Positions 1 through 64,000 of a DNA stretch of 64,000 nt are shown here, in pieces. Position 1 is the first letter of the stretch. Each line of letters starts with the position of its first letter. This stretch comes from Stutzerimonas stutzeri. GTDB taxonomy: Bacteria; Pseudomonadota; Gammaproteobacteria; Pseudomonadales; Pseudomonadaceae. The notes below the pieces were generated by a model. That model was given only the letters and a program-made list of their open reading frames with translations, was not told the DNA's origin and made no database searches. Location: contig NZ_JAMOHY010000005.1 of NCBI RefSeq assembly GCF_024448695.1, forward strand, positions 62,001-126,000, in the 5' to 3' direction. The position numbers and the translations under genes were made by a program.

Positions 1-399
1 CCCATCCTCGTCGCAGGCCAACTCAAAAACCTCCCTGACGTTTTCATCCATGAAGTCGCGGAAGGTTGACTCCGGCTCATTGCGCCGATCCTTCGGCTCC
101 TCCAGGGCGACCCAGAACCCAGCATCCGCTACCGGCTTGTGCCTGTTTTGTTTGTTGGCTTGAGCAGTCTTTTTCCGCTCCCGTTCAGGCGCAGAACCGG
201 GAGCCCAGGCCAGTCGCAGTACGGCAGCATCCGTCTCCATGTAGCTCTTGGTGGCAGAGAGGAACTCATAGAAGGGCCTGAGTCCATAGAACGCTCTCTG
301 CATGAGGACATCAGAGCGATGAACCCCCATGTTCCAGTAGTGCAATAAGGCCATGTCGATCTCCATTGGTTTGGCCGCGACCAGACCGTATGTGGTCAC
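1..399 (-). CDS. Partial unknown protein, C-terminus outside window
   Basis: The minus strand is open from a stop near 455 down to base 1, so the gene runs off the left edge. Two starts are possible: GTG at 399, which has a purine-rich GAGAGGG directly before it but too close, or ATG at 366, with no clear ribosome binding site. The visible part reads as a soluble, mixed-charge polypeptide with a Lys/Gln-rich linker (KKTAQANKQNRHK) and an acidic end (FMDENVREVFELACDEDG). I do not recognise the family. Upstream DNA (about 420-480) is strikingly AT-rich, unlike the rest of the window, which hints at acquired DNA. Function unknown; existence as a gene is likely because the frame stays open for over 120 codons with sensible composition. 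Confidence 0.5.
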   Translation of the reverse strand, partial: MTTYGLVAAKPMEIDMALLHYWNMGVHRSDVLMQRAFYGLRPFYEFLSATKSYMETDAAVLRLAWAPGSAPERERKKTAQANKQNRHKPVADAGFWVALEEPKDRRNEPESTFRDFMDENVREVFELACDEDG

Positions 400-486
400 T
401 GCCCTCTCAATGTTTCCATAGCGATATACATGCCAACTTATAAACCACTGTTTTAATTGGACTTATATATAAATACACAACCTTGA

Positions 487-524
487 GCGGGTGTTTCAGC
501 CCAGTTTCGGGTGGTTTCACCCGC
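487..524. repeat. Inverted repeat between unknown gene and HDOD remnant
   Basis: GCGGGTG at 487-493 pairs with CACCCGC at 518-524, and an inner GCCC/GGGT pair extends the symmetry. It lies just beyond the end of the decayed HDOD gene, so it could be its former terminator; there is no strong T-tract. Confidence 0.35.
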
Positions 525-549
525 ATAAAATTTCGCTACAGGCCGCCGA

Positions 550-1307
550 TTATATCCCTGGTTCCTGCGCAGCCAACGCTGACCCGTCTGCACGCTGGCC
601 ACCGGTGGCGTCTACAGCAACGAGTGGGTGTGACGACCAACCCCTCCCAGCCTGTTTCAGCCGGGCGTCCCGGGCGGTGGCCAGCGGCAAGGCGCTGGCC
701 ACCGTCGCGATCAGCAGATACTTGGCGCACCGCTCGACGCGCCCGATACCGCAACACTCGTGGCCCTCCGGCTGCCCGCCCAACACTCGGTGACATGCGC
801 AGATGTGCTCGCACAGCGGCAGCGGCAGCGGCAGCGGCAGCGGCAGCGGCAGCTTCCACGACCTGGCGATATAGCAGCCGACCACCGCATGATTGGTCTT
901 GAACAGCCGGCTCTCGATGCCGATGCTCTTGGCCAGCGTCAAGCAGGTCATGGCGACGTCTTGCGCGGTATCCAAAAACGATAGAGGGCGAGGATGGTAT
1001 CGTTGCTCATCTCACCCCGGATCGATTGTGCATTGATCAGGTTGATCACCGAATTGCAGCCCAGCAGGTTGACCGCCTGCTGGATGGAGGCGATGCGGTT
1101 CGCCAGGCCGAAGAACGGTGAATTGACCGCTTTCAGCAACCCGCCGGCAAGCCTTGGGTCCTGGCTGATCAGCTTGGCCATGGTGCGCAGATCAGGCTCG
1201 GGCATGACCTGCTGCATCTGCCGGTCGACCATGATTTGTGGCTGCAGCGGCACACTGATGCCCTGCAGTACGTAGCGGATCTGCTCGTCGGTCAGCTCAG
1301 TGGCCAT
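550..1307 (-). pseudogene. Decayed HDOD-domain protein gene
   Basis: The minus strand from ATG 1307 reads MATELTDEQIRYVLQGI..., then HDOD-typical sequence (LISQDPRLAGGLLKAVNSPFFG, IQQAVNLLGCNSVINLI). HDOD proteins are phosphohydrolase-like domains lacking HD catalytic residues, used as signalling modules. Near 976-985 the frame breaks by one base: before it the reading is ...LYRFW, after it DTAQDVAMTCLTLAKSIGIES continues in another frame. After that Ser the text jumps straight to RLFKTNHAVVGCYIARSWKLP, so a stretch of roughly 40-50 residues usual in this family is missing. The SWKLP codons then run into a hexanucleotide expansion. A signal-like N-terminal extension is possible from ATG 1346, but 1307 fits the family start. 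One frameshift plus one internal deletion make a product unlikely. Confidence 0.75.
814..853. repeat. Hexanucleotide tandem repeat (CAGCGG)6.7
   Basis: Perfect tandem CAGCGG units, six full and one partial, over 40 bases. In the former HDOD frame on the minus strand they encode repeated Leu-Pro after WK. Such short perfect repeats change length by slippage; a length of six keeps the frame when whole units are gained or lost. Confidence 0.95.
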
Positions 1308-1532
1308 GGTAAGACCCGGCAAAAGCGCGACGACACAAAGCCACAACGAAAAACAAGGGACGGACCTTGTCCAACAACAGGGTCGGATTTCAAGTGAATT
1401 GCACCTGCAAGACCTGCATTACACACTAAAGCAGGCCACGCGTGGGCGACGGCGCCTCGTTTTTTCCAGGCTTCCGCTTGTGGCGTGCCGCTTGCCGCTG
1501 CTTTAATCGCGCCCTTTACCGGAGCCCCGCCG

Positions 1533-2729
1533 ATGACCCTGCCCAGCCTGCGCCTCAAAGCCAACGCCGATCGCCGCCTGCGCGCCGGTCATCTGTGGGT
1601 CTACAGCAACGAGGTGGACACTGCTGCCACGCCGCTCTCCGGTTTTGCTGCTGGCGATCAGGCCATTCTCGAAGCTGCGGGCGGCAAGCCGCTAGGTATC
1701 GTCGGGGTGTCACCGAACAACCTGATCTGCGCGCGGCTGCTGTCGCGCGATCTCAAGCACAGCCTGGACAAATCGCTACTGGTGCATCGCATTCAGGTCG
1801 CACTGAGCCTGCGCGAGCGCCTGTTCGATCAACCCTGCTACCGCCTGATCTATGGCGACTCCGATCTGCTGCCGGGGCTGGTGGTGGATCGTTTCCACGA
1901 TCATCTGGTGGTACAGCTGGCCTCGGCGACGATGGAGCGCAACAGGGACGCTGTGCTGGAAGCCCTGGTGCAGGTAATCAAGCCGCGCGGCGTGCTGTGG
2001 AAGAACGACTCCGCCGCGCGTGATGCCGAGGGCCTGGAGCGTTATGTCGATACCGCCTTTGGGGTAGTGCCGGAATGGCTCGACCTGGAAGAGAACGGCG
2101 TGAAGTTTCAGGCACCGGTACTGCAGGGTCAGAAGACCGGCTGGTTCTACGACCACCGCATGAATCGCGCGCGCCTGGCGCCCTATGTCAAAGGCAAGCG
2201 CGTGCTCGACCTGTTCAGCTACATCGGCGGCTGGGGTGTTCAGGCAGCCGTGTTCGGCGCCAGCGAAGTGTTCTGCGTCGACGCCTCGGCCTTTGCCCTC
2301 GACGGCGTCGAGCGCAATGCCGCACTCAACGGCGTGGCGGAGAAGATGACCTGCATTGAGGGCGATGTCTTCGAGGCCATGAAGGAGCTGAAGAACTCCG
2401 AGGAACGCTTCGACGTGGTCCTCACCGACCCGCCGGCCTTCATCAAGCGCAAGAAGGACCTGAAGAACGGCGAAGCCGCCTACCGCCGCCTCAACGAGGC
2501 CGCGATGCGCCTGCTCAACAAGGACGGCATCCTGGTCAGCGCCAGCTGTTCGATGCACTTGCCTGAAGACGACCTGCAAAACATCCTGCTCGGCAGCGCC
2601 CGCCATCTGGACCGCAATATCCAGCTGCTCGAACGCGGCGGCCAGGGCCCGGATCATCCAGTGCACCCGGCGATTCCAGAAACCCGCTACATCAAGAGCC
2701 TGACCTGCCGGATCCTGCCGAACAGCTGA
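1533..2729 (+). CDS. rlmI: 23S rRNA (cytosine-1962-C5)-methyltransferase RlmI
   Basis: Transfers a methyl group from S-adenosylmethionine to C5 of a cytosine in 23S rRNA (C1962 in E. coli numbering). The 398 residues match the usual length. The N-terminal ~80 residues look like the PUA RNA-binding domain (LRLKANADRRLRAGHLWVYSNEV). A central segment follows, then a Rossmann methyltransferase fold with the SAM loop VLDLFSYIGGWGVQAA, the substrate motif LTDPPAF, and SASCSMHL, which carries the expected catalytic cysteine. ATG 1533 is chosen because GGAG lies 8 bases upstream at 1521-1524 and the protein then starts like known RlmI proteins. It stands alone; ilvD follows after 299 bases containing a degenerate palindromic repeat. 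Confidence 0.93.
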   Translation: MTLPSLRLKANADRRLRAGHLWVYSNEVDTAATPLSGFAAGDQAILEAAGGKPLGIVGVSPNNLICARLLSRDLKHSLDKSLLVHRIQVALSLRERLFDQPCYRLIYGDSDLLPGLVVDRFHDHLVVQLASATMERNRDAVLEALVQVIKPRGVLWKNDSAARDAEGLERYVDTAFGVVPEWLDLEENGVKFQAPVLQGQKTGWFYDHRMNRARLAPYVKGKRVLDLFSYIGGWGVQAAVFGASEVFCVDASAFALDGVERNAALNGVAEKMTCIEGDVFEAMKELKNSEERFDVVLTDPPAFIKRKKDLKNGEAAYRRLNEAAMRLLNKDGILVSASCSMHLPEDDLQNILLGSARHLDRNIQLLERGGQGPDHPVHPAIPETRYIKSLTCRILPNS

Positions 2730-2742
2730 TGACATTGCGGGC

Positions 2743-2800
2743 GGTGGGTATAAAAAAGCGACATCCCGTGGAAAGCCGTGAAGGTTTTCCACCCCCCTCA
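2743..2800. repeat. Degenerate copy of the GTGGATGT-type palindromic repeat
   Basis: Between rlmI and ilvD. AAAAAGCGACATCC at 2753-2766 is identical to 50173-50186, and the flanks form a GGTGGG.../...CCACCC palindrome. The arms are less perfect than in the copy at 11472-11542. The rest of 2800-3028 holds a small hairpin (GGCCCG...CGGGCC, 2890-2906) and a TAGAAT at 2855-2860 that could be a -10 box for ilvD. Confidence 0.55.
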
Positions 2801-3028
2801 CACCGATAACCGCAGCATCTGACCATCAGCCTTCCCCACCCCCGCCGCCGCGCGTAGAATCGGGCCATTCCTCGCCACCACCCCGGCGGGCCCGTGAGCC
2901 GGGCCGCACGAGCGATATCCGCCTCGTTCCAGCCCCTGCGCCAGCACAGCCACCTGCCGTTGCACGCGGTACAGATGACGCTCACCATAAGCACCACTCG
3001 ATTAGCCGATCAGCCGCAGGAATCCCTC

Positions 3029-4867
3029 ATGCCCGATTACCGCTCGAAAACCTCCACCCACGGTCGCAACATGGCTGGCGCCCGCGCCCTGTGGCGTGCC
3101 ACCGGGATGAAGGACGAAGACTTCAAGAAGCCGATCATCGCCATCGCCAACTCCTTCACCCAGTTCGTACCTGGCCACGTGCACCTGAAGGACATGGGCC
3201 AGCTGGTCGCCCGCGAGATCGAGAAGGCCGGCGGCGTGGCCAAGGAATTCAACACCATCGCGGTCGATGACGGCATCGCCATGGGCCACGACGGCATGCT
3301 CTATTCGCTGCCGAGCCGCGAGATCATTGCCGACTCGGTCGAATACATGGTCAACGCCCACTGCGCCGACGCCATCGTCTGCATCTCCAACTGCGACAAG
3401 ATCACCCCCGGCATGTTGATGGCCGCCCTGCGCCTGAACATCCCGGTGGTGTTCGTCTCCGGCGGACCGATGGAAGCCGGCAAGACCAAACTGGCAGCCC
3501 ACGGCCTGGACCTGGTCGACGCTATGGTCGTCGCCGCCGACGACAGCTGTTCGGACGAAACCGTCGCCGAATACGAGCGCAGCGCCTGCCCGACCTGCGG
3601 CAGTTGCTCCGGCATGTTCACCGCCAACTCGATGAACTGCCTGATGGAAGCCCTGGGCCTGGCCCTGCCGGGCAACGGTTCGATGCTGGCCACCCACGCC
3701 GACCGCGAGCAGCTGTTCCTGCGTGCCGGTCGCGTCGCCGTCGAGCTGTGCAAGCGCTACTACGCTGAAGGCGACGAGTCGGTACTGCCGCGCAACATCG
3801 CCAACATCAAGGCGTTCGAGAACGCCATGACCCTGGACATCGCCATGGGCGGCTCCACCAACACCATCCTGCATCTGCTGGCCGCCGCCCAGGAAGGCGA
3901 GGTGGACTTCGACCTGCGCGCCATCGACGCGCTGTCGCGCAAGGTGCCGCAACTGTGCAAGGTGGCGCCGAACATCCAGAAGTACCACATGGAAGACGTG
4001 CACCGCGCCGGCGGCATCTACTCCATCCTTGGCGAACTGGCCCGTGGCGGCCTGCTGCACACCGACGTGCCCACCGTACACAGCAAGACCCTGGCTGAAG
4101 GCATCGCCCAGTGGGACATCACCCAAACCACGGACGAAGCCGTACACACCTTCTTCAAGGCCGGGCCGGCAGGCATCCCGACGCAGACGGCGTTCAGCCA
4201 GGCGACCCGTTGGGACAGCCTGGACGACGACCGTGAAAATGGCTGCATCCGCTCCGTCGAACACGCCTATTCCCAGGAAGGCGGCCTGGCCGTGCTCTAC
4301 GGCAACATCGCCCTGGACGGCTGCGTGGTGAAGACCGCCGGCGTGGACGAGTCCATCCACGTGTTCGAAGGCACGGCAAAGATCTACGAGAGCCAGGACA
4401 GCGCCGTGAAGGGCATCCTTGCCGACGAAGTGAAGCCGGGCGATATCGTCATCATTCGCTACGAAGGCCCGAAAGGGGGTCCGGGCATGCAGGAAATGCT
4501 TTACCCGACCAGCTACCTGAAATCCAAGGGGCTGGGCGCGGAATGCGCACTGCTCACCGACGGTCGCTTCTCCGGCGGCACCTCGGGCCTGTCCATCGGC
4601 CACGCCTCGCCGGAAGCCGCTGCCGGCGGCGCCATCGGTCTGGTGCGTGACGGTGACAAGGTGCTGATCGACATTCCCAACCGCAGCATTCAGCTGCAAG
4701 TCAGCGATGAAGAGCTGTCCCACCGCCGCATCGAGCAGGACAAGCTGGGCTGGAAGCCGGCACAACCGCGCGCGCGCAAGGTCTCCACTGCGCTCAAGGC
4801 CTACGCCCTGCTCGCCACCAGCGCCGACAAGGGCGCGGTGCGCAACAAGGCGCTGCTGGACGGCTGA
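3029..4867 (+). CDS. ilvD: Dihydroxy-acid dehydratase IlvD
   Basis: Dehydrates 2,3-dihydroxy-isovalerate and 2,3-dihydroxy-3-methylvalerate to the 2-keto acids that precede valine and isoleucine; cytoplasmic, needs an iron-sulfur cluster. At 612 residues it is close to the E. coli enzyme and very similar in wording ([30 protein letters not shown]). Cluster cysteines are visible in CISNCDK (Cys122) and CPTCGSCSG (187-195). [12 protein letters not shown] and [10 protein letters not shown] are family signatures. ATG 3029 is used, with AGGAA 7 bases upstream; a longer in-frame reading back to 2894 lacks family similarity. A perfect palindrome after the stop probably ends the transcript. Confidence 0.97.
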
Positions 4868-4888
4868 CCCCAGCTCCCTGCTTCACTC

Positions 4889-4918
4889 CGGGCCCGGCAT
4901 ATGCCGGGCCCGCTGTTT
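4889..4918 (+). terminator. Probable terminator after ilvD
   Basis: A perfect 24-base palindrome (arms CGGGCCCGGCAT and its complement, 4889-4912) followed by a short T-rich stretch CTGTTTAT. It starts 22 bases after the ilvD stop. Confidence 0.7.
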
Positions 4919-5081
4919 ATGGTCCGGTTCGGCGCCCTGAACTCCAGCACTCCACGGAACAGATTTTCTATCGCCCTTCCCCTGCCAGATTTCCCTGCAA
5001 ACGGCCCTTACCGGGTCCGCCTTGCGTGCCAGAATGCCCACAGAAACACGCTCTTTCTTTCCTGCATTTCGTCAGAAATCA

Positions 5082-5103
5082 AAAATAAGCAAAAACTTAT
5101 TTT
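5082..5103. repeat. AT-rich inverted repeat in permease upstream region
   Basis: AAAATAAG (5082-5089) and CTTATTTT (5096-5103) form an 8-base stem with a 6-base loop. It lies in the unusually AT-rich 390-base interval between ilvD and the first NCS2 permease. No gene was found in that interval. Confidence 0.5.
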
Positions 5104-5178
5104 TTGAAATTAGCCGACAAACAACACTTTTTAGACAGCAATCACCGCAATTCGCTGAATGTTCTCAACAATCTACAG

Positions 5179-5220
5179 TGTATACAAAACGCTGGTAAAT
5201 ACACCGCGTTTTTGTCTACA
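5179..5220. promoter_or_regulatory. Long imperfect inverted repeat, candidate operator for NCS2 permease
   Basis: Left arm TGTATACAAAACGC (5179-5192) and right arm GCGTTTTTGTCTACA (5206-5220) are inverted copies differing by one inserted T and one substitution, centred about 60 bases upstream of the permease start. The outer TTGTAYACA-like ends resemble operators bound by GntR-type or similar dimeric regulators. No regulator gene lies nearby, so the binding protein is unknown. Confidence 0.5.
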
Positions 5221-5256
5221 TTGTCTGGAACAAGAACAACAGCGAGAAAGCTCACC

Positions 5257-6807
5257 ATGACAGTCTCATCCGCAAGTACCCCTTCGGAGAAGCGTCCAGA
5301 GGACGAGAACCTCGGCGTCGGTGCCAACCTGGCCTATGGCCTGCAACATGTGCTGACCATGTACGGAGGCATCGTTGCGGTGCCTCTGATCGTCGGACAG
5401 GCAGCGGGTCTGTCGCCCGCCGAAATCGGCCTGCTGATCGCCGCCTCGCTGTTCGCCGGCGGCGCAGCCACCTTGCTGCAGACGCTGGGCCTGCCGTTCT
5501 TCGGCTGTCAGCTGCCGCTGGTGCAGGGCGTATCCTTCGCGGGTGTGGCAACCATGATCGCGATCATCGGCAACGACGGCGCTGGCGGCCTGCCGGTGGT
5601 GTTCGGCGCGGTGATTGCCGCCTCGCTGATCGGCCTGCTGATCACACCGGTGTTTTCCCGCATCACCAAGTTTTTCCCACCGCTGGTAACCGGGATCGTC
5701 ATCACTACCATCGGCCTGACCCTGATGCCCGTCGCCGCACGCTGGGCCATGGGCGGTAACAGCCAGGCACCCGACTTCGGCAGCATGGCCAACATCGGCC
5801 TGGCAGGCTTCACGCTCGCCTGCGTGCTATTGCTGAGCAAACTCGGCAGCTCCACCATTTCTCGCCTGTCGATTCTCCTGGCCATGGTGATCGGCACCCT
5901 GGCCGCAGTGTTCTTCGGCATGGCCGATTTCTCCGGCGTACTGGAAGGCCCGGTGGTGGCCATGCCCTCGCCCCTGCATTTTGGCGCGCCGGTATTCCAG
6001 TTTGCGGCGATCCTGTCGATGCTGATCGTGGTCATCGTCACCCTGGTGGAAACCTCCGCCGACATCCTCGCCGTCGGTGAAATCATCGACACCAAGGTCG
6101 ACTCCAAGCGACTGGGCGACGGCCTGCGGGCAGACATGATCTCCAGCGTGTTCGCCCCGATCTTCGGCTCCTTCACCCAGAGCGCCTTCGCCCAGAACGT
6201 AGGCCTGGTGGCCGTCACCGGCATCAAGAGCCGTTACGTGGTGGCCAGCGCCGGCCTGATTCTGGTGACGCTCGGCCTGCTGCCGGTGATGGGTCGCCTG
6301 GTAGCCGCCGTCCCCACTGCAGTGCTCGGTGGCGCCGGCGTCGTGCTGTTCGGCACCGTGGCCGCTGCGGGAATCCGCACCCTGGCGCAGGTCGACTACC
6401 GCAACAACATGAACCTGATCATCGTCGCCACCTCCATCGGCTTCGGCATGATCCCCATCGCCGCACCGAGCTTCTACCATCACTTCCCCGCCTGGTTCGA
6501 GACCATCTTCCACTCCGGCATCAGCTCGGCGGCGATCATGGCAATCCTGCTCAACCTGCTCTTCAATCACCTGACCGCAGGCAACTCGGATCAGCAGTCA
6601 GTATTCGCCGCCGCCAGCGAGCGCACCCTGCGCTATCAGGACATCGCCGTGCTGCACGACGGCGACCATTTCCGCGACGGCAAGCTCTTCGATGCCCAAG
6701 GCAACGAAGTGCCGGTAGTGAGCAGCGATGATCACGGCGCTTCCTCACGGAAAACTCCGAAGACACCGCGCGCCAAAGTGACAACGGCAGTTCCGAGCAG
6801 CGGTTAA
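5257..6807 (+). CDS. NCS2 family purine (xanthine/urate-type) permease
   Basis: Predicted inner-membrane proton symporter for an oxidised purine. The 516 residues contain about 12-14 hydrophobic helices and the NCS2 signatures: QHVLTMYGGIVAVPLIVG near the N-terminus, LVETSADILAVGEI, and the substrate-site motif SAFAQNVGLVAVTGIKSR. The Gln-Asn-x-Gly form of this motif points to xanthine/urate carriers; uracil carriers have Glu there. An unusual hydrophilic tail of about 60 residues ends in Lys/Pro-rich sequence. ATG 5257 is preferred to 5104: the upstream codons are AT-rich non-coding-like DNA holding the inverted repeat. A strong terminator follows. Exact substrate is inference. Confidence 0.88.
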   Translation: MTVSSASTPSEKRPEDENLGVGANLAYGLQHVLTMYGGIVAVPLIVGQAAGLSPAEIGLLIAASLFAGGAATLLQTLGLPFFGCQLPLVQGVSFAGVATMIAIIGNDGAGGLPVVFGAVIAASLIGLLITPVFSRITKFFPPLVTGIVITTIGLTLMPVAARWAMGGNSQAPDFGSMANIGLAGFTLACVLLLSKLGSSTISRLSILLAMVIGTLAAVFFGMADFSGVLEGPVVAMPSPLHFGAPVFQFAAILSMLIVVIVTLVETSADILAVGEIIDTKVDSKRLGDGLRADMISSVFAPIFGSFTQSAFAQNVGLVAVTGIKSRYVVASAGLILVTLGLLPVMGRLVAAVPTAVLGGAGVVLFGTVAAAGIRTLAQVDYRNNMNLIIVATSIGFGMIPIAAPSFYHHFPAWFETIFHSGISSAAIMAILLNLLFNHLTAGNSDQQSVFAAASERTLRYQDIAVLHDGDHFRDGKLFDAQGNEVPVVSSDDHGASSRKTPKTPRAKVTTAVPSSG

Positions 6808-6827
6808 GGGTCGACCCCAATCCGACA

Positions 6828-6864
6828 AAAACCGTGCCCGCCTCATAGAGGCGGGCACGGTTTT
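6828..6864 (+). terminator. Rho-independent terminator after NCS2 permease
   Basis: A perfect 16-base stem (AAAACCGTGCCCGCCT, 6828-6843, against 6849-6864) with loop CATAG and a closing TTTT on the plus strand. Confidence 0.92.
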
Positions 6865-7023
6865 ATACGGTTCGCGCTGCCGGTACCGTCACGCCGAGCG
6901 CCGAAGCCATAGAGGCCGGGTCAAGGGCCGAAGAAGTTCAGCCCGGTAATGCCTTTCACTCAGGAGAAACGCAACCCGAAGGGCTGGGTTGCGTCGAGAA
7001 CGCAGCAAAACGGGACCAAACAC

Positions 7024-7383
7024 CTAGTCCTTCAATATCTCGCGTAACGCTTCCCTGGCTTCGGCCAGTTTGCGCTCGCGCTTTTCGATCTTCTTCGAAT
7101 CACCATCACGCAACGCCTCCTGCAGATCGGCTTCACGTTCGCGGACTTCCTCACGCGCTTCGTCGATCTCTTCCTGCCGTTCGGTCTGTAGCCCTTCATC
7201 CGTGCAATGCTCGCGAACCTTGCCGAGCGCGGTTTCCAGTCCACCAATGCGTCCGGCATTGCCCTGTTCACGGGCGTGCTCCAGCTGGCGCAGGATGTCT
7301 GCCTCCTTGCTGGCACAGCTTTCCTGGGCGTGGGCCAAGCCGGTGACGAGCGACAGCAGTGTTATTGCAACGACAATTTTCAT
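7024..7383 (-). CDS. DUF1090 family periplasmic protein
   Basis: A 119-residue protein resembling E. coli YqjC. Residues 1-19 form a signal peptide ending AHA before QESC. The mature part is almost wholly charged alpha-helix (EREADLQEALRDGDSKKIEKRERKL), likely a coiled coil, with two Cys (CASKEAD, REHCTDEG) that could form a disulfide in the periplasm. GAGGA lies a few bases before the ATG. It sits alone on the minus strand between two plus-strand permeases. Family function is unknown; members are often linked to envelope stress, which I cannot confirm here. Confidence 0.85.
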   Translation of the reverse strand: MKIVVAITLLSLVTGLAHAQESCASKEADILRQLEHAREQGNAGRIGGLETALGKVREHCTDEGLQTERQEEIDEAREEVREREADLQEALRDGDSKKIEKRERKLAEAREALREILKD

Positions 7384-7527
7384 TCGGGGTATCCTCGGCT
7401 GGGTTTCGGTGATTGTAGTGCCTGTATCAATGCCGCCGGGTGCGCAATGGGAGCCATGACAGCACCTGCCACTGTCCGCGGCGCATCCTGGTCAGTAGAA
7501 TCGCGCTCTTTTGCTGAAAGGCCGGCC

Positions 7528-8910
7528 ATGAGCGCTCTCGAGAATCACACCGCCCCCGAAACGCCGGACGAACTGGTCTACGGGCTCAACGACCGTCCGC
7601 GCCCCTGGGTCGCCTTCCTCGCCGCGCTGCAGCATCTGCTGGCGATCATCGTGCCCATCGTCACCCCAGGTCTTTTGATCTGTCAGGCCATCGGCGTATC
7701 GCCACGCGATACCAATATCATCGTCTCGATGTCGCTGGTGATTTCCGGCATCGCCACCTTCGTGCAGTGCAAGCGCTTCGGTCCGTTCGGTGCAGGGCTG
7801 CTGATCGTGCAGGGCACCAGCTTCAATTTCGTTGGCCCGTTGATCGCCGGCGGCGTGTTGATGGTCGGCCAAGGCACGCCGGTGGAAGCGGTGATGGCGG
7901 CGATTTTCGGCGTGGTCATCGCAGGTTCCTTCATCGAAATGGGTGTATCGCGCGTCCTGCCGTTCATCAAGCGCCTGATCACACCGCTGGTCACCGGCAT
8001 CGTGGTGCTGATGATCGGCCTCACCCTGATCAAGGTCGGCCTGATCAGCATGGGCGGTGGCTACGCAGCCATGGGCAACGGCACCTTCGCCAATGGCGAG
8101 AATCTGCTGCTGTCCGGCGTGGTGCTGGGCGCCATCGTCGTGCTCAACCGCCTGCCGGTGGTCTGGATGCGCAGCTGCGCCATCGTCATTGCCCTGGCCA
8201 TCGGCTATGCGCTGGCCGCATACATGGGTCGTCTGGATTTCACCGGCATGCGCGAAGCCGAGCTGTTCCAGGTGCCGATGCCACTGCATTTTGGCCTGGG
8301 CTGGTCCTGGAGCCTGTTCATTCCGATGGTAGTGATTTATCTGGTGACCTCGCTGGAGGCCATCGGCGACGTCACCGCCACCAGCAAGATTTCCCGCGAG
8401 CCGGTGGAAGGCCCGCTGTGGATGCAACGGATCAAGGGCGGCGTACTGGTCAACGGCGCCAACTCGCTGCTGGCGGGTTTCTTCAATACATTCCCCAGTT
8501 CAGTGTTCGCGCAGAACAACGGCATCATCCAGCTCACCGGCATCGCCAGCCGCTACATCGGCATGTGGCTGGCCGCCATGCTGGTCATCCTTGGCCTGTT
8601 CCCGGCAGTGGCCGGCGTGCTGCAGGCGGTGCCCGAGCCGGTCCTGGGTGGCGCCGCGCTGGTGATGTTCGGTGCTGTCGCAGCGGCGGGCATCAACATC
8701 CTCGCCGGCATCCAGCTGGATCGCCGCGCGCTGTTGATCATTTCGGTATCGCTGGCCCTTGGCCTGGGCTTCTCGCAAGTGCCGGAATTTCTCGCGCACA
8801 TGCCAGCCGGCCTGCGCAGCGTGCTGGAGTCAGGTGTGGCCACCGGCGGGATCTGCGCGCTGGTGATGAACTGGTTTTTGCCGGAGTCACCTGACCACTC
8901 AGAAGCCTGA
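7528..8910 (+). CDS. NCS2 family uracil-xanthine permease
   Basis: Second NCS2 symporter, 460 residues, clearly different in sequence from the one at 5257. It keeps PWVAFLAALQHLLAIIVPIVTPG at the N-terminus, VTSLEAIGDVTATS in the middle and the motif SVFAQNNGIIQLTGIASR, whose QNNG form is typical of xanthine/urate carriers such as XanQ and UacT. Start ATG 7528 follows GAAAGG at 8-13 bases; a reading back to 7207 would run through DNA antisense to the DUF1090 gene and is rejected. A TAGAAT at 7496-7501 could be its -10 box. The following gene starts 69 bases on. Confidence 0.88.
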   Translation: MSALENHTAPETPDELVYGLNDRPRPWVAFLAALQHLLAIIVPIVTPGLLICQAIGVSPRDTNIIVSMSLVISGIATFVQCKRFGPFGAGLLIVQGTSFNFVGPLIAGGVLMVGQGTPVEAVMAAIFGVVIAGSFIEMGVSRVLPFIKRLITPLVTGIVVLMIGLTLIKVGLISMGGGYAAMGNGTFANGENLLLSGVVLGAIVVLNRLPVVWMRSCAIVIALAIGYALAAYMGRLDFTGMREAELFQVPMPLHFGLGWSWSLFIPMVVIYLVTSLEAIGDVTATSKISREPVEGPLWMQRIKGGVLVNGANSLLAGFFNTFPSSVFAQNNGIIQLTGIASRYIGMWLAAMLVILGLFPAVAGVLQAVPEPVLGGAALVMFGAVAAAGINILAGIQLDRRALLIISVSLALGLGFSQVPEFLAHMPAGLRSVLESGVATGGICALVMNWFLPESPDHSEA

Positions 8911-8979
8911 TCGCCAGCGCGGCCAAACCTGGGGCGCTGAGCGCAGTCAAAAAGGCTTTCGCCCCCAAGGCAGACATCC

Positions 8980-9435
8980 ATGCACATCGGCCTGATCTCC
9001 GACACCCACGGCTTGCTTCGCCCCGAGGCGCTGGCCGCTTTGCAAGGCTGCGCGCGCATCATTCACGCCGGCGATATTGGCAAGGCGGCGGTGCTGGATG
9101 GCTTGAGCGCGCTCGCACCGCTGGATGTGATTCGCGGCAATATCGACACGGCAGACTGGGCACAGGCATTGCCCGAGCGCCTGGACCTGCGCATCGACGG
9201 CCTGCGCCTGCATGTGTTGCACGATCTCAAGGAGTTGGACGTCGATCCGGTCGTTGCCGGCATCAATGTGGTGATCGCCGGCCATTCGCACCAGCCGTGC
9301 ATCGAAAGGCGCGACGGCGTGCTCTATATCAACCCCGGCAGCGCCGGCCCGCGACGCTTCCGGCTGCCCATCAGCGTGGCACTGCTACGACTGGAAGACG
9401 GTGATGCCCAGGCCGAACTGATTCGCCTCGACTGA
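8980..9435 (+). CDS. YfcE/MJ0936-type metallophosphoesterase
   Basis: A 151-residue single-domain calcineurin-like phosphoesterase, probably a phosphodiesterase with a two-metal centre. All family blocks are present in order: ISDTHG (8-13), HAGDIG, VIRGNID, and GHSHQP with NPGSAG near the end. Those Asp, His and Asn residues bind the metal pair. Length is normal for the family. AAGG lies 8 bases before the ATG. It converges with folA, the two stops being 12 bases apart. Natural substrate is not known. Confidence 0.9.
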   Translation: MHIGLISDTHGLLRPEALAALQGCARIIHAGDIGKAAVLDGLSALAPLDVIRGNIDTADWAQALPERLDLRIDGLRLHVLHDLKELDVDPVVAGINVVIAGHSHQPCIERRDGVLYINPGSAGPRRFRLPISVALLRLEDGDAQAELIRLD

Positions 9436-9447
9436 ACTGAAAGTCGA

Positions 9448-9963
9448 TCAGCCGCGCTGCCAGGTTTCGAAACGATACGCCGGCGCCTCGCCGGAAGCCG
9501 GATGCGCCTGGCTATCGATGCGCTGCCAGCGGGTTTCATCGAACTGTGGGAAAAAGGCATCGCCTTGAGGGCTGGCTTCGATCCGCGTCAGATACAGGCG
9601 CTGGGCGCGGTCCAATGCCTGGGTGTAGAGCTGCGCACCGCCGATCAGCATGATCTCGTCCGCACCCTGTTCCCGCGCCCAGGCTTCGGCACGCTGCAAG
9701 GCGTCATCCAGGCTGGTAAAGGTTTCCGCACCTTCGAGCTGCAGCCCAGGCTGCCGGCTGACCACCAGATTCAAGCGCCCCGGCAGCGGGCGACCGAGTG
9801 AATCCCAGGTCTTGCGACCCATGATGATCGGCTTGCCGAGGGTCATCGCCTTGAAGTGCTTGAGATCCGCCGGCAGATGCCAGGGCATTTTGTTGTCGAG
9901 TCCGATGACGTGGTTTTCCGCCAGTGCGGCGATCATCGCGAGGGGAAGAGAGGTCTGATTCAT
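9448..9963 (-). CDS. folA: Dihydrofolate reductase FolA
   Basis: Reduces dihydrofolate to tetrahydrofolate with NADPH, supplying folate cofactors for thymidylate and for the glycine cleavage system encoded later in the window; target of trimethoprim. The 171 residues show MIAALAENHVIGLDNKMPWHLPADLKHFK, where Asp33 is the catalytic acid, then IIMGRKTWDSLGRPLPGR for NADPH binding, and EIMLIGGAQLY near the C-terminus. Monocistronic and convergent with the phosphoesterase gene. The ATG gives the family-typical N-terminus. Confidence 0.97.
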   Translation of the reverse strand: MNQTSLPLAMIAALAENHVIGLDNKMPWHLPADLKHFKAMTLGKPIIMGRKTWDSLGRPLPGRLNLVVSRQPGLQLEGAETFTSLDDALQRAEAWAREQGADEIMLIGGAQLYTQALDRAQRLYLTRIEASPQGDAFFPQFDETRWQRIDSQAHPASGEAPAYRFETWQRG

Positions 9964-10067
9964 GGTCGCGAGAATAACAGAGGGCCGAAGCGACCGTCAG
10001 CGGCGACTTTTCCGCATTGGCCCGGCAGAAGGTATTCTCACAGCTGCTTTCACGACCGAGATAACGT

Positions 10068-11462
10068 GTGACCGCCCATCTCCCACCAACGCTTACCTCC
10101 CTCGACCGCCTCTGGCTGACCGAAGCCGTGCGCCTGCGCGAAGAACATGCCGGTCCGCTGGACGACGACGAGGCCAATCGCAGGGCACGCGCCGAGGGCG
10201 GCGAACTGCATCAGCTGATCGAACGCCGCGCACTCTGGCTGGCCCGCCGCGACGGGCTGGTCGAGGCGCTGCAACACTGGCGCCAGGGCGCTCGGCTGGC
10301 GGCTTTGGCACTGCTGCTGTTCGCGCTGCTCAGCGGTGCGGGCCTGGCCTGGGCGGCGCTGGGGGACGGGGCACGTCCGGTCAATGTGTTCTGGGCGCTG
10401 GGCAGCCTGCTCGGACTGAACCTGCTGATGCTGCTGGGCTGGCTGCTGGGCTTTTTCTTCGCCGGCGACAGCGGCGGCGCGCTGGGCCGGCTATGGCTGT
10501 GGCTCAGCGAAAAACTCGCCCGCGATGCACGCGCCGTACAGCTGGCGCCGGCGCTGCTGGCCGTGCTGCAACAGCGCCGACTCGGTCGCTGGCTGCTGGG
10601 GCTGAGCGTGCATGGCCTGTGGTCGCTGGCGATGCTCAGTGCTCTGTTGACGCTGCTGGCCCTGCTGGCCACCCGTCGCTACGGCTTTGTCTGGGAAACC
10701 ACCATCCTCGGTGAAAACGCCTTTGTCGGGCTGACCCAGGGCCTCGGCGCGCTGCCTGCGCTGCTCGGTTTCAGCATGCCGGACATCGGGCAGATTCGCG
10801 CCAGCGGAACCCTCGCCAACGACTTCGACAGCGCCCGCCAAAGCTGGGCCGGCTGGCTGGTGGGCGTGGTGCTGATCTACGGCCTGCTGCCGCGCCTGCT
10901 GCTCGCGCTGTTCTGCCTGTGGCGCTGGCGTAGCGGACACTCGGCGCTGTGCCTGGATCTGCAACTGCCGGCCTACCGCCTGCTGCGTGAACGCCTGCAA
11001 CCGGCCAGCGAGCGCCTCGGCATTCAGGATGCAGCACCCGCCCATCTGCATAAGCCCGATAGCGGCATTCAGCCTGTAGAGGGCGAAGGCGCGGTGCTGG
11101 TGGCCATCGAACTGGAGCCGAACCGCGACTGGCCGCCCCCACTGCCCAGCGGCATCGCCAATGCCGGTGTGCTGGATGATCGCGAGCAGCGCCGACGCTT
11201 GCTTGAACACCTCACGCGGGAGCCTGCACAGCGCCTGCTGATCGCCTGCGATCCACGCCGTTCGCCGGATCGCGGCACCCTGGCGCTGATCGGCGAGCTA
11301 TCACGCTGCGCTGCCGCCACGCGAATCTGGTTGCTGCCGGCCCCGCCCGGTGGAGTTCTGGACGACAGGCGTCTGCAGGACTGGCAACAGGCGCTGGACA
11401 CGCTGGGGCTTACACACGGCGATATTGCACCGCTGAGCTGGTTGGAGACGGGCCATGACTGA
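10068..11462 (+). CDS. DUF2868 membrane protein
   Basis: A 464-residue inner-membrane protein starting with GTG. Four hydrophobic segments are visible at about 76-98, 107-131, 176-200 and 261-284, framed by an N-terminal soluble arm of 75 residues with Arg/Glu-rich helix. After 330 a soluble C-terminal domain begins (AVLVAIELEPNRDWPP, RLLIACDPRRSPDRGTLALIGEL) with alternating strand/helix character that suggests a Rossmann-like fold. The downstream gene is a DUF3482 GTPase, a pairing I know from other Pseudomonas. A palindromic repeat separates the two genes. Function is unknown; a membrane partner or receptor for the GTPase is my inference. Confidence 0.8.
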   Translation: MTAHLPPTLTSLDRLWLTEAVRLREEHAGPLDDDEANRRARAEGGELHQLIERRALWLARRDGLVEALQHWRQGARLAALALLLFALLSGAGLAWAALGDGARPVNVFWALGSLLGLNLLMLLGWLLGFFFAGDSGGALGRLWLWLSEKLARDARAVQLAPALLAVLQQRRLGRWLLGLSVHGLWSLAMLSALLTLLALLATRRYGFVWETTILGENAFVGLTQGLGALPALLGFSMPDIGQIRASGTLANDFDSARQSWAGWLVGVVLIYGLLPRLLLALFCLWRWRSGHSALCLDLQLPAYRLLRERLQPASERLGIQDAAPAHLHKPDSGIQPVEGEGAVLVAIELEPNRDWPPPLPSGIANAGVLDDREQRRRLLEHLTREPAQRLLIACDPRRSPDRGTLALIGELSRCAAATRIWLLPAPPGGVLDDRRLQDWQQALDTLGLTHGDIAPLSWLETGHD

Positions 11463-11471
11463 ACGCACTCA

Positions 11472-11542
11472 TTGTAGGGTGGATGTCGCTTTTTACATCC
11501 ACGGTTGGCAGCGGTGGATGGGTGAAGCGTCATCCACCCTAC
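11472..11542. repeat. Palindromic dispersed repeat between DUF2868 and DUF3482 genes
   Basis: Terminal arms GTAGGGTGGATG (11474-11485) and CATCCACCCTAC (11531-11542) are perfect inverted copies. The first 31 bases (11472-11502) are identical to the reverse complement of 50165-50195, showing a dispersed family. It fills nearly the whole gap inside this gene pair. Confidence 0.92.
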
Positions 11543-11555
11543 GGAGGCCCGCACA

Positions 11556-12929
11556 ATGAGCGCGCCCCTGAAACTCGCTCTGGTCGGCCACACCAATGTC
11601 GGCAAGACCTCATTGCTGCGCACCCTGACCCGAGATATCGGCTTTGGCGAGGTGTCGCACCGCCCCAGCACCACCCGTCATGTCGAGGGCGCACGCCTGT
11701 CGGTGGATGGCCAGCCGCTGCTGGAGCTCTACGACACCCCCGGCCTGGAGGATGCCATCGCCCTGCTCGACCATCTTGAGCGCGTCGAACGCCCTGGCGA
11801 GCGCCTGGACGGCCCGGCACGCACCGCACGTTTTCTTGAAGGCAGCGAGGCACGCCAGCGTTTCGAGCAGGAAGCCAAGGTGCTGCGCCAATTACTCGCC
11901 AGCGATGCCGGCCTCTACGTGATCGACGCCCGCGAACCGGTGCTGGCCAAGTACAAAGATGAACTGGCAGTGCTCGCCGGCTGCGGCAAGCCGCTGCTGC
12001 CGGTGCTCAACTTCGTCGCCCAGCCCGATCACCGTGAAAACGAATGGCGTGAGGCCCTGGCCCGGCTCGGTCTGCATGCACTGGTGCGTTTCGACAGCGT
12101 GGCGCCACCTGTCGATGGCGAGCGGCGCCTGTACGAAAGCCTGGCGCTGCTGCTGGAGTCGTCAAGGCCGCAATTGCAGCGATTGGTCGAGGATCACGAA
12201 GCTCAGGCTGCCGCACGTCTGGCCGCAGGCAACCAGCTGATCGCCGAGCTGTTGGTGGATGTAGCCGCCTGCCGGCGCAGCGTCACGGCGCAGCCGGAGC
12301 TGGAGCGCGGCGCGATACGTGAACTGCACAACGTCGTGCGCGCTCGCGAACAGGCGTGTGTCGAAGCGCTGCTGCGCCTCTACGGCTTTCGCCCGCAGGA
12401 TGCAGCAGCAGCCGACCTGCCGCTGCTGAACGGACGCTGGGGCGATGACCTGTTCAATCCGGAAACACTGAAGCAGCTAGGCGTAAAAGTCGGTGGCGGC
12501 ATGGCCGCGGGTGCGGCTGCCGGTGCCGGGGTCGATCTGATGGTGGGCGGCATCACCTTGGGCGCTGCCGCCCTGCTCGGCGCCATCGCCGGCGGCGGTG
12601 CGCAGACGGCGCGGCATTACGGCAATCGCCTGCTGGGCAAGCTCAAGGGCCAGCGTGAGCTGACGGTCGATGACAGCGTGCTGCGCCTGCTCGCCCTGCG
12701 CCAGCAGCTATTGCTGACAACCCTCGCCGCGCGCGGACACGCCGCACAACAGACCATCGAGCTGGCAATGCCGCAGGCGCAGGGCTGGCGCGACGGCAAA
12801 CTGCCCGAACCCCTGCAGCGCGCCCGCGCCCGTCCCGAGTGGTCGTCGCTCAACCCCGGCGCACATCTGGAGCAGCGTGAACGACAGGCGTTGCTCGAAG
12901 CACTGCAAGCAGAGCTGAGCCATGCCTGA
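11556..12929 (+). CDS. DUF3482 GTPase of the Era/MnmE-like class
   Basis: A 457-residue protein with an N-terminal GTPase domain: P-loop GHTNVGKT at 11-18, a Thr-rich switch I (PSTTRHVEG), and DTPG at 61-64. The guanine-specificity motif is weak: where NKxD is expected there is NFVAQPD (153-159). The C-terminal half is helical and includes a Gly/Ala-rich hydrophobic stretch at about 313-350 ([14 protein letters not shown]) like a glycine zipper that could enter a membrane. It follows the DUF2868 membrane protein by 93 bases, so both probably act together at the inner membrane. The ATG comes 9 bases after GGAGG. Family function is not established. Confidence 0.85.
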   Translation: MSAPLKLALVGHTNVGKTSLLRTLTRDIGFGEVSHRPSTTRHVEGARLSVDGQPLLELYDTPGLEDAIALLDHLERVERPGERLDGPARTARFLEGSEARQRFEQEAKVLRQLLASDAGLYVIDAREPVLAKYKDELAVLAGCGKPLLPVLNFVAQPDHRENEWREALARLGLHALVRFDSVAPPVDGERRLYESLALLLESSRPQLQRLVEDHEAQAAARLAAGNQLIAELLVDVAACRRSVTAQPELERGAIRELHNVVRAREQACVEALLRLYGFRPQDAAAADLPLLNGRWGDDLFNPETLKQLGVKVGGGMAAGAAAGAGVDLMVGGITLGAAALLGAIAGGGAQTARHYGNRLLGKLKGQRELTVDDSVLRLLALRQQLLLTTLAARGHAAQQTIELAMPQAQGWRDGKLPEPLQRARARPEWSSLNPGAHLEQRERQALLEALQAELSHA

Positions 12930-12934
12930 GCCCT

Positions 12935-12971
12935 GCAGGGTGGAAAATCGCGTTACGGTTTCCCACCCTGC
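12935..12971. repeat. Palindromic repeat, possible bidirectional terminator
   Basis: GCAGGGTGG (12935-12943) pairs with CCACCCTGC (12963-12971). It lies between the convergent DUF3482 gene and phoU. Its GGGTGG.../...CCACCC ends resemble the repeat at 11472. Confidence 0.7.
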
Positions 12972-12986
12972 GTTCGATACGACGTC

Positions 12987-13715
12987 TCAGCGATCCCTGC
13001 CGCTTTCCACCTCTTCGGCCATGCGCTTGAGGCCGATATGGCGCACGTCGGTACCGCGAACCAGGTAGATCACCAGTTCGGCGATGTTTCGCGCGTGGTC
13101 GCCGATGCGCTCCAGCGAACGCAGCGCCCAGATCACGCTGAGCACGCGGGAGATCGAGCGCGGGTCTTCCATCATGAAGGTGACGAGTTCACGCAGGGCG
13201 GTCTTGTATTCGCGGTCGACGGTCTTGTCGTACTGCGCCACTGACAGCGCCAGATCGGCATCGAAGCGGGCGAAGGCGTCCAGCGCCTCACGCACCATCT
13301 TGCGCACCTGGTCGCCGATATGACGTACCTCGACATAGCCGCGCGGCGACTCGCCCTCTTCGCACAGCTGGATGGCGCGGCGGGCGATCTTGGTGGCTTC
13401 GTCGCCGATGCGTTCAAGGTCGATCACCGACTTGGAGATGCTGATGATCAGCCGCAGGTCGGAAGCCGCTGGCTGGCGACGGGCGAGAATGCGCACGCAT
13501 TCCTCATCGATGTTGCGCTCCATCTGGTTGATCTGCTCATCGACTTCGCGCACCTGCTCGGCTAGCCCGGAATCGGCCTCGATCAGCGCGGTCACCGCAT
13601 CGTTGACCTGCTTCTCCACCAGCCCGCCCATGGCCAGCAGGTGACTGCGAATCTCTTCCAGCTCGGTATTGAACTGCTGGGAAATATGTTGGGTGTGGCT
13701 GTCTTTACTGATCAT
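12987..13715 (-). CDS. phoU: Phosphate signalling regulator PhoU
   Basis: Peripheral membrane protein that, with PstB, tells the sensor kinase PhoR to keep the Pho regulon off when phosphate is plentiful. The 242 residues form two similar three-helix repeats; metal-binding E/D-x3-D signatures are visible (SVIDLERIGDEATKIAR and RSLERIGDHARNIAE). ATG 13715 has GAGGA 8 bases upstream and gives the usual MISKDSHTQHIS start; the longer reading to 13781 has none. Last gene of the pst operon, 140 bases after pstB. Confidence 0.96.
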   Translation of the reverse strand: MISKDSHTQHISQQFNTELEEIRSHLLAMGGLVEKQVNDAVTALIEADSGLAEQVREVDEQINQMERNIDEECVRILARRQPAASDLRLIISISKSVIDLERIGDEATKIARRAIQLCEEGESPRGYVEVRHIGDQVRKMVREALDAFARFDADLALSVAQYDKTVDREYKTALRELVTFMMEDPRSISRVLSVIWALRSLERIGDHARNIAELVIYLVRGTDVRHIGLKRMAEEVESGRDR

Positions 13716-13784
13716 CTGTCGAAATCCTCGTAACCGATCGTATTTGGCGATGCATGGTCCTTGGCAGAGCGTGTCGGGCAAGGC

Positions 13785-13825
13785 GGCGAAGCGCAGACAG
13801 TACGATTAGTACGGCAAGCTTCGCC
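13785..13825. repeat. Palindromic element between pstB and phoU
   Basis: GGCGAAGC (13785-13792) pairs with GCTTCGCC (13818-13825), and the loop itself holds a GTACG...GTACG direct repeat. No coding potential. It may modulate phoU expression relative to pstB, which is inference. Confidence 0.7.
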
Positions 13826-13855
13826 AACGCAGCCCGGCGCGCTATGACATGGCCA

Positions 13856-14683
13856 TCAACCGTAGCGACCGGTGATGTAGTCTTCGGTCTGCTTCTTGGC
13901 CGGGTTGGTGAACAGGGTGTCCGTATCGCCATACTCGATCAGTTTGCCCATGTACATGAACGCGGTGTAGTCGGAAACCCGTGCCGCCTGCTGCATGTTG
14001 TGGGTCACGATGACGATGGTGTAGCGGGACTTGAGCTCATAGATCAGCTCTTCGACCTTCAGCGAGGAGATCGGGTCCAGCGCCGAGCTGGGTTCGTCCA
14101 GCAGCAGCACTTCAGGCTGCACGGCGATGGTGCGGGCGATGACCAGACGCTGCTGCTGACCGCCGGACAGGCCCAGCGCCGACTCGTGCAGACGGTCCTT
14201 CACTTCTTCCCACAGCGCCGCACCCTTGAGCGCCCATTCGACGGTCTCGTCGAGCACGCGCTTCTGCTTGATGCCCTGGATGCGCAGGCCGTAGACCACG
14301 TTCTCGTAGATGCTCTTGGGAAACGGGTTGGGCTTCTGGAACACCATGCCGACGCGGCGACGCAGGTCGGCCACGTCTTCGCCCTTGCGGTAGATGTTGG
14401 TGCCGTCGAGGTTGATGGCGCCCTCGATGCGGCAGCCGTCTACCAGGTCATTCATGCGGTTGAAGCAGCGCAGCAGCGTGGACTTGCCACAGCCCGACGG
14501 GCCGATAAAGGCGGTCACGCGCTGCTTGGGGATGTTCATCGCGACGTTGAACAATGCCTGCTTCTGACCGTAATAAAGGTTCAGATCCGGCACCTCGATG
14601 GCCACCGGCTCATCGGCCAGACTGAGGCTGCGCTTGTCGCGGCCAAGGGCGGAAATGTCGATGGAATGGGTGTTCGATTGCAT
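13856..14683 (-). CDS. pstB: Phosphate ABC transporter ATP-binding protein PstB
   Basis: Cytoplasmic ATPase that drives phosphate import through PstC-PstA. The 275 residues carry Walker [10 protein letters not shown] (61-69), a Q-loop (VFQKPNPFP), signature LSGGQQQR, Walker [14 protein letters not shown] and the switch His in VTHNMQQ. Length is slightly more than E. coli PstB because of about 18 extra N-terminal residues. GAGCG precedes the ATG. Fourth gene of the pst operon. Confidence 0.97.
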
Positions 14684-14699
14684 GTGTTCGCTCCGTTCG

Positions 14700-14728
14700 C
14701 AGCCTCGGGCTGCAAGCTACAAGCTGCG
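14700..14728. repeat. Small palindromic element between pstA and pstB
   Basis: GCAGCC-TCG-GGCTGC forms a hairpin, followed by overlapping CAAGCT repeats (AAGCTACAAGCTGC). Similar AAGCTTCAAGC text recurs at about 56523-56537, so it may be another low-complexity intergenic repeat type. Confidence 0.5.
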
Positions 14729-14785
14729 CGTTCAGGCCGACGCCTCGTTCTTCCCGAGGCTGGCGGCCTGAGCCCGCGGCTTCAA

Positions 14786-16456
14786 TCAATGATCAAGCGC
14801 CTTGTACTTCTCGCGCAGATGGTTGCGGATAACGACCGCACTGAGGTTGAGCGTCGCGATCACCAGCACCAGCAGCAGGGCCGTGGCATAGACCAGCGGA
14901 CGCGCGGCCTCGACGTTGGGGCTCTGGAAGCCGACATCGTAGATATGGAAGCCCAGGTGCATGATCTTCTGATCCAGATGCAGATAAGGGTAGTTGCCAT
15001 TGAGCGGCAGCGAAGGCGCCAGCTTGACCACGCCCACCAGCATCAGCGGTGCCACTTCGCCGGCGGCGCGGGCCACGGCGAGGATCAGGCCGGTCATCAT
15101 CGCCGGGCTGGCCATGGGCAGCACCACTTTCCATAGCGTCTCCGACTTGGTCGCGCCGAGCGCCAGCGATCCTTCGCGGATCATCCGCGGAATGCGCGCC
15201 AGACCTTCTTCGGTGGCGACGATCACCACCGGCAGCGTGAGAATCGCCAGCGTCAGCGACGCCCACATCAGACCCGGTGTGCCGAACACCGGAGCCGGTG
15301 CCGCTTCGGGATAGAAGATCCGGTCCAGCGAGCCGCCCAGCACGTAGACAAAGAAGCCCAGACCGAACACGCCATAGACGATGGAAGGCACGCCCGCGAG
15401 GTTGTTCACCGCGATGCGGATGATGCGTGTCAGCAGGCCCTGCTTGGCGTATTCACGCAGGTAGACCGCTGCAATCACGCCGAACGGGGTGACGATCACC
15501 GCCATGATGATGGTCATCAGCACGGTGCCGAAGATCGCCGGGAAAATCCCGCCCTCGGTGTTGGCCTCGCGCGGCTCGTCACTGACGAATTCCCAGATCT
15601 TGGCTGCGTAGAAGCCGAGCTTCTGCGGCACCGACATGGCGTTCGGCTGATAGGCACGCACCACCTTGCCGAGGCTGATGTCCTGCTCACGCCCATCCAG
15701 GGTACGCACGCTGACGCTGTCGCGATTGAAGTCCTGATAAAGGGACATCAGACGGCCTTCCAGCGCCTGGTACCTGCTGTCCCAGTCAGCGCGCTCGGCG
15801 TCCAGCTCGGCCTGGGCGGCAGCATCCAGTTTGCCATCCAGTTCCAGCTTGCGTGTCTTCAGCCGCAACCGCTCGAGACCGTGGTTGATGCGTCCGATAT
15901 CGACTTTTTCCAGTTGGCTGATTTGCCCATGCAACTGGTCGATACGCTGAATACGGCGCTGCAGCTCGGCCCAGGCGGTTTCGCCCTCGGCGACCAGGTT
16001 GCCGTTTTCCTTGACGCTGAGCAGTTCGCCATAGAAGTTGCCCCACTCGCGGCGTTCCAGCACGACCAGGTCTGCGGGGGTGCGCTCGTTGCTCAGCCAC
16101 TCGCCGACGACCCAGGTGAAATCCGCACCGTAGACTTCACGGTTGCCGACCTTGAGCAGCTCGCGGGTCATGAATTCACCGCCCGCTTCGGCCACCGGCA
16201 AGCCACTGGCCGCCAGACGCGCACGCGGCACTTCCTCGGCTTGCACACGCTCACCGGCGAGCACGCGAGGCTCGCCGCCGGGCACCTGGTAATCAGCGAC
16301 GATGACATCCGCCGGCCAGAAATGCGCCATGCCTCGCACTGCGATCACCGACAGCAAGCCCAGGGTCATGATCACCGCGATGGACACCGCACCGGCGTTC
16401 ATCCAGATCCAGGGAGTGCCGCTCTTGATCCAGTTTGTCAGGGAATCCTTTTTCAC
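14786..16456 (-). CDS. pstA: Phosphate ABC transporter permease PstA, long form
   Basis: Inner-membrane half of the phosphate channel. At 556 residues it is nearly twice E. coli PstA. After a first helix (about 20-45) comes a large insertion to about residue 290, probably periplasmic, containing a charged coiled coil (QRRIQRIDQLHGQISQLEK). The ABC permease core follows, with the coupling loop EGLARIPRMIREGSLALGAT that contacts PstB. This insertion corresponds to the DUF3333-type extension known in Pseudomonas. The start codon is GTG at 16456. pstC ends 63 bases upstream of it; that gap contains a small GCAGCC/GGCTGC hairpin (16485-16501). Confidence 0.94.
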   Translation of the reverse strand: MKKDSLTNWIKSGTPWIWMNAGAVSIAVIMTLGLLSVIAVRGMAHFWPADVIVADYQVPGGEPRVLAGERVQAEEVPRARLAASGLPVAEAGGEFMTRELLKVGNREVYGADFTWVVGEWLSNERTPADLVVLERREWGNFYGELLSVKENGNLVAEGETAWAELQRRIQRIDQLHGQISQLEKVDIGRINHGLERLRLKTRKLELDGKLDAAAQAELDAERADWDSRYQALEGRLMSLYQDFNRDSVSVRTLDGREQDISLGKVVRAYQPNAMSVPQKLGFYAAKIWEFVSDEPREANTEGGIFPAIFGTVLMTIIMAVIVTPFGVIAAVYLREYAKQGLLTRIIRIAVNNLAGVPSIVYGVFGLGFFVYVLGGSLDRIFYPEAAPAPVFGTPGLMWASLTLAILTLPVVIVATEEGLARIPRMIREGSLALGATKSETLWKVVLPMASPAMMTGLILAVARAAGEVAPLMLVGVVKLAPSLPLNGNYPYLHLDQKIMHLGFHIYDVGFQSPNVEAARPLVYATALLLVLVIATLNLSAVVIRNHLREKYKALDH

Positions 16457-16519
16457 GGATCGATACCTTTAACGAAATCTCTTCGCAGCCCATTCGGCTG
16501 CATTCTTGCCGATGCCCGC

Positions 16520-18796
16520 TTACAGGCTGGCGTATTTGCGGCGCAGGCGCTGGCGAATCAGCTCGGCCAACGTGTTCATCACGAAGGTGAAGATCAGCAG
16601 CACCATCGCGGCGAGGAACAGCACGCGGTAGTGAGTACCGCCCACTTCCGACTCGGGCATTTCCACCGCGACGTTGGCCGCCAGGGTGCGCATGCCTTCG
16701 AAGATGTTGGCTTCCATGATCGGTGTGTTGCCGGTGGCCATCAGCACGATCATGGTTTCACCCACCGCGCGGCCCATGCCGATCATCAGCGCCGAGAAAA
16801 TACCGGGGCTGGCGGTCAGCAGCACCACGCGGATCAGCGTCTGCCAGGGCGTGGCACCAAGGGCCAGGGAACCCAGGGTAAGGCTCCTGGGCACACTGAA
16901 CACGGCATCTTCGGCGATCGAATAGATGGTCGGGATCACCGCAAAACCCATCGCCAGGCCGATTACCAGGGCGTTGCGCTGGTCGAAGGGAATGCCCATC
17001 TCGTTGGTCAGCCACAGGCGCATGTCGCCGCCGAACCACCAGTTCTCCATGTGACCGCTGACTTCCAGCGAGCCGAAACCCACCAGCAGAATCACCGGAA
17101 TCAGCATCAGCGCCTCCCAGCCATCCGGCACGCGCAGGCGAATGCTTTCCGGCAGGCGGCTCCAGAGGTAGGCCGCCAACAGGATGCCGAGTGGCATCAG
17201 CAGCAACAGGGCGAAGATGCCTGGCAGGTGATTTTCCAGGTAAGGCGCCAGGAACAGGCCAGCGAAGAAGCCGAGGATTACCGTCGGCAGCGCCTCCATC
17301 AGCTCGATCACCGGCTTGACCTTGCGGCGCAGTGCCGGGGCCATGAAGTAGGCGGTGTAGAAGGCCGCACAGATGGCCAGCGGAGCCGCCAGCAGCATCG
17401 CGTAGAACGCAGCCTTGAGTGTGCCGAACGCCAGCGGGGACAGGCTCAGCTTGGGCTCGAAGTCGGTATTGGCCGAGGTCGACTGCCAGACATAATCAGG
17501 TTCGGGATAGCTTTCGTACCAGACTTTGCTCCACAGGGCGCTCCAGGAAATTTCCGGGTGCGGGTTGTCGATCACGAAACGCTGCAACTGGCCATCGGAC
17601 TCGACCAGCAACCGCGTGGCACGCGGTGACAGAGTGGCAATGGCAGCGCCTTCGGCGACAGACTGTGTGAGCAGGGTGCGGTGCGCGGTGCTGTGGAAAA
17701 GGCCCAGGCTGCCGCTGTCGTCCAGCGCAAGAAAGCCCTTGCGACGCTCTTCCGGCAGAATCTGCGTGATGGGGCTGTCGCCCAGCTGGAAGTTGCGCAC
17801 GTTCTTCAGCTCGGCCTGACCATCAGGACTGCGCACCATGAACCATTGGCCGATGCCACCGTTGGTGTCGCCTACCAGCAGCGAGATGCCGCCCAGCAAC
17901 GCGGTCACGTTGGTGACTTCGCCTGTGCCGTTCAGCAGCTTGTAACGACCATTGAGCTGCTTGCGGCGCAGATCGAAGACATCCGCATTGGCCTTGCCAC
18001 TGACGGCATAGAGCCACTGGTGGCGCGGGTCGAGCAACAGCTTGCGGATCGGCTCGTTCACCTGCGGAAGATTCAGGCGCTCCTGCTCGATGCTGCTTTC
18101 GCCCGTCAGCAGGTTTTCCGTGGTGGCGATACGCAGGGCATGCAGCGCACTATCGGTGGAGGCGGCGACCAACAGGGTCTTGCCGTTGCGGCTGATGGCG
18201 ACATGGTCGAGGGCGCCGCCCTGGGCATCAAGCGCCAGAGGCGTCTCGCCGAAGGGATAGTCGATCCGTGGCGAGATGGTCTTCTGGTTGTTCGGGTAGC
18301 TGAGCCTGTAGTTGTGCTCCAGCACCAGCGCCTGTCCATTATCCAGGCCCAGCACCAGCAGCCGGCTACCAGGCGTGTCCTGGGCTATGGCGGTGATGCG
18401 GGCTTCGGCCGGAAGCGGCAGGCTGATGCTGGCCAGCTCGCGCCCGTCCTTGAGGCCGAAGAAGCGCACCAGGCCATCAGCGCCCAGGCGCATCGCCACC
18501 TCGTTCTGCTCCTCGATGGTCAGCAGCAGCGGCTCACCGGCCTTGGCCAGCCAGGCCGGCTGCTGAGCATCGCGTGCGCGCAGCTCGGCGCCCTGGAACA
18601 TCGGCATCACAACCTGGGCAAGGTAGAAAAAGATCAGGCAAATGGCGCCAAGTACCGCCAGGCCGCCGATGGAGACATACCAACGCGCCAGATGGTCCTT
18701 GAGCGCGCGAATGCGCCGTTTACGCTGCAACGCGGGAGTATTGAAGTCCAGCCGTTGCGCATCGGTGTTCGCAGTCATGGGCTCTATATCATTCAT
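16520..18796 (-). CDS. pstC: Phosphate ABC transporter permease PstC, long form
   Basis: Second permease subunit, 758 residues against about 320 in E. coli. TM1 lies near 42-65, followed by roughly 380 residues with repeated short beta-strand text (LLVAASTDSALHALRIATTE, HQWLYAVSGKANADVFDLR) that reads like a beta-propeller in the periplasm. The permease domain starts near 460 (LAFGTLKAAFYAMLLAAPLA) and ends with the coupling loop RSLTLGSLALGATPWQTLIR. ATG 18796 is chosen because AGGAA lies 8 bases upstream; ATG 18778 is an alternative. A MITE-like palindrome begins 30 bases upstream, between it and pstS. Confidence 0.93.
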   Translation of the reverse strand: MNDIEPMTANTDAQRLDFNTPALQRKRRIRALKDHLARWYVSIGGLAVLGAICLIFFYLAQVVMPMFQGAELRARDAQQPAWLAKAGEPLLLTIEEQNEVAMRLGADGLVRFFGLKDGRELASISLPLPAEARITAIAQDTPGSRLLVLGLDNGQALVLEHNYRLSYPNNQKTISPRIDYPFGETPLALDAQGGALDHVAISRNGKTLLVAASTDSALHALRIATTENLLTGESSIEQERLNLPQVNEPIRKLLLDPRHQWLYAVSGKANADVFDLRRKQLNGRYKLLNGTGEVTNVTALLGGISLLVGDTNGGIGQWFMVRSPDGQAELKNVRNFQLGDSPITQILPEERRKGFLALDDSGSLGLFHSTAHRTLLTQSVAEGAAIATLSPRATRLLVESDGQLQRFVIDNPHPEISWSALWSKVWYESYPEPDYVWQSTSANTDFEPKLSLSPLAFGTLKAAFYAMLLAAPLAICAAFYTAYFMAPALRRKVKPVIELMEALPTVILGFFAGLFLAPYLENHLPGIFALLLLMPLGILLAAYLWSRLPESIRLRVPDGWEALMLIPVILLVGFGSLEVSGHMENWWFGGDMRLWLTNEMGIPFDQRNALVIGLAMGFAVIPTIYSIAEDAVFSVPRSLTLGSLALGATPWQTLIRVVLLTASPGIFSALMIGMGRAVGETMIVLMATGNTPIMEANIFEGMRTLAANVAVEMPESEVGGTHYRVLFLAAMVLLIFTFVMNTLAELIRQRLRRKYASL

Positions 18797-18825
18797 CAAG
18801 AGGGTTCCTGAGCCGCCGGGCTCTG

Positions 18826-18965
18826 ACAGGCCGTTGAAAACTACCTGCGTTGGCAATACTTCGTTAAAAACAGGCTCGGAATGCTCATTTAGAACACTAA
18901 ACTCCGCTTCCTCGCCTGTTTTTGCCTCGTCCTGCCTGCCTCGGCTACGTTTTCCAACAGCCTGT
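18826..18965. mobile_element. MITE-like palindromic element between pstS and pstC
   Basis: About 140 bases with imperfect terminal inverted repeats: ACAGGCCGTTGAAAAC at the left against ACAGGCTGTTGGAAAAC as complement of the right end. An inner perfect pair AAAAACAGGC (18866-18875) and GCCTGTTTTT (18914-18923) makes the whole element one long hairpin. No open frame or transposase. Size and ends fit a non-autonomous transposon relic; no clear target-site duplication was seen. Confidence 0.65.
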
Positions 18966-19015
18966 GAAGGCGCCTAATCTAATCAAGCCATGTGACAGAA
19001 AAATTACAGCACGTA

Positions 19016-19059
19016 AAAACGACGAAGCCCGCCAGCGCATTTCGCGTGGCGGGCTTCGT
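19016..19059 (-). terminator. Terminator after pstS
   Basis: A perfect 13-base stem (19022-19034 against 19047-19059) followed on the minus strand by a T-run (AAAAA at 19015-19019 on plus). It starts 42 bases after the pstS stop, so pstS is probably made in excess over pstCAB by partial termination here. Confidence 0.85.
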
Positions 19060-19100
19060 GCCGCAGGCCTGACGGCGAGCGCCGTCAGGTCAGCAAGTGC

Positions 19101-20066
19101 TTACAGGCCCAGTTCCTTCAGAGCCTTGTCAGCCACATTCTTCGGCAGCGGGATGTAGCCATCCTTGACCACAACGTCCTGGCCTTCCTTGGACATCACC
19201 AGCTTGATGAACTCGGCATCCAGCGGGCTCAGCGGCTTGTTCGGCGCCTTGTTGACGTAGACGTAGAAGAAGCGTGCCAGCGGGAACTTGCCAGCCAGTG
19301 CGTTCTCTTCGTTGGCTTCAAAGGCTTCGCCACCCTTGGACAGCGGCACGGCGCGGACGCTGGAGGTCTTGTAGCCGATGCCCGAGTAGCCAATGGCGTT
19401 CAGTGTGCTGGAGATCGACTGCACCACCGAGGCCGAACCCGGCTGTTCGTTGACGTTGGATTTGAAGTCACCCTTGCACAGGGCTTCTTCCTTGAAGTAG
19501 CCGTAAGTGCCGGATACCGAGTTACGACCGAACAGCTGGATCGGCTTGCCGGCCCACTCACCGGTCATGCCCAGATCACCCCAGGTCTTGATGTCCTGCT
19601 CGCCACCGCACAGACGGGTGCTGGAGAAGATGGCGTCAACCTGCTCGATGTCGAGCGACTTGATCGGGTTGTCCTTGTGCACGAACACCGCCAGGGCGTC
19701 GATGGCCACCGGCACTGCTGTGGGCTTATAGCCATACTTTTCTTCGAAGGCCTGGATCTCGTTGTCCTTCATGGGGCGGCTCATCGGGCCCATGTTGGAG
19801 GTGCCTTCGGTCAGAGCCGGCGGCGCGGTGGAGGAGCCGGCAGCCTGGATCTGGATATTGACGTTCGGGTAGCTGCGCTTGAACTCTTCAGCCCACAGCG
19901 TCATCAGGTTGGCCAGCGAGTCGGAACCGACGCTGGACAGGTTGCCGGAGACACCGGAAGTCTTCTCGTAGCTCGGCAGGGCCGGATCAACAGCCGCAAC
20001 CGCGCTGGCTGCGCCTACACCAGCGGCTACAAAGGTCAGGGCCGCCATCAAACGATTCAATTTCAT
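19101..20066 (-). CDS. pstS: Phosphate-binding periplasmic protein PstS
   Basis: Captures phosphate in the periplasm and delivers it to PstC-PstA. The 321 residues have a signal peptide of about 25 residues ending SAVAA. Phosphate-contact segments are visible: [21 protein letters not shown], and [12 protein letters not shown], with Arg/Ser/Thr around the anion. AGGAG precedes the ATG. First gene of the operon; a four-unit Pho-box array stands 64-103 bases upstream, so it should be induced by PhoB in low phosphate. Confidence 0.96.
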
Positions 20067-20129
20067 ACCATGCTCCTAGCAGGGTTGTGTTCGAGTGTGT
20101 TGGAACGGGGGCCATTGTCTGCAGGCCGT

Positions 20130-20169
20130 GTGAACACTCTATGAATCGAATGTGACAATCTGGTGACGG
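20130..20169 (-). promoter_or_regulatory. Pho-box array upstream of pstS
   Basis: On the minus strand four 7-base units, CCGTCAC, TTGTCAC, GATTCAT and TGTTCAC, are spaced exactly 11 bases apart. The known PhoB site is two CTGTCAT-like 7-mers with a 4-base spacer, so this array would take two PhoB dimers. Units two and four match best, unit three worst. Confidence 0.8.
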
Positions 20170-20284
20170 TCAACCTTGATCCTTATTGGTCGCTGCTGTC
20201 ATATACAGCCGCTATACTCGGCTCCGCCCGCGCTACTGCGGGCCTCTTCGCGCCAGAACAACAACCGCGCCGCGAGCTCAGCCG

Positions 20285-20686
20285 ATGAAAGATTACGAAC
20301 AGGAAGATCCGATTCCCCAGGGCGACCTGGCCCTGCAACTGACAGCCCTGCCGCGCGAAACCAATGGGTTTGGCGACATCTATGGCGGCTGGCTGGTCTC
20401 GCAGATGGACCTGGCCGGCACCGCCATGGCCAGCCGCGTGGCCTCAGGCCGGGTGGCAACCGTCTCCATCGACCGCATGGCCTTCATGGTGCCGGTGGCC
20501 GTTGGTGCGCAGCTGTCGTTCTACACCCAGACACTGGATGTGGGCCGCAGCTCGATCCGCATGCTGGTGGAAGTCTGGAGCGACGACCCGGTTTCCAGCG
20601 AATGGCGCAAGGTCACCGAAGCAGTATTCGTCTTCGTCGCCATCGACAGCACCGGCCGCACCCGTTCGGTAACGCCCCGCCGCTGA
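20285..20686 (+). CDS. YciA-type acyl-CoA thioesterase
   Basis: A 133-residue hot-dog-fold hydrolase that cleaves acyl-CoA esters. The block LPRETNGFGDIYGGWLVSQMD carries the family's catalytic Asp, then VSIDRMAFMVPVAVG and VFVFVAIDSTGRTR. ATG 20285 is chosen as the first start that preserves the short N-terminal arm; the longer frame to 20186 crosses the likely promoter (TATACT near 20213). Transcribed away from pstS. Confidence 0.88.
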   Translation: MKDYEQEDPIPQGDLALQLTALPRETNGFGDIYGGWLVSQMDLAGTAMASRVASGRVATVSIDRMAFMVPVAVGAQLSFYTQTLDVGRSSIRMLVEVWSDDPVSSEWRKVTEAVFVFVAIDSTGRTRSVTPRR

Positions 20687-20753
20687 TCATCCGCGGCGCA
20701 GAACACTTGCGTGCCGCCTGGCGAGCCGCCAGGATTTCGGCAAACCTGCATTG

Positions 20754-21674
20754 ATGGATGTATCCGTGATCGCGCTCCTGCTCGCCCTCTGGCCCCTGTT
20801 CGCCCTGATCGTCGCAGGCTACTTCATGCGCCTGCACGGTTTCCCCAACGACGCCTTCTGGCCCGGCGCCGAGCGGATCAACTACTTCATCCTTTTTCCC
20901 GCCCTGCTGTTCAGCAGCCTGGCCACCGCGCCGCTGGACAATCCGGCCTTGCCACATTTGGCAGCCGCCGTGCTGTTGGCCCTGGGTCTGGCCTGGCTCG
21001 CCCTGCTAATCGCCCGACGCCTGCGCGGCTGGTCGGCAGCACGCTTCGGCGCCATCGCCCAGGGCACCCTGCGCTTCAATACCTATCTGGGCCTTGCAGC
21101 CGTCGGCAGCCTGTTCGGTGCTGAAGGTCTGGCGCTGGCGGCGCTGATGCTGGCACTGATGGTGCCGACGGTGAACGTGATGTCGGTCTGGGCACTGACC
21201 GCCGAGCGCGGCGTCAGCGTCCGCTCGCTGCTGCTGCCGATCATCAAGAACCCGCTGATTCTCGCTTGCCTGACCGGCGCACTGGTCAACCTGTCCGGCC
21301 TCGGCCTGCCCGGCGGAACCGACCGCCTGCTCGGCCTGCTGGCCGCCGCCAGCCTGCCGCTGGGCCTGCTGTGCGTAGGCGCGGCACTGAAGCCCCAGGA
21401 ACTGGGCGGTGAAGTGCCCGCGCTGGGCTGGAACAGCGCACTGCGCCTGCTGGCCGTGCCGCTGCTGGCTTATGGCGTCGCTCTGACACTCGGGCTGCCT
21501 GCAATGGAAACAACAATCCTGGTGCTGTTCTTCGCCCTGCCCACCGCTCCAACCGCCTATGTCCTGACCCGGCAACTGGGCGGTGACAGCCATCTGATGG
21601 CCGGCATCATCACCCTGCAGACCCTGCTGGCTGCGGCAAGCCTGCCACTGGTGCTGACGCTGCTGGGCAGCTGA
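20754..21674 (+). CDS. AEC-family transporter
   Basis: About ten hydrophobic helices over 306 residues, matching the auxin efflux carrier (AEC) family of inner-membrane transporters. Family features are NYFILFPALLFSSLA in TM2, FNTYLGLAA in the first half, and PTAPTAYVLTRQLGGD plus a final AGIITLQTLLA, which is highly typical. Substrate is unknown; bacterial members move malate, malonate and other small acids. TTG 20751 is an alternative start directly before the ATG. It follows the thioesterase gene on the same strand and its stop is one base from the convergent gene at 21676. Confidence 0.85.
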   Translation: MDVSVIALLLALWPLFALIVAGYFMRLHGFPNDAFWPGAERINYFILFPALLFSSLATAPLDNPALPHLAAAVLLALGLAWLALLIARRLRGWSAARFGAIAQGTLRFNTYLGLAAVGSLFGAEGLALAALMLALMVPTVNVMSVWALTAERGVSVRSLLLPIIKNPLILACLTGALVNLSGLGLPGGTDRLLGLLAAASLPLGLLCVGAALKPQELGGEVPALGWNSALRLLAVPLLAYGVALTLGLPAMETTILVLFFALPTAPTAYVLTRQLGGDSHLMAGIITLQTLLAAASLPLVLTLLGS

Positions 21675-21675
21675 T

Positions 21676-22128
21676 TCAGTGAACCACCTGCGTCTTGAGC
21701 AGCCGTACGAGCCCCGCGACCATCATCGCAGCAAAGACCAGCATCACCAGCATCGGCCCCGCATGCCCGACCTGCTCCTGCAAACCAAGCAACCCCTGGC
21801 GCACCAGCGCAAGGGTGAGGCGCACACGCCCGTCATCCTCAACCACATAGGCGCCCCGCTCCCACACCTCATACGCTGCCTGTAGCGGCAGCAACGCAAG
21901 CGGCAGGACGATCAGGCACAGCCAGTAACCCCCACGCCGCCGCGGCCCCAACAAGCCCCAGGGCCGATAACAGGCATGGATCAGCTGAAAAAAGCAGAAC
22001 GCGTAATAGCCTGCCAGCACCACCAGAAAGCCACTGCCCCAGCCCGGCGTCACCCAAGCGGCAAAAACTGCGATCCCGACCACCAGCAAACTGAGCAGCG
22101 CCCAGGTCGCATAAAAGATGTTTTTCAT
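21676..22128 (-). CDS. Hypothetical four-helix membrane protein
   Basis: A 150-residue protein with four hydrophobic segments (about 5-27, 32-50, 66-88 and 122-143) and a short soluble loop (EVWERGAYVVEDDGRVRL) between the last two. I do not recognise the family. The codon usage matches its neighbours and the reading is not antisense to any known gene, so it is probably real. Convergent with the AEC transporter. The 168 bases between its start and recD hold nothing I can name. Confidence 0.65.
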   Translation of the reverse strand: MKNIFYATWALLSLLVVGIAVFAAWVTPGWGSGFLVVLAGYYAFCFFQLIHACYRPWGLLGPRRRGGYWLCLIVLPLALLPLQAAYEVWERGAYVVEDDGRVRLTLALVRQGLLGLQEQVGHAGPMLVMLVFAAMMVAGLVRLLKTQVVH

Positions 22129-22296
22129 TTCTGTCCCAAACCGTCGATTCGCGGCAAAGGCGCATCGGAACAGAAATATCCAGGCGAATCATTCAACGAC
22201 TTCACGGAATTCGTGTTTCTCTACTTAAGAGATACCGTGCATGTGCGCGCTTTTGATACCCATTGACCGAGTTGAGGCTGGTGCAACGAGCCATCC

Positions 22297-24132
22297 CTAG
22301 AACAGCCCAAGCTGCTCTCCCTGCCCGGCACCCTTTTCCACGTCACTGACCTCTGTCTCCCGCTCATTCAATTCCAGCCGCTGCGCCAACCCGGCGGCGC
22401 GTTCGGCACGGGTGGTTACGGCTTCCTGCAGGCGCGCCGGAAGGGCCCAGATCTCGACCTTGCTCCGGGCACGGGTGATGCCGGTGTAGAACAGCGAGCG
22501 GGTCAGCAGCGGGCCGGGCTGTTCCGGCAGTGCCAGCAGCACCTCATCGAATTCCGAACCCTGGCTTTTGTGGACAGTCATGGCGAAAGCGCTGTCGTGG
22601 CTGGGCAGGCGCGCGGGTGCGAAGGCGCGATAGCCTTCGTCACCCTCGAAGTAGACGCGCAGGCCCTGCGCGCTCCTCAAACACAGGCCGATATCGCCAT
22701 TGAACAGGCCGAGGGCGTAGTCGTTCTGCCGCACCATTACCGCACGTCCCTGATACCAGCGTTCGCGCGCGGCCACCTTGAGCTGGCGCTTGAGTCTTGC
22801 TTCCAGCGCTTCGTTGAGGCCAGTGACGCCGAACGCACCTTCCCGCTGGGCGGTCAGGGCGCGAAAGCCGTTGAATGTGGCGAAGGCCGAAGCCGGATCG
22901 GCCTGCCGGGCGGCCTGCAGATAGGGTGCGTAGCCCTGTTCGAGGCGTTCGACGAGAGCCGTGGCGTTGGGCGACGGATTCCAGGTCAGATCCGTGCGGT
23001 TTTCCTGCAGCAACGCGACGGCGCCCTTGGCATCACCGTCATTGATGCGCCGCGCCAGTTCGCCGATGCCGCTGTCGCCGGCGAAGCGATGGCTGTGGGT
23101 CAGCAGCACCACGGCATCACCCAGCCGCGAAAGCGGCGCCTGCTGCGGTACGGGCTGACCGGTGATGCGTTGCAGATCGCGGGCGGCCCGGGCATCGAAG
23201 CCGCGCCCTTCGCAGAGTTCGGCGAACACCGCGCCAGCTTCCACCGCCGCCAGCTGATCCTTGTCGCCGAGCAGGATCAGCCGCGCCTTGGGTGGCAAGG
23301 CGGCGACCAGCTTGGCCATCAGCGCCAGATCGACCATCGAGGCTTCGTCCACCACCAGTACGTCCAGTGGCAGAGGGTTAGCCGCGTCATGACGCACCCT
23401 GGGACTGTCGCCGCGACTGCCGAGCAGCCGGTGCAGGGTGCGCGCCTCGTCGGGCAGCGCCGCCTTGATCGCATCGCTGACCGGCAGGTTGGCCTTGGCG
23501 TTGCGGATTGCTTCGGCCATGCGCGCCGCCGCCTTGCCGGTGGGCGCAGCCAGGCCGATGGCCAGACGCTCACTGCCCGGCTGCTCCAGCAGCGCCGCCA
23601 GCAGGCGCACCACGGTGGTGGTCTTGCCGGTGCCGGGGCCGCCGGAGATCACCGCCAGCCGTCTGCGTACCGCCTGCGCCGCCGCCAGTCGTTGCCAGTC
23701 AGGGTTCTGTTGGTTGAAGGCGAACAGCCGCGCCAGACTGTCGCTCAGTTGCGCTTCGTCCACGGCGGGCACATCCGCGGTACGCGCCAGCAGCTGTCCG
23801 GCGAGTTGCTGTTCGTAGGCCTGGTAGCGGGCGAGATACAGGCGATCTGCGTCGAGGATCAACGGCGCGTAGTCGCCCGGCCCACCAACCAGTGACGAGC
23901 CCTGGAGTTGTTTGCGCCAGGCATCCAGCGAGGGCAGGCTCGATTCGCGCTCGGGCCAGGGACGCCTGCCGGCGAAGCGCACCAGCGGCAGACAGACGTC
24001 GCCCCGGCTCAGCGCCTCGCAGCACAGCGCGGCGGCGATCAATACCGCCTCGGGCGCATCGGGATCCAGGCGCTGCAGGCTGTCGACGAAGGCACGCTCC
24101 AGCGGGCCGAGAGGGAGTGCAGCAAGCGTCAT
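22297..24132 (-). CDS. recD: Exodeoxyribonuclease V alpha subunit RecD
   Basis: Fast 5'-3' helicase motor of RecBCD, which unwinds and resects double-strand breaks until Chi. The 611 residues show Walker A GGPGTGKTT (164-172), VLVVDEASMVDLALMAKL (Walker B), and the C-terminal SF1 motifs AMTVHKSQGSEFDEV and LFYTGITRARSKVEIW. ATG 24132 with GAGGG upstream gives the usual MTLAALPLGPLERAF start. It is separated from recB by 169 bases, most of which is a palindromic repeat. Confidence 0.95.
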   Translation of the reverse strand: MTLAALPLGPLERAFVDSLQRLDPDAPEAVLIAAALCCEALSRGDVCLPLVRFAGRRPWPERESSLPSLDAWRKQLQGSSLVGGPGDYAPLILDADRLYLARYQAYEQQLAGQLLARTADVPAVDEAQLSDSLARLFAFNQQNPDWQRLAAAQAVRRRLAVISGGPGTGKTTTVVRLLAALLEQPGSERLAIGLAAPTGKAAARMAEAIRNAKANLPVSDAIKAALPDEARTLHRLLGSRGDSPRVRHDAANPLPLDVLVVDEASMVDLALMAKLVAALPPKARLILLGDKDQLAAVEAGAVFAELCEGRGFDARAARDLQRITGQPVPQQAPLSRLGDAVVLLTHSHRFAGDSGIGELARRINDGDAKGAVALLQENRTDLTWNPSPNATALVERLEQGYAPYLQAARQADPASAFATFNGFRALTAQREGAFGVTGLNEALEARLKRQLKVAARERWYQGRAVMVRQNDYALGLFNGDIGLCLRSAQGLRVYFEGDEGYRAFAPARLPSHDSAFAMTVHKSQGSEFDEVLLALPEQPGPLLTRSLFYTGITRARSKVEIWALPARLQEAVTTRAERAAGLAQRLELNERETEVSDVEKGAGQGEQLGLF

Positions 24133-24171
24133 GGGCGCACCCTCGCAAAGCAGCCGCGCATAGCCGCGCAT

Positions 24172-24237
24172 CGGCGGGTTACACCCGCCCTACAAAAGCA
24201 CGCTGTTGCCGAGCGTAGGGCGGGTGCAACCCGCCGG
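24172..24237. repeat. Palindromic repeat between recB and recD
   Basis: A 22-base arm (24172-24193) and its inverted copy (24216-24237) differ at a single base; the arms contain nested GGCGGGTT/AACCCGCC palindromes. A further GGCGGGTT lies at 24245. The element breaks the operon between recB and recD. Confidence 0.92.
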
Positions 24238-24301
24238 TTGCGCTGGCGGGTTGCCCTGCAGGTGGCCATCGACAGCATCGTAGTGACGCAAGTCAGGCGC
24301 A

Positions 24302-27300
24302 TCATTTGCCCTCCTCGAACAGCCGGTCCAGCGCATCGAGCAGTGTGTCATCGGGCCGGGCGTAGTAAACCCCGGCTTCGGGCATGCCGCGCAGGAACAG
24401 ATAGAAAGCGCCGCCCAGTTGCTCGTCGCGAAAATCGGCCAGACGCTGACGCAGGAAGCGCCGCAACGCGACCAGGTAAATCAGGTATTGCAGGTAATAA
24501 TGTTCGCCCGCCAGCGTCTGCAGCAGCCGTTCGCCGCCGTAGTAACTGGCGTCCGGGCCGAGCCAGTTGGACTTGTAGTCGGCGATGTACCAGCGGCCGT
24601 CATGCTCAAAGGTCAGGTCGATAAAGCCCTTGAGAAAGCCGCGCAGGGTGTCGAACTCCAGGCGTGCCGCCGCCTCGCGCAAGGGCTCGGGCAGGCCACT
24701 GGCCGGATCGCTCAGCAGCGCCCGCAACCGCGTCACGTCGAGCTGAAGCACCGGAAAGGTGAAGCTCAGTTCCGGCAAGCGCCGCTCCGGGCGCAGGCTG
24801 GCCAAGGTCATTCCCGCACCATCCAGATCGGTATCCAGCACCTGCTGCAGCTGACGACAGGCAACCTCGGCCCATTCGGCTGGCAGTCCATAGGCTTGCA
24901 GGCCCGCTTCGACCCGTTCCGCCAGCGCGCCTTTGCCCCGCACCCACTCTTCCAGAATCGCGTGCAGACAGGTGCCGGCGCGCGCACCACGCGGAAAGGC
25001 GAAGAAACCACTGCCCGGCTCGGAGGCGTCGGGCATGGCCAGGGCATCACGGTCCGGTGCCTCCATGTGCATCCCGGCGGCCAGACCGGAGAAGCTGCCG
25101 ATGCGCCAGGCGCTGTAAAGGCTGCGGTTCAGCTGCGACAACTGTCGGGGCGCTGATGCACGGCCCGGCCCTTGGGCACTGCTTTCTCGGGTTTCCAGCG
25201 CTACGCAGGCCAGCGTGCCCTCGCTCTCGCTGACCAGACGCTCGATGGCGGTGCGCAGGCTGGCGCAATTCAGATCGGCCAGGTGCGTGCCCAGCTCGGA
25301 CAGCGGCTGATCGCCAGGCAGGCCGCGACCGTGCAGCAGCCAGGCCAGGGCGCTGGTGTGCAGCCCTTCGTCCGGCAGGCTGCCGTCCTTCTTCGCTTTC
25401 GGTAATGCTACCGGTCCCCAGTGCAGCCAGAGTCGATCACGCGCACGGGTCAGCGCCACATAGGCCAGGCGCAGCTGTTCGGCGAAGATTTCCCGGCGCG
25501 CGCGCTGCAGGTTTTCCTCCAGTGCATCGCTGCCAAGATCCAGCAGCGGCTGGCCCTGCTCGTCATGGCAGCGGGCGCTGTCGCGGTGCTTGCCCAGCAG
25601 CCTGCCGTCCCAGAGGAAGGGGCAGAACACCAGTGGGTATTCCAGACCCTTGCTGGTGTGGATGGTGACGATCTGCACCCGCTCGGCATCGCTTTCCAGT
25701 CGCAGCAGCGCATCCTCACCGGCCCCCTCGCTGCCGCATTGGGCGTTGAACCAGCTCAGCAGGGGTTCAAGGCCGGGGCGCAGCAGGCTTTCAGCCTGCA
25801 GCAATTCACCGAGATGCAGCAGGTTGGTCAGCCGCCGCTCACCATCGATCCGCGCCAGCAGCCGCTCGGCCACAGCCTGTTCGTCCAGCCAGGCGCGGAA
25901 CACACGCATGAAGCCCTGCTGCTGCCAGAGCTGGTGGTAACGCTCGGCGGCTTCGCGCTCGGCATCCCACTGCTGCTGATCATCCTGGCAGCGGGCGAGA
26001 TCGGCGGCGCTGCGACCCAGCAAGCGCGTGGCCAGGGCGTAGCGCAGCAGGCCTTCGCGGCCCGGCTCGGCATAGGCGGCCAGCACGGCAGCCAACTCGC
26101 CCGCCTCCTCGCTGCCCCAGACGCTGTCGCGCCCACGCCGCACGCTGGGCACGCCACGCGCGGCCAGCTCATCGGCGATCATCCCGGCCTGGCGATGGTT
26201 GGCCACCAGCACGGCGATATCACCGCCCTTGAGCGGCGTGAACTGGCCGTCCTTGTCGAAGCCGGCACGGCCCTCGGCGGCAGCCGCCAGTTGCAGGGCG
26301 ATGCGTCGGGCGCAGTCACGGGCCGCCAGTTCGGCAGCCGCGCCCTTGGTCAGGGCATCGTCATCGAGCCAGATCAGCGACAGCGGCGCTGCGGCATCCT
26401 CTTCATCCAGGCGCAGGGTCGCCCGCGGTTTGTCGGCAGCACCAACCGGCGGATATTGCAGGTCCACCTGGGCAAACGGTTGCGGATGATCGAACAGCAG
26501 GTTCAGTGCATCGATCAGTTGCGGCGTCGAACGGTAATTGGTCGGCAGGTTGTAGGGCTGTTCGGCCTGTTCGCGGGCCTGGATATAGGTCGCCAGATCG
26601 GCGCCGCGAAAGGCATAGATGGCCTGTTTGGGATCGCCGACAAAACACAGCGAGGCGGTGCTGCCCTTGGCATAGATACGGTCGAAGATGGCGTACTGGA
26701 TCGGGTCGGTGTCCTGAAACTCATCGATCAGCGCCAGCGGGTAGGTGCTGCGCAGGGAAGCCGCCAGCTCATCGCCCACCGGCCCCTGCAGCGCCTGGTC
26801 GAGGCGGTTGAGCAGGTCGTCGAACGCCAGCAGACGCTGCGCCGCCTTGCGCTCGGGCAGCTCCCGATTGAGCCGTTCGAGCAACGCGACCTGCAGCGCG
26901 ATCAGCCGTTGTTTGCCTGCCGGCAACGCTTCGGCCAGCGCATCACTTAGCGTATCCAGTGCTTCGGCGAGTTCGCACAGCGGCGCTGCGTGGCCCTTCT
27001 TGCAGGCCTTACCCAAAGCACGGGCACCGAACTTGAGCAAGCCATCGGGAGCATCGTAGATCGCCGCCGGGTCGGCGAACCAGGCATCCAGCTCGTTCGC
27101 CCAAGGCCCGAATTTGATGGTCTTGTGTGTGCTCTGGCTGAGGCCACCGTGGGCGTGCAGCTCGTCTATCCAAACCCGGCCCGTCGCCTGCCAGAGCGCA
27201 GCGGCGCGCTGCCAGGCCGGTTCGATCCCCGACAGGTCGACCGCTGCCTGCGGCTCGCTCGGTTCGACCCGCAGGTAGGGCTTGCCCAGATGGCTGCGCA

Positions 27301-27847
27301 GGCGATTGCGCAGCCACACCGGCGTGATCTTCTGTTTGACCAGAAAGCGTGCCCAGGCCGGGTCGGCATCGGCCAGTTCGCTGCGCCAGGCATCAACCAG
27401 CAGCGCGTCGATGATCTCGCGGTCATCGGCGGTCAGTTCGCTGTCGAAATCACCCCCCGCCTCGAAGGCGGCATCCTGCAGGGCGCGCTGACAAAAGCCG
27501 TGAATGGTGAAGATCGCCGCCTCGTCAAAACCATGCACCGCCAGCAGCAAGCGCCGCCGCGAGGCCTCGTCGGGGTAGCGGGCATGCAGGCGATTGAGAA
27601 AGGCATCCTCACTTGGCGTGCCCTCGTAAACCGCCAGCAGCTCGGCCAGCCGCGCACGAATGCGCTCGCGCAACTCGGCGGTGGCGGCAGTGGTGTAGGT
27701 AACCACCAGAATCTGCCCCACCGACAATTGCCGTTCCAGCAACAGGCGGGCATAGAGCGCGGTGAGCGTCCAGGTCTTGCCGGTGCCGGCACTGGCTTCG
27801 ATCAGCCGGCGACCATCAAAGGGCGAATCGAGCAGATCCAGGCTCAT
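24302..27847 (-). CDS. recB: Exodeoxyribonuclease V beta subunit RecB
   Basis: 3'-5' helicase and only nuclease of RecBCD; loads RecA after Chi. At 1181 residues it equals the E. coli length. Walker A EASAGTGKT (17-25); VVTYTTAATAELRERI; LIDEFQDTDPIQYAIFDRIY; GDPKQAIYAFRGAD; IVTIHTSKGLEYPLVF; LAYVALTRARDRLWLHWG. The nuclease domain carries DLTFEHDGRWYIADYKSN near residue 1040, with the catalytic Asp-Tyr-Lys. Its ATG overlaps the recC stop by four bases, so the two are translationally coupled. Confidence 0.97.
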   Translation of the reverse strand: MSLDLLDSPFDGRRLIEASAGTGKTWTLTALYARLLLERQLSVGQILVVTYTTAATAELRERIRARLAELLAVYEGTPSEDAFLNRLHARYPDEASRRRLLLAVHGFDEAAIFTIHGFCQRALQDAAFEAGGDFDSELTADDREIIDALLVDAWRSELADADPAWARFLVKQKITPVWLRNRLRSHLGKPYLRVEPSEPQAAVDLSGIEPAWQRAAALWQATGRVWIDELHAHGGLSQSTHKTIKFGPWANELDAWFADPAAIYDAPDGLLKFGARALGKACKKGHAAPLCELAEALDTLSDALAEALPAGKQRLIALQVALLERLNRELPERKAAQRLLAFDDLLNRLDQALQGPVGDELAASLRSTYPLALIDEFQDTDPIQYAIFDRIYAKGSTASLCFVGDPKQAIYAFRGADLATYIQAREQAEQPYNLPTNYRSTPQLIDALNLLFDHPQPFAQVDLQYPPVGAADKPRATLRLDEEDAAAPLSLIWLDDDALTKGAAAELAARDCARRIALQLAAAAEGRAGFDKDGQFTPLKGGDIAVLVANHRQAGMIADELAARGVPSVRRGRDSVWGSEEAGELAAVLAAYAEPGREGLLRYALATRLLGRSAADLARCQDDQQQWDAEREAAERYHQLWQQQGFMRVFRAWLDEQAVAERLLARIDGERRLTNLLHLGELLQAESLLRPGLEPLLSWFNAQCGSEGAGEDALLRLESDAERVQIVTIHTSKGLEYPLVFCPFLWDGRLLGKHRDSARCHDEQGQPLLDLGSDALEENLQRARREIFAEQLRLAYVALTRARDRLWLHWGPVALPKAKKDGSLPDEGLHTSALAWLLHGRGLPGDQPLSELGTHLADLNCASLRTAIERLVSESEGTLACVALETRESSAQGPGRASAPRQLSQLNRSLYSAWRIGSFSGLAAGMHMEAPDRDALAMPDASEPGSGFFAFPRGARAGTCLHAILEEWVRGKGALAERVEAGLQAYGLPAEWAEVACRQLQQVLDTDLDGAGMTLASLRPERRLPELSFTFPVLQLDVTRLRALLSDPASGLPEPLREAAARLEFDTLRGFLKGFIDLTFEHDGRWYIADYKSNWLGPDASYYGGERLLQTLAGEHYYLQYLIYLVALRRFLRQRLADFRDEQLGGAFYLFLRGMPEAGVYYARPDDTLLDALDRLFEEGK

Positions 27848-30800
27848 GCGTCGTCCTCTTCATCAGCGGCCAGGGCATCCAGAATCGGCCCGATCAGTTG
27901 TTCGGCGAGCGCCTCGAAACGTTCGTCCAGCGGCTCACGGTCGCGGAAGGCCAGGGCATTCCAGGGGTCTTCGCATTCCGCGGCGATGGGGCTGAATTCG
28001 CCTCCGAGCCAGGCTTCGCGGGCGCGTTTGCGCGCGGTATCGAGCGGTTCGCTGCCTCGGCTGGGATGGCGCCAGCCTTTGGCGAAGGCATGGCTGCTGC
28101 GCGGCAACAACGGCAGCGGTTCACAGATGGCGTCGCGATAGGCCAGTAGCCAGGGCTCCAGCAGCTCGGCGGCGTTCGCCAACGGCCCCAGTTGCCAATC
28201 CCCAGTCGGCGACAGCATCAGGCTGTTGCGCTCGATGCCCGGCGTGGCGGACAGGTTGAGCAGCAGATGACGCAACCAGAACGGTGCCAGATCCCATTCG
28301 CCGAGGCGACCGAGCTTCCAGCCGAACAAGCCACCCGGCGTGACACCATCGAGCCAGCCGTGGATGCGCACCCCGGCCAGCGTGATATCCACCGGCAGCG
28401 GCTCCGGCACCTCACTCGGGCGCAGCTCGAACAGCCGTGGGGCGAAGGCGCGCACCGGGCCACGCAGCTTGCCCCACAGCGCCTGGCCGACCTCGCCGGG
28501 CGGCAGCCAGCCGGCGGCGCAGGCCATGCGGCGTTCTTCAGCATCACTCCAGCCGTGCTCCAGCGCTTGCAGCGACAACCGCCGCAGGCCGTTCCATGCG
28601 GGCATTTCCAGCTCGAAAGGCTCGTCGCTGGCCAGCGTTTCACGGCTGTCGGCCAACCGCAGGCCGAGACGCTGCTCCAACAGAAAGCGCGACGGATGAC
28701 GGAAGCACTGCAACAGCTGCGAGGGCTCGATGGTCAGCCAGGCGGCATCCGGTTCGGCCAGCCGGCTGGTGAATGGCGGCGGCAGCTGTGGCGGCTCGGC
28801 CAGACGCTGGGCGGCACGGAACCATGAACCCGAGAAGCCGCCGCTGGCGAAATTCCCCGGCGCAAAGGGCTGCAATGGATGGGCGATGCTGATGCGTTCG
28901 CTGGCCTTGCCGCCATCAGGTAGAACGGCGGTCAGATCGACGGCTTCCAGCACCTCGCTGAGCAACACCGAGGGCGGCAGCTGGGCATTGTCACGCGGGT
29001 CGCGACCCACATAGGAGAGGTACAGGGCGTCACGCGCCGAGAGCAGGGTTTCCAGCAGCAGGTAACGATCATCCAGCCGTCGCGCCCGGTCGCCACGGCG
29101 CGGATGACGACCGATCAGATCGAACCCCGACGGCGGCGTGCGGCGTGGAAAGACCCCGTCATCCAGGCCGAGCAGACAGACCAGGCGGAACGGCAGGCTG
29201 CGCATCGGCACCATGGTGCAGAAGGTCACCGCGCCGGTGAGAAAACCCGAGGCGCCACCACCCTGTTGCAGCACGGCACTGAGCTGCTGATGCACCAGTT
29301 CCAGTTCGATGGGCCGGGTCAGCTCGGCAGCGAGCGCCTGCTCACGCAGCGCGGTGCAGGCCTGGGACAGTACCAGCAGGGTGTCGCCGGCTTCGCGCTC
29401 ATCGAACAGGCTGTCGATCAGCAGTTGCAGATCATCCGCCCACTCGGCCAGCGGTCGTGGCCGCGCCAGCTGGTCGGCGAGCTGGCCGAGTCGCTCGACG
29501 AACGCCACCAGCCGCCCAAGCAACTGCCCGCGCGCGCCTTCCAGGGCATCCAGCGGCCAGTGTTCGCCCAGCAGCGGCGCACGGTCACCAGCCAGCTGCG
29601 GCGGTGCGGCAAAGCCCAGCAGCAGGCGGTCCAGCCCCTGGCGCCAGGTGAAGGCCGCCTCATCTGGCAGCCCCAGACGCGCCCGCTGCCCACCATCACG
29701 GCCCCAGCGCACGCCGGCCTCGCGCAGCCAGTCGCGCAATAGCGGCAGGTCTTCGCTTTCGATGCCGGCACGACGGGCAATGGCCGGCTGCTCCAGCCAG
29801 GCAAGGATTTCCTCGGCGGCGAAGCGGCTTTGCGCCAGCATCAGCAGCTCAAGGAACGCCTCGATCAGCGGCACCTCGGCACGCAGACTGCGGTCAGCCA
29901 GGCTGTAGGGGATGCGCGGCACGCCTTCACGGGCGGCAAACACGGCTTCGATAAAGGGTGCGTAGCGTTCGATATCAGGCGTGAGCACCACCACCTGATC
30001 CGGGCTCAGGCTCGGGTCGGCGGCGAATCGTGCCAGCAACTGGTCGTGGAGAATTTCCACCTCGCGCAGCGGCGAGTGGGCGATATGCATCTCCAGCGAG
30101 CGGTCATCGGCGGCCAGCTGCAAGCGCTCATCCGGGTGGCGCGTGCGCAGGCGCAGGATGTCGTGCTGCAGGGCATGCAGCAGGCTGTTATCGCGCAGGT
30201 CTTCGTCGGCGGAATACAGCCCGAACTCCTGGCCGTCGAGGCTGAACAGTGCATCGAAGAAATCGCGACCCTGCTTGCCCAGGCTGGCCAGCAAAGGGTG
30301 GCCCACATCCAGATACCAGTCATCGGCGCCGCTGTCAGGCTGGCGCGCCAGCTCGCGGATATCACGGATATCGCCCCAGGCCTCGCGGCTCGGGTTGAGG
30401 GCGCAGACCACCACATCAATATGCCGCGCCAGGCCGTCGAGCACACGCAGGTGGTGTGGCGGCAGGCTGCTGATACCAAACACCAGCAGGCGTTCGGGCA
30501 GGCCGGACAGCGGCTCGTCGCGGTACAGCCGCTGCAGCAGGTCGCCCAGCAGGCGCGCACGATGCGGGTGGCCATCCTTGGTCAGTTCATGCCAGAGCAG
30601 CGCCTGCCAGCCCTCATCGGGGCCGAGCTCGAGAGTTTCGCCGCGCTCCCAGGCGGCCAGCCAGTCGTCGCGGTAGAGCAGGTACTGGTCGAAGGTATCG
30701 GCGATCTTCGCTGACAGCGACAGCCGCCGCCGCTCGTCGCCACCGTCCAGGTACTGCGCCAGACGCGGCGTCAGGTCGAGATTGGCCGGTTCACACAGCC

Positions 30801-31089
30801 AGTCATAGAGGCGCCAGGTCAGGGTTTGCGGAGCGAAGGCCGACTGCTCGGGAAGCTGGCCAAGCGCCGTGCGGCTCAGGTCCCAGACGAAGCGGGCCGG
30901 CAGCTGCGTTTCCAGCTGCATGGCGATGCCCTGTTTGCGCGCCAGTTCCAGCGTCAGCCAGCGCCCCATGCCCTGGCTCGGCACCACCACCAGCGCCGGC
31001 GCGAAGGGGTCGGCCAACGGCTTGGCCAACAGTGTGGTGGCCAGTTCCCCAAGGGTTTCCAGATCGGGAGCGTGATAGAGGCTGAGCAT
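27844..31089 (-). CDS. recC: Exodeoxyribonuclease V gamma subunit RecC
   Basis: Non-catalytic subunit that splits the DNA strands and reads Chi. The 1081 residues begin MLSLYHAPDLETLGELA and continue LVVVPSQGMGRWLTLELA, as in E. coli. GVTFCTM-type text near the middle (GAVTFCTMVPMRSLPFRLVCLLGLDDGVFP) and WNGLRRLSLQALEHGW confirm the family. First gene of recC-recB-recD; its promoter must lie in 31090-31296, shared with the divergent double-Cache gene. Confidence 0.96.
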   Translation of the reverse strand: MLSLYHAPDLETLGELATTLLAKPLADPFAPALVVVPSQGMGRWLTLELARKQGIAMQLETQLPARFVWDLSRTALGQLPEQSAFAPQTLTWRLYDWLCEPANLDLTPRLAQYLDGGDERRRLSLSAKIADTFDQYLLYRDDWLAAWERGETLELGPDEGWQALLWHELTKDGHPHRARLLGDLLQRLYRDEPLSGLPERLLVFGISSLPPHHLRVLDGLARHIDVVVCALNPSREAWGDIRDIRELARQPDSGADDWYLDVGHPLLASLGKQGRDFFDALFSLDGQEFGLYSADEDLRDNSLLHALQHDILRLRTRHPDERLQLAADDRSLEMHIAHSPLREVEILHDQLLARFAADPSLSPDQVVVLTPDIERYAPFIEAVFAAREGVPRIPYSLADRSLRAEVPLIEAFLELLMLAQSRFAAEEILAWLEQPAIARRAGIESEDLPLLRDWLREAGVRWGRDGGQRARLGLPDEAAFTWRQGLDRLLLGFAAPPQLAGDRAPLLGEHWPLDALEGARGQLLGRLVAFVERLGQLADQLARPRPLAEWADDLQLLIDSLFDEREAGDTLLVLSQACTALREQALAAELTRPIELELVHQQLSAVLQQGGGASGFLTGAVTFCTMVPMRSLPFRLVCLLGLDDGVFPRRTPPSGFDLIGRHPRRGDRARRLDDRYLLLETLLSARDALYLSYVGRDPRDNAQLPPSVLLSEVLEAVDLTAVLPDGGKASERISIAHPLQPFAPGNFASGGFSGSWFRAAQRLAEPPQLPPPFTSRLAEPDAAWLTIEPSQLLQCFRHPSRFLLEQRLGLRLADSRETLASDEPFELEMPAWNGLRRLSLQALEHGWSDAEERRMACAAGWLPPGEVGQALWGKLRGPVRAFAPRLFELRPSEVPEPLPVDITLAGVRIHGWLDGVTPGGLFGWKLGRLGEWDLAPFWLRHLLLNLSATPGIERNSLMLSPTGDWQLGPLANAAELLEPWLLAYRDAICEPLPLLPRSSHAFAKGWRHPSRGSEPLDTARKRAREAWLGGEFSPIAAECEDPWNALAFRDREPLDERFEALAEQLIGPILDALAADEEDDA

Positions 31090-31228
31090 GGGCGGCGGCT
31101 TCGCTGAAATCAGTGCGCAAGGGTAGCAAGAAGCGTTGTGTCAGCGGGCTTGTGATCAGCGCCATGGCAGCCAATAAAAGCGCCCTACTCCTTTCGCACT
31201 GCCTTTCCTGTTCTTGCGATCAATACCA

Positions 31229-31255
31229 ATTCTCCTATGGGGCAATAGGATGAAT
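31229..31255. promoter_or_regulatory. Imperfect inverted repeat upstream of double-Cache gene
   Basis: ATTCTCCTAT (31229-31238) and ATAGGATGAAT (31245-31255) are inverted copies apart from one extra base. It lies about 45 bases before the start codon, in the recC/Cache divergent region, and may be an operator or an mRNA hairpin. Confidence 0.45.
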
Positions 31256-31296
31256 TCAGGTAGTCCCATCACCGGTCTTATGGCCAGGAGCAATCG

Positions 31297-32187
31297 ATGA
31301 AATTGAATAACAGGAACCTGCTGATCCTCTCGCTCGGGGCGTTACTGAGTGCTGCGCCGCTCGCCCAGGCCATCGCCGACACTCCCCAGGCCAAGGGTTC
31401 GGTCGAGCGCAACGAGGCCCGACAGGCCGGCAACCTGCTGGACCGTGCTGTCGCGCATCTGCAACGCAATGGCCCCGAGCAGTCGCTGGCAGCGTTCAAT
31501 GACCGCAAGGGCAGCTTTGTCGATGGCGAGTACTACCTGTTCACCCTCGGTCTCGATGGCACCATGCTTTCCAGCAATGGCGCTTCCCGCGCACTGGTCG
31601 GCTTGAACGTACTGGACCTCAGGGACGCCGCCGGCAAGCCGTTCATCAGCGAAATCATCGACAAGGCCAGAACCGCCGATAACGGCGTGGTTGCCTATCA
31701 CTGGCTCAATCCGGTCGACAACAGGGTGGAAAACAAGGTGAGTCAGTACCGTAAGGTCGGCGAGCATATTCTTGCCGTCGGCTATTACATCCCGCGCGCC
31801 TCGGCCGAACAGGCACGCAGGATGCTCGACAAGGCTGTTGCGCTGATGAAGCACACGGACGCCGAGCACGCGTTTAAAACCTTCAATGACCCCCAGGGCG
31901 GCTTCGTGACCAACGACGAGTATGTCTTCGTCATCGGCCTGGAGGATGGCAAGTACCGGGCCAGCGGAGCTTCACCAAACCTGGTCGGCGTCGACGTGCG
32001 CGAAGTCAGCGACGCCGCCGGCACCCCGCTGTTCAAGCAGATGATCGCGCTGGCCAGGGACAAGGGCACCGGGACCGTCGATTACGTCTGGCGCAACCCG
32101 GCCACCAATGCCGTGGAGCAGAAGCACACGCTGATCCAGCGCTTCGACGACGTCCTGCTGGGCGTGGGCTATTACTCGCCCAACTGA
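31297..32187 (+). CDS. Periplasmic double-Cache domain protein
   Basis: A 296-residue exported protein with a signal peptide (LLILSLGALLSAAPLAQAIA). The mature part is two copies of one ~118-residue unit: the first runs from AGNLLDRAVAHLQ to HILAVGYY, the second from ARRMLDKAVALMK to DVLLGVGYY. Both hold AFND-x-GSFV/GGFV, Y-x-F-x-x-GL, and D-x-R-D/EVSDAAG, typical of single-Cache sensor domains that bind small ligands in chemoreceptors and kinases. There is no membrane anchor or output domain. AGGAG precedes the ATG. It converges on a TRAP transporter operon. Role as ligand-binding accessory is inference. Confidence 0.82.
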   Translation: MKLNNRNLLILSLGALLSAAPLAQAIADTPQAKGSVERNEARQAGNLLDRAVAHLQRNGPEQSLAAFNDRKGSFVDGEYYLFTLGLDGTMLSSNGASRALVGLNVLDLRDAAGKPFISEIIDKARTADNGVVAYHWLNPVDNRVENKVSQYRKVGEHILAVGYYIPRASAEQARRMLDKAVALMKHTDAEHAFKTFNDPQGGFVTNDEYVFVIGLEDGKYRASGASPNLVGVDVREVSDAAGTPLFKQMIALARDKGTGTVDYVWRNPATNAVEQKHTLIQRFDDVLLGVGYYSPN

Positions 32188-32206
32188 GTCCGCAGGCCGC
32201 AAAGAA

Positions 32207-32230
32207 CAACCCCCGGCAAGCCGGGGGTTG
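32207..32230. terminator. Bidirectional terminator hairpin
   Basis: A perfect 11-base stem (CAACCCCCGGC, 32207-32217, against 32220-32230) in the 65-base gap between the convergent double-Cache gene and the TRAP permease gene. On the minus strand it is followed by TTCTTT; on the plus strand there is no T-tract. Confidence 0.7.
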
Positions 32231-32252
32231 AAGTGCAAAACCTGCAGCGCTG

Positions 32253-34802
32253 TCAGCGTTTCAACCGCCGCCGCTGCATCCACACGATGATGCCGAACAG
32301 CAGAAGCCCCGGAATCCACATCCATTCCTTGGCCCAGCGGTCAGTCGGCGCGCGCACCCTGAGAATCTCCTGATCGAACTCCAGCCCCAGGTCGGCGGCA
32401 GTGCTGCCGAAGGCCACGCTGTCGACCAGAACCTTGCCCTCTTCCTGGTATAGCGACAGACCCAGCTTCTCCAGTTTCTGCTCACCGCTCTCGCCATCGG
32501 GGATGGCCAGCAGCAGCGTGAACTCGCGCGGATCGCCTACCGCATCCTCGCCACGAATGCGCAGGCGCAACTGGCTGTCGTCATCCACGACCTCCAGCGC
32601 CTGGACCAGCTCCGCAGGTGGAATGTTCCGGTAGGGGTCATGCACGATGTCCATCCAGAAGCCGGGACGGAACAGGGTGAAGGCCACCAGCAGCAGCAGC
32701 ACGCTCTCGTACCAGCGGCTGCGCGTCAGGAAATAGCCCTGGGTGCCGGCGGCGAATATCAGCATGGCGATGGTCGCCACGATGAAGATCAGCACGCCAT
32801 GCCAGAAGTCCACGTTGATCAGCAGCAGATCGGTATTGAAGATGAACAGGAACGGCAAGGCGACCGTGCGCAGGCTGTAGTAGAACGCCTGGATGCCCGT
32901 CTTGATCGGATCACCCTTGGAGACCGCCGCCGCCGCGAACGAGGCCAGCCCCACCGGCGGCGTCACGTCAGCCATGATGCCGAAGTAGAAGACGAACAGA
33001 TGCACGGCGATCAGCGGCACGATCAGGCCGTTCTGCTGGCCAAGCGCGACCACGACCGGTGCCAACAGGCTGGACACGACGATGTAGTTGGCCGTGGTCG
33101 GCAGGCCCATGCCGAGGACCAGACTGAAAATGGCAACCAGCACCAGCATCAGCAGCAGGTTGCCCATCGACAGTATCTCGACCAGATCGGCCAGCACCAG
33201 CCCGACGCCTGTCTGCGACACGGCACCGACGATGACGCCCGCGGCAGCAGTGGCGATGCCGATACCGATCATGTTGCGCGCGCCGGCGATCAGGCCTTCA
33301 CGCAGGTCGACCAGGCCTTCACCAAAGCCGCCATGCACCGCACCGCCATCACCGCGCATCCAGGTCAGCAGCGGACGCTGGGTGAGCAGAATGATCACCA
33401 GCATTACCGTACCCCAGAATGCCGACAGGCCGGGTGACAGCCGCTCGATCATCAGGCACCAGACCAGCACCACGACCGGGAGCAGGAAATGCAGGCCCGA
33501 GAGCAGCACAGCACGCATCTGCGGCAGCTTGTCCAGCGGCTTGTCCGGGTCTTCCGGGGGCAGCGGCGGATTGCTTGCGGCGACCTTCAGCAAACCCAGA
33601 TACACCAGAGCCAGCAGCACCCCGATTCCCGGCAGGGCATAGTCGCCCAGCGCAGGCTTCAACCAGCCAAGACCGAAGTACACCGCCAGCGACAAACCCG
33701 AGATCAGCGCAGCGCCAAAGGCAAAGCCGGTCAGGCGGCGCAGCCAGGGTTTGGGCTGATGATTGCCGATGGGCTGCATGTCCTGCTTGAGCGCTTCCAG
33801 GTGGACGATATAGAGCAGCGCGATATAGGAAATCGCCGCCGGCAGAAAGGCATGCTTGATGATTTCGACATAGGGAATGCCGACATACTCGACCATCAGG
33901 AAGGCCGCTGCACCCATCACCGGCGGCATGATCTGGCCATTGACCGAAGAGGCCACTTCCACCGCGCCAGCCTTCTCCTTGGAGAAGCCAACCTTCTTCA
34001 TCATCGGAATGGTGAAGGTGCCGGTGGTCACCACGTTGGCGATGGACGAACCGGAAATCAGCCCCGTCATACCAGAGGCAACCACGGCTGCCTTGGCCGG
34101 CCCGCCACGCAGGTGACCCAGCATGCTGAACGCCAGCTGGATGAAGTAATGGCCGGCGCCGGCGCGGTCAAGCAAAGCCCCGAAGAGTACGAAAAGAAAC
34201 ACGAAACTGGTCGAGACACCCAGCGCAATGCCGAACACACCCTCAGTGGTGATCCACTGGTGATTGGCCATCGCCGTGAAGCTGACGCCGCGGTGCGCCA
34301 GCAATCCCGGCATCCAGGGGCCGGCCAGGCTGTAGACGATAAAAATCAGCGCGATGACGGTCAGCGGTGGCCCGAGGACGCGCCGGGTAGCTTCGAGCAG
34401 CAGCGGAATGCCGATACAGGCGGTCACCAGATCAGCCGTGGTCAGGCTGCCCGGACGCATGGCCAGGTCCTGATAGAAGATGAACAGATAAGCAGCGCTC
34501 GCGGCAGCCACCAGGCTTAACGCGATGTCGATCAGCGGTACGCGATTGCGCGGCGAGCGCTTGAAGGCCGGATAGGCAAGAAACGCCAGCAGCAACGCAA
34601 ACGCCAGGTGAATGGCTCGGGTTTCGGTGTCGTTGAGTACGCCGAAACGCAGCATGAACGGCAAGGGCGAGGCGATCCAGAGCTGGAACAGCGACCATGC
34701 CAGCGCCAGCCCGGCGATGACATGCGCCATCACGCCCTGGGGCAAACGCGCACCGACGTCCTGAGCGATCAGTTCTTCGGTGGAAAGGTGTTTGTCTTGC
34801 AT
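32253..34802 (-). CDS. TRAP transporter fused permease (4TM-12TM)
   Basis: An 849-residue inner-membrane protein uniting the small (DctQ-like) and large (DctM-like) subunits of a TRAP transporter, as is usual for the TAXI subfamily. Core motifs: AAVVASGMTGLISGSSIANVVTTGTFTIP, VEVASSVNGQIMPPVMGAAAFLM and GLPTTANYIVVSSLLAPV. The last ~140 residues contain a soluble stretch with repeated Asp/Glu (VDDDSQLRLRIRGEDAVGD) between two helices, then a final helix and Arg/Lys-rich end. Such carriers use a sodium gradient to import organic acids; substrate unknown. The binding-protein gene lies upstream across 123 bases. Confidence 0.9.
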   Translation of the reverse strand: MQDKHLSTEELIAQDVGARLPQGVMAHVIAGLALAWSLFQLWIASPLPFMLRFGVLNDTETRAIHLAFALLLAFLAYPAFKRSPRNRVPLIDIALSLVAAASAAYLFIFYQDLAMRPGSLTTADLVTACIGIPLLLEATRRVLGPPLTVIALIFIVYSLAGPWMPGLLAHRGVSFTAMANHQWITTEGVFGIALGVSTSFVFLFVLFGALLDRAGAGHYFIQLAFSMLGHLRGGPAKAAVVASGMTGLISGSSIANVVTTGTFTIPMMKKVGFSKEKAGAVEVASSVNGQIMPPVMGAAAFLMVEYVGIPYVEIIKHAFLPAAISYIALLYIVHLEALKQDMQPIGNHQPKPWLRRLTGFAFGAALISGLSLAVYFGLGWLKPALGDYALPGIGVLLALVYLGLLKVAASNPPLPPEDPDKPLDKLPQMRAVLLSGLHFLLPVVVLVWCLMIERLSPGLSAFWGTVMLVIILLTQRPLLTWMRGDGGAVHGGFGEGLVDLREGLIAGARNMIGIGIATAAAGVIVGAVSQTGVGLVLADLVEILSMGNLLLMLVLVAIFSLVLGMGLPTTANYIVVSSLLAPVVVALGQQNGLIVPLIAVHLFVFYFGIMADVTPPVGLASFAAAAVSKGDPIKTGIQAFYYSLRTVALPFLFIFNTDLLLINVDFWHGVLIFIVATIAMLIFAAGTQGYFLTRSRWYESVLLLLVAFTLFRPGFWMDIVHDPYRNIPPAELVQALEVVDDDSQLRLRIRGEDAVGDPREFTLLLAIPDGESGEQKLEKLGLSLYQEEGKVLVDSVAFGSTAADLGLEFDQEILRVRAPTDRWAKEWMWIPGLLLFGIIVWMQRRRLKR

Positions 34803-34925
34803 GAAGAGAACCTGTTCATTTCAGGTAACGAAAATCGCGAAAACCCGTGGCATGGTGCTCACGGGTTTCCCAGGCGACTGCCGCGACGAAGCGTCACGGC
34901 ATCGATGCATAGCCTGAAAGGGCGA

Positions 34926-35891
34926 TTACATCCAGCCGCGTTCCTTGTAGTAACGCTCGGCACCTTCATGCAAAGGTGCGGACAGGCCGACCTTGATCAT
35001 GTCTTCCGGCTTGAGATCCTTGAATGCCGGGTGCAGACGCTGGAAGCGGTCAATGTTCTCGAATACCGACTTGACCAGCTGATAGACCACTTCGGCATCG
35101 ACCTTGCTGGTGGTGGACAGAACAGCCTTGCCGCCAATGGACTGAGTTGCGCCATCGTTACCCTTGTACAGACCGCCAGGGATCTCGGCCTTGGTGTAGT
35201 AGCTCTTCTGCGCCAGCAGTTCGTCGATTTCCGGCCCGGTTATCGGCACCAGCATGGCATCGACGGTGGTGGTGGCTTCCTGGATCGCGCCATTGGGATG
35301 ACCGACGAAGTAAGTCATGGCATCGATATTGTTGTCGCTCAGAGCGCTGGCCTGCTCGGCCGGCTTGAGTTCAGCAGCCAGGGTGAACACCGATTGGTCC
35401 CAGCCTTTCACCTGCATGATCTCGTCGAGCGTGTCACGCTGACCTGAACCGGGGTTGCCGATGTTCACACGCTTGCCCTTGAGATCATCCAGTCCCTTGA
35501 TGTTGGCATCGCGGCGCGCCAGCACGGTGAAGACTTCGCTCTGCAGCGAAAAGACTGCACGGATATCCTCCATCGCGCCTTCGCTGGTAAAGGGCGCAAC
35601 GCCCTCCATCGCCTTGTACTGATGGTCCGACTGCATGATGCCGAAATTGAATTCGCCGCTGCGCAGGCCGTTGACGTTGGCCACACCGCCACCGCTGGCC
35701 GGCGCGTTGCACTTGAGATTATCGGCATTGCGATTGACGAAGCGGCAGATCGACTGACCGGCCACGTAATAAACGCCGGTCTGGCCACCGGTACCAATGG
35801 TGACAAAACGCTCTTGTGCCTGTGCCATGCCGCTCAAACCGGTTCCCGCCAACGCGGCGGAAAATATCCATGCCAAGGATTTGCCTTTCAT
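34926..35891 (-). CDS. TAXI-family TRAP transporter solute-binding protein
   Basis: A 321-residue periplasmic receptor for the fused TRAP permease downstream. Signal peptide of about 25 residues (AALAGTGLSGMAQA). The family block FVTIGTGGQTGVYYVAGQSICRFVN, then APASGGGVANVNGLRSGEFNFGIMQSDHQY, and LKGKRVNIGNPGSGQRDTLDEIM are typical of the TAXI group. It is the first gene of a two-gene operon; ligand is not evident from sequence. Confidence 0.9.
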   Translation of the reverse strand: MKGKSLAWIFSAALAGTGLSGMAQAQERFVTIGTGGQTGVYYVAGQSICRFVNRNADNLKCNAPASGGGVANVNGLRSGEFNFGIMQSDHQYKAMEGVAPFTSEGAMEDIRAVFSLQSEVFTVLARRDANIKGLDDLKGKRVNIGNPGSGQRDTLDEIMQVKGWDQSVFTLAAELKPAEQASALSDNNIDAMTYFVGHPNGAIQEATTTVDAMLVPITGPEIDELLAQKSYYTKAEIPGGLYKGNDGATQSIGGKAVLSTTSKVDAEVVYQLVKSVFENIDRFQRLHPAFKDLKPEDMIKVGLSAPLHEGAERYYKERGWM

Positions 35892-36397
35892 GGATCCACT
35901 CCTTTATTGATTATTTTGGATTGTCTCGCCCCGCCTCGTGAGCCATGGCGATAAGGTCGGAGTCTAGCAGGCCATCAACGTTTTACGACCACCCGATCGA
36001 CTCCTGATCGCACACTTTTCAGGCGTGAGCTGCATACGCTATCGCCCCCACCTACGCACTATGACTCTGCCATCCAGACTGCCGTTCCCCACGCGGGCGC
36101 GGCCCTAAAAGACCACCAAAGTTCACATTCAACACAAATGACGCCATAAATCTGACACCCCGTGACATGAACTGCGCCGATATACGTAAAACCGTCATAA
36201 AATTTCTTTAAGTTGAAACAAAAAAAGATGATGATGCGCGTGAAATCGGTGCTGGCTGAAGGCCACCTGCCTGATTCGAGAAGCACAGGCTTCAAAGCAA
36301 CATCGAATACATAAAAGATCACGCACCCCATTCGGGCCAACGTGTCATGTGAACCGCCTTGCATTCGTCCTCCTCCATCCATGGAAGGTAGCGCAAC
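35892..36397. other. 506-base intergenic region between TRAP operon and chemoreceptor
   Basis: No gene was found. The interval is divergent, so it should carry the promoters of both sides. It is AT-rich around 36150-36230 with a run of seven A. GGAAGG near 36385 is the likely ribosome binding site of the chemoreceptor. I found no convincing flagellar sigma-28 promoter. Confidence 0.6.
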
Positions 36398-37987
36398 ATG
36401 CGAGTAAATCAGCCCGTAAGCGGGCACGAAATCAGCGTCAGCGATAACGCCAATATCCTTTCGACCACCGACCTCAGGGGTCATATCACCTACGCCAACC
36501 CGGACTTTATCGAGATCTCCGGTTTCAACGAAGCCGAGTTGCTCGGCCAGCCGCACAACCTGGTCAGACACCCGGACATGCCGGCAGAAGCCTTCAAAGG
36601 TCTGTGGCAAAGCGTCCAGGCGGGACATTCCTGGATGGGCGTGGTGAAGAACCGCTGCAAGAACGGTGATCACTACTGGGTCAGCGCCTTTGTCACGCCG
36701 ATCAGCCGCGACGGCAAGGTAGTCGAGTACCAGTCCGTACGGGTCAAACCGAAACCCGAGCAGATCCGCGCCGCCGAAGCGCTCTATAGCGACTTGCAGA
36801 ACAAGCGCCGGCCACGCGCCCTGCGCCCCCGCTGGATGCCGGGCTTCTGTGGCAGGGCCAGTCTTCTGGCCGCCCTCGGATCTGCCACTGGTATCGGCGC
36901 TGGTGCAATCCTGGGTGGTTTTGCGGTATTGCCCGCACTCCTCAGCGCCGCTGCCGGTGGGCTTTTGGCTGCCGCACTGGTGGCGCAATCGCTGGCACCC
37001 CTGCGGGGGCTGGTGGCACAAGCGCGCCAGATCGGCAGCAATCCTTACAGCCAGTGGGTCTACACCGGGCGCAAGGACGAGATTGGTGAAATCGCCTTTG
37101 CCATGAAGCTGATGGAAACCGAATCCGGCGCCATGGTCGGTCGCATCACGGACGCCAGCCATCGACTGAACGAAAACGCCAATACATTGCTGGCCGCCAT
37201 GCAGAGCAGCAGCCAGAGCGCATCACGCCAGCAGCAGGACACCGATCAGGTGGCTACCGCCATCGAGCAGATGGTTGCCAGCGTTCAGGAGGTCGCCAAC
37301 AGCATGCAGCTCACCGCCGAGGTCACGGCTCGGGCGCACGACGAGTCGGACGCCGGTCGCCAGGTCGTCAGCCGCACTGGCAGCAGCATCAACCGTCTGG
37401 CCAATGACATCCAGCAGGCCGCCGTGGCCATTCAGGAGGTCGAGACCCGCAGCCTCGATATCAGCCGCATGCTCGACGTGATTCGCGGTATCGCCGAACA
37501 GACCAACCTGCTTGCACTCAACGCAGCGATCGAGGCGGCACGTGCCGGTGAACAGGGTCGGGGCTTCGCGGTAGTGGCCGATGAAGTGCGCGGACTGGCC
37601 TCACGCACCACCTCGGCCACCGCCGAGATCCAGACCATGATCGCCACGCTGCAGACAGGCTCGCGACATGCAGTGGACGTCATGCAGCGCAGTCGCGAAC
37701 AAGCGGAAAACAGCGTCGTCCAAGCCGGCGAGGCAGACCAGGCATTGCAGGACATCAATGCCCGGGTGGGTGAGATCAGCGCCATGGGCGCACGCATCGT
37801 CGCCGCCGTGCAGCAGCAAAGCACGGCCAGCGAGGCGATCAATCAGAGTGTCGCCAGCATTCGCCAGAGCACGGACAATCAGGTCGTAACGGGGCTGCAG
37901 AGCCAGGAATGTGCAGCTGATGTTGCCTTGCTGGCCGAGCGCATGCAGGGCCTCGCGCTGCAGTTCTGGGGGCGTCGACGCGCCTGA
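36398..37987 (+). CDS. PAS-containing methyl-accepting chemotaxis protein (Aer-like)
   Basis: A 529-residue chemoreceptor. An N-terminal PAS domain (about 18-118: [33 protein letters not shown]) sits in the cytoplasm, as in the aerotaxis receptor Aer. A hydrophobic hairpin at about 152-198 anchors it without a periplasmic sensor. A HAMP-like segment follows, then the signalling domain with the hairpin tip [21 protein letters not shown] and EVRGLASRT. It likely senses redox or energy state, perhaps via a PAS-bound flavin, and controls CheA. No che genes are nearby. Confidence 0.9.
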
Positions 37988-38024
37988 AACAAGGCCTTCC
38001 TGCATGGCTGGAAAACACCTTGTT

Positions 38025-39254
38025 TCAACCGAAGAACCAGTAGCAGACCAGAATCGCCGCCACCACGCCGGCGAAGTCGGCCACCAGCGCACAGCCCACG
38101 GCATGCCGTGCACGCTGGAGACCAACCGCACCGAAATAGACGGCCAGCACGTAGAAGGTGGTTTCGGTACTGCCCTGCAGGGTGGCCGCAACCAGTGCCG
38201 GGAAGCTGTCGACGCCATGGCTCTGCATGGTTTCGATCAGCATCGCCCGCGCCGCGCTGCCGGAGAACGGCTTGACCAGCGCGGTGGGCATCGCATCGAC
38301 AAAACGGGTATCCCAGCCGAACGCTTCGACCAGCCAGCGAATGCCATCAAGACCGAACTCCAGTGCGCCAGAGGCGCGCAGGGCGCCAACTGCCACCAGC
38401 ATGGCGACCAGATAGGGCAGCAGGCTCTTGGCTACATCGAAGCCCTCCTTGGCGCCCTCAACGAAGCTTTCGTACACCTGCACCTTGCGCAACGCGCCCA
38501 CCACCAGAAAGGTGATGATCAGGCCGAACAGCGTCAGGTTGCCCAGCAGTGACGACAGCTGGGCCAGCGCCACCGATGACAGGCTGGCCAGCAGGCCCAT
38601 GAAGGCGCCCAGCAGCAGCGCACCCGGGATCAGATAGGCCAACACCACCGGATCCCACAGGCGCAGGCGCTGCATCAACGCCACAGACAGCAGCCCGGCC
38701 AGGGTAGAAGCACTGGTGGCGAGCAGAATCGGCAGGAACACCAGAGTCGGGTCCTCAGCCCCCTGCTGCACGCGGTACATGAAGATCGATACCGGCAGCA
38801 GCGTCAGGGAGGACGTATTGAGCACCAGAAAGAGAATCTGCGCGTTACTCGCCGTGGTACTTGAAGGATTGAGTTCCTGCAGTGAACGCATGGCCTTGAG
38901 GCCGATGGGGGTGGCGGCATTGTCCAGACCCAGGCCGTTGGCAGCGAAGTTCAGCGTGATCAGCCCAAGCGCCGGATGCCCACGTGGAACCTCGGGCATC
39001 AACCGGGCAAACAGCGGACCGAGCGCGCGACCCAGCAGCTCGATCAGTCCGGCCTTCTCGGCAATACGCAGAAAACCCAGCCACAGCGTCAAGGTGCCGA
39101 ACAGCACGACCATGACTTCCACGGCCAGCCTGGCCATGGCGAACAGGCTTTCCACCAGCGCCGCGAACACCGCTGGATCGCCCCCCACCAGCCAACGCAG
39201 CAGCGCGGCCAGTGCGGCGATCAGGAAAAAGCCTAGCCAGAGGCCGTTGAGCAT
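38025..39254 (-). CDS. Nucleoside-recognition (SpmA/SpmB-type) membrane protein
   Basis: A 409-residue inner-membrane protein with two Gate/nucleoside-recognition domains in one chain, equal to a fusion of the Bacillus spore maturation proteins SpmA and SpmB. The first half shows GHPALGLITLNFAANGLGLDNAATPIGLKAM; the second PTALVKPFSGSAARAMLIE and LQGSTETTFYVLAVYFG. Around ten helices. Members are common in non-sporulating Pseudomonas, and their transport role is unknown. Starts with ATG at 39254; nothing else in its operon. Confidence 0.85.
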   Translation of the reverse strand: MLNGLWLGFFLIAALAALLRWLVGGDPAVFAALVESLFAMARLAVEVMVVLFGTLTLWLGFLRIAEKAGLIELLGRALGPLFARLMPEVPRGHPALGLITLNFAANGLGLDNAATPIGLKAMRSLQELNPSSTTASNAQILFLVLNTSSLTLLPVSIFMYRVQQGAEDPTLVFLPILLATSASTLAGLLSVALMQRLRLWDPVVLAYLIPGALLLGAFMGLLASLSSVALAQLSSLLGNLTLFGLIITFLVVGALRKVQVYESFVEGAKEGFDVAKSLLPYLVAMLVAVGALRASGALEFGLDGIRWLVEAFGWDTRFVDAMPTALVKPFSGSAARAMLIETMQSHGVDSFPALVAATLQGSTETTFYVLAVYFGAVGLQRARHAVGCALVADFAGVVAAILVCYWFFG

Positions 39255-39419
39255 GTCGTGTTTCTCCGCAAATCAGCACCGCAGGGATTGCGCGCGATGA
39301 TAGCGGCGCACAAGGACAACGGCCATGCGCACGGGTATCGACAGTGCATCAGGGAGAAAAACAAGGAACGAGCCAACAGGCCCAGGAAGACGGCCTGTCG
39401 GATTACTGCGGGGATTGCA

Positions 39420-39437
39420 GCCGCCCTTGCGGGCGGC
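39420..39437 (-). terminator. Hairpin after DUF1328 gene
   Basis: GCCGCCC (39420-39426) pairs with GGGCGGC (39431-39437), 8 bases after the DUF1328 stop. There is no T-tract, so termination would be weak. Confidence 0.45.
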
Positions 39438-39445
39438 TCATTGCA

Positions 39446-39616
39446 TCAGACACGCGGCCCGCGACCCCGACCGAAGATCAGCGATGCTACAAACAGCACC
39501 AGAAAAACCACGAACAGAATCTTGGCGATACCTGTCGCAGTACCTGCGATACCACCGAACCCAAGCACGGCAGCAATGATGGCGATGATCAGGAATGTAA
39601 TGGCCCAACTCAGCAT
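39446..39616 (-). CDS. DUF1328 small membrane protein (YtjA-like)
   Basis: A 56-residue protein: [20 protein letters not shown], then [20 protein letters not shown] and a short Arg-rich end GRGRGPRV. Two membrane helices and the Gly-rich middle are the DUF1328 pattern. GAGGAG lies 8 bases before the ATG. These proteins are often induced under envelope or stationary-phase stress, but their role is unknown. It is followed on the same strand, upstream, by two more small genes of similar type (39687-39923 and 40111-40545). Confidence 0.88.
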
Positions 39617-39686
39617 GGTGTGACTCCTCTTCGGCTCAGAAACATCTTCAGCGAGACCGCCAACTGACGACGGCTGGCTCTACGAC

Positions 39687-39923
39687 TCAGAAAACCCAGC
39701 GCTGCCCCGGTTGCAACTGCAGGGCATCACCCCTGTTCGCTGCCGGTCCGGTTTGCACGATTCCTATTGGTTGAGCGTCGTACAGGCGAATTCGTTCCAC
39801 AGATTCATGGGGTGTCTGGCTGAACGGTTGCGACATGGGCTGTTCGGCACCAATGATCAGCGTGACCACCGCAGCAGCAAGAAACCCTTTACCAACCAGT
39901 GAGAAGCGCGCTTGACGATTCAT
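39687..39923 (-). CDS. Small hypothetical membrane-anchored protein
   Basis: A 78-residue protein with one helix near 13-28 (GFLAAAVVTLIIGA) and a polar tail rich in Gln/Pro. ATG 39923 is preferred over 39956 because GGAGGGAG lies 8 bases upstream. I do not recognise the family. A long AT-rich tract (39990-40060), probably promoter DNA, precedes it. Confidence 0.6.
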   Translation of the reverse strand: MNRQARFSLVGKGFLAAAVVTLIIGAEQPMSQPFSQTPHESVERIRLYDAQPIGIVQTGPAANRGDALQLQPGQRWVF

Positions 39924-40110
39924 CCTCAACTCCCTCCAGGCATGCGTGCAAACCATCTGCGTTCAGGTGTTGTATTGCAGACCTCATGCCAGCTCGAATA
40001 AGTTATTTTTTCTTTATTTATCAAATAGTTATCAAAGCAAATAACAAACCTTCCAACTTATATTGCACGATGACTCAATTGCCTTCGTGCGCTTTGCATG
40101 ACTGTCTTAT

Positions 40111-40545
40111 CTAGCCCTTCTCGCCATGATTGAGCCGGTGCATACGCTCGTGGCAGGCGCGGATTTTGGGCAGCTCGATGGCCAGCAGCGCACGCACATC
40201 AGGCTCTGCGCTTTTCAGCGCATCCTCGAAGGCGGTGAGGATGCGTTCCTCGGTCTGATCCAGCTGATCCACATAGACCGCATCGGCATGGCCAAGCCGC
40301 GCCTTGGTGTCGGCGTAGATTTCACGCATTTTTCCGGCCATAGTGCCGCCCTGTGCAGGCTGCTGTTGCTGTGCTGCAACCTTTACCGACAACGCCTGAA
40401 TAATGTGTGTTTTGGCCTGCGCCATATCACGAAACAGATGCTGCAATTCGACATCCTTCACCTCCTCCATCGCATGCTGGTAGAAGTGCTGGCCGTCGCG
40501 CGTTATTTCGATGAGCTCGTTGAGTTGCGTCATGTTCTGGTTCAT
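40111..40545 (-). CDS. PA2169-type four-helix protein (DUF2383)
   Basis: A 144-residue, wholly helical soluble protein. It opens MNQNMTQLNELIEITRDGQHFYQ and has ferritin-like spacing of Glu and His (HAMEEVKDVELQHLFRDMAQ, ACHERMHRLNHGEKG), the pattern of DUF2383. Such proteins are linked in Pseudomonas to stress and anaerobic survival, but biochemical function is unproven. ATG 40545 has GGAGG 4-8 bases upstream, whereas ATG 40611 has none. Transcribed divergently from algB. Confidence 0.82.
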   Translation of the reverse strand: MNQNMTQLNELIEITRDGQHFYQHAMEEVKDVELQHLFRDMAQAKTHIIQALSVKVAAQQQQPAQGGTMAGKMREIYADTKARLGHADAVYVDQLDQTEERILTAFEDALKSAEPDVRALLAIELPKIRACHERMHRLNHGEKG

Positions 40546-40855
40546 GGATCCTCCGAATACGAGTGCAGATACGCGGTACACGCGCATCACTTTCGGATTC
40601 GCAAGCTGCATGCCAGCTGAAAGATAAAATCTTTGCTATGAAAATCAGAGACTTGCTTTGCCGTTTCGCTTGAAAATGGATTGCACGGTGCGGGAAAGAC
40701 CCATTTACACCGTGCAACTTGCAAGGCTTTTCGTAGACTAACGCAGGCGTCAGGGTCGCTTGCCGTTTCGTCGCGCCCGCGCCGGAGCCAACAGCTCCGA
40801 GCACTTCCACCCGATTAGCCAGGCAGCAACGTGCTGCTGCCTGTCTGGAGCATTC
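40546..40855. other. 310-base divergent region before algB
   Basis: No gene was found. It holds a 10-base inverted repeat at 40681-40717 and an AT-rich patch at 40620-40680. It must carry promoters for the DUF2383 gene (minus) and algB-kinB (plus). Confidence 0.6.
40681..40717. promoter_or_regulatory. Perfect inverted repeat upstream of algB
   Basis: TTGCACGGTG (40681-40690) and CACCGTGCAA (40708-40717) with a 17-base spacer, about 140 bases before the algB start. Spacing is close to two helical turns centre to centre plus a few bases, compatible with a dimeric regulator. The binder is unknown. Confidence 0.5.
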
Positions 40856-42198
<1,343 letters not shown>

Positions 42199-42202
<4 letters not shown>

Positions 42203-43986
42203 AACTTCAGATGAAGCTGAGAACCCGGCTGTTTCTGGGTTTTTCGGCGTTGATGACCGTTGCACTGCTGGGGTTGGTGCTGGCACTGGTCAGTGTCGTG
42301 CAGATGGCCAAAAGTCAGGAAAAGCTGATTCGCGAAAATTTCGGTGTCATCGAAGTCAACCAGCAACTCCGCCAGGCGCTCGGCAACCACCTGCTTATTC
42401 TGGTGCGCGAGCAGCGCAGCGGCGAAGCGCTCGGCGAATCCAGCCGGGCCTTTCAGAGCGCACTGGCCAAGGGACTGGCAGAGGCTTCGCAGGAAAGCGA
42501 CTATCAGAACTATCAGGCCATCGGCAACGCCTACGCCAACTTCCTCAACGAACTGCAGTCCGGCTCCGCTGCGGATCTGACGCTGCTCGAAGACAATCCG
42601 CTGAGCCGCGCCTTCAATCAGGTGCGCGAGCTGATGGTCGCCATGCAGCAGAGCGCTTACGACCAGATCCGCGATACCGAGCTGCGGAGCCGTGAGCGCT
42701 CGCAGTTGCTGGCCGGGCTGCTGGGCCTGACCGGTGTTGCGGTACTGCTGATCGGCTTCGTCACCGCGCATGGTTTCGCACGACGCCTGGGCGATCCGAT
42801 CGAGCAGTTGTCCCGGGTCGCCGATCAGATCGGTCGCGGCGACTTCAACATCAGCCTGCCGGCCACGCCCATCGCGGAACTGTCTACGCTGACCCGGCGC
42901 TTCGGCCTGATGGCGCAGGCTCTGCACCAGTTCAAGCAAACCAATGTGGAGGCCCTGATCAACGGTCAACAGCGCCTGCAGGCACTGCTCGACAGTATCG
43001 ATGACGGTCTGCTCATCATTGACCGTCAGGGTCGGCTGGAGCACGCCAACCCGGTTGCACAGCGCCAGCTGGCCTGGGAAGACGAACACATCGGTTCGAC
43101 ACTGGGCGAGGCGCTTGGCAATCCTGAACTGGACGTGGCGGCACAGCAGGTTCTGGCCGACAGGCCGCTGACCGACCCGCCGCAGGACCTGATCATCGAA
43201 GCCGATGGCGAACGCCGGCTGCTGGCATGGCGCATAAGCCCGGTGAATCATCACAATGGCAAGATCAGTGGCGCCGTGATGGTGCTGCACGACGTCACCG
43301 ATCAGCGCACCTTCGAGCGTGTGCGCAACGAATTCGTGTTGCGCGCCTCGCATGAACTGCGCACCCCCGTGACCGGCATGCAGATGGCCTTCAGCCTGCT
43401 GCGCGAGCGCACGCAGCTTCCGCCGAGCAGCCGCGAAGCCGAGCTGTTCGAAACCGTGCATGAAGAGATGCAGCGATTGGTCACCCTGATCAACGACCTG
43501 TTGAATTTCTCGCGTTATCAGAGTGGCCAGCAGAAACTCGAACCTGCCCCCTGCGCTCCCGACCGGCTACTCAGCGAGGCCCGTCAGCGCTTCCTGGCCA
43601 CGGCGGCACAGAACGACATCGAGATTACCCTGGAGCTGCAATCCCCGCTTCCCACGCTGCTGCTCGACCGCCAGCAGATGGAGCGGGTATTCGACAACCT
43701 GCTCAGCAACGCGCTGCGCCATACCCCGGACGGCGGCGAGATACGCCTGCTCGCCCGGCACCATGGCGAGCGGGTGATTCTGAGTGTGGAGGACAATGGC
43801 GAAGGTATTCCCTACAGCCAGCAGGCACGGATCTTCGAGCCCTTCGTGCAGATCGGTCGTCGCCGCGGCGGCGCCGGCCTGGGTCTGGCGCTGTGCAAGG
43901 AAATCGTCCAGCTGCACGGTGGCCGCATCGGCGTGCATTCGCGAATCGGTCACGGGACGATTTTCTACATGGCGCTACCGGTATAA
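42199..43986 (+). CDS. kinB: Sensor histidine kinase KinB
   Basis: Inner-membrane kinase/phosphatase acting on AlgB. The 595 residues equal the P. aeruginosa length. TM1 at about 11-35 and TM2 at about 168-191 frame a periplasmic domain; HAMP (about 190-245), PAS (about 255-370), then HisKA with His385 in RASHELRTPVTGM, and HATPase with N-box DNLLSNALRHTPDGG, DNGEGI and GGAGLGLALCK. Translation is coupled to algB by the ATGA overlap. Confidence 0.96.
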
Positions 43987-44019
43987 CAGGCCGCCCCTGC
44001 GCCGGGAATTCAACAGGGA

Positions 44020-44796
44020 TCAGGGCGTCGCGCCCAGCGCCGCCAGGATTGCCGCTGTTTCGGCATCAGGCTCACCATCGAAACGTGCCGGCCGGTATTT
44101 CATCTGGAATGCCGCGATAACGTTGCGCGTCTCCGGGTCCAGATGACCATGCTCCGGCACCTTGTAGCCCTGCGCAGCGAGTTGCGTCTGAAACCAGGCT
44201 ACATCCGGCAATTGCAGTGCATACAGACTGCGCTGTCGGGCCATCACGGCGGCATCCGGCCAGGGCACCAGCCCGGCATCGGCCAGGCGCTTCCAGGGGA
44301 ACAACGGACCAGGATCGACCTTGCGCTGTGGCGCGATATCGCTGTGGCCGACGACCACGCCGGGCTTGAGTCCGTGGCGTTGCATGATGTCCTTTAGCAG
44401 AGCGATGAGGGCATCGATCTGCTCATCCGGGTAGGGATACCAGAGCCGCCCCTGCTCGCCTTCGATATAGCCCCGATTGACCAGTTCGATACCGATAGAG
44501 CTGGAGTTGAGCCAGGTCCGCCCCTGCCACTGGCTGTCGCCGGCATGCCAGGCCCGCCGATCCTCATCCACCAGCCGGTAGATGGTCGCCGGTGACTCAT
44601 CGATCAGATAATGGCTGCTGACGCCATCACCCTTGAGGATATCCAGCGAGCGCGCCAGGTCGCTGGAGGTGTAATGCACCACGATGAACTGCACACGGCT
44701 GTCATGCCCCACAGAAGCATGACGCGTATCGATGTGCGGACCGGTGGCGCAGCCCGCCAGCAGCATGGAGAAAGTCAGGGCAATCAGCAGCTTCAT
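44020..44796 (-). CDS. N-acetylmuramyl-L-alanine amidase, AmpDh2-type lipoprotein
   Basis: A 258-residue zinc amidase that cuts anhydro-muropeptides or sacculus between MurNAc and L-Ala. Lipobox LLAGC with Cys16 places it in the envelope, probably the outer membrane, like P. aeruginosa AmpDh2, which also lies next to kinB. Zinc ligands are expected in VVHYTSSD and GHSDIAPQRKVDPGPLFPW. A peptidoglycan-binding domain (WFQTQLAAQGYKVPE, ETRNVIAAFQMKYRP) ends the protein. Could also be called ampD homologue. Confidence 0.92.
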   Translation of the reverse strand: MKLLIALTFSMLLAGCATGPHIDTRHASVGHDSRVQFIVVHYTSSDLARSLDILKGDGVSSHYLIDESPATIYRLVDEDRRAWHAGDSQWQGRTWLNSSSIGIELVNRGYIEGEQGRLWYPYPDEQIDALIALLKDIMQRHGLKPGVVVGHSDIAPQRKVDPGPLFPWKRLADAGLVPWPDAAVMARQRSLYALQLPDVAWFQTQLAAQGYKVPEHGHLDPETRNVIAAFQMKYRPARFDGEPDAETAAILAALGATP

Positions 44797-44801
44797 CGGT
44801 A

Positions 44802-46697
44802 TCAGGCCATTTCGATTCGGTTACGCCCGGCACCTTTCGCCCGGTAGAGCGCGCGGTCGGCACGCTCGAACACCTGTTCTGCGCGCTCCGTCCCGACAAA
44901 GGCTGCAAGCCCGCCCGACAGGGTGACCTCGGTGCGCTCACCCTTGAAGTGAAACGGGCAGTTCTGAATGCCTTCACGCAGACTCTCGATCAACCGCTGC
45001 CCGGCATCAAGCGGTGTTTCGGGGAGCAGCAGGGCAAATTCCTCACCGCCGAAACGGGCGATAAAATCGGTCTTGCGCAGACGCTTGCGCAGCTCGTTGG
45101 CGATAATCTTCAGAACCCGGTCGCCGGCCAAATGACCAAAGCTGTCATTGATACGCTTGAAGTGATCGACATCCAACACGGCCAGCAGCAGCTGCCCGCC
45201 GTAGCGCTGCTGCCGCGCGACTTCCATTTCCAGCCGCTCATCCCAGGCTGCCCGGTTGGGCAAGTCGGTCAGCGGATCGCGCAGCGCCCTGTTGCGCTGC
45301 TCCTGAATATGCTGTCGCATACCGGTGGCGGCCTGTTCAAGACTCGCGACTCGTTCGACCAGCGTATTCAGGCGCTCACCCACCTGCTTTTCATGCTCGC
45401 TGCGCTGGCGCTCATAGACATCGACCGTTTCCAGCAGGCCATCCAGCCTCGCCTGCACGGCCCGCTTGAGACTGGGCAGATCACTGGCTTCGAGCATGCT
45501 GCTTTGCAGCCCGCCAACCTGCTGGCGCAACTCCTCATCCAGTGACTGCGCGGCTTCCTTGCTGCGGGCATGCCCGTCATGGGTCGCCCCAAGGCTTTCC
45601 TGCATGCTGGCCAGACGCTCGTTAAGCAGCTGCAGATAGCTTTCAAACTCACGCTGCCCCTGGTTCGCCACTGCGATCATCAGTTGCGCCAGGTCGTCCA
45701 GGACCGGGACCAGCTCGTACCAGTTCAGGCCACGCTGAATGCGCTCGCGCAGCGCCAGAACCTGCGCCTGCTGCGGCTCGCATTGCTGCAGATCGTCGAG
45801 CAGGCCGAACAGCATCGACTCCACGCGCTCGGCAATGGCACTGTAAGCCTGCTCCGGCGTTGCAGGCAGCACATAACCCTCCGCCTCCCCGGCAACGGCA
45901 GGCAGATCTGCGGCCTGACTTTCCGCTTGCATCGGCGCAGACGGCTCGCCGGAATCGGCATTGGCCTGCAACTCAAAGACCTCACCGTAATCATGCAGCA
46001 CCGGCAAGGGCTCAGGATTGGCCGGCAGTTCTTCTTCGCTTGCAAGCCGTTCTGCTCCAAGCGACGGCGTCGTCGCAGGGGCTACTGCGGCTGTTTCCTG
46101 CGCAACCTGCGAATCGGCATCGAGGGACTCTGCAACGGCTGTATCCATCACAGCCACAGAAGCGGCGACTTCGGCTTCACGCTGACCGAACAACCTGCCG
46201 AACAAACCCACCGCGCGCGGGGCGCCCGCCATTTGCACCGTCAACGCCCGATCCTGCAGTTCGCCCAGCTCACCCAGCAGGCCGGGCAGCTCACGCGACT
46301 GCGCCGCACGCGTGCGCACCGTGCGTGCGTAGGCTTTCAAAGGCTTGCGTACTTCACTGGGCAACGGCAGCGCCAGCAGCTGCGCAGTCAGACGCTGAAA
46401 CCCCTGAGCCAGGCGTTCGATACGCGCCTGCTTGTTACGCTCGGTATCCAGCACGGCACGCTCGAGTCGCGGCACCAGCGACGCCAGGCCATGATCCAGA
46501 TCATCGTCGCGCAGCACTTCGCGCAGGTCGCGCATGCATTGCTCAATCACGGGGTCTGCACCCTCGACCGCAAAACTGCTGCGCACCAGACTGCGCCGCA
46601 ACAGATCGAGACGGATATTCCAGCGGGCTTCGAGCTGCTCCTGCTGCTCCAGCGAAGCCAGATATTTTTCCTTCCAGCGTGAAGCTTCGTCGTTCAT
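44802..46697 (-). CDS. GGDEF diguanylate cyclase (DgcH-like)
   Basis: Makes cyclic di-GMP from two GTP. The 631-residue protein is soluble: a helical N-terminal half (long coiled coils at about 1-130 and 330-460), a low-complexity acidic linker (about 190-290), then GGDEF domain with RDPLTDLPNRAAWDERL, active site GGEEF (550-554) and the inhibitory site RKTD (541-544), five residues before it. In P. aeruginosa the dgcH gene has the same neighbours (ampDh2, endonuclease gene, dsbA). Its start overlaps the endonuclease gene's end by four bases. Confidence 0.9.
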   Translation of the reverse strand: MNDEASRWKEKYLASLEQQEQLEARWNIRLDLLRRSLVRSSFAVEGADPVIEQCMRDLREVLRDDDLDHGLASLVPRLERAVLDTERNKQARIERLAQGFQRLTAQLLALPLPSEVRKPLKAYARTVRTRAAQSRELPGLLGELGELQDRALTVQMAGAPRAVGLFGRLFGQREAEVAASVAVMDTAVAESLDADSQVAQETAAVAPATTPSLGAERLASEEELPANPEPLPVLHDYGEVFELQANADSGEPSAPMQAESQAADLPAVAGEAEGYVLPATPEQAYSAIAERVESMLFGLLDDLQQCEPQQAQVLALRERIQRGLNWYELVPVLDDLAQLMIAVANQGQREFESYLQLLNERLASMQESLGATHDGHARSKEAAQSLDEELRQQVGGLQSSMLEASDLPSLKRAVQARLDGLLETVDVYERQRSEHEKQVGERLNTLVERVASLEQAATGMRQHIQEQRNRALRDPLTDLPNRAAWDERLEMEVARQQRYGGQLLLAVLDVDHFKRINDSFGHLAGDRVLKIIANELRKRLRKTDFIARFGGEEFALLLPETPLDAGQRLIESLREGIQNCPFHFKGERTEVTLSGGLAAFVGTERAEQVFERADRALYRAKGAGRNRIEMA

Positions 46698-47563
46698 TTG
46701 ATCCCATCCACCGGGATTGGCCAGGCATTGCCGTGCAGCGCATCAGGCAGGCGGATCTCCACCGCTACCGGCAGGTGATCGGAGGTCGCCTGCGCCAGCA
46801 CATCGACACGTTCGAGGGTCAGGCTGGGGCTCAGCAGGATATGGTCCAGGCAGCGCTGCGGTCGCCAGCTGGGGAAGGTCGCCGCGATCTGCGGCGCCTG
46901 CAAGCCCAGATCGCGCAATGGCGAGTTCTCCAGCAGATCGCTGGCATGGGTGTTCATGTCGCCCATCAGCACCTGATGGCGATAGCCGCCGATCAACTCG
47001 CGGATATAGGCCAGCTGGCGTGTGCGGGCGCCGCCGCCCAGCGCCAGGTGCATGACCACCACGACCAGAGCATCCTCGCCCTCACCGAACTTGAGCAGAA
47101 TCGCACCACGCCCGGACGGCCCTGGCAGAGGATGATCCTCAAGCCCCTGCGGTTCCAGACGACTGAGCACACCGTTGCTGTGCTGGGCAAAGCGACCAAG
47201 GTTACGGTTGAGCTGCTGATACCAGTAAGGAAAGGCCCCGAGCTGGGCCAGATGCTCGACCTGATTGACATAACCGGAGCGCAGGCTGCCGCCATCCGCT
47301 TCCTGCAGGGCGACCAGATCGTAATTGCCGAGCAATTCGCCAATACGTTGCAGGTTGCTGGCGCGCCCGGCATGCGGCAGCAAATGCTGCCAACTGCGAG
47401 TCAGGTAGTGGTGATAACGCTCGGTACTGATCCCCACCTGAATATTGAAACTGAGCAGACGCAGACGGCCATCGCAGGGCAACCCGCTGGCATCGAGACA
47501 GTGCGGGTTGACCCTTGCTTGACCTGGGCCAGCCAGGCGCGGTGAACTCCAGCGACGCAACAT
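46694..47563 (-). CDS. Endonuclease/exonuclease/phosphatase (EEP) family protein
   Basis: A metal-dependent phosphohydrolase of the DNase I-like fold, 289 residues. Blocks: LLSFNIQVG, DLVALQEADGG, VVMHLAL, VLMGDMNTHASD and the final TSDHLPVAVEI, whose His/Asp are catalytic. Substrate unknown. ATG 47563 is preferred, eight bases after the dsbA stop; an upstream TTG at 47596 would overlap dsbA. Co-transcribed with dsbA and the diguanylate cyclase gene. Confidence 0.88.
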   Translation of the reverse strand: MLRRWSSPRLAGPGQARVNPHCLDASGLPCDGRLRLLSFNIQVGISTERYHHYLTRSWQHLLPHAGRASNLQRIGELLGNYDLVALQEADGGSLRSGYVNQVEHLAQLGAFPYWYQQLNRNLGRFAQHSNGVLSRLEPQGLEDHPLPGPSGRGAILLKFGEGEDALVVVVMHLALGGGARTRQLAYIRELIGGYRHQVLMGDMNTHASDLLENSPLRDLGLQAPQIAATFPSWRPQRCLDHILLSPSLTLERVDVLAQATSDHLPVAVEIRLPDALHGNAWPIPVDGIK

Positions 47564-47570
47564 GCTGCGC

Positions 47571-48200
47571 TTACCGGGCTGCGCGTTCTTTTTCAATCAG
47601 GAAGTCGGCGACATCCAGCGTACGCTGCGGACCGCCAGCTGAGCCGAGGTCGAAACGATACTTGCCATTGACCACCAGCACCGGCACGCCAGTGATCTGG
47701 TACGCCATGCCGAGTTTCTTGGCCTGCTCGGCGCGACTTTTCACACCGAAGGAATTGAAGGCCTTAAGGAATGCATCGCGGTCAACCCCCTTCCCAGCCA
47801 GGAAATCCGCCATCTTCTCGGGATTCTCCAGCTTGTTGCCTTCATTGTGATAAGCGCTGAACACGGCATCATGCACGCTCTGCTCGACATTCATCGATTC
47901 GAGTGCAAGGAACAGCTGGCCGTGAAGATTCCAGATACCGCCAAACATGGCTGGAATCCGCTTGAAATCCACGTCATCAGGCAACTGCTCGACCCAGGGG
48001 TTAATGATGGGCTCGAACTGGTAGCAATGCGGGCAGCCGTACCAGAACAGCTCCACCACCTCGATCTTGCCCGGCTCGGCCACCGGCACCGGCGCCGACA
48101 ACTCGACATACTCCTTGCCGGCACGAAACTCTTCGGCATGGGCGGACAGGCCGAACAGGCTGGCGATGGCGATGATGGCGCTAAGCATGAATGTGCGCAT
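47571..48200 (-). CDS. dsbA: Thiol:disulfide interchange protein DsbA
   Basis: Periplasmic oxidase that puts disulfides into secreted proteins. The 209 residues have a signal peptide ending SAHA, the active site CPHC (56-59) in ELFWYGCPHCYQFEP, and the cis-proline loop TGVPVLVVNG. Start ATG 48200; the reading to 48239 lacks a signal start. First gene of dsbA-EEP-dgcH; a terminator from the upstream cytochrome gene separates them. Confidence 0.96.
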   Translation of the reverse strand: MRTFMLSAIIAIASLFGLSAHAEEFRAGKEYVELSAPVPVAEPGKIEVVELFWYGCPHCYQFEPIINPWVEQLPDDVDFKRIPAMFGGIWNLHGQLFLALESMNVEQSVHDAVFSAYHNEGNKLENPEKMADFLAGKGVDRDAFLKAFNSFGVKSRAEQAKKLGMAYQITGVPVLVVNGKYRFDLGSAGGPQRTLDVADFLIEKERAAR

Positions 48201-48324
48201 GTTGACTCCTTGGCTATGAACGACTGGGCGATAGCGCAACAGGCTGCCTCAAAGAGCGCCGGCTAGCCAGCGCCATGTCGCGTCTTTTCAATATCTTGAC
48301 GCTGATTCTAGACACTCAGAATAT

Positions 48325-48359
48325 AAAAAAGGGCGTTCGGCCAAAGCCTGAACGCCCTT
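48325..48359 (-). terminator. Terminator after cytochrome c4 gene
   Basis: AAGGGCGTTC (48329-48338) pairs with GAACGCCCTT (48350-48359), followed on the minus strand by a T-run (A6 at 48325-48330 on plus). It lies 27 bases after the cytochrome c4 stop. Confidence 0.88.
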
Positions 48360-48385
48360 CTTCACAGTCGGGATTGCTACCGCTG

Positions 48386-49018
48386 TCAGTGCAGGCCCTG
48401 AATGTAGCTGGACAGGGCTTCAATGTCCTTGTTGCTCAGCTTGGCTGCAATGCCGCGCATGATCATGGTGTCGCCGTCATTGGTGCGATTGCCTTCGCGG
48501 AAATCCACCAGTTGCTTGGCGGTATAGGCCGCATGCTGACCGCCCAGTTGCGGGAAGGCGGCCAGATCGTTGCCAGCGCCGTTCGGTGCATGGCAGCCCG
48601 TGCAGGCCGGCATGCCCAGATCCACCTTGCCGCCACGGAAGAGCCTTTCACCGGCTTCGACCAAAGCCGGATCGGCCATGCCGACCGTCCCTTTCTGTCC
48701 GGCGAAGTAGGCGGCGATATCGGCAAGATCCTGATCGCTGTAGGGGTCGAGCATGGCGGTCATTTCCAGAACCTTGCGTCCGACGCCCTCAGGGGCACCG
48801 GGCGTGCTGCCGACCTTGATGTCCTTCAGCTGCTTGAGCAGATAAGCCTCGCCCTGACCGGCAAGCTTCGGAAAATTGGGTGCAGGGCTATTGCCGTCGG
48901 CCCCATGGCAGGCGCCGCAAACGGCAACTTTGCTCTGACCGGCTTCGGCGTCGCCAGCCGCATGGGCCATACCGGTGATGCCAAGGGTCAACAGCAGACT
49001 CACGAGTACTTTGTTCAT
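48386..49018 (-). CDS. cc4: Cytochrome c4
   Basis: Di-haem periplasmic electron carrier that feeds terminal oxidases. The 210 residues have a signal peptide ending MAHA and two CxxCH sites: CGACH (Cys34, His38) and CTGCH (Cys139, His143). Axial Met residues are expected in the later part of each half (VLEMTAMLDPYSD, GDTMIMRGIA), and the two halves are an internal duplication as in the family. ATG 49018 gives the normal signal peptide. Confidence 0.95.
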   Translation of the reverse strand: MNKVLVSLLLTLGITGMAHAAGDAEAGQSKVAVCGACHGADGNSPAPNFPKLAGQGEAYLLKQLKDIKVGSTPGAPEGVGRKVLEMTAMLDPYSDQDLADIAAYFAGQKGTVGMADPALVEAGERLFRGGKVDLGMPACTGCHAPNGAGNDLAAFPQLGGQHAAYTAKQLVDFREGNRTNDGDTMIMRGIAAKLSNKDIEALSSYIQGLH

Positions 49019-49319
49019 CAGCTCATCCAACTACGGCTAAGGGTTTAAAGGAAAACTTGTCGGCTACCGGCAGCACAGGCTGCGGCACGCTCGTTATGCT
49101 TGCATGGTGCCATTGCGCGAATTCACCCCCTGCCGCCCGTTCCCGCAGAAGCGGAAAAACCGGAGCCAGGGCTTCATTTCAGAGCAAAGCGCGCACAAAA
49201 TCTGCGGCATTATATACTGGCGACCGTGAAACGGAAATGAACCATTGCCGCATCAAGGCCCGTGTGACGTTTCGTCGCCATGCCAGGATGTTGCAGCCCA
49301 GCGCCCCACCGGAACCATC
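49019..49319. other. 301-base divergent region between cc4 and engB
   Basis: No gene or clear RNA. TATACT at 49213-49218, about 100 bases before engB, is the best -10 candidate for the plus strand. In P. aeruginosa, from memory, polA is next to engB; it is not in this window. Confidence 0.5.
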
Positions 49320-49973
49320 ATGCTCCCGAAAAATCCGATCCTCGGCCTCTGCCAGCAAGCCACTTTCATGATCAGCGCTGCCAAGGTTGACCAATGCCCG
49401 GCCGATGAGGGACTGGAAGTTGCCTTCGCTGGTCGCTCCAACGCGGGCAAGTCCAGCGCGCTGAATACCCTGACTCACGCCAGCCTGGCTCGCACCTCGA
49501 AAACCCCTGGCCGTACCCAGTTGCTGAATTTCTTCCGCCTGGATGACGAGCGTCGCCTGGTCGACCTGCCCGGCTACGGCTATGCGAAGGTACCGATTCC
49601 GCTCAAGCAGCACTGGCAGCGCCACCTCGAAGCCTACCTCAGCAGCCGCGAAAGCCTGGCCGGCGTGTTCCTGATGATGGACATTCGCCATCCGCTGACC
49701 GAGTTCGACCGGATGATGCTCGACTGGTCCGGCGCCAGCGAAATGCCGCTGCATATCCTGCTGACCAAATCCGACAAGCTGGCCTTCGGCGCGGCAAAGA
49801 CGGCCCTGCTGACGATCCAGCGCGACATCCGCAAGGGCTGGGGCGACGGCGTCAGCGTACAACTGTTCTCCGCACCCAAGCGTCAGGGCGTCGAAGAGGC
49901 CCAGCTGAAACTCGCCGAACTGCTGGGAATGCTCGACGACGAGCCTGAAACCGGAAACATAGAAGCGCTTTAG
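49320..49973 (+). CDS. engB: Ribosome biogenesis GTPase EngB/YsxC
   Basis: Essential GTPase for 50S subunit maturation. The 217 residues show G1 [10 protein letters not shown]2 [11 protein letters not shown]3 [11 protein letters not shown], and G4 LTKSD; length is usual. ATG 49320 follows CGGAACC and gives the typical [16 protein letters not shown] start, so the longer frame from 49245 is dropped. The next 237 bases hold only repeats before gcvP on the opposite strand. Confidence 0.95.
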
Positions 49974-50014
49974 CGAGTCATCTCGGGCAGCCGCGTCGGA
50001 TTGCGCCTTCGATA

Positions 50015-50042
50015 CCTGGATTACGCCTTCGGCTAATCCAGG
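50015..50042. repeat. Palindromic repeat after engB
   Basis: CCTGGATTA (50015-50023) pairs with TAATCCAGG (50034-50042) around CGCCTTCGGC; a partial GGATTGCGCCTTCG copy sits just before it (49998-50011). It may also end engB transcription, though without a T-tract. Confidence 0.8.
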
Positions 50043-50076
50043 CTACGGCCCTGGGGATGCTCGAAGCGAAATAGAG

Positions 50077-50195
50077 CGTAGGGTGATTACACTCCACCGA
50101 TCCACCGGGTGGCGACCCACCGGGTGGCGATCCACGGAGTGGCCATCCAGCGGGCAGCGCCACGGTGGATGTAAAAAGCGACATCCACCCTACAA
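50077..50195. repeat. Dispersed palindromic repeat with tandem 15-base core
   Basis: Bounded by CGTAGGGTG at the left and CATCCACCCTAC at the right. The last 31 bases (50165-50195) are the reverse complement of 11472-11502 without mismatch. Between them lies a tandem array described separately. Confidence 0.88.
50101..50160. repeat. Four tandem 15-base units
   Basis: TCCACCGGGTGGCGA, CCCACCGGGTGGCGA, TCCACGGAGTGGCCA and TCCAGCGGGCAGCGC stand head to tail. The first two differ by one base; later ones diverge. Each of the first two contains the palindrome CCACCGGGTGG, so the array could form a row of small hairpins. Confidence 0.9.
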
Positions 50196-50210
50196 CGCAT
50201 CAAGCGTGGC

Positions 50211-53087
<2,877 letters not shown>

Positions 53088-53100
53088 GGCAGCTACTCTC

Positions 53101-53133
53101 GAAAAAAGAAAAAGCCCCGACAGTGCGGGGCTT
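53101..53133 (-). terminator. Terminator between gcvH and gcvP
   Basis: AAGCCCCG/CGGGGCTT stem (53112-53119 and 53126-53133) with a 6-base loop, followed on the minus strand by TTTCTTTTTTC. It starts 14 bases after the gcvH stop and ends 14 bases before the gcvP start, so gcvP would depend on read-through. Confidence 0.88.
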
Positions 53134-53146
53134 GGTGATTGAGCAA

Positions 53147-53536
53147 TCAGGCTTCGGCGTCGCAGGACGCCTTGTAGGCTTCTGCCGTGAGCAGCGCCTC
53201 CAGTTCCGCCGGGGCATCGGGCTGCAGACGGAAGAACCAGCTGCCGTAGGGCTCGTTGTTGACCTGCTCGGGAGAGTCGGCGAGCTGCTCATTGACGGCG
53301 ATGACCACACCGGAGACAGGCGCGTAGATATCCGAGGCGGCCTTGACTGACTCCACCACGCCGGCCTGCTGACCGGTCTTGAGTTGCTGACCGACCTCCG
53401 GCAGCTCCACATAGACCACGTCGCCCAGCGCTTGCTGGGCATGATCGGAAATGCCCACACTGACGCTGCCATCGGCCTCCTGGCGGGCCCATTCATGGCT
53501 GGCGGCGTAACGCAGATCGCTGGGTAGGTCGCTCAT
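53147..53536 (-). CDS. gcvH: Glycine cleavage system H protein GcvH
   Basis: Lipoyl carrier that shuttles the aminomethyl group between GcvP, GcvT and the dihydrolipoamide dehydrogenase. The 129 residues are the usual length; lipoyl-lysine Lys65 lies in [14 protein letters not shown], and [21 protein letters not shown] opens the domain. Between gcvT and gcvP on the same strand. Confidence 0.96.
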
Positions 53537-53601
53537 TCATCTGTCCTCATGGCTGTCGGTGCGGGTCGCGCACAGCTTTGGCGCGAAGCAGTAGGTCGAA
53601 T

Positions 53602-54684
53602 TTATACCAGTACTCTGCCGTGGCGCACGAAGGTCGGCTGTACAACGCGCACGGGGTACCATTTGTTGCGAATCTCCACCTCGGCACGTTCAGCGGTATT
53701 GGCTGGTACGCGGGCCAGGGCAATGGACTTGCCCAGCGTAGGGGAAAAGCTGCCGCTGGTGATTTCACCCTCGCCGATGCCGCTAACCCGCACCACCTGA
53801 TGCGCCCGGAGCACGCCGCGCTCTTCGAGCACCAGGCCGACCAGCCGAGGCTGCTCGTTGTGCTCGCGCTGCGCCTGCAGAGCGGCGCGACCGATGAATT
53901 CGCGCTCGACCGGCTCCCAGGCGACGGACCAGCCCATGTTTGCCGCCAGCGGTGAAATCTCTTCGTTCATGTCCTGACCGTAAAGATTCAGCCCGGCCTC
54001 CAGACGCAAGGTGTCACGGGCGCCGAGGCCGATCGGGGCAATGCCTGCACCGACCAGCTCACTGAAGAAGTCCGGCGCTTCCTCGATCGGAAGAATAACT
54101 TCCAGGCCGTCTTCGCCCGTGTAGCCGGTACGCCCGATAAACCAGTCGCCTGCTGTCAGGCCGTAGAAAGGCTTGAGCTCCTGAATCAGGGCGGCACGGC
54201 TCTGGGCGACGATATCCATTACCCGCGCCCGCGCCTGCGGCCCCTGGATGGCAAGCATCGCCAGATCGGCGCGCTCCTTTAGCGTGACATCAAACCCCTC
54301 GGCCTGAACCTGCAGCCAGGCCATATCCTTGTCGCGCGTACCGGCGTTGAGCACCAGGCGATAGCCCTGCTCGGTCAGGTAAACGATCAGGTCGTCGATG
54401 ACTCCGCCTGCTTCGTTGAGCATCGCGCTGTAGAGCGCCTTGCCGACTTCTCTCAGGCGCGCCACGTCATTGGCCAGCAGACGCTGCAGGTAGCACCTGG
54501 CCTGGGCGCCGGCCACGTCGACGATGGTCATGTGGGAGACGTCGAATACGCCGCAATCACGCCGTACCTGATGGTGTTCCTCCACCTGCGAACCGTAATG
54601 CAGCGGCATGTCCCAGCCGCCGAAATCCACCATTTTCGCGCCGAGCGCCAAATGCTGATCATAAAGGGGAGTGCGCTGACCCAT
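53602..54684 (-). CDS. gcvT: Aminomethyltransferase GcvT
   Basis: T-protein: releases ammonia from the GcvH-bound aminomethyl group and transfers the one-carbon unit to tetrahydrofolate. The 360 residues begin [32 protein letters not shown]; the catalytic Asp is in [16 protein letters not shown], and [13 protein letters not shown] and [13 protein letters not shown] bind folate. AAGGAG precedes the ATG. First gene of gcvT-gcvH-(gcvP). I see no glycine riboswitch in the 143-base leader; a TACAAT on the minus strand near 54775-54780 may be the -10 box. Confidence 0.95.
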
Positions 54685-54827
54685 GGGTTTCTCCTTCCGG
54701 GCAGGTCGCCGAAGCGGCAGAGGTAAAGCCTATAGAAAGCCGTCCAGCCAAAGACATGCGACTTTTGAATGGCGCGCATTGTAGCCCCAAGGTTGTGACA
54801 GGTCACGGCGCATGCGACAGCCGCCTT

Positions 54828-56438
54828 TCACCCTTTGGCCGAGCGCCGGATCAGCAGGATGACCGGCAGCAGGCCGACCAGTACCAGCGTCAGTGCCGGC
54901 AGCGCAGCGCGCGCCCATTCGCCTTCGCTGGTCATCTCGAAAATGCGCACTGCCAGGGTGTCCCAGCCGAAGGGTCGCATCAGCAGCGTGGCCGGCATTT
55001 CCTTGAGCACATCGACGAACACCAGCAGCGCGGCGCTCAGGGTGCCCGGCAACAGCAGCGGCAGGTAGACCCGAAAGAACAGTGCAGGGCCTCCGACCCC
55101 CAGACTGCGCGACGCCTGCGGCAGCGATGGGCGGATGCGTGCCAGGGCATTCTCCAGCGGACCGAACGCCACCGCCATGAAGCGAATCAGATAGGCCAGC
55201 AGCAAGGCACCAAGACTGCCAAGCAGGAGGGGTTTGCCAGCACCGCCAAGCCAGGCTGAAAGGGGAATGATCAACTCGCGGTCCAGATAGCTGAAAGCGA
55301 GCATGATCGACACTGCCAACACCGATCCGGGCAACGCGTAGCCGAGATTCGCCAGCCCCACAGCCGCCCTGATCGAGCGCACCGGGGCCTGACGCCGCGA
55401 AAAGGCCAGCAGCAAGGCCACTGCGACCGTGATCAGCGCCGCCAGTCCACCCAGGTAAAGCGTATGCAGAATCAGCCCGGCGTAGCGCTCATCCAGATCG
55501 AAGCGCCCGCGCTGCCAGAGCCAGGCCAGCAACTGCAGCATCGGGATAACGAAGGCACAGAGAAACACCAGCCCACACCAGCAACTGGCTGCAAATGCCT
55601 TGAAGCCGCGCAAGTGGTAAAGCGCTGCCGAGCGCGCCCGGTCATTGGCCGGCCTGGCCACGCCACGGGCACGACGCTCGCCGTACAGCACCAGCATCAC
55701 CGCGAGTAGCAGCAGGCTGGCCAGCTGGGTGGCGCTGGTGAGACTGAAAAAGCCGTACCAGGTCTTGTAGATTGCGGTGGTAAAGGTATCGAAATTGAAT
55801 ACCGAAACCGCGCCGAAGTCGGCCAGGGTTTCCATCAGGGCCAGCGCCAGTCCGGCCCCGATGGCAGGTCGCGCCATCGGCAGCGCCACGCTCCAGAAGG
55901 CCTTCCAGGGCGACTGCCCGAGCACCCGCGCAGCCTCCATCAACCCCTTTCCCTGAGCAATGAACGCCGAGCGCGCCAGCAGGTAGACATAGGGATAGAA
56001 GACCAACACCAGCACGATGATCACCCCGCCGGTGGAGCGCACACGGGGGAAGCGCACCCCGCTGCCGAACCACTCGCGCGCCAGGGTCTGCACCGGCCCG
56101 GCGAAGTCCAGCAGACCGATAAAGACGAATGCCAGCACATAGGCGGGAATCGCGAAGGGCAGCATCAACGCCCAGTCCAGCCAGCGCCGGCCAGGAAATT
56201 CGCAGAGTGCTGTCAACCAGGCGAGGCTCACGCCCAGCAGCACCACACCCATCCCGACGCCCAGCACCAGCGTCAGGGTGTTGCCCAGCAGGCGCGGAAT
56301 CTGGGTATCCCAGAGGTGCGACCATATCTCGGTATCGATGTCGCCCCAACTGAACAGCAGAACACTCAGCGGCAGCAATACCAGCGCAGCGACTGTGAAT
56401 GTCAGGGGATACCAGCGGCGCTCGACGGGATGGGACAC
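54828..56438 (-). CDS. Iron(III) ABC transporter permease (FbpB/HitB-type)
   Basis: Inner-membrane channel with two permease domains in one 536-residue chain, about twelve helices. Coupling loops EAARVLGQSPWKAFWSVALPMARPA in the first half and LPQASRSLGVGGPALFFRVYLPLLLP in the second contact the ATPase. The binding protein gene lies directly upstream across a terminator; no ATPase gene is in the window, so it is encoded elsewhere. Substrate iron is inferred from the binding protein. Confidence 0.9.
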   Translation of the reverse strand: MSHPVERRWYPLTFTVAALVLLPLSVLLFSWGDIDTEIWSHLWDTQIPRLLGNTLTLVLGVGMGVVLLGVSLAWLTALCEFPGRRWLDWALMLPFAIPAYVLAFVFIGLLDFAGPVQTLAREWFGSGVRFPRVRSTGGVIIVLVLVFYPYVYLLARSAFIAQGKGLMEAARVLGQSPWKAFWSVALPMARPAIGAGLALALMETLADFGAVSVFNFDTFTTAIYKTWYGFFSLTSATQLASLLLLAVMLVLYGERRARGVARPANDRARSAALYHLRGFKAFAASCWCGLVFLCAFVIPMLQLLAWLWQRGRFDLDERYAGLILHTLYLGGLAALITVAVALLLAFSRRQAPVRSIRAAVGLANLGYALPGSVLAVSIMLAFSYLDRELIIPLSAWLGGAGKPLLLGSLGALLLAYLIRFMAVAFGPLENALARIRPSLPQASRSLGVGGPALFFRVYLPLLLPGTLSAALLVFVDVLKEMPATLLMRPFGWDTLAVRIFEMTSEGEWARAALPALTLVLVGLLPVILLIRRSAKG

Positions 56439-56462
56439 GCAAGCCTCGGAAGCAGAAATGAA

Positions 56463-56488
56463 AACGCCCCCGGCCAGGCGGGGGCGTT
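56463..56488 (-). terminator. Terminator between iron-binding protein and permease
   Basis: AACGCCCCCG (56463-56472) pairs with CGGGGGCGTT (56479-56488), followed on the minus strand by TTTTCATTTC. It ends about 25 bases before the permease start, consistent with higher expression of the binding protein. Confidence 0.85.
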
Positions 56489-56543
56489 GAGTATAACCGG
56501 AGCGGGAAGCTATCGACCTCTGGCTTCAAGCTTCAAGCGGCAC

Positions 56544-57545
56544 TTACCTCCAGCCCGCCCGGTCCATCAGCTTGATGGCTTCAGCCTGGCGCTTACCGGC
56601 AACTTCAACAGGGATGGTGTCAGCCTTGAACTCGCCCCACTCGGCCACTTCAGCCGAAGGCTTGACGCTCGAATTGGCCGGGAACTCCATGTTGATGTCG
56701 GCAAAGAGGTTCTGCGCCTCGGTAGAGGTCATCCACTCGACCAGCTTGCGGGCAGCGTCGGGATTGGGCGCATGTTTGGTCAGGCCGATCCCGGACAGGT
56801 TGACGTGTACGCCACGGTCGCCCTGGTTCGGCCAGAACAGCTTGGCTTTCAGGTCCGGCTTCTGCTTGTGCAGACGGCCGAAATAGTAGGTGTTGACGAT
56901 ACCCACATCACACTGGCCGGCATCGACGGCCTGCACCAGGGCAGTGTCATCGGCGAAAACGTCGGTGGCCAGATTGCCCACCCAACCCTTGATGATTGCC
57001 TCGGTCTTCTCTGCACCATGGGTTTCGATCATGGTGGCGGTCAGCGACTGGTTGTAGACCTTTTTGCTGGTACGCAAGCACAGACGGCCATCCCAGCGCT
57101 CGTCCGCCAGCGCTTCATAGGTGCTCAGCTCACCCTCTTTGACTCGCTCGGGGGAGTAGACGATGGTCCGGGCACGCAGCGACAGGCCGGTCCAGGCATC
57201 ACTGGAGGAGCGGTACTGCGCGGGAATGTTGTCCTTGACCTGCTGGGAATTCATCGGCTGAAGGATGCCCATCTGCTCGGCCTGCCAGAGGTTGCCGCCA
57301 TCGACAGTCAACAGCAGGTCGGCCGGCGTGTTGGCGCCTTCGGCCTTGATGCGCGCCATCAGCGGCGCTTCCTTGTCGGTGATGAACTTGATGTTCACGC
57401 CAGTCTTGGCGGTGTAGGCATCGAATACGGGCTTGATCAACTCATCGATGCGTGATGAGTAAACCACTACCTCATCGGCAGCCTGTACGGCGCCGGACAG
57501 CGCGGTGAGCGCCAGAGCGGCGAGTAAACCTTTGCGTGCCTGCAT
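56544..57545 (-). CDS. Iron(III)-binding periplasmic protein (FbpA/HitA-type)
   Basis: Receptor for ferric iron, 333 residues. Signal peptide ends [49 protein letters not shown], and the double tyrosine of [14 protein letters not shown], which binds Fe3+ in this family, identify it. First gene before the permease. AAGG lies 10-13 bases before the ATG. Regulation by Fur is expected for the family; a weak site is noted upstream. Confidence 0.92.
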
Positions 57546-57579
57546 GGATCAGCCCCTTGATGACTTGAGAAAAGAGGCT

Positions 57580-57602
57580 AAATAGTAGTGAATGTCATTT
57601 AG
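57580..57602. promoter_or_regulatory. Weak Fur-box-like site
   Basis: AAATAGTAGTG AATGTCATTT forms a partial palindrome 35-57 bases upstream of the iron-binding protein start. It matches the 19-base Fur consensus at only about half its positions. A nearby TTCTC-AACAC-GAGAA repeat (57604-57618) could be part of the same control region. Confidence 0.25.
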
Positions 57603-57651
57603 TTTCTCAACACGAGAAATTGCGCCAAATCAAGTCAACGCAAGTTTTCGC

Positions 57652-58872
57652 TCACGGCCTTGCCAGCTCAGGCAGGTCGCCGGTCAACCCCAGCGCCTGC
57701 CGCACGAACAGGGCTTTGGCCTGTGGCAGGGCCTCAACACCTTTCAGTCCGGTGTTGCGTAGCCAGCGCAATGGCAGGTTATCGGCCTGGAACAGCCGCT
57801 CAAAACTTTCCATTGCCGCCATCATCGCCAGGTTGTGCGGCATGCGCCGACGCTCGAAACGAGCCAGCACACGCAAATCACCGGGCGGCATGCCACGCTT
57901 GAGCGCCGCGAGCAGCACCTCGGCCAGCACCGCCGCGTCCAGCAAGCCCAGGTTGACACCCTGACCGGCCAATGGATGGATGGTATGGGCGGCATCGCCG
58001 ATCAGCGCCAGGCCGGGCTGTACATAGCGTTTGGCATGCCGCTGGCGCAGCGGGATACACAGGCGCGGATCGACCTCCAGTACCTCGCCCAGGCGATGCT
58101 CGAAGGCACGCCCGAGGGCCTGGCGAAAACCCTCATCGTCCTGCGCCATCAGCCGCTTTGCCTCAGCCTCGGTAGCCGACCAGACGATGGAGCACCAGTG
58201 CTCATCGCCGTCACGCTGCAAAGGCAGAAACGCCAGCGGACCGTCATCCGTGAAGCGCTGCCAGGCCGTACGCTGGTGCGGCTCGGCGCAGCGCACACTG
58301 GTGACGATGGCATGGTGCAGGTAGTCCCATTCCCGCGTCTCGCAGCCCGCCAGGCGCCGTACTGCCGAATTCGCGCCATCGGCGGCAACCAGCAGGCCGC
58401 TGTGCAGTTGTTGGCCGTCAGCAAGGGTAAGGTGCCAACCGGCTTCATCCTGGCGCAGCCGTTCCAGACGCGCCCCGGCAATCAGCTCCACCGAGCCGCG
58501 GGCCTTGAGTGCCTCCAGCAGCGCATCCTGCACCACGCGGTTCTCGACGATATGGCCAAGCATCTCGGCATGTACCGAGGCGGCAGAAAAGTGAATCTGT
58601 CCGGTGCCGGAGCCGTCCCACACGCGCATGTCGCTGTAAGGGCTGGCGCGACGCCGGACGATGCCCGGCCAGGCGCCGAGGCGTTCGAGAATCCGCTGGC
58701 TCGCCGCCGACAGCGCGCTGACACGCGGCTCGAACGGATCAGACGCCGCAAAGGTCTGCGGTTCAAGCGGCCCGGCATCGATCAGGCGGATATTCAGCCC
58801 GCACTCCTGCAGCGCCAGTGCCAGCGTGCTGCCAACCATCCCGGCGCCCACAATGATGAGGTCCGCTTGCAT
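57652..58872 (-). CDS. ubiI: Ubiquinone-biosynthesis FAD hydroxylase (UbiI/VisC-type)
   Basis: Flavin monooxygenase that hydroxylates the ubiquinone ring precursor. The 406 residues show FAD motif VGAGMVGSTLALALQE, the middle DGANSAVRRL and the second FAD motif LIGDAAHTIHPLAGQGVNLG. ATG 58872 has AGGAGA 8 bases upstream; longer frames run into intergenic DNA. Gene order after ubiH and pepP is that of the E. coli visC-ubiH-pepP-ygfB cluster, which supports UbiI. Which ring carbon it uses is inference. Confidence 0.88.
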   Translation of the reverse strand: MQADLIIVGAGMVGSTLALALQECGLNIRLIDAGPLEPQTFAASDPFEPRVSALSAASQRILERLGAWPGIVRRRASPYSDMRVWDGSGTGQIHFSAASVHAEMLGHIVENRVVQDALLEALKARGSVELIAGARLERLRQDEAGWHLTLADGQQLHSGLLVAADGANSAVRRLAGCETREWDYLHHAIVTSVRCAEPHQRTAWQRFTDDGPLAFLPLQRDGDEHWCSIVWSATEAEAKRLMAQDDEGFRQALGRAFEHRLGEVLEVDPRLCIPLRQRHAKRYVQPGLALIGDAAHTIHPLAGQGVNLGLLDAAVLAEVLLAALKRGMPPGDLRVLARFERRRMPHNLAMMAAMESFERLFQADNLPLRWLRNTGLKGVEALPQAKALFVRQALGLTGDLPELARP

Positions 58873-58936
58873 CAATTCTCTCCTGCGAGTGTTCAACGGT
58901 CTGCGGCTCGAAAAAATTGCGTCATGCCCTGCGAAT

Positions 58937-60115
58937 TCAGCCTTCTCGCACACCCAGCCCCATGGCCTGGCGTGCAAACCAGTCCTTGGCCGGTGGCAGC
59001 AGGTCCAGCGCCAGCAGACCGAGGTTGCGTCCGGTCGTGATCAGGGAGCCAGAGTCACCGAACAGACGCGTCAGCCGATCGGAAAAGCCCACAGTCAGGT
59101 GCTGATCCAGACGCTGGCGGCGCTGGTAATCCTGCAACACGCGCAGATCGCCCGGCGCAGCGCTGCTGTTCAGCAAGGTAGTGGCCAGCACCTCGGCATC
59201 GCGCAATGACAGGTTGTAGCCCTGCCCGGCAATCGGATGCAGGCTGTGCGCGGCATTGCCCAACACCACCAGACCGGAGCGCACCTGCTCCGTCGCTTCG
59301 ACCAGCGACAGCGGGTACAGGTGTCGAGCGCCGACCTGCTGGAAGCCGCCCAGGCGATAGCCGAAGGCCTGCTGCAACTCGTCGAGAAACTGCGCTTCGT
59401 TCAGCGCCACCAGTCGCGCGGCATCCGCTTCCGAGCGGCTCCAGACCAGTGCACAGCGGTTGTCGCGTACCGGCAGCAGGGCCATGGGGCCATCATCGGT
59501 GAAACGCTCGAATGCCTGGCCCCCATGAGATTTGCCCGGGGTCACGTTGGCAATCAACGCAGTCTGCCCATAAGGCGTGCGCCTGACCTCGATGCCGAGC
59601 TGTTCGCGCAGCGCAGAGCGACCGCCGTCGGCCAGCACCGCCAGATCGCAATCGAACTGCCGGCCATCGGTCAGCGTCAGTACCCAGCCATCAGGCGTTG
59701 GCTGCATGCGCTCGACCTCGGCAGGGCAATGGCGCTGCACCACGTCGTCATCCAGCGCCTGCCACAGGCAATGACCGATCCAGGCGTTTTCCACCACATA
59801 GCCCAGCGCCGGCACCTGTTGGGTCTGCGCATCGAGCCGGGTGGCGCCGGCGCGACCGCGGTCGGAAACCTGGATATGAGTGATGGGCTCTGCACGCTCG
59901 GCAATCCGCTGCCAGACCCCCAGCCGCTGATAGATCAGCCGCGTGCCGTAGGACAGTGCCGTGGAGCGCGCATCATAACTGGGCTGATATTCGCTGCCCG
60001 GCTCGAAGGGCTCAATCAGCAGGATCGTCCAACCGCGCTGCCTGGCGCCCTGCTGCAAAGCCAGTGCAAGACTGGCGCCGACCAGCCCGCCGCCGATGAT
60101 CGCCAGTACGCTCAT
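58937..60115 (-). CDS. ubiH: 2-octaprenyl-6-methoxyphenol hydroxylase UbiH
   Basis: Flavin monooxygenase for another ubiquinone ring hydroxylation. 392 residues: FAD motif IIGGGLVGASLALALQQGA, ADGGRSALREQLGIEV, and LVVLGNAAHSLHPIAGQGYNLSLRDAEVL, where Asn replaces the usual Gly-Asp aspartate region as in UbiH proteins. Sequence similar to the neighbour at 57652, showing ancient duplication. Three bases after the pepP stop, so co-transcribed. Confidence 0.92.
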   Translation of the reverse strand: MSVLAIIGGGLVGASLALALQQGARQRGWTILLIEPFEPGSEYQPSYDARSTALSYGTRLIYQRLGVWQRIAERAEPITHIQVSDRGRAGATRLDAQTQQVPALGYVVENAWIGHCLWQALDDDVVQRHCPAEVERMQPTPDGWVLTLTDGRQFDCDLAVLADGGRSALREQLGIEVRRTPYGQTALIANVTPGKSHGGQAFERFTDDGPMALLPVRDNRCALVWSRSEADAARLVALNEAQFLDELQQAFGYRLGGFQQVGARHLYPLSLVEATEQVRSGLVVLGNAAHSLHPIAGQGYNLSLRDAEVLATTLLNSSAAPGDLRVLQDYQRRQRLDQHLTVGFSDRLTRLFGDSGSLITTGRNLGLLALDLLPPAKDWFARQAMGLGVREG

Positions 60116-60118
60116 GCC

Positions 60119-61450
60119 TCAGGCCTCCTCACGGGCAGCAGCCATCAACGCCTCGATCTCGGCGACGCGCTTGGGCACGCCGCCGGTGAGAATCTCGCAG
60201 CCGGTTTTGCTCACCACCACGTCGTCCTCAATGCGCACACCGATGCCGCGCCATTTCTTGGCCACCAGCAGGTTGTCCGCCGCAATATAAATGCCCGGCT
60301 CGACGGTCATTGCCATCCCCGGCTCGAGCACGCGCCATTCACCACCGACCTTGTAGTCACCGACGTCATGCACATCCAGGCCGAGCCAGTGGCCGGCACG
60401 GTGCATATAGAAGGGCTTGTAGGCTTCGCTGGCGATCAGCTCATCCACCTCGCCCTGCAACAGGCCCAGCTCCACCAGCCCGGCGGTGATGACCCGCACC
60501 GTGGCCTCGTGCGCCTCGTTCCAGTGTTTGCCGGGCGCAATGTGCCTGAAGGCTTCCTCGTTGGCCGCCAGCACCAGCTCGTAGATGGCTTTCTGCTCGG
60601 GAGAAAACTTGCCACTGACCGGGAAGGTGCGGGTGATATCGCTGGCGTAGCAGTCAATCTCGCAGCCGGCATCGATCAAAACCAGATCACCGTCCTTGAG
60701 CGGCGCATCGTTCTCGCGGTAATGCAGGATGCAGGCGTTGCGACCCGCCGCGACGATGGAACCATAGGCAGGCATCTTCGCCCCGCCCTTGCGGAATTCG
60801 TAATCCAGCTCGGCTTCCAGGTGGTACTCGTACAGCCCGGCTCGACTGGCCTGCATGGCGCGGATGTGCGCGCGTGCGGAAATATCCGCCGCATGCTTCA
60901 TCACCTTCACCTCGTTGGCCGACTTGTACAGACGCAGGTCATGCAACAGATGGTCGAGGGCAACGAATTCGCTCGGGGGCTGCGCACCCTGGCGCGCCTT
61001 GGAACGGATAGTCTTGATCCATTCCATCAGCCGGTGGTCGAAGGCCTCATTGGTGCCGATGGCATAGTAGACACGCGAGCGCCCCTCGATCAGGCCGGGG
61101 AGGATGTCGTCGATATCGCTGATGGGGAAAGCGTCGTCCGCGCCATATTCGCTGATGGCGCCGTCCTGGCCGGCACGCAGCCCGTCCCACAGCTCACGCT
61201 CAGGATCACGCTCGCGGCAGAACAGCACGTATTCTCCGTACTCGCGCCCCGGTATCAGGGCAATCACCGCCTCCGGCTCAGGGAAACCGGAGAGATACTG
61301 GAAATCACTGTCCTGCCGGTAGACATGCTCGACGTCGCGATTACGGATATACATCGGCGCCGCCGGCAGGATGGCGATGCTGTTGGGTTCCATCTGCGCC
61401 ATCAACGCCTTGCGACGGCGGGCATAGTCCGATTTCGGGATGCGGGTCAT
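60119..61450 (-). CDS. pepP: Xaa-Pro aminopeptidase PepP
   Basis: Removes N-terminal residues from peptides with Pro at position two; cytoplasmic, two Mn ions. The 443 residues match E. coli (441). Metal ligands are visible in LIDAGCEIDCYASDITRTFP (two Asp), HRAGHWLGLDVHD (His), MTVEPGIYI (Glu) and IEDDVVV (Glu). ATG 61450 is the family start; the longer frame to 61537 overlaps ygfB. Part of ygfB-pepP-ubiH-ubiI. Confidence 0.96.
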   Translation of the reverse strand: MTRIPKSDYARRRKALMAQMEPNSIAILPAAPMYIRNRDVEHVYRQDSDFQYLSGFPEPEAVIALIPGREYGEYVLFCRERDPERELWDGLRAGQDGAISEYGADDAFPISDIDDILPGLIEGRSRVYYAIGTNEAFDHRLMEWIKTIRSKARQGAQPPSEFVALDHLLHDLRLYKSANEVKVMKHAADISARAHIRAMQASRAGLYEYHLEAELDYEFRKGGAKMPAYGSIVAAGRNACILHYRENDAPLKDGDLVLIDAGCEIDCYASDITRTFPVSGKFSPEQKAIYELVLAANEEAFRHIAPGKHWNEAHEATVRVITAGLVELGLLQGEVDELIASEAYKPFYMHRAGHWLGLDVHDVGDYKVGGEWRVLEPGMAMTVEPGIYIAADNLLVAKKWRGIGVRIEDDVVVSKTGCEILTGGVPKRVAEIEALMAAAREEA

Positions 61451-61466
61451 GGGCGGGAGGTTTTCC

Positions 61467-62021
61467 TCAATGCAGGGAAGGCTTGGCCGTCGGCGCCAGC
61501 GGCTTGGCACACTCGGTGAACAGCAGCAGCGGCGCAACGCGCAGATACTCCATCACTTCCATGTAGTCGCTTTCGCCATCTTCGGACTCTTCCAGGGCAC
61601 CTTGCACCTGGGCGATGGCCACCATGTCCTGCAGCACTTCCATGGCCTCGCTACTCAGGGCGCGATCACCGGCGATCAACCCGAAGCCGGCAAGGAAGCT
61701 CTGGCACCATTGCCCCAGCGCCAGCGCACGCTCGGCCAGCGGAGCCTCGTCCGAAGGCAATAGCAGCACGATGGCAATATCGTCGCCTGCCAGCTCCCCC
61801 TTGACCATTTCCTGAAGGCCGATCAGTGCCTGACGCACCGCTTCCTCGGGTTCGCCACCCAGCAACTCGCCGGCATCGAGCAGCCAGGTATCGATATCGA
61901 AGCCGGCTCCGGCGCAACTACGGCCCAGCAACAGGCCGTGCAGTTCGGCAGGGGTAACGGTCAGTGGTGTGTTGGCCAGCAATGTGGCGAATGCAGCATA
62001 CGGCGAATTCTGAATGGGCAT
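61467..62021 (-). CDS. ygfB: YecA/UPF0149 family protein YgfB
   Basis: A 184-residue helical protein of the UPF0149 family. Blocks [53 protein letters not shown] and [16 protein letters not shown] are typical. In P. aeruginosa YgfB influences ampicillin-resistance gene control through AmpDh3; the mechanism in this organism is unknown. First gene of the pepP-ubi operon, divergent from the TIGR02449/zapA pair. Confidence 0.93.
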
Positions 62022-62144
62022 TGGCAGCTAGGCGCACGAGGGCGCTAATGTCTAGAATGAAGGCCTCGTATCCTAGCACCGGCGAACGAGCCAAGACCAT
62101 CGAAGCGAGACTTGCCGGCACTCGCCTCAATCATCGGGAATTCC

Positions 62145-62354
62145 ATGGAAGACGCCGACCTGCAACTGCTGAGCACGCGACTAGAGCAGCTGATCCAGCG
62201 CATCGAGCAGTTGAAAGTACAGAATCGCCTGCTTCAGCACAGCGAACAGGCGTGGCGTGAGGAGCGTGCCCAGCTGATTGAAAAGAACGAAATGGCCCGC
62301 GTGAAGGTCGAATCCATGATTTCGCGCCTGAAAGCTCTGGAGCAGGACTCATGA
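62145..62354 (+). CDS. TIGR02449 family small coiled-coil protein
   Basis: A 69-residue protein, entirely helical with heptad spacing (LSTRLEQLIQRIEQLKVQNRLL), so a coiled coil. It starts MEDADLQL at ATG 62145 with GGGAA upstream; the longer frame from 62112 reads back over spacer. Its stop overlaps the zapA start by four bases, so both are made together. The family is always near zapA and may help FtsZ-ring work, but that is inference. Confidence 0.88.
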   Translation: MEDADLQLLSTRLEQLIQRIEQLKVQNRLLQHSEQAWREERAQLIEKNEMARVKVESMISRLKALEQDS

Positions 62355-62662
62355 ACCAGTCGAACACCGTTACCGTGCATATCCTGGACAAGGAATACTG
62401 CATCGCCTGTCCCACCGAAGAGCGCAGCAACCTGGAAGGTGCCGCGAGCTATCTGGACCGCAAGATGCGCGAGATTCGCAGCAGCGGGAAAGTGATCGGT
62501 GCTGACCGTATTGCGGTCATGGCGGCGCTGAACATTACCCATGAACTGCTGCACAAGCATGACCGCCTGGACGCCGAGGCCAACAGTGCGCGTGAACACG
62601 TGCGTACCCTGCTCGAACGCGTCGATAGCGCTCTGGCCGACCCGAATACCTCCGGCAACTGA
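62351..62662 (+). CDS. zapA: Cell division protein ZapA
   Basis: Cytoplasmic protein that crosslinks and bundles FtsZ filaments at midcell. The 103 residues begin MNQSNTVTVHILDKEYCIACP, with LEGAASYLDRKMREIRSSGKV and DRIAVMAALNITHELL as family blocks and a C-terminal coiled coil. Coupled to the upstream TIGR02449 gene. 6S RNA follows 33 bases after its stop. Confidence 0.94.
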   Translation: MNQSNTVTVHILDKEYCIACPTEERSNLEGAASYLDRKMREIRSSGKVIGADRIAVMAALNITHELLHKHDRLDAEANSAREHVRTLLERVDSALADPNTSGN

Positions 62663-62683
62663 TGAACGGTTCACGGATTGCGT

Positions 62684-62689
62684 TATAAT
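62684..62689 (+). promoter_or_regulatory. -10 box of the 6S RNA gene
   Basis: A perfect TATAAT seven bases before the expected 6S RNA start. The -35 region 17 bases upstream is a weak match (GATGAA). Confidence 0.75.
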
Positions 62690-62695
62690 CCCCGC

Positions 62696-62877
62696 ACCTC
62701 CCTGGCATGTTCGCCAGTCGGCGATGACCCTCTCCCGATAAGCAACATCATGGAGGCTACATGTGGTGCTGGTGTGCATGTCCGCCTGACGGAAAGCCTT
62801 AAAGTGCCCTGTAGTCGCCACCTTGAACTCTCGGGTTCAAGGGCCTACGCGGGCAGCGGCATGCTGGGGAGTCTTTT
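62696..62877 (+). ncRNA. ssrS: 6S RNA (SsrS)
   Basis: A regulatory RNA that mimics an open promoter and holds sigma-70 RNA polymerase in stationary phase. It starts ACCTCCCTGG and ends GGGGAGT, which pair as the closing stem; inner blocks TTCGCCAGTCGG, GTCCGCCTGACGG, and the GAACTCTCGGGTTC hairpin match Pseudomonas 6S RNA as I know it. It lies between zapA and the 5-formyl-THF cyclo-ligase gene, the usual position. A TTTTT follows at 62873-62878. Ends are approximate by a few bases. Confidence 0.93.
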
Positions 62878-62880
62878 TCC

Positions 62881-63507
62881 ATGATCATCGCAGAAGGCCT
62901 TTCGCGCCCTGCGCTGCGCCGCTTGCTGCGACATGAGCGCCGCAACCTTTCCCCCACCCAGCAACGTCTCGCCGCACGGCGACTCCATCGTCAGCTGGCA
63001 CAACATCCCCTGTTCCGCCGCGCACGACATATCGCTCTCTATCTGCCCAACGATGGCGAAATCGATCCTCGACCGCTGCTGCGTGCCGCACAGAAAATGG
63101 GCAAGGCTATCTACCTGCCGGTCCTCAACGCCTGGCCGCGAACCCGCATGGTGTTTCAGCGCATTCTGCCGGGCGAACGCCTGAAGCCCAACCGCTTCGG
63201 TATCGCCGAGCCGGAATTCTGCCCGGCGCGCCAACAGCCCGTCTGGACGCTGGACCTGCTGCTGATGCCACTGGTGGGGTTCGACGAGCACGGCGGACGC
63301 CTGGGCATGGGCGGCGGCTTCTATGATCGCAGCCTGGCGTATCGCTCATGGCGCAAAAAAAGTCACAAACCGACGCTTCTTGGACTTGCCCATGAATGTC
63401 AGAAGGTCGATCGCCTGCCATTGGCAAGCTGGGATATTGATTTGCAGGCGGCAGTAACAGACAGATGCTGGCATGTGAAACGGGACAGGACGTCCGGAGA
63501 AGCATGA
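62881..63507 (+). CDS. ygfA: 5-formyltetrahydrofolate cyclo-ligase
   Basis: Converts 5-formyl-THF to 5,10-methenyl-THF with ATP, so it returns a folate side product to the pool used by the GcvT and FolA enzymes. The 208 residues show RHERRNLSPTQQRLAARRL at the N-terminus and the ATP/Mg motif GMGGGFYDRSLAY near residue 140. Begins three bases after the 6S RNA end, so the two share a transcript as in E. coli. Confidence 0.93.
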   Translation: MIIAEGLSRPALRRLLRHERRNLSPTQQRLAARRLHRQLAQHPLFRRARHIALYLPNDGEIDPRPLLRAAQKMGKAIYLPVLNAWPRTRMVFQRILPGERLKPNRFGIAEPEFCPARQQPVWTLDLLLMPLVGFDEHGGRLGMGGGFYDRSLAYRSWRKKSHKPTLLGLAHECQKVDRLPLASWDIDLQAAVTDRCWHVKRDRTSGEA

Positions 63508-63534
63508 CTGGCCGCATCCGTGCGGCCTGACCGA

Positions 63535-63684
63535 TCAGCGCTGGAGTTGTTGCGAATGGCTGAGCGGGATCATGGGCGCCGTATCATCCGAGCGCTCCCA
63601 TAGCCCCTGAGTATAGCCCGTGGTGACTACGCCCAAACCAAAAATCAGCACCAGGACCCAAACAATATCAGGCTTGCGTTTCAT
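63535..63684 (-). CDS. 49-residue single-helix membrane protein
   Basis: MKRKPDIVWVLVLIFGLGVV opens a single membrane helix, followed by a short polar tail ending SQQLQR. ATG 63684 has GGAGG with good spacing, better than ATG 63777. Small proteins of this type sit beside ygfA in other Pseudomonas; function unknown. Confidence 0.75.
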   Translation of the reverse strand: MKRKPDIVWVLVLIFGLGVVTTGYTQGLWERSDDTAPMIPLSHSQQLQR

Positions 63685-63878
63685 AACAGTTTCGCCTCCC
63701 CCTGCCAGGCGAATAGTTTTGCCAAGCCGTATCATTTTAATTTTCAGGCTCGACAACACCAACCTCAAGCGCGGCATTCTCCGCTATGCCTCCATGCAGT
63801 GCAAACACGCATCGGAACCGATTGTCGGGGAATTTGCGTTCGAGAACCCTTTGAAGCGAATCACTGAGAGCAAATAAC

Positions 63879-64000
63879 ATGCCGTACTGGCTGATGAAGT
63901 CTGAACCCGACGAATTCTCCATTCGAGATCTCGAACAACTCGGCCTTGCACGCTGGGATGGCGTGCGCAATTACCAGGCCCGCAATTACCTGCGGGCAAT
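63879..64000 (+). CDS. EVE-domain protein, C-terminus outside window
   Basis: The first 40 residues, MPYWLMKSEPDEFSIRDLEQ and WDGVRNYQARNYLRAM, are diagnostic of EVE-domain (PUA-like fold) proteins, thought to bind modified bases or RNA. The gene runs off the right edge. AGAG at 63867-63870 is the nearest ribosome binding site candidate. Confidence 0.88.
   Translation, partial: MPYWLMKSEPDEFSIRDLEQLGLARWDGVRNYQARNYLRA

Follow-up and report, generated by a model that had tools for sequence, protein, structure and literature searches.

DUF2868 membrane proteins and DUF3482 P-loop NTPases: a nearly obligatory, sometimes fused protein pair of Pseudomonas and other proteobacteria

Closest described systems

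YcjX-YcjF from Escherichia coli is a two-gene pair consisting of a GTP-binding protein and a DUF697 membrane protein. Bacterial dynamin-like proteins combine a P-loop and a DxPG motif with a helical region and a hydrophobic membrane element, and are often found paired or fused. The DO-GTPase/GAP1 systems involve a membrane-associated GTPase with a dedicated partner, to which it is occasionally fused, and the subtypes of the partner mirror those of the GTPase (Kaur et al. 2020, PMC7159879).

The pair described here is encoded in a 64,000-nucleotide stretch of DNA from Stutzerimonas stutzeri, which is called the window below. Both proteins are full-scoring members of Pfam families, DUF2868 (PF11067) and DUF3482 (PF11981), that are named but functionless. 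A search of 5.4 million papers, which cover a minority of the subscription journals, found no description of their obligate pairing, fusions, or pseudo-G forms; four papers mention the DUFs by name, and none of them reports a functional test. In a proteome study of Thiodictyon, 39 proteins had higher levels in darkness, and a DUF2868 protein is one of them.

Like YcjX-YcjF, the module couples a candidate GTP-binding protein to a membrane protein, but there is no sequence link between the two systems: neither window protein matches DUF697, and no match to a DUF697 (PF05128) partner was found in the own genome or in 18 relatives. A complementary distribution with YcjF-type DUF697 proteins was considered and rejected, given that the overlap of 1 in 14 does not differ significantly from the roughly 2.6 expected. 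Four genomes (G103, G117, G124, and G211) encode two adjacent frames of ~450-600 aa that both match DUF697, one strongly and the other weakly; such paired DUF697 frames, present in many Gammaproteobacteria, are a parallel paired system. The likeness to DO-GTPase/GAP1 comprises the dedicated partner, the occasional fusion, and the mirrored subtypes. Contrary to that system, recurring effector or sensor genes are missing around the DUF2868-DUF3482 pair, and of the Pfam families represented in 95 neighbor proteins, taken from diverse loci, none was found in more than two.

Genetic organization of the locus

Both genes are found on the forward strand, the DUF2868 gene at positions 10068-11462 and the DUF3482 gene at 11556-12929. 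The GTG start codon of the former matches the starts of its relatives, and a GGAGG Shine-Dalgarno-like sequence lies just 5' of position 11556. A scan for sigma-70 promoters returned nothing. The named relatives of the window show 87% identity. In 75 of 80 Pseudomonas loci the module adjoins a divergent folA gene, a position that points to a stable location on the chromosome and not to an island.

The 93-nt gap between the two genes is due to the insertion of a palindromic repetitive element of ~70 bp (11475-11544), which matches the own genome at 56 places and is absent from relatives whose two genes overlap. Unrelated-looking insertions occupy the same junction in other Pseudomonas (e.g., loci L118, L125, L130, and L145), and this junction is therefore a repeated insertion target. 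A second palindrome (GCAGGGTGGAAAA...TTTCCCACCCTGC) at 12935-12975, in the interval where the module and phoU converge, is probably a shared terminator or a related repeat.

Pairing of the two families

At the class level, an evenly drawn set of 276 genomes contains 14 in which DUF2868 scores above its Pfam cut-off, and DUF3482 does so in exactly these 14. At the phylum level (349 genomes), the same holds for 35 genomes, again identical for both families. For the 151 genomes of one Burkholderiales-like family, the two counts come to 49 and 53, and the mismatches vanish with a more sensitive profile, except for one case at a contig edge and weak, sub-cut-off matches to the zipper alone. The two families are hence not independent in their occurrence, in agreement with the dedicated partnership that the sequence-only reading had proposed.

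The two genes are adjacent, in the same order and on the same strand, both in the diverse loci sampled and in all 80 named Pseudomonas loci, where they are mostly between -8 and +7 nt apart (that is, from an 8-nt overlap to a gap of a few nucleotides). The distance matrices of the partners agree closely (Mantel r=0.93, against a maximum of 0.11 in 999 permutations), and the three subtypes of each partner pair like with like in 69 of 69 cases. Shared ancestry and co-inheritance of adjacent genes account for part of this agreement, but not for the absence of unpaired copies. The possibility that two unrelated proteins are mere operon neighbors, kept together by chance or co-regulation, is hardly credible: adjacency does ease co-inheritance, but in many families the two are present or absent together even though their subtypes share just 20-25% identity, and both the like-with-like pairing and the natural fusions described below speak against it. 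The association is genuine and nearly obligatory, and the two proteins almost certainly work as one membrane machine.

The module is patchily distributed in Pseudomonas, one Burkholderiales-like family, and other proteobacteria, including Neisseria. A phage-borne system was considered and rejected. The only relative in a virus search (IMG/VR), L197, is an intact DUF3482 NTPase beside phage-like genes (SSB, RecT-like), with no DUF2868 gene in the 8 kb upstream, and it is apparently a host gene beside a prophage that inserted at the module; matches to PHROG 8900 carry no assigned function. Spread by plasmids was likewise discarded, since two of the three plasmid records are chromosome-sized Neisseria gonorrhoeae sequences. 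These 2.17-Mb records, labeled as plasmids in PLSDB (e.g., L318, NZ_CP119142.1), contain both genes intact and adjacent. In Thiodictyon syntrophicum (L319), the pair is located on the 485-kb plasmid pTs485 beside puf photosynthesis genes, and its DUF2868 protein reaches 703 aa.

The DUF2868 membrane protein

The product of the first gene is a predicted integral membrane protein of 464 aa that matches PF11067 with E=2.8e-101 (339.6 bits, against a curated cut-off of 26.8). The four helices and the soluble C-terminal domain noticed in the sequence-only reading are borne out by hydropathy and the AF2 model. The predicted transmembrane helices span residues ~76-98 (TM1, hydrophobic segment 77-95; positions 10293-10361), ~107-131 (TM2, segment 114-132; 10386-10460), ~172-202 (TM3, segment 183-201; 10581-10673), and ~253-283 (TM4, segment 264-282; 10824-10916). 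Two conserved motifs accompany them, W-E-T-T-x-L at residues 209-214, C-terminal to TM3, and PR at residues 275-276, inside TM4. The charges of the loops suggest that both the N- and the C-terminus are cytosolic.

The C-terminal alpha/beta domain (residues ~330-464; 11055-11459) was delimited from the AF2 model and hhalign. For the DUF2868 protein there is no relative of solved structure, and a Foldseek search gave no significant match, the non-significant ones including many GTPases. Aligned with hhalign to the second half of the G domain of the partner, the C-terminal domain scores 27, compared to maxima of 19 for shuffled sequences and 17 for decoys, at a probability of only about 15-29%. 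The domain is thus a possible homolog of the G domain.

The DUF3482 P-loop NTPase

The second gene encodes a protein of 457 aa with matches to MMR_HSR1 (PF01926; residues 7-152, E=8.9e-14, 52 bits against a cut-off of 21.9) and to DUF3482 (residues 165-451, E=4.9e-112, 374.5 bits against a cut-off of 29.2). Pfam, AF2, Foldseek, and profile comparison assign its G domain (residues ~4-185; 11565-12110) to an Era/Der-like TRAFAC fold. The P-loop GHTNVGKTS (residues 11-19; 11586-11612) and the G3 motif DTPG (residues 60-63; 11733-11744) are intact, as the sequence-only reading had stated, and their key residues (G11, N14, G16, K17, T18, and D60-T61-P62-G63) are invariant in 56 of 56 close relatives, mostly from Pseudomonas. 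In the wider family, the P-loop, D[TS]PG, and the asparagine of G4 are each kept in all 70 intact G domains, which are diverse in origin.

Of the motifs that define a TRAFAC GTPase, the protein thus has the P-loop GxxxxGK[ST] and DxxG, but not NKxD, which (as N[KQT]xD) occurs in just one of the 70 G domains. Its remnant is the dipeptide NF (12009-12014), where N152 alone is conserved, together with F153 in close relatives. The segment NFVAQPD had been taken for a degenerate NKxD. This does not hold, as neither the lysine nor the aspartate is conserved: position 158 is an aspartate in only 10 of the 56 close relatives, and D158 of the window protein, judged from this alignment, is coincidental. 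Since NKxD is missing in 69 of the 70 G domains, guanine specificity is uncertain, and so is the label of a predicted GTPase with GTP as its ligand. The earlier description of a GTPase with a dedicated partner is therefore strongly supported in its second part and doubtful in its first. The proteins Era, Der, and MnmE share the G-domain fold and a hydrophobic residue after DTPG, but differ in keeping NKxD and in bearing KH or RNA-modification domains where the DUF3482 protein has its zipper domain.

This C-terminal part begins with a long-helix region (residues ~188-275; 12117-12380), modeled by AF2 as helices 201-237 and 247-275, and ends with further AF2 helices at residues 373-457 (12672-12926). 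Between them, an Ala/Gly-zipper hairpin is predicted from conservation, composition, and the AF2 model at residues 312-347 (12489-12596), close to the Gly/Ala-rich hydrophobic stretch first placed at about 313-350. Glycine and alanine make up 49% of residues 306-366, with several GxxxG motifs. Six residues (G319, G323, D327, G332, G342, and G346) do not vary among 33 sequences, the most distant of which share 23% identity, and D327 separates the two hydrophobic halves of the hairpin. The hairpin is also where the AF2 model has its lowest confidence (pLDDT 27-44).

Natural fusions of the two proteins

In 14 genomes of the Burkholderiales-like family, both domains are encoded in one open frame. 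Two examples of such fusions, L276 and L304, are 757 and 805 aa long. The best tree of the membrane region requires four changes of fusion state, at least two of them forced by well-supported branches; this phylogeny indicates that the two proteins became fused on more than one occasion, in most cases losing the nucleotide-binding site. Three of the 14 fusions retain an intact G domain, with MMR_HSR1 confirmed by Pfam in two. The other 11 keep the membrane region and the zipper and have no recognizable nucleotide-binding motif (P-loop, DTPG, or the G4 asparagine). Five of these were checked by Pfam, and DUF3482 was found in all five, DUF2868 in four, and a GTPase family in none.

In four of the 11 G-less fusions, the middle region aligns to the G domain (hhalign probability 94%, E 9e-8) with the P-loop, DTPG, and the asparagine replaced. 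In the other seven, it is shorter, more eroded, and not individually recognizable as a G domain. Values of dN/dS in three pairs of fusions range from 0.16 to 0.64, and the fusions are therefore under purifying selection, as expected of working genes. No second DUF3482 copy over the cut-off was found in the fusion genomes. The three G-retaining fusions, together with a quick tree with many weak nodes, suggest that fusion came first and the loss of the G domain followed.

Proposed mechanism and alternative explanations

With a confidence midway between doubt and acceptance, it is proposed that the two gene products form a single obligate complex in the inner membrane, with nucleotide-controlled docking of the zipper subunit. 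The DUF2868 protein would span the membrane with its four helices and keep both ends in the cytosol. The DUF3482 protein would be a P-loop NTPase, either soluble or peripheral to the membrane, with the zipper hairpin in its helical C-terminal domain. This hairpin may pack in or against the membrane beside DUF2868, and the putative binding and hydrolysis of a nucleotide by the G domain would most likely control whether the hairpin subunit docks on, or inserts at, its partner. Direct contact, topology, and this switch logic are what we infer. A covalent fusion would make recruitment constitutive, leaving the switch superfluous and free to decay, and the active-site decay in 11 of the 14 fusions would be explained by such tethering of the zipper domain to DUF2868. 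An unlikely extension of this model is a heterodimer between the active G domain on the zipper subunit and a membrane-anchored, degenerate (pseudo-)G domain of DUF2868; upon fusion, one G domain would be dropped and the other would often decay, giving a nucleotide-independent version of the device.

Alternatively, the DUF3482 protein might be a small dynamin that oligomerizes on the membrane through a helical stalk and a zipper paddle, deforming or fusing it, with DUF2868 as the receptor. It shares the P-loop, DxPG, and helical region with LeoA/LeoBC and IniA, and its hydrophobic hairpin, modeled at low confidence and flanked by long helices, may correspond to their membrane element. The LeoA model for bacterial dynamins matches the G domain with E=2.2e-9, and Foldseek aligns IniA across the length (prob 0.99), although both likenesses are weaker than that to Era and Der. 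However, the TM-score to IniA is only 0.23, the window protein has no match to Dynamin_N (PF00350) even at E<=1, and NKxD is lost. Moreover, the G domain begins at residue 4, so that helices lie only C-terminal to it, unlike the helical bundle of dynamins, to which both flanks of the domain contribute, and the 11 fusions without an active site show that hydrolysis is dispensable there, all of which makes a dynamin rather improbable. It is quite improbable that the protein is an Era/Der-type GTPase tied to ribosomes or translation, which DUF2868 would bring to the membrane to serve membrane-protein biogenesis. Der and Era are indeed the nearest solved relatives by profile (E to 1e-23), and the Pfam name of the domain is "50S ribosome-binding GTPase", but within the G domain these matches are confined to roughly the first 70-120 residues, a zipper domain stands where a KH or RNA-binding domain would be, and the distribution is patchy.

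That patchiness, like the zipper hairpin, would fit a defense or cell-death device in which a nucleotide-regulated pore former is held by its membrane partner, and the LeoA/LeoBC models of the defense library do match the G domain. Nonetheless, the likeness is confined to that domain, as PADLOC gives no match for DUF2868; the site next to folA is stable rather than a defense island, no variable effector gene was seen, and the single relative on a viral contig is apparently of host origin, making this very improbable. The role in stress or envelope remodeling suggested in the sequence-only reading finds no support here.

Significance

The two families were already known, but neither their obligate pairing nor the erosion of the G site that accompanies fusion appears to be described in the papers searched. 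The fusions, of which some keep the active site and most lack it, separate the role of the membrane region and the zipper from that of the nucleotide switch. The family-wide loss of NKxD with the asparagine kept makes the family suited to probing how Era-like NTPases select their nucleotide. Taken as a pair, DUF2868 and DUF3482 represent a widespread two-protein membrane system of Pseudomonas, one Burkholderiales-like family, and other proteobacteria.
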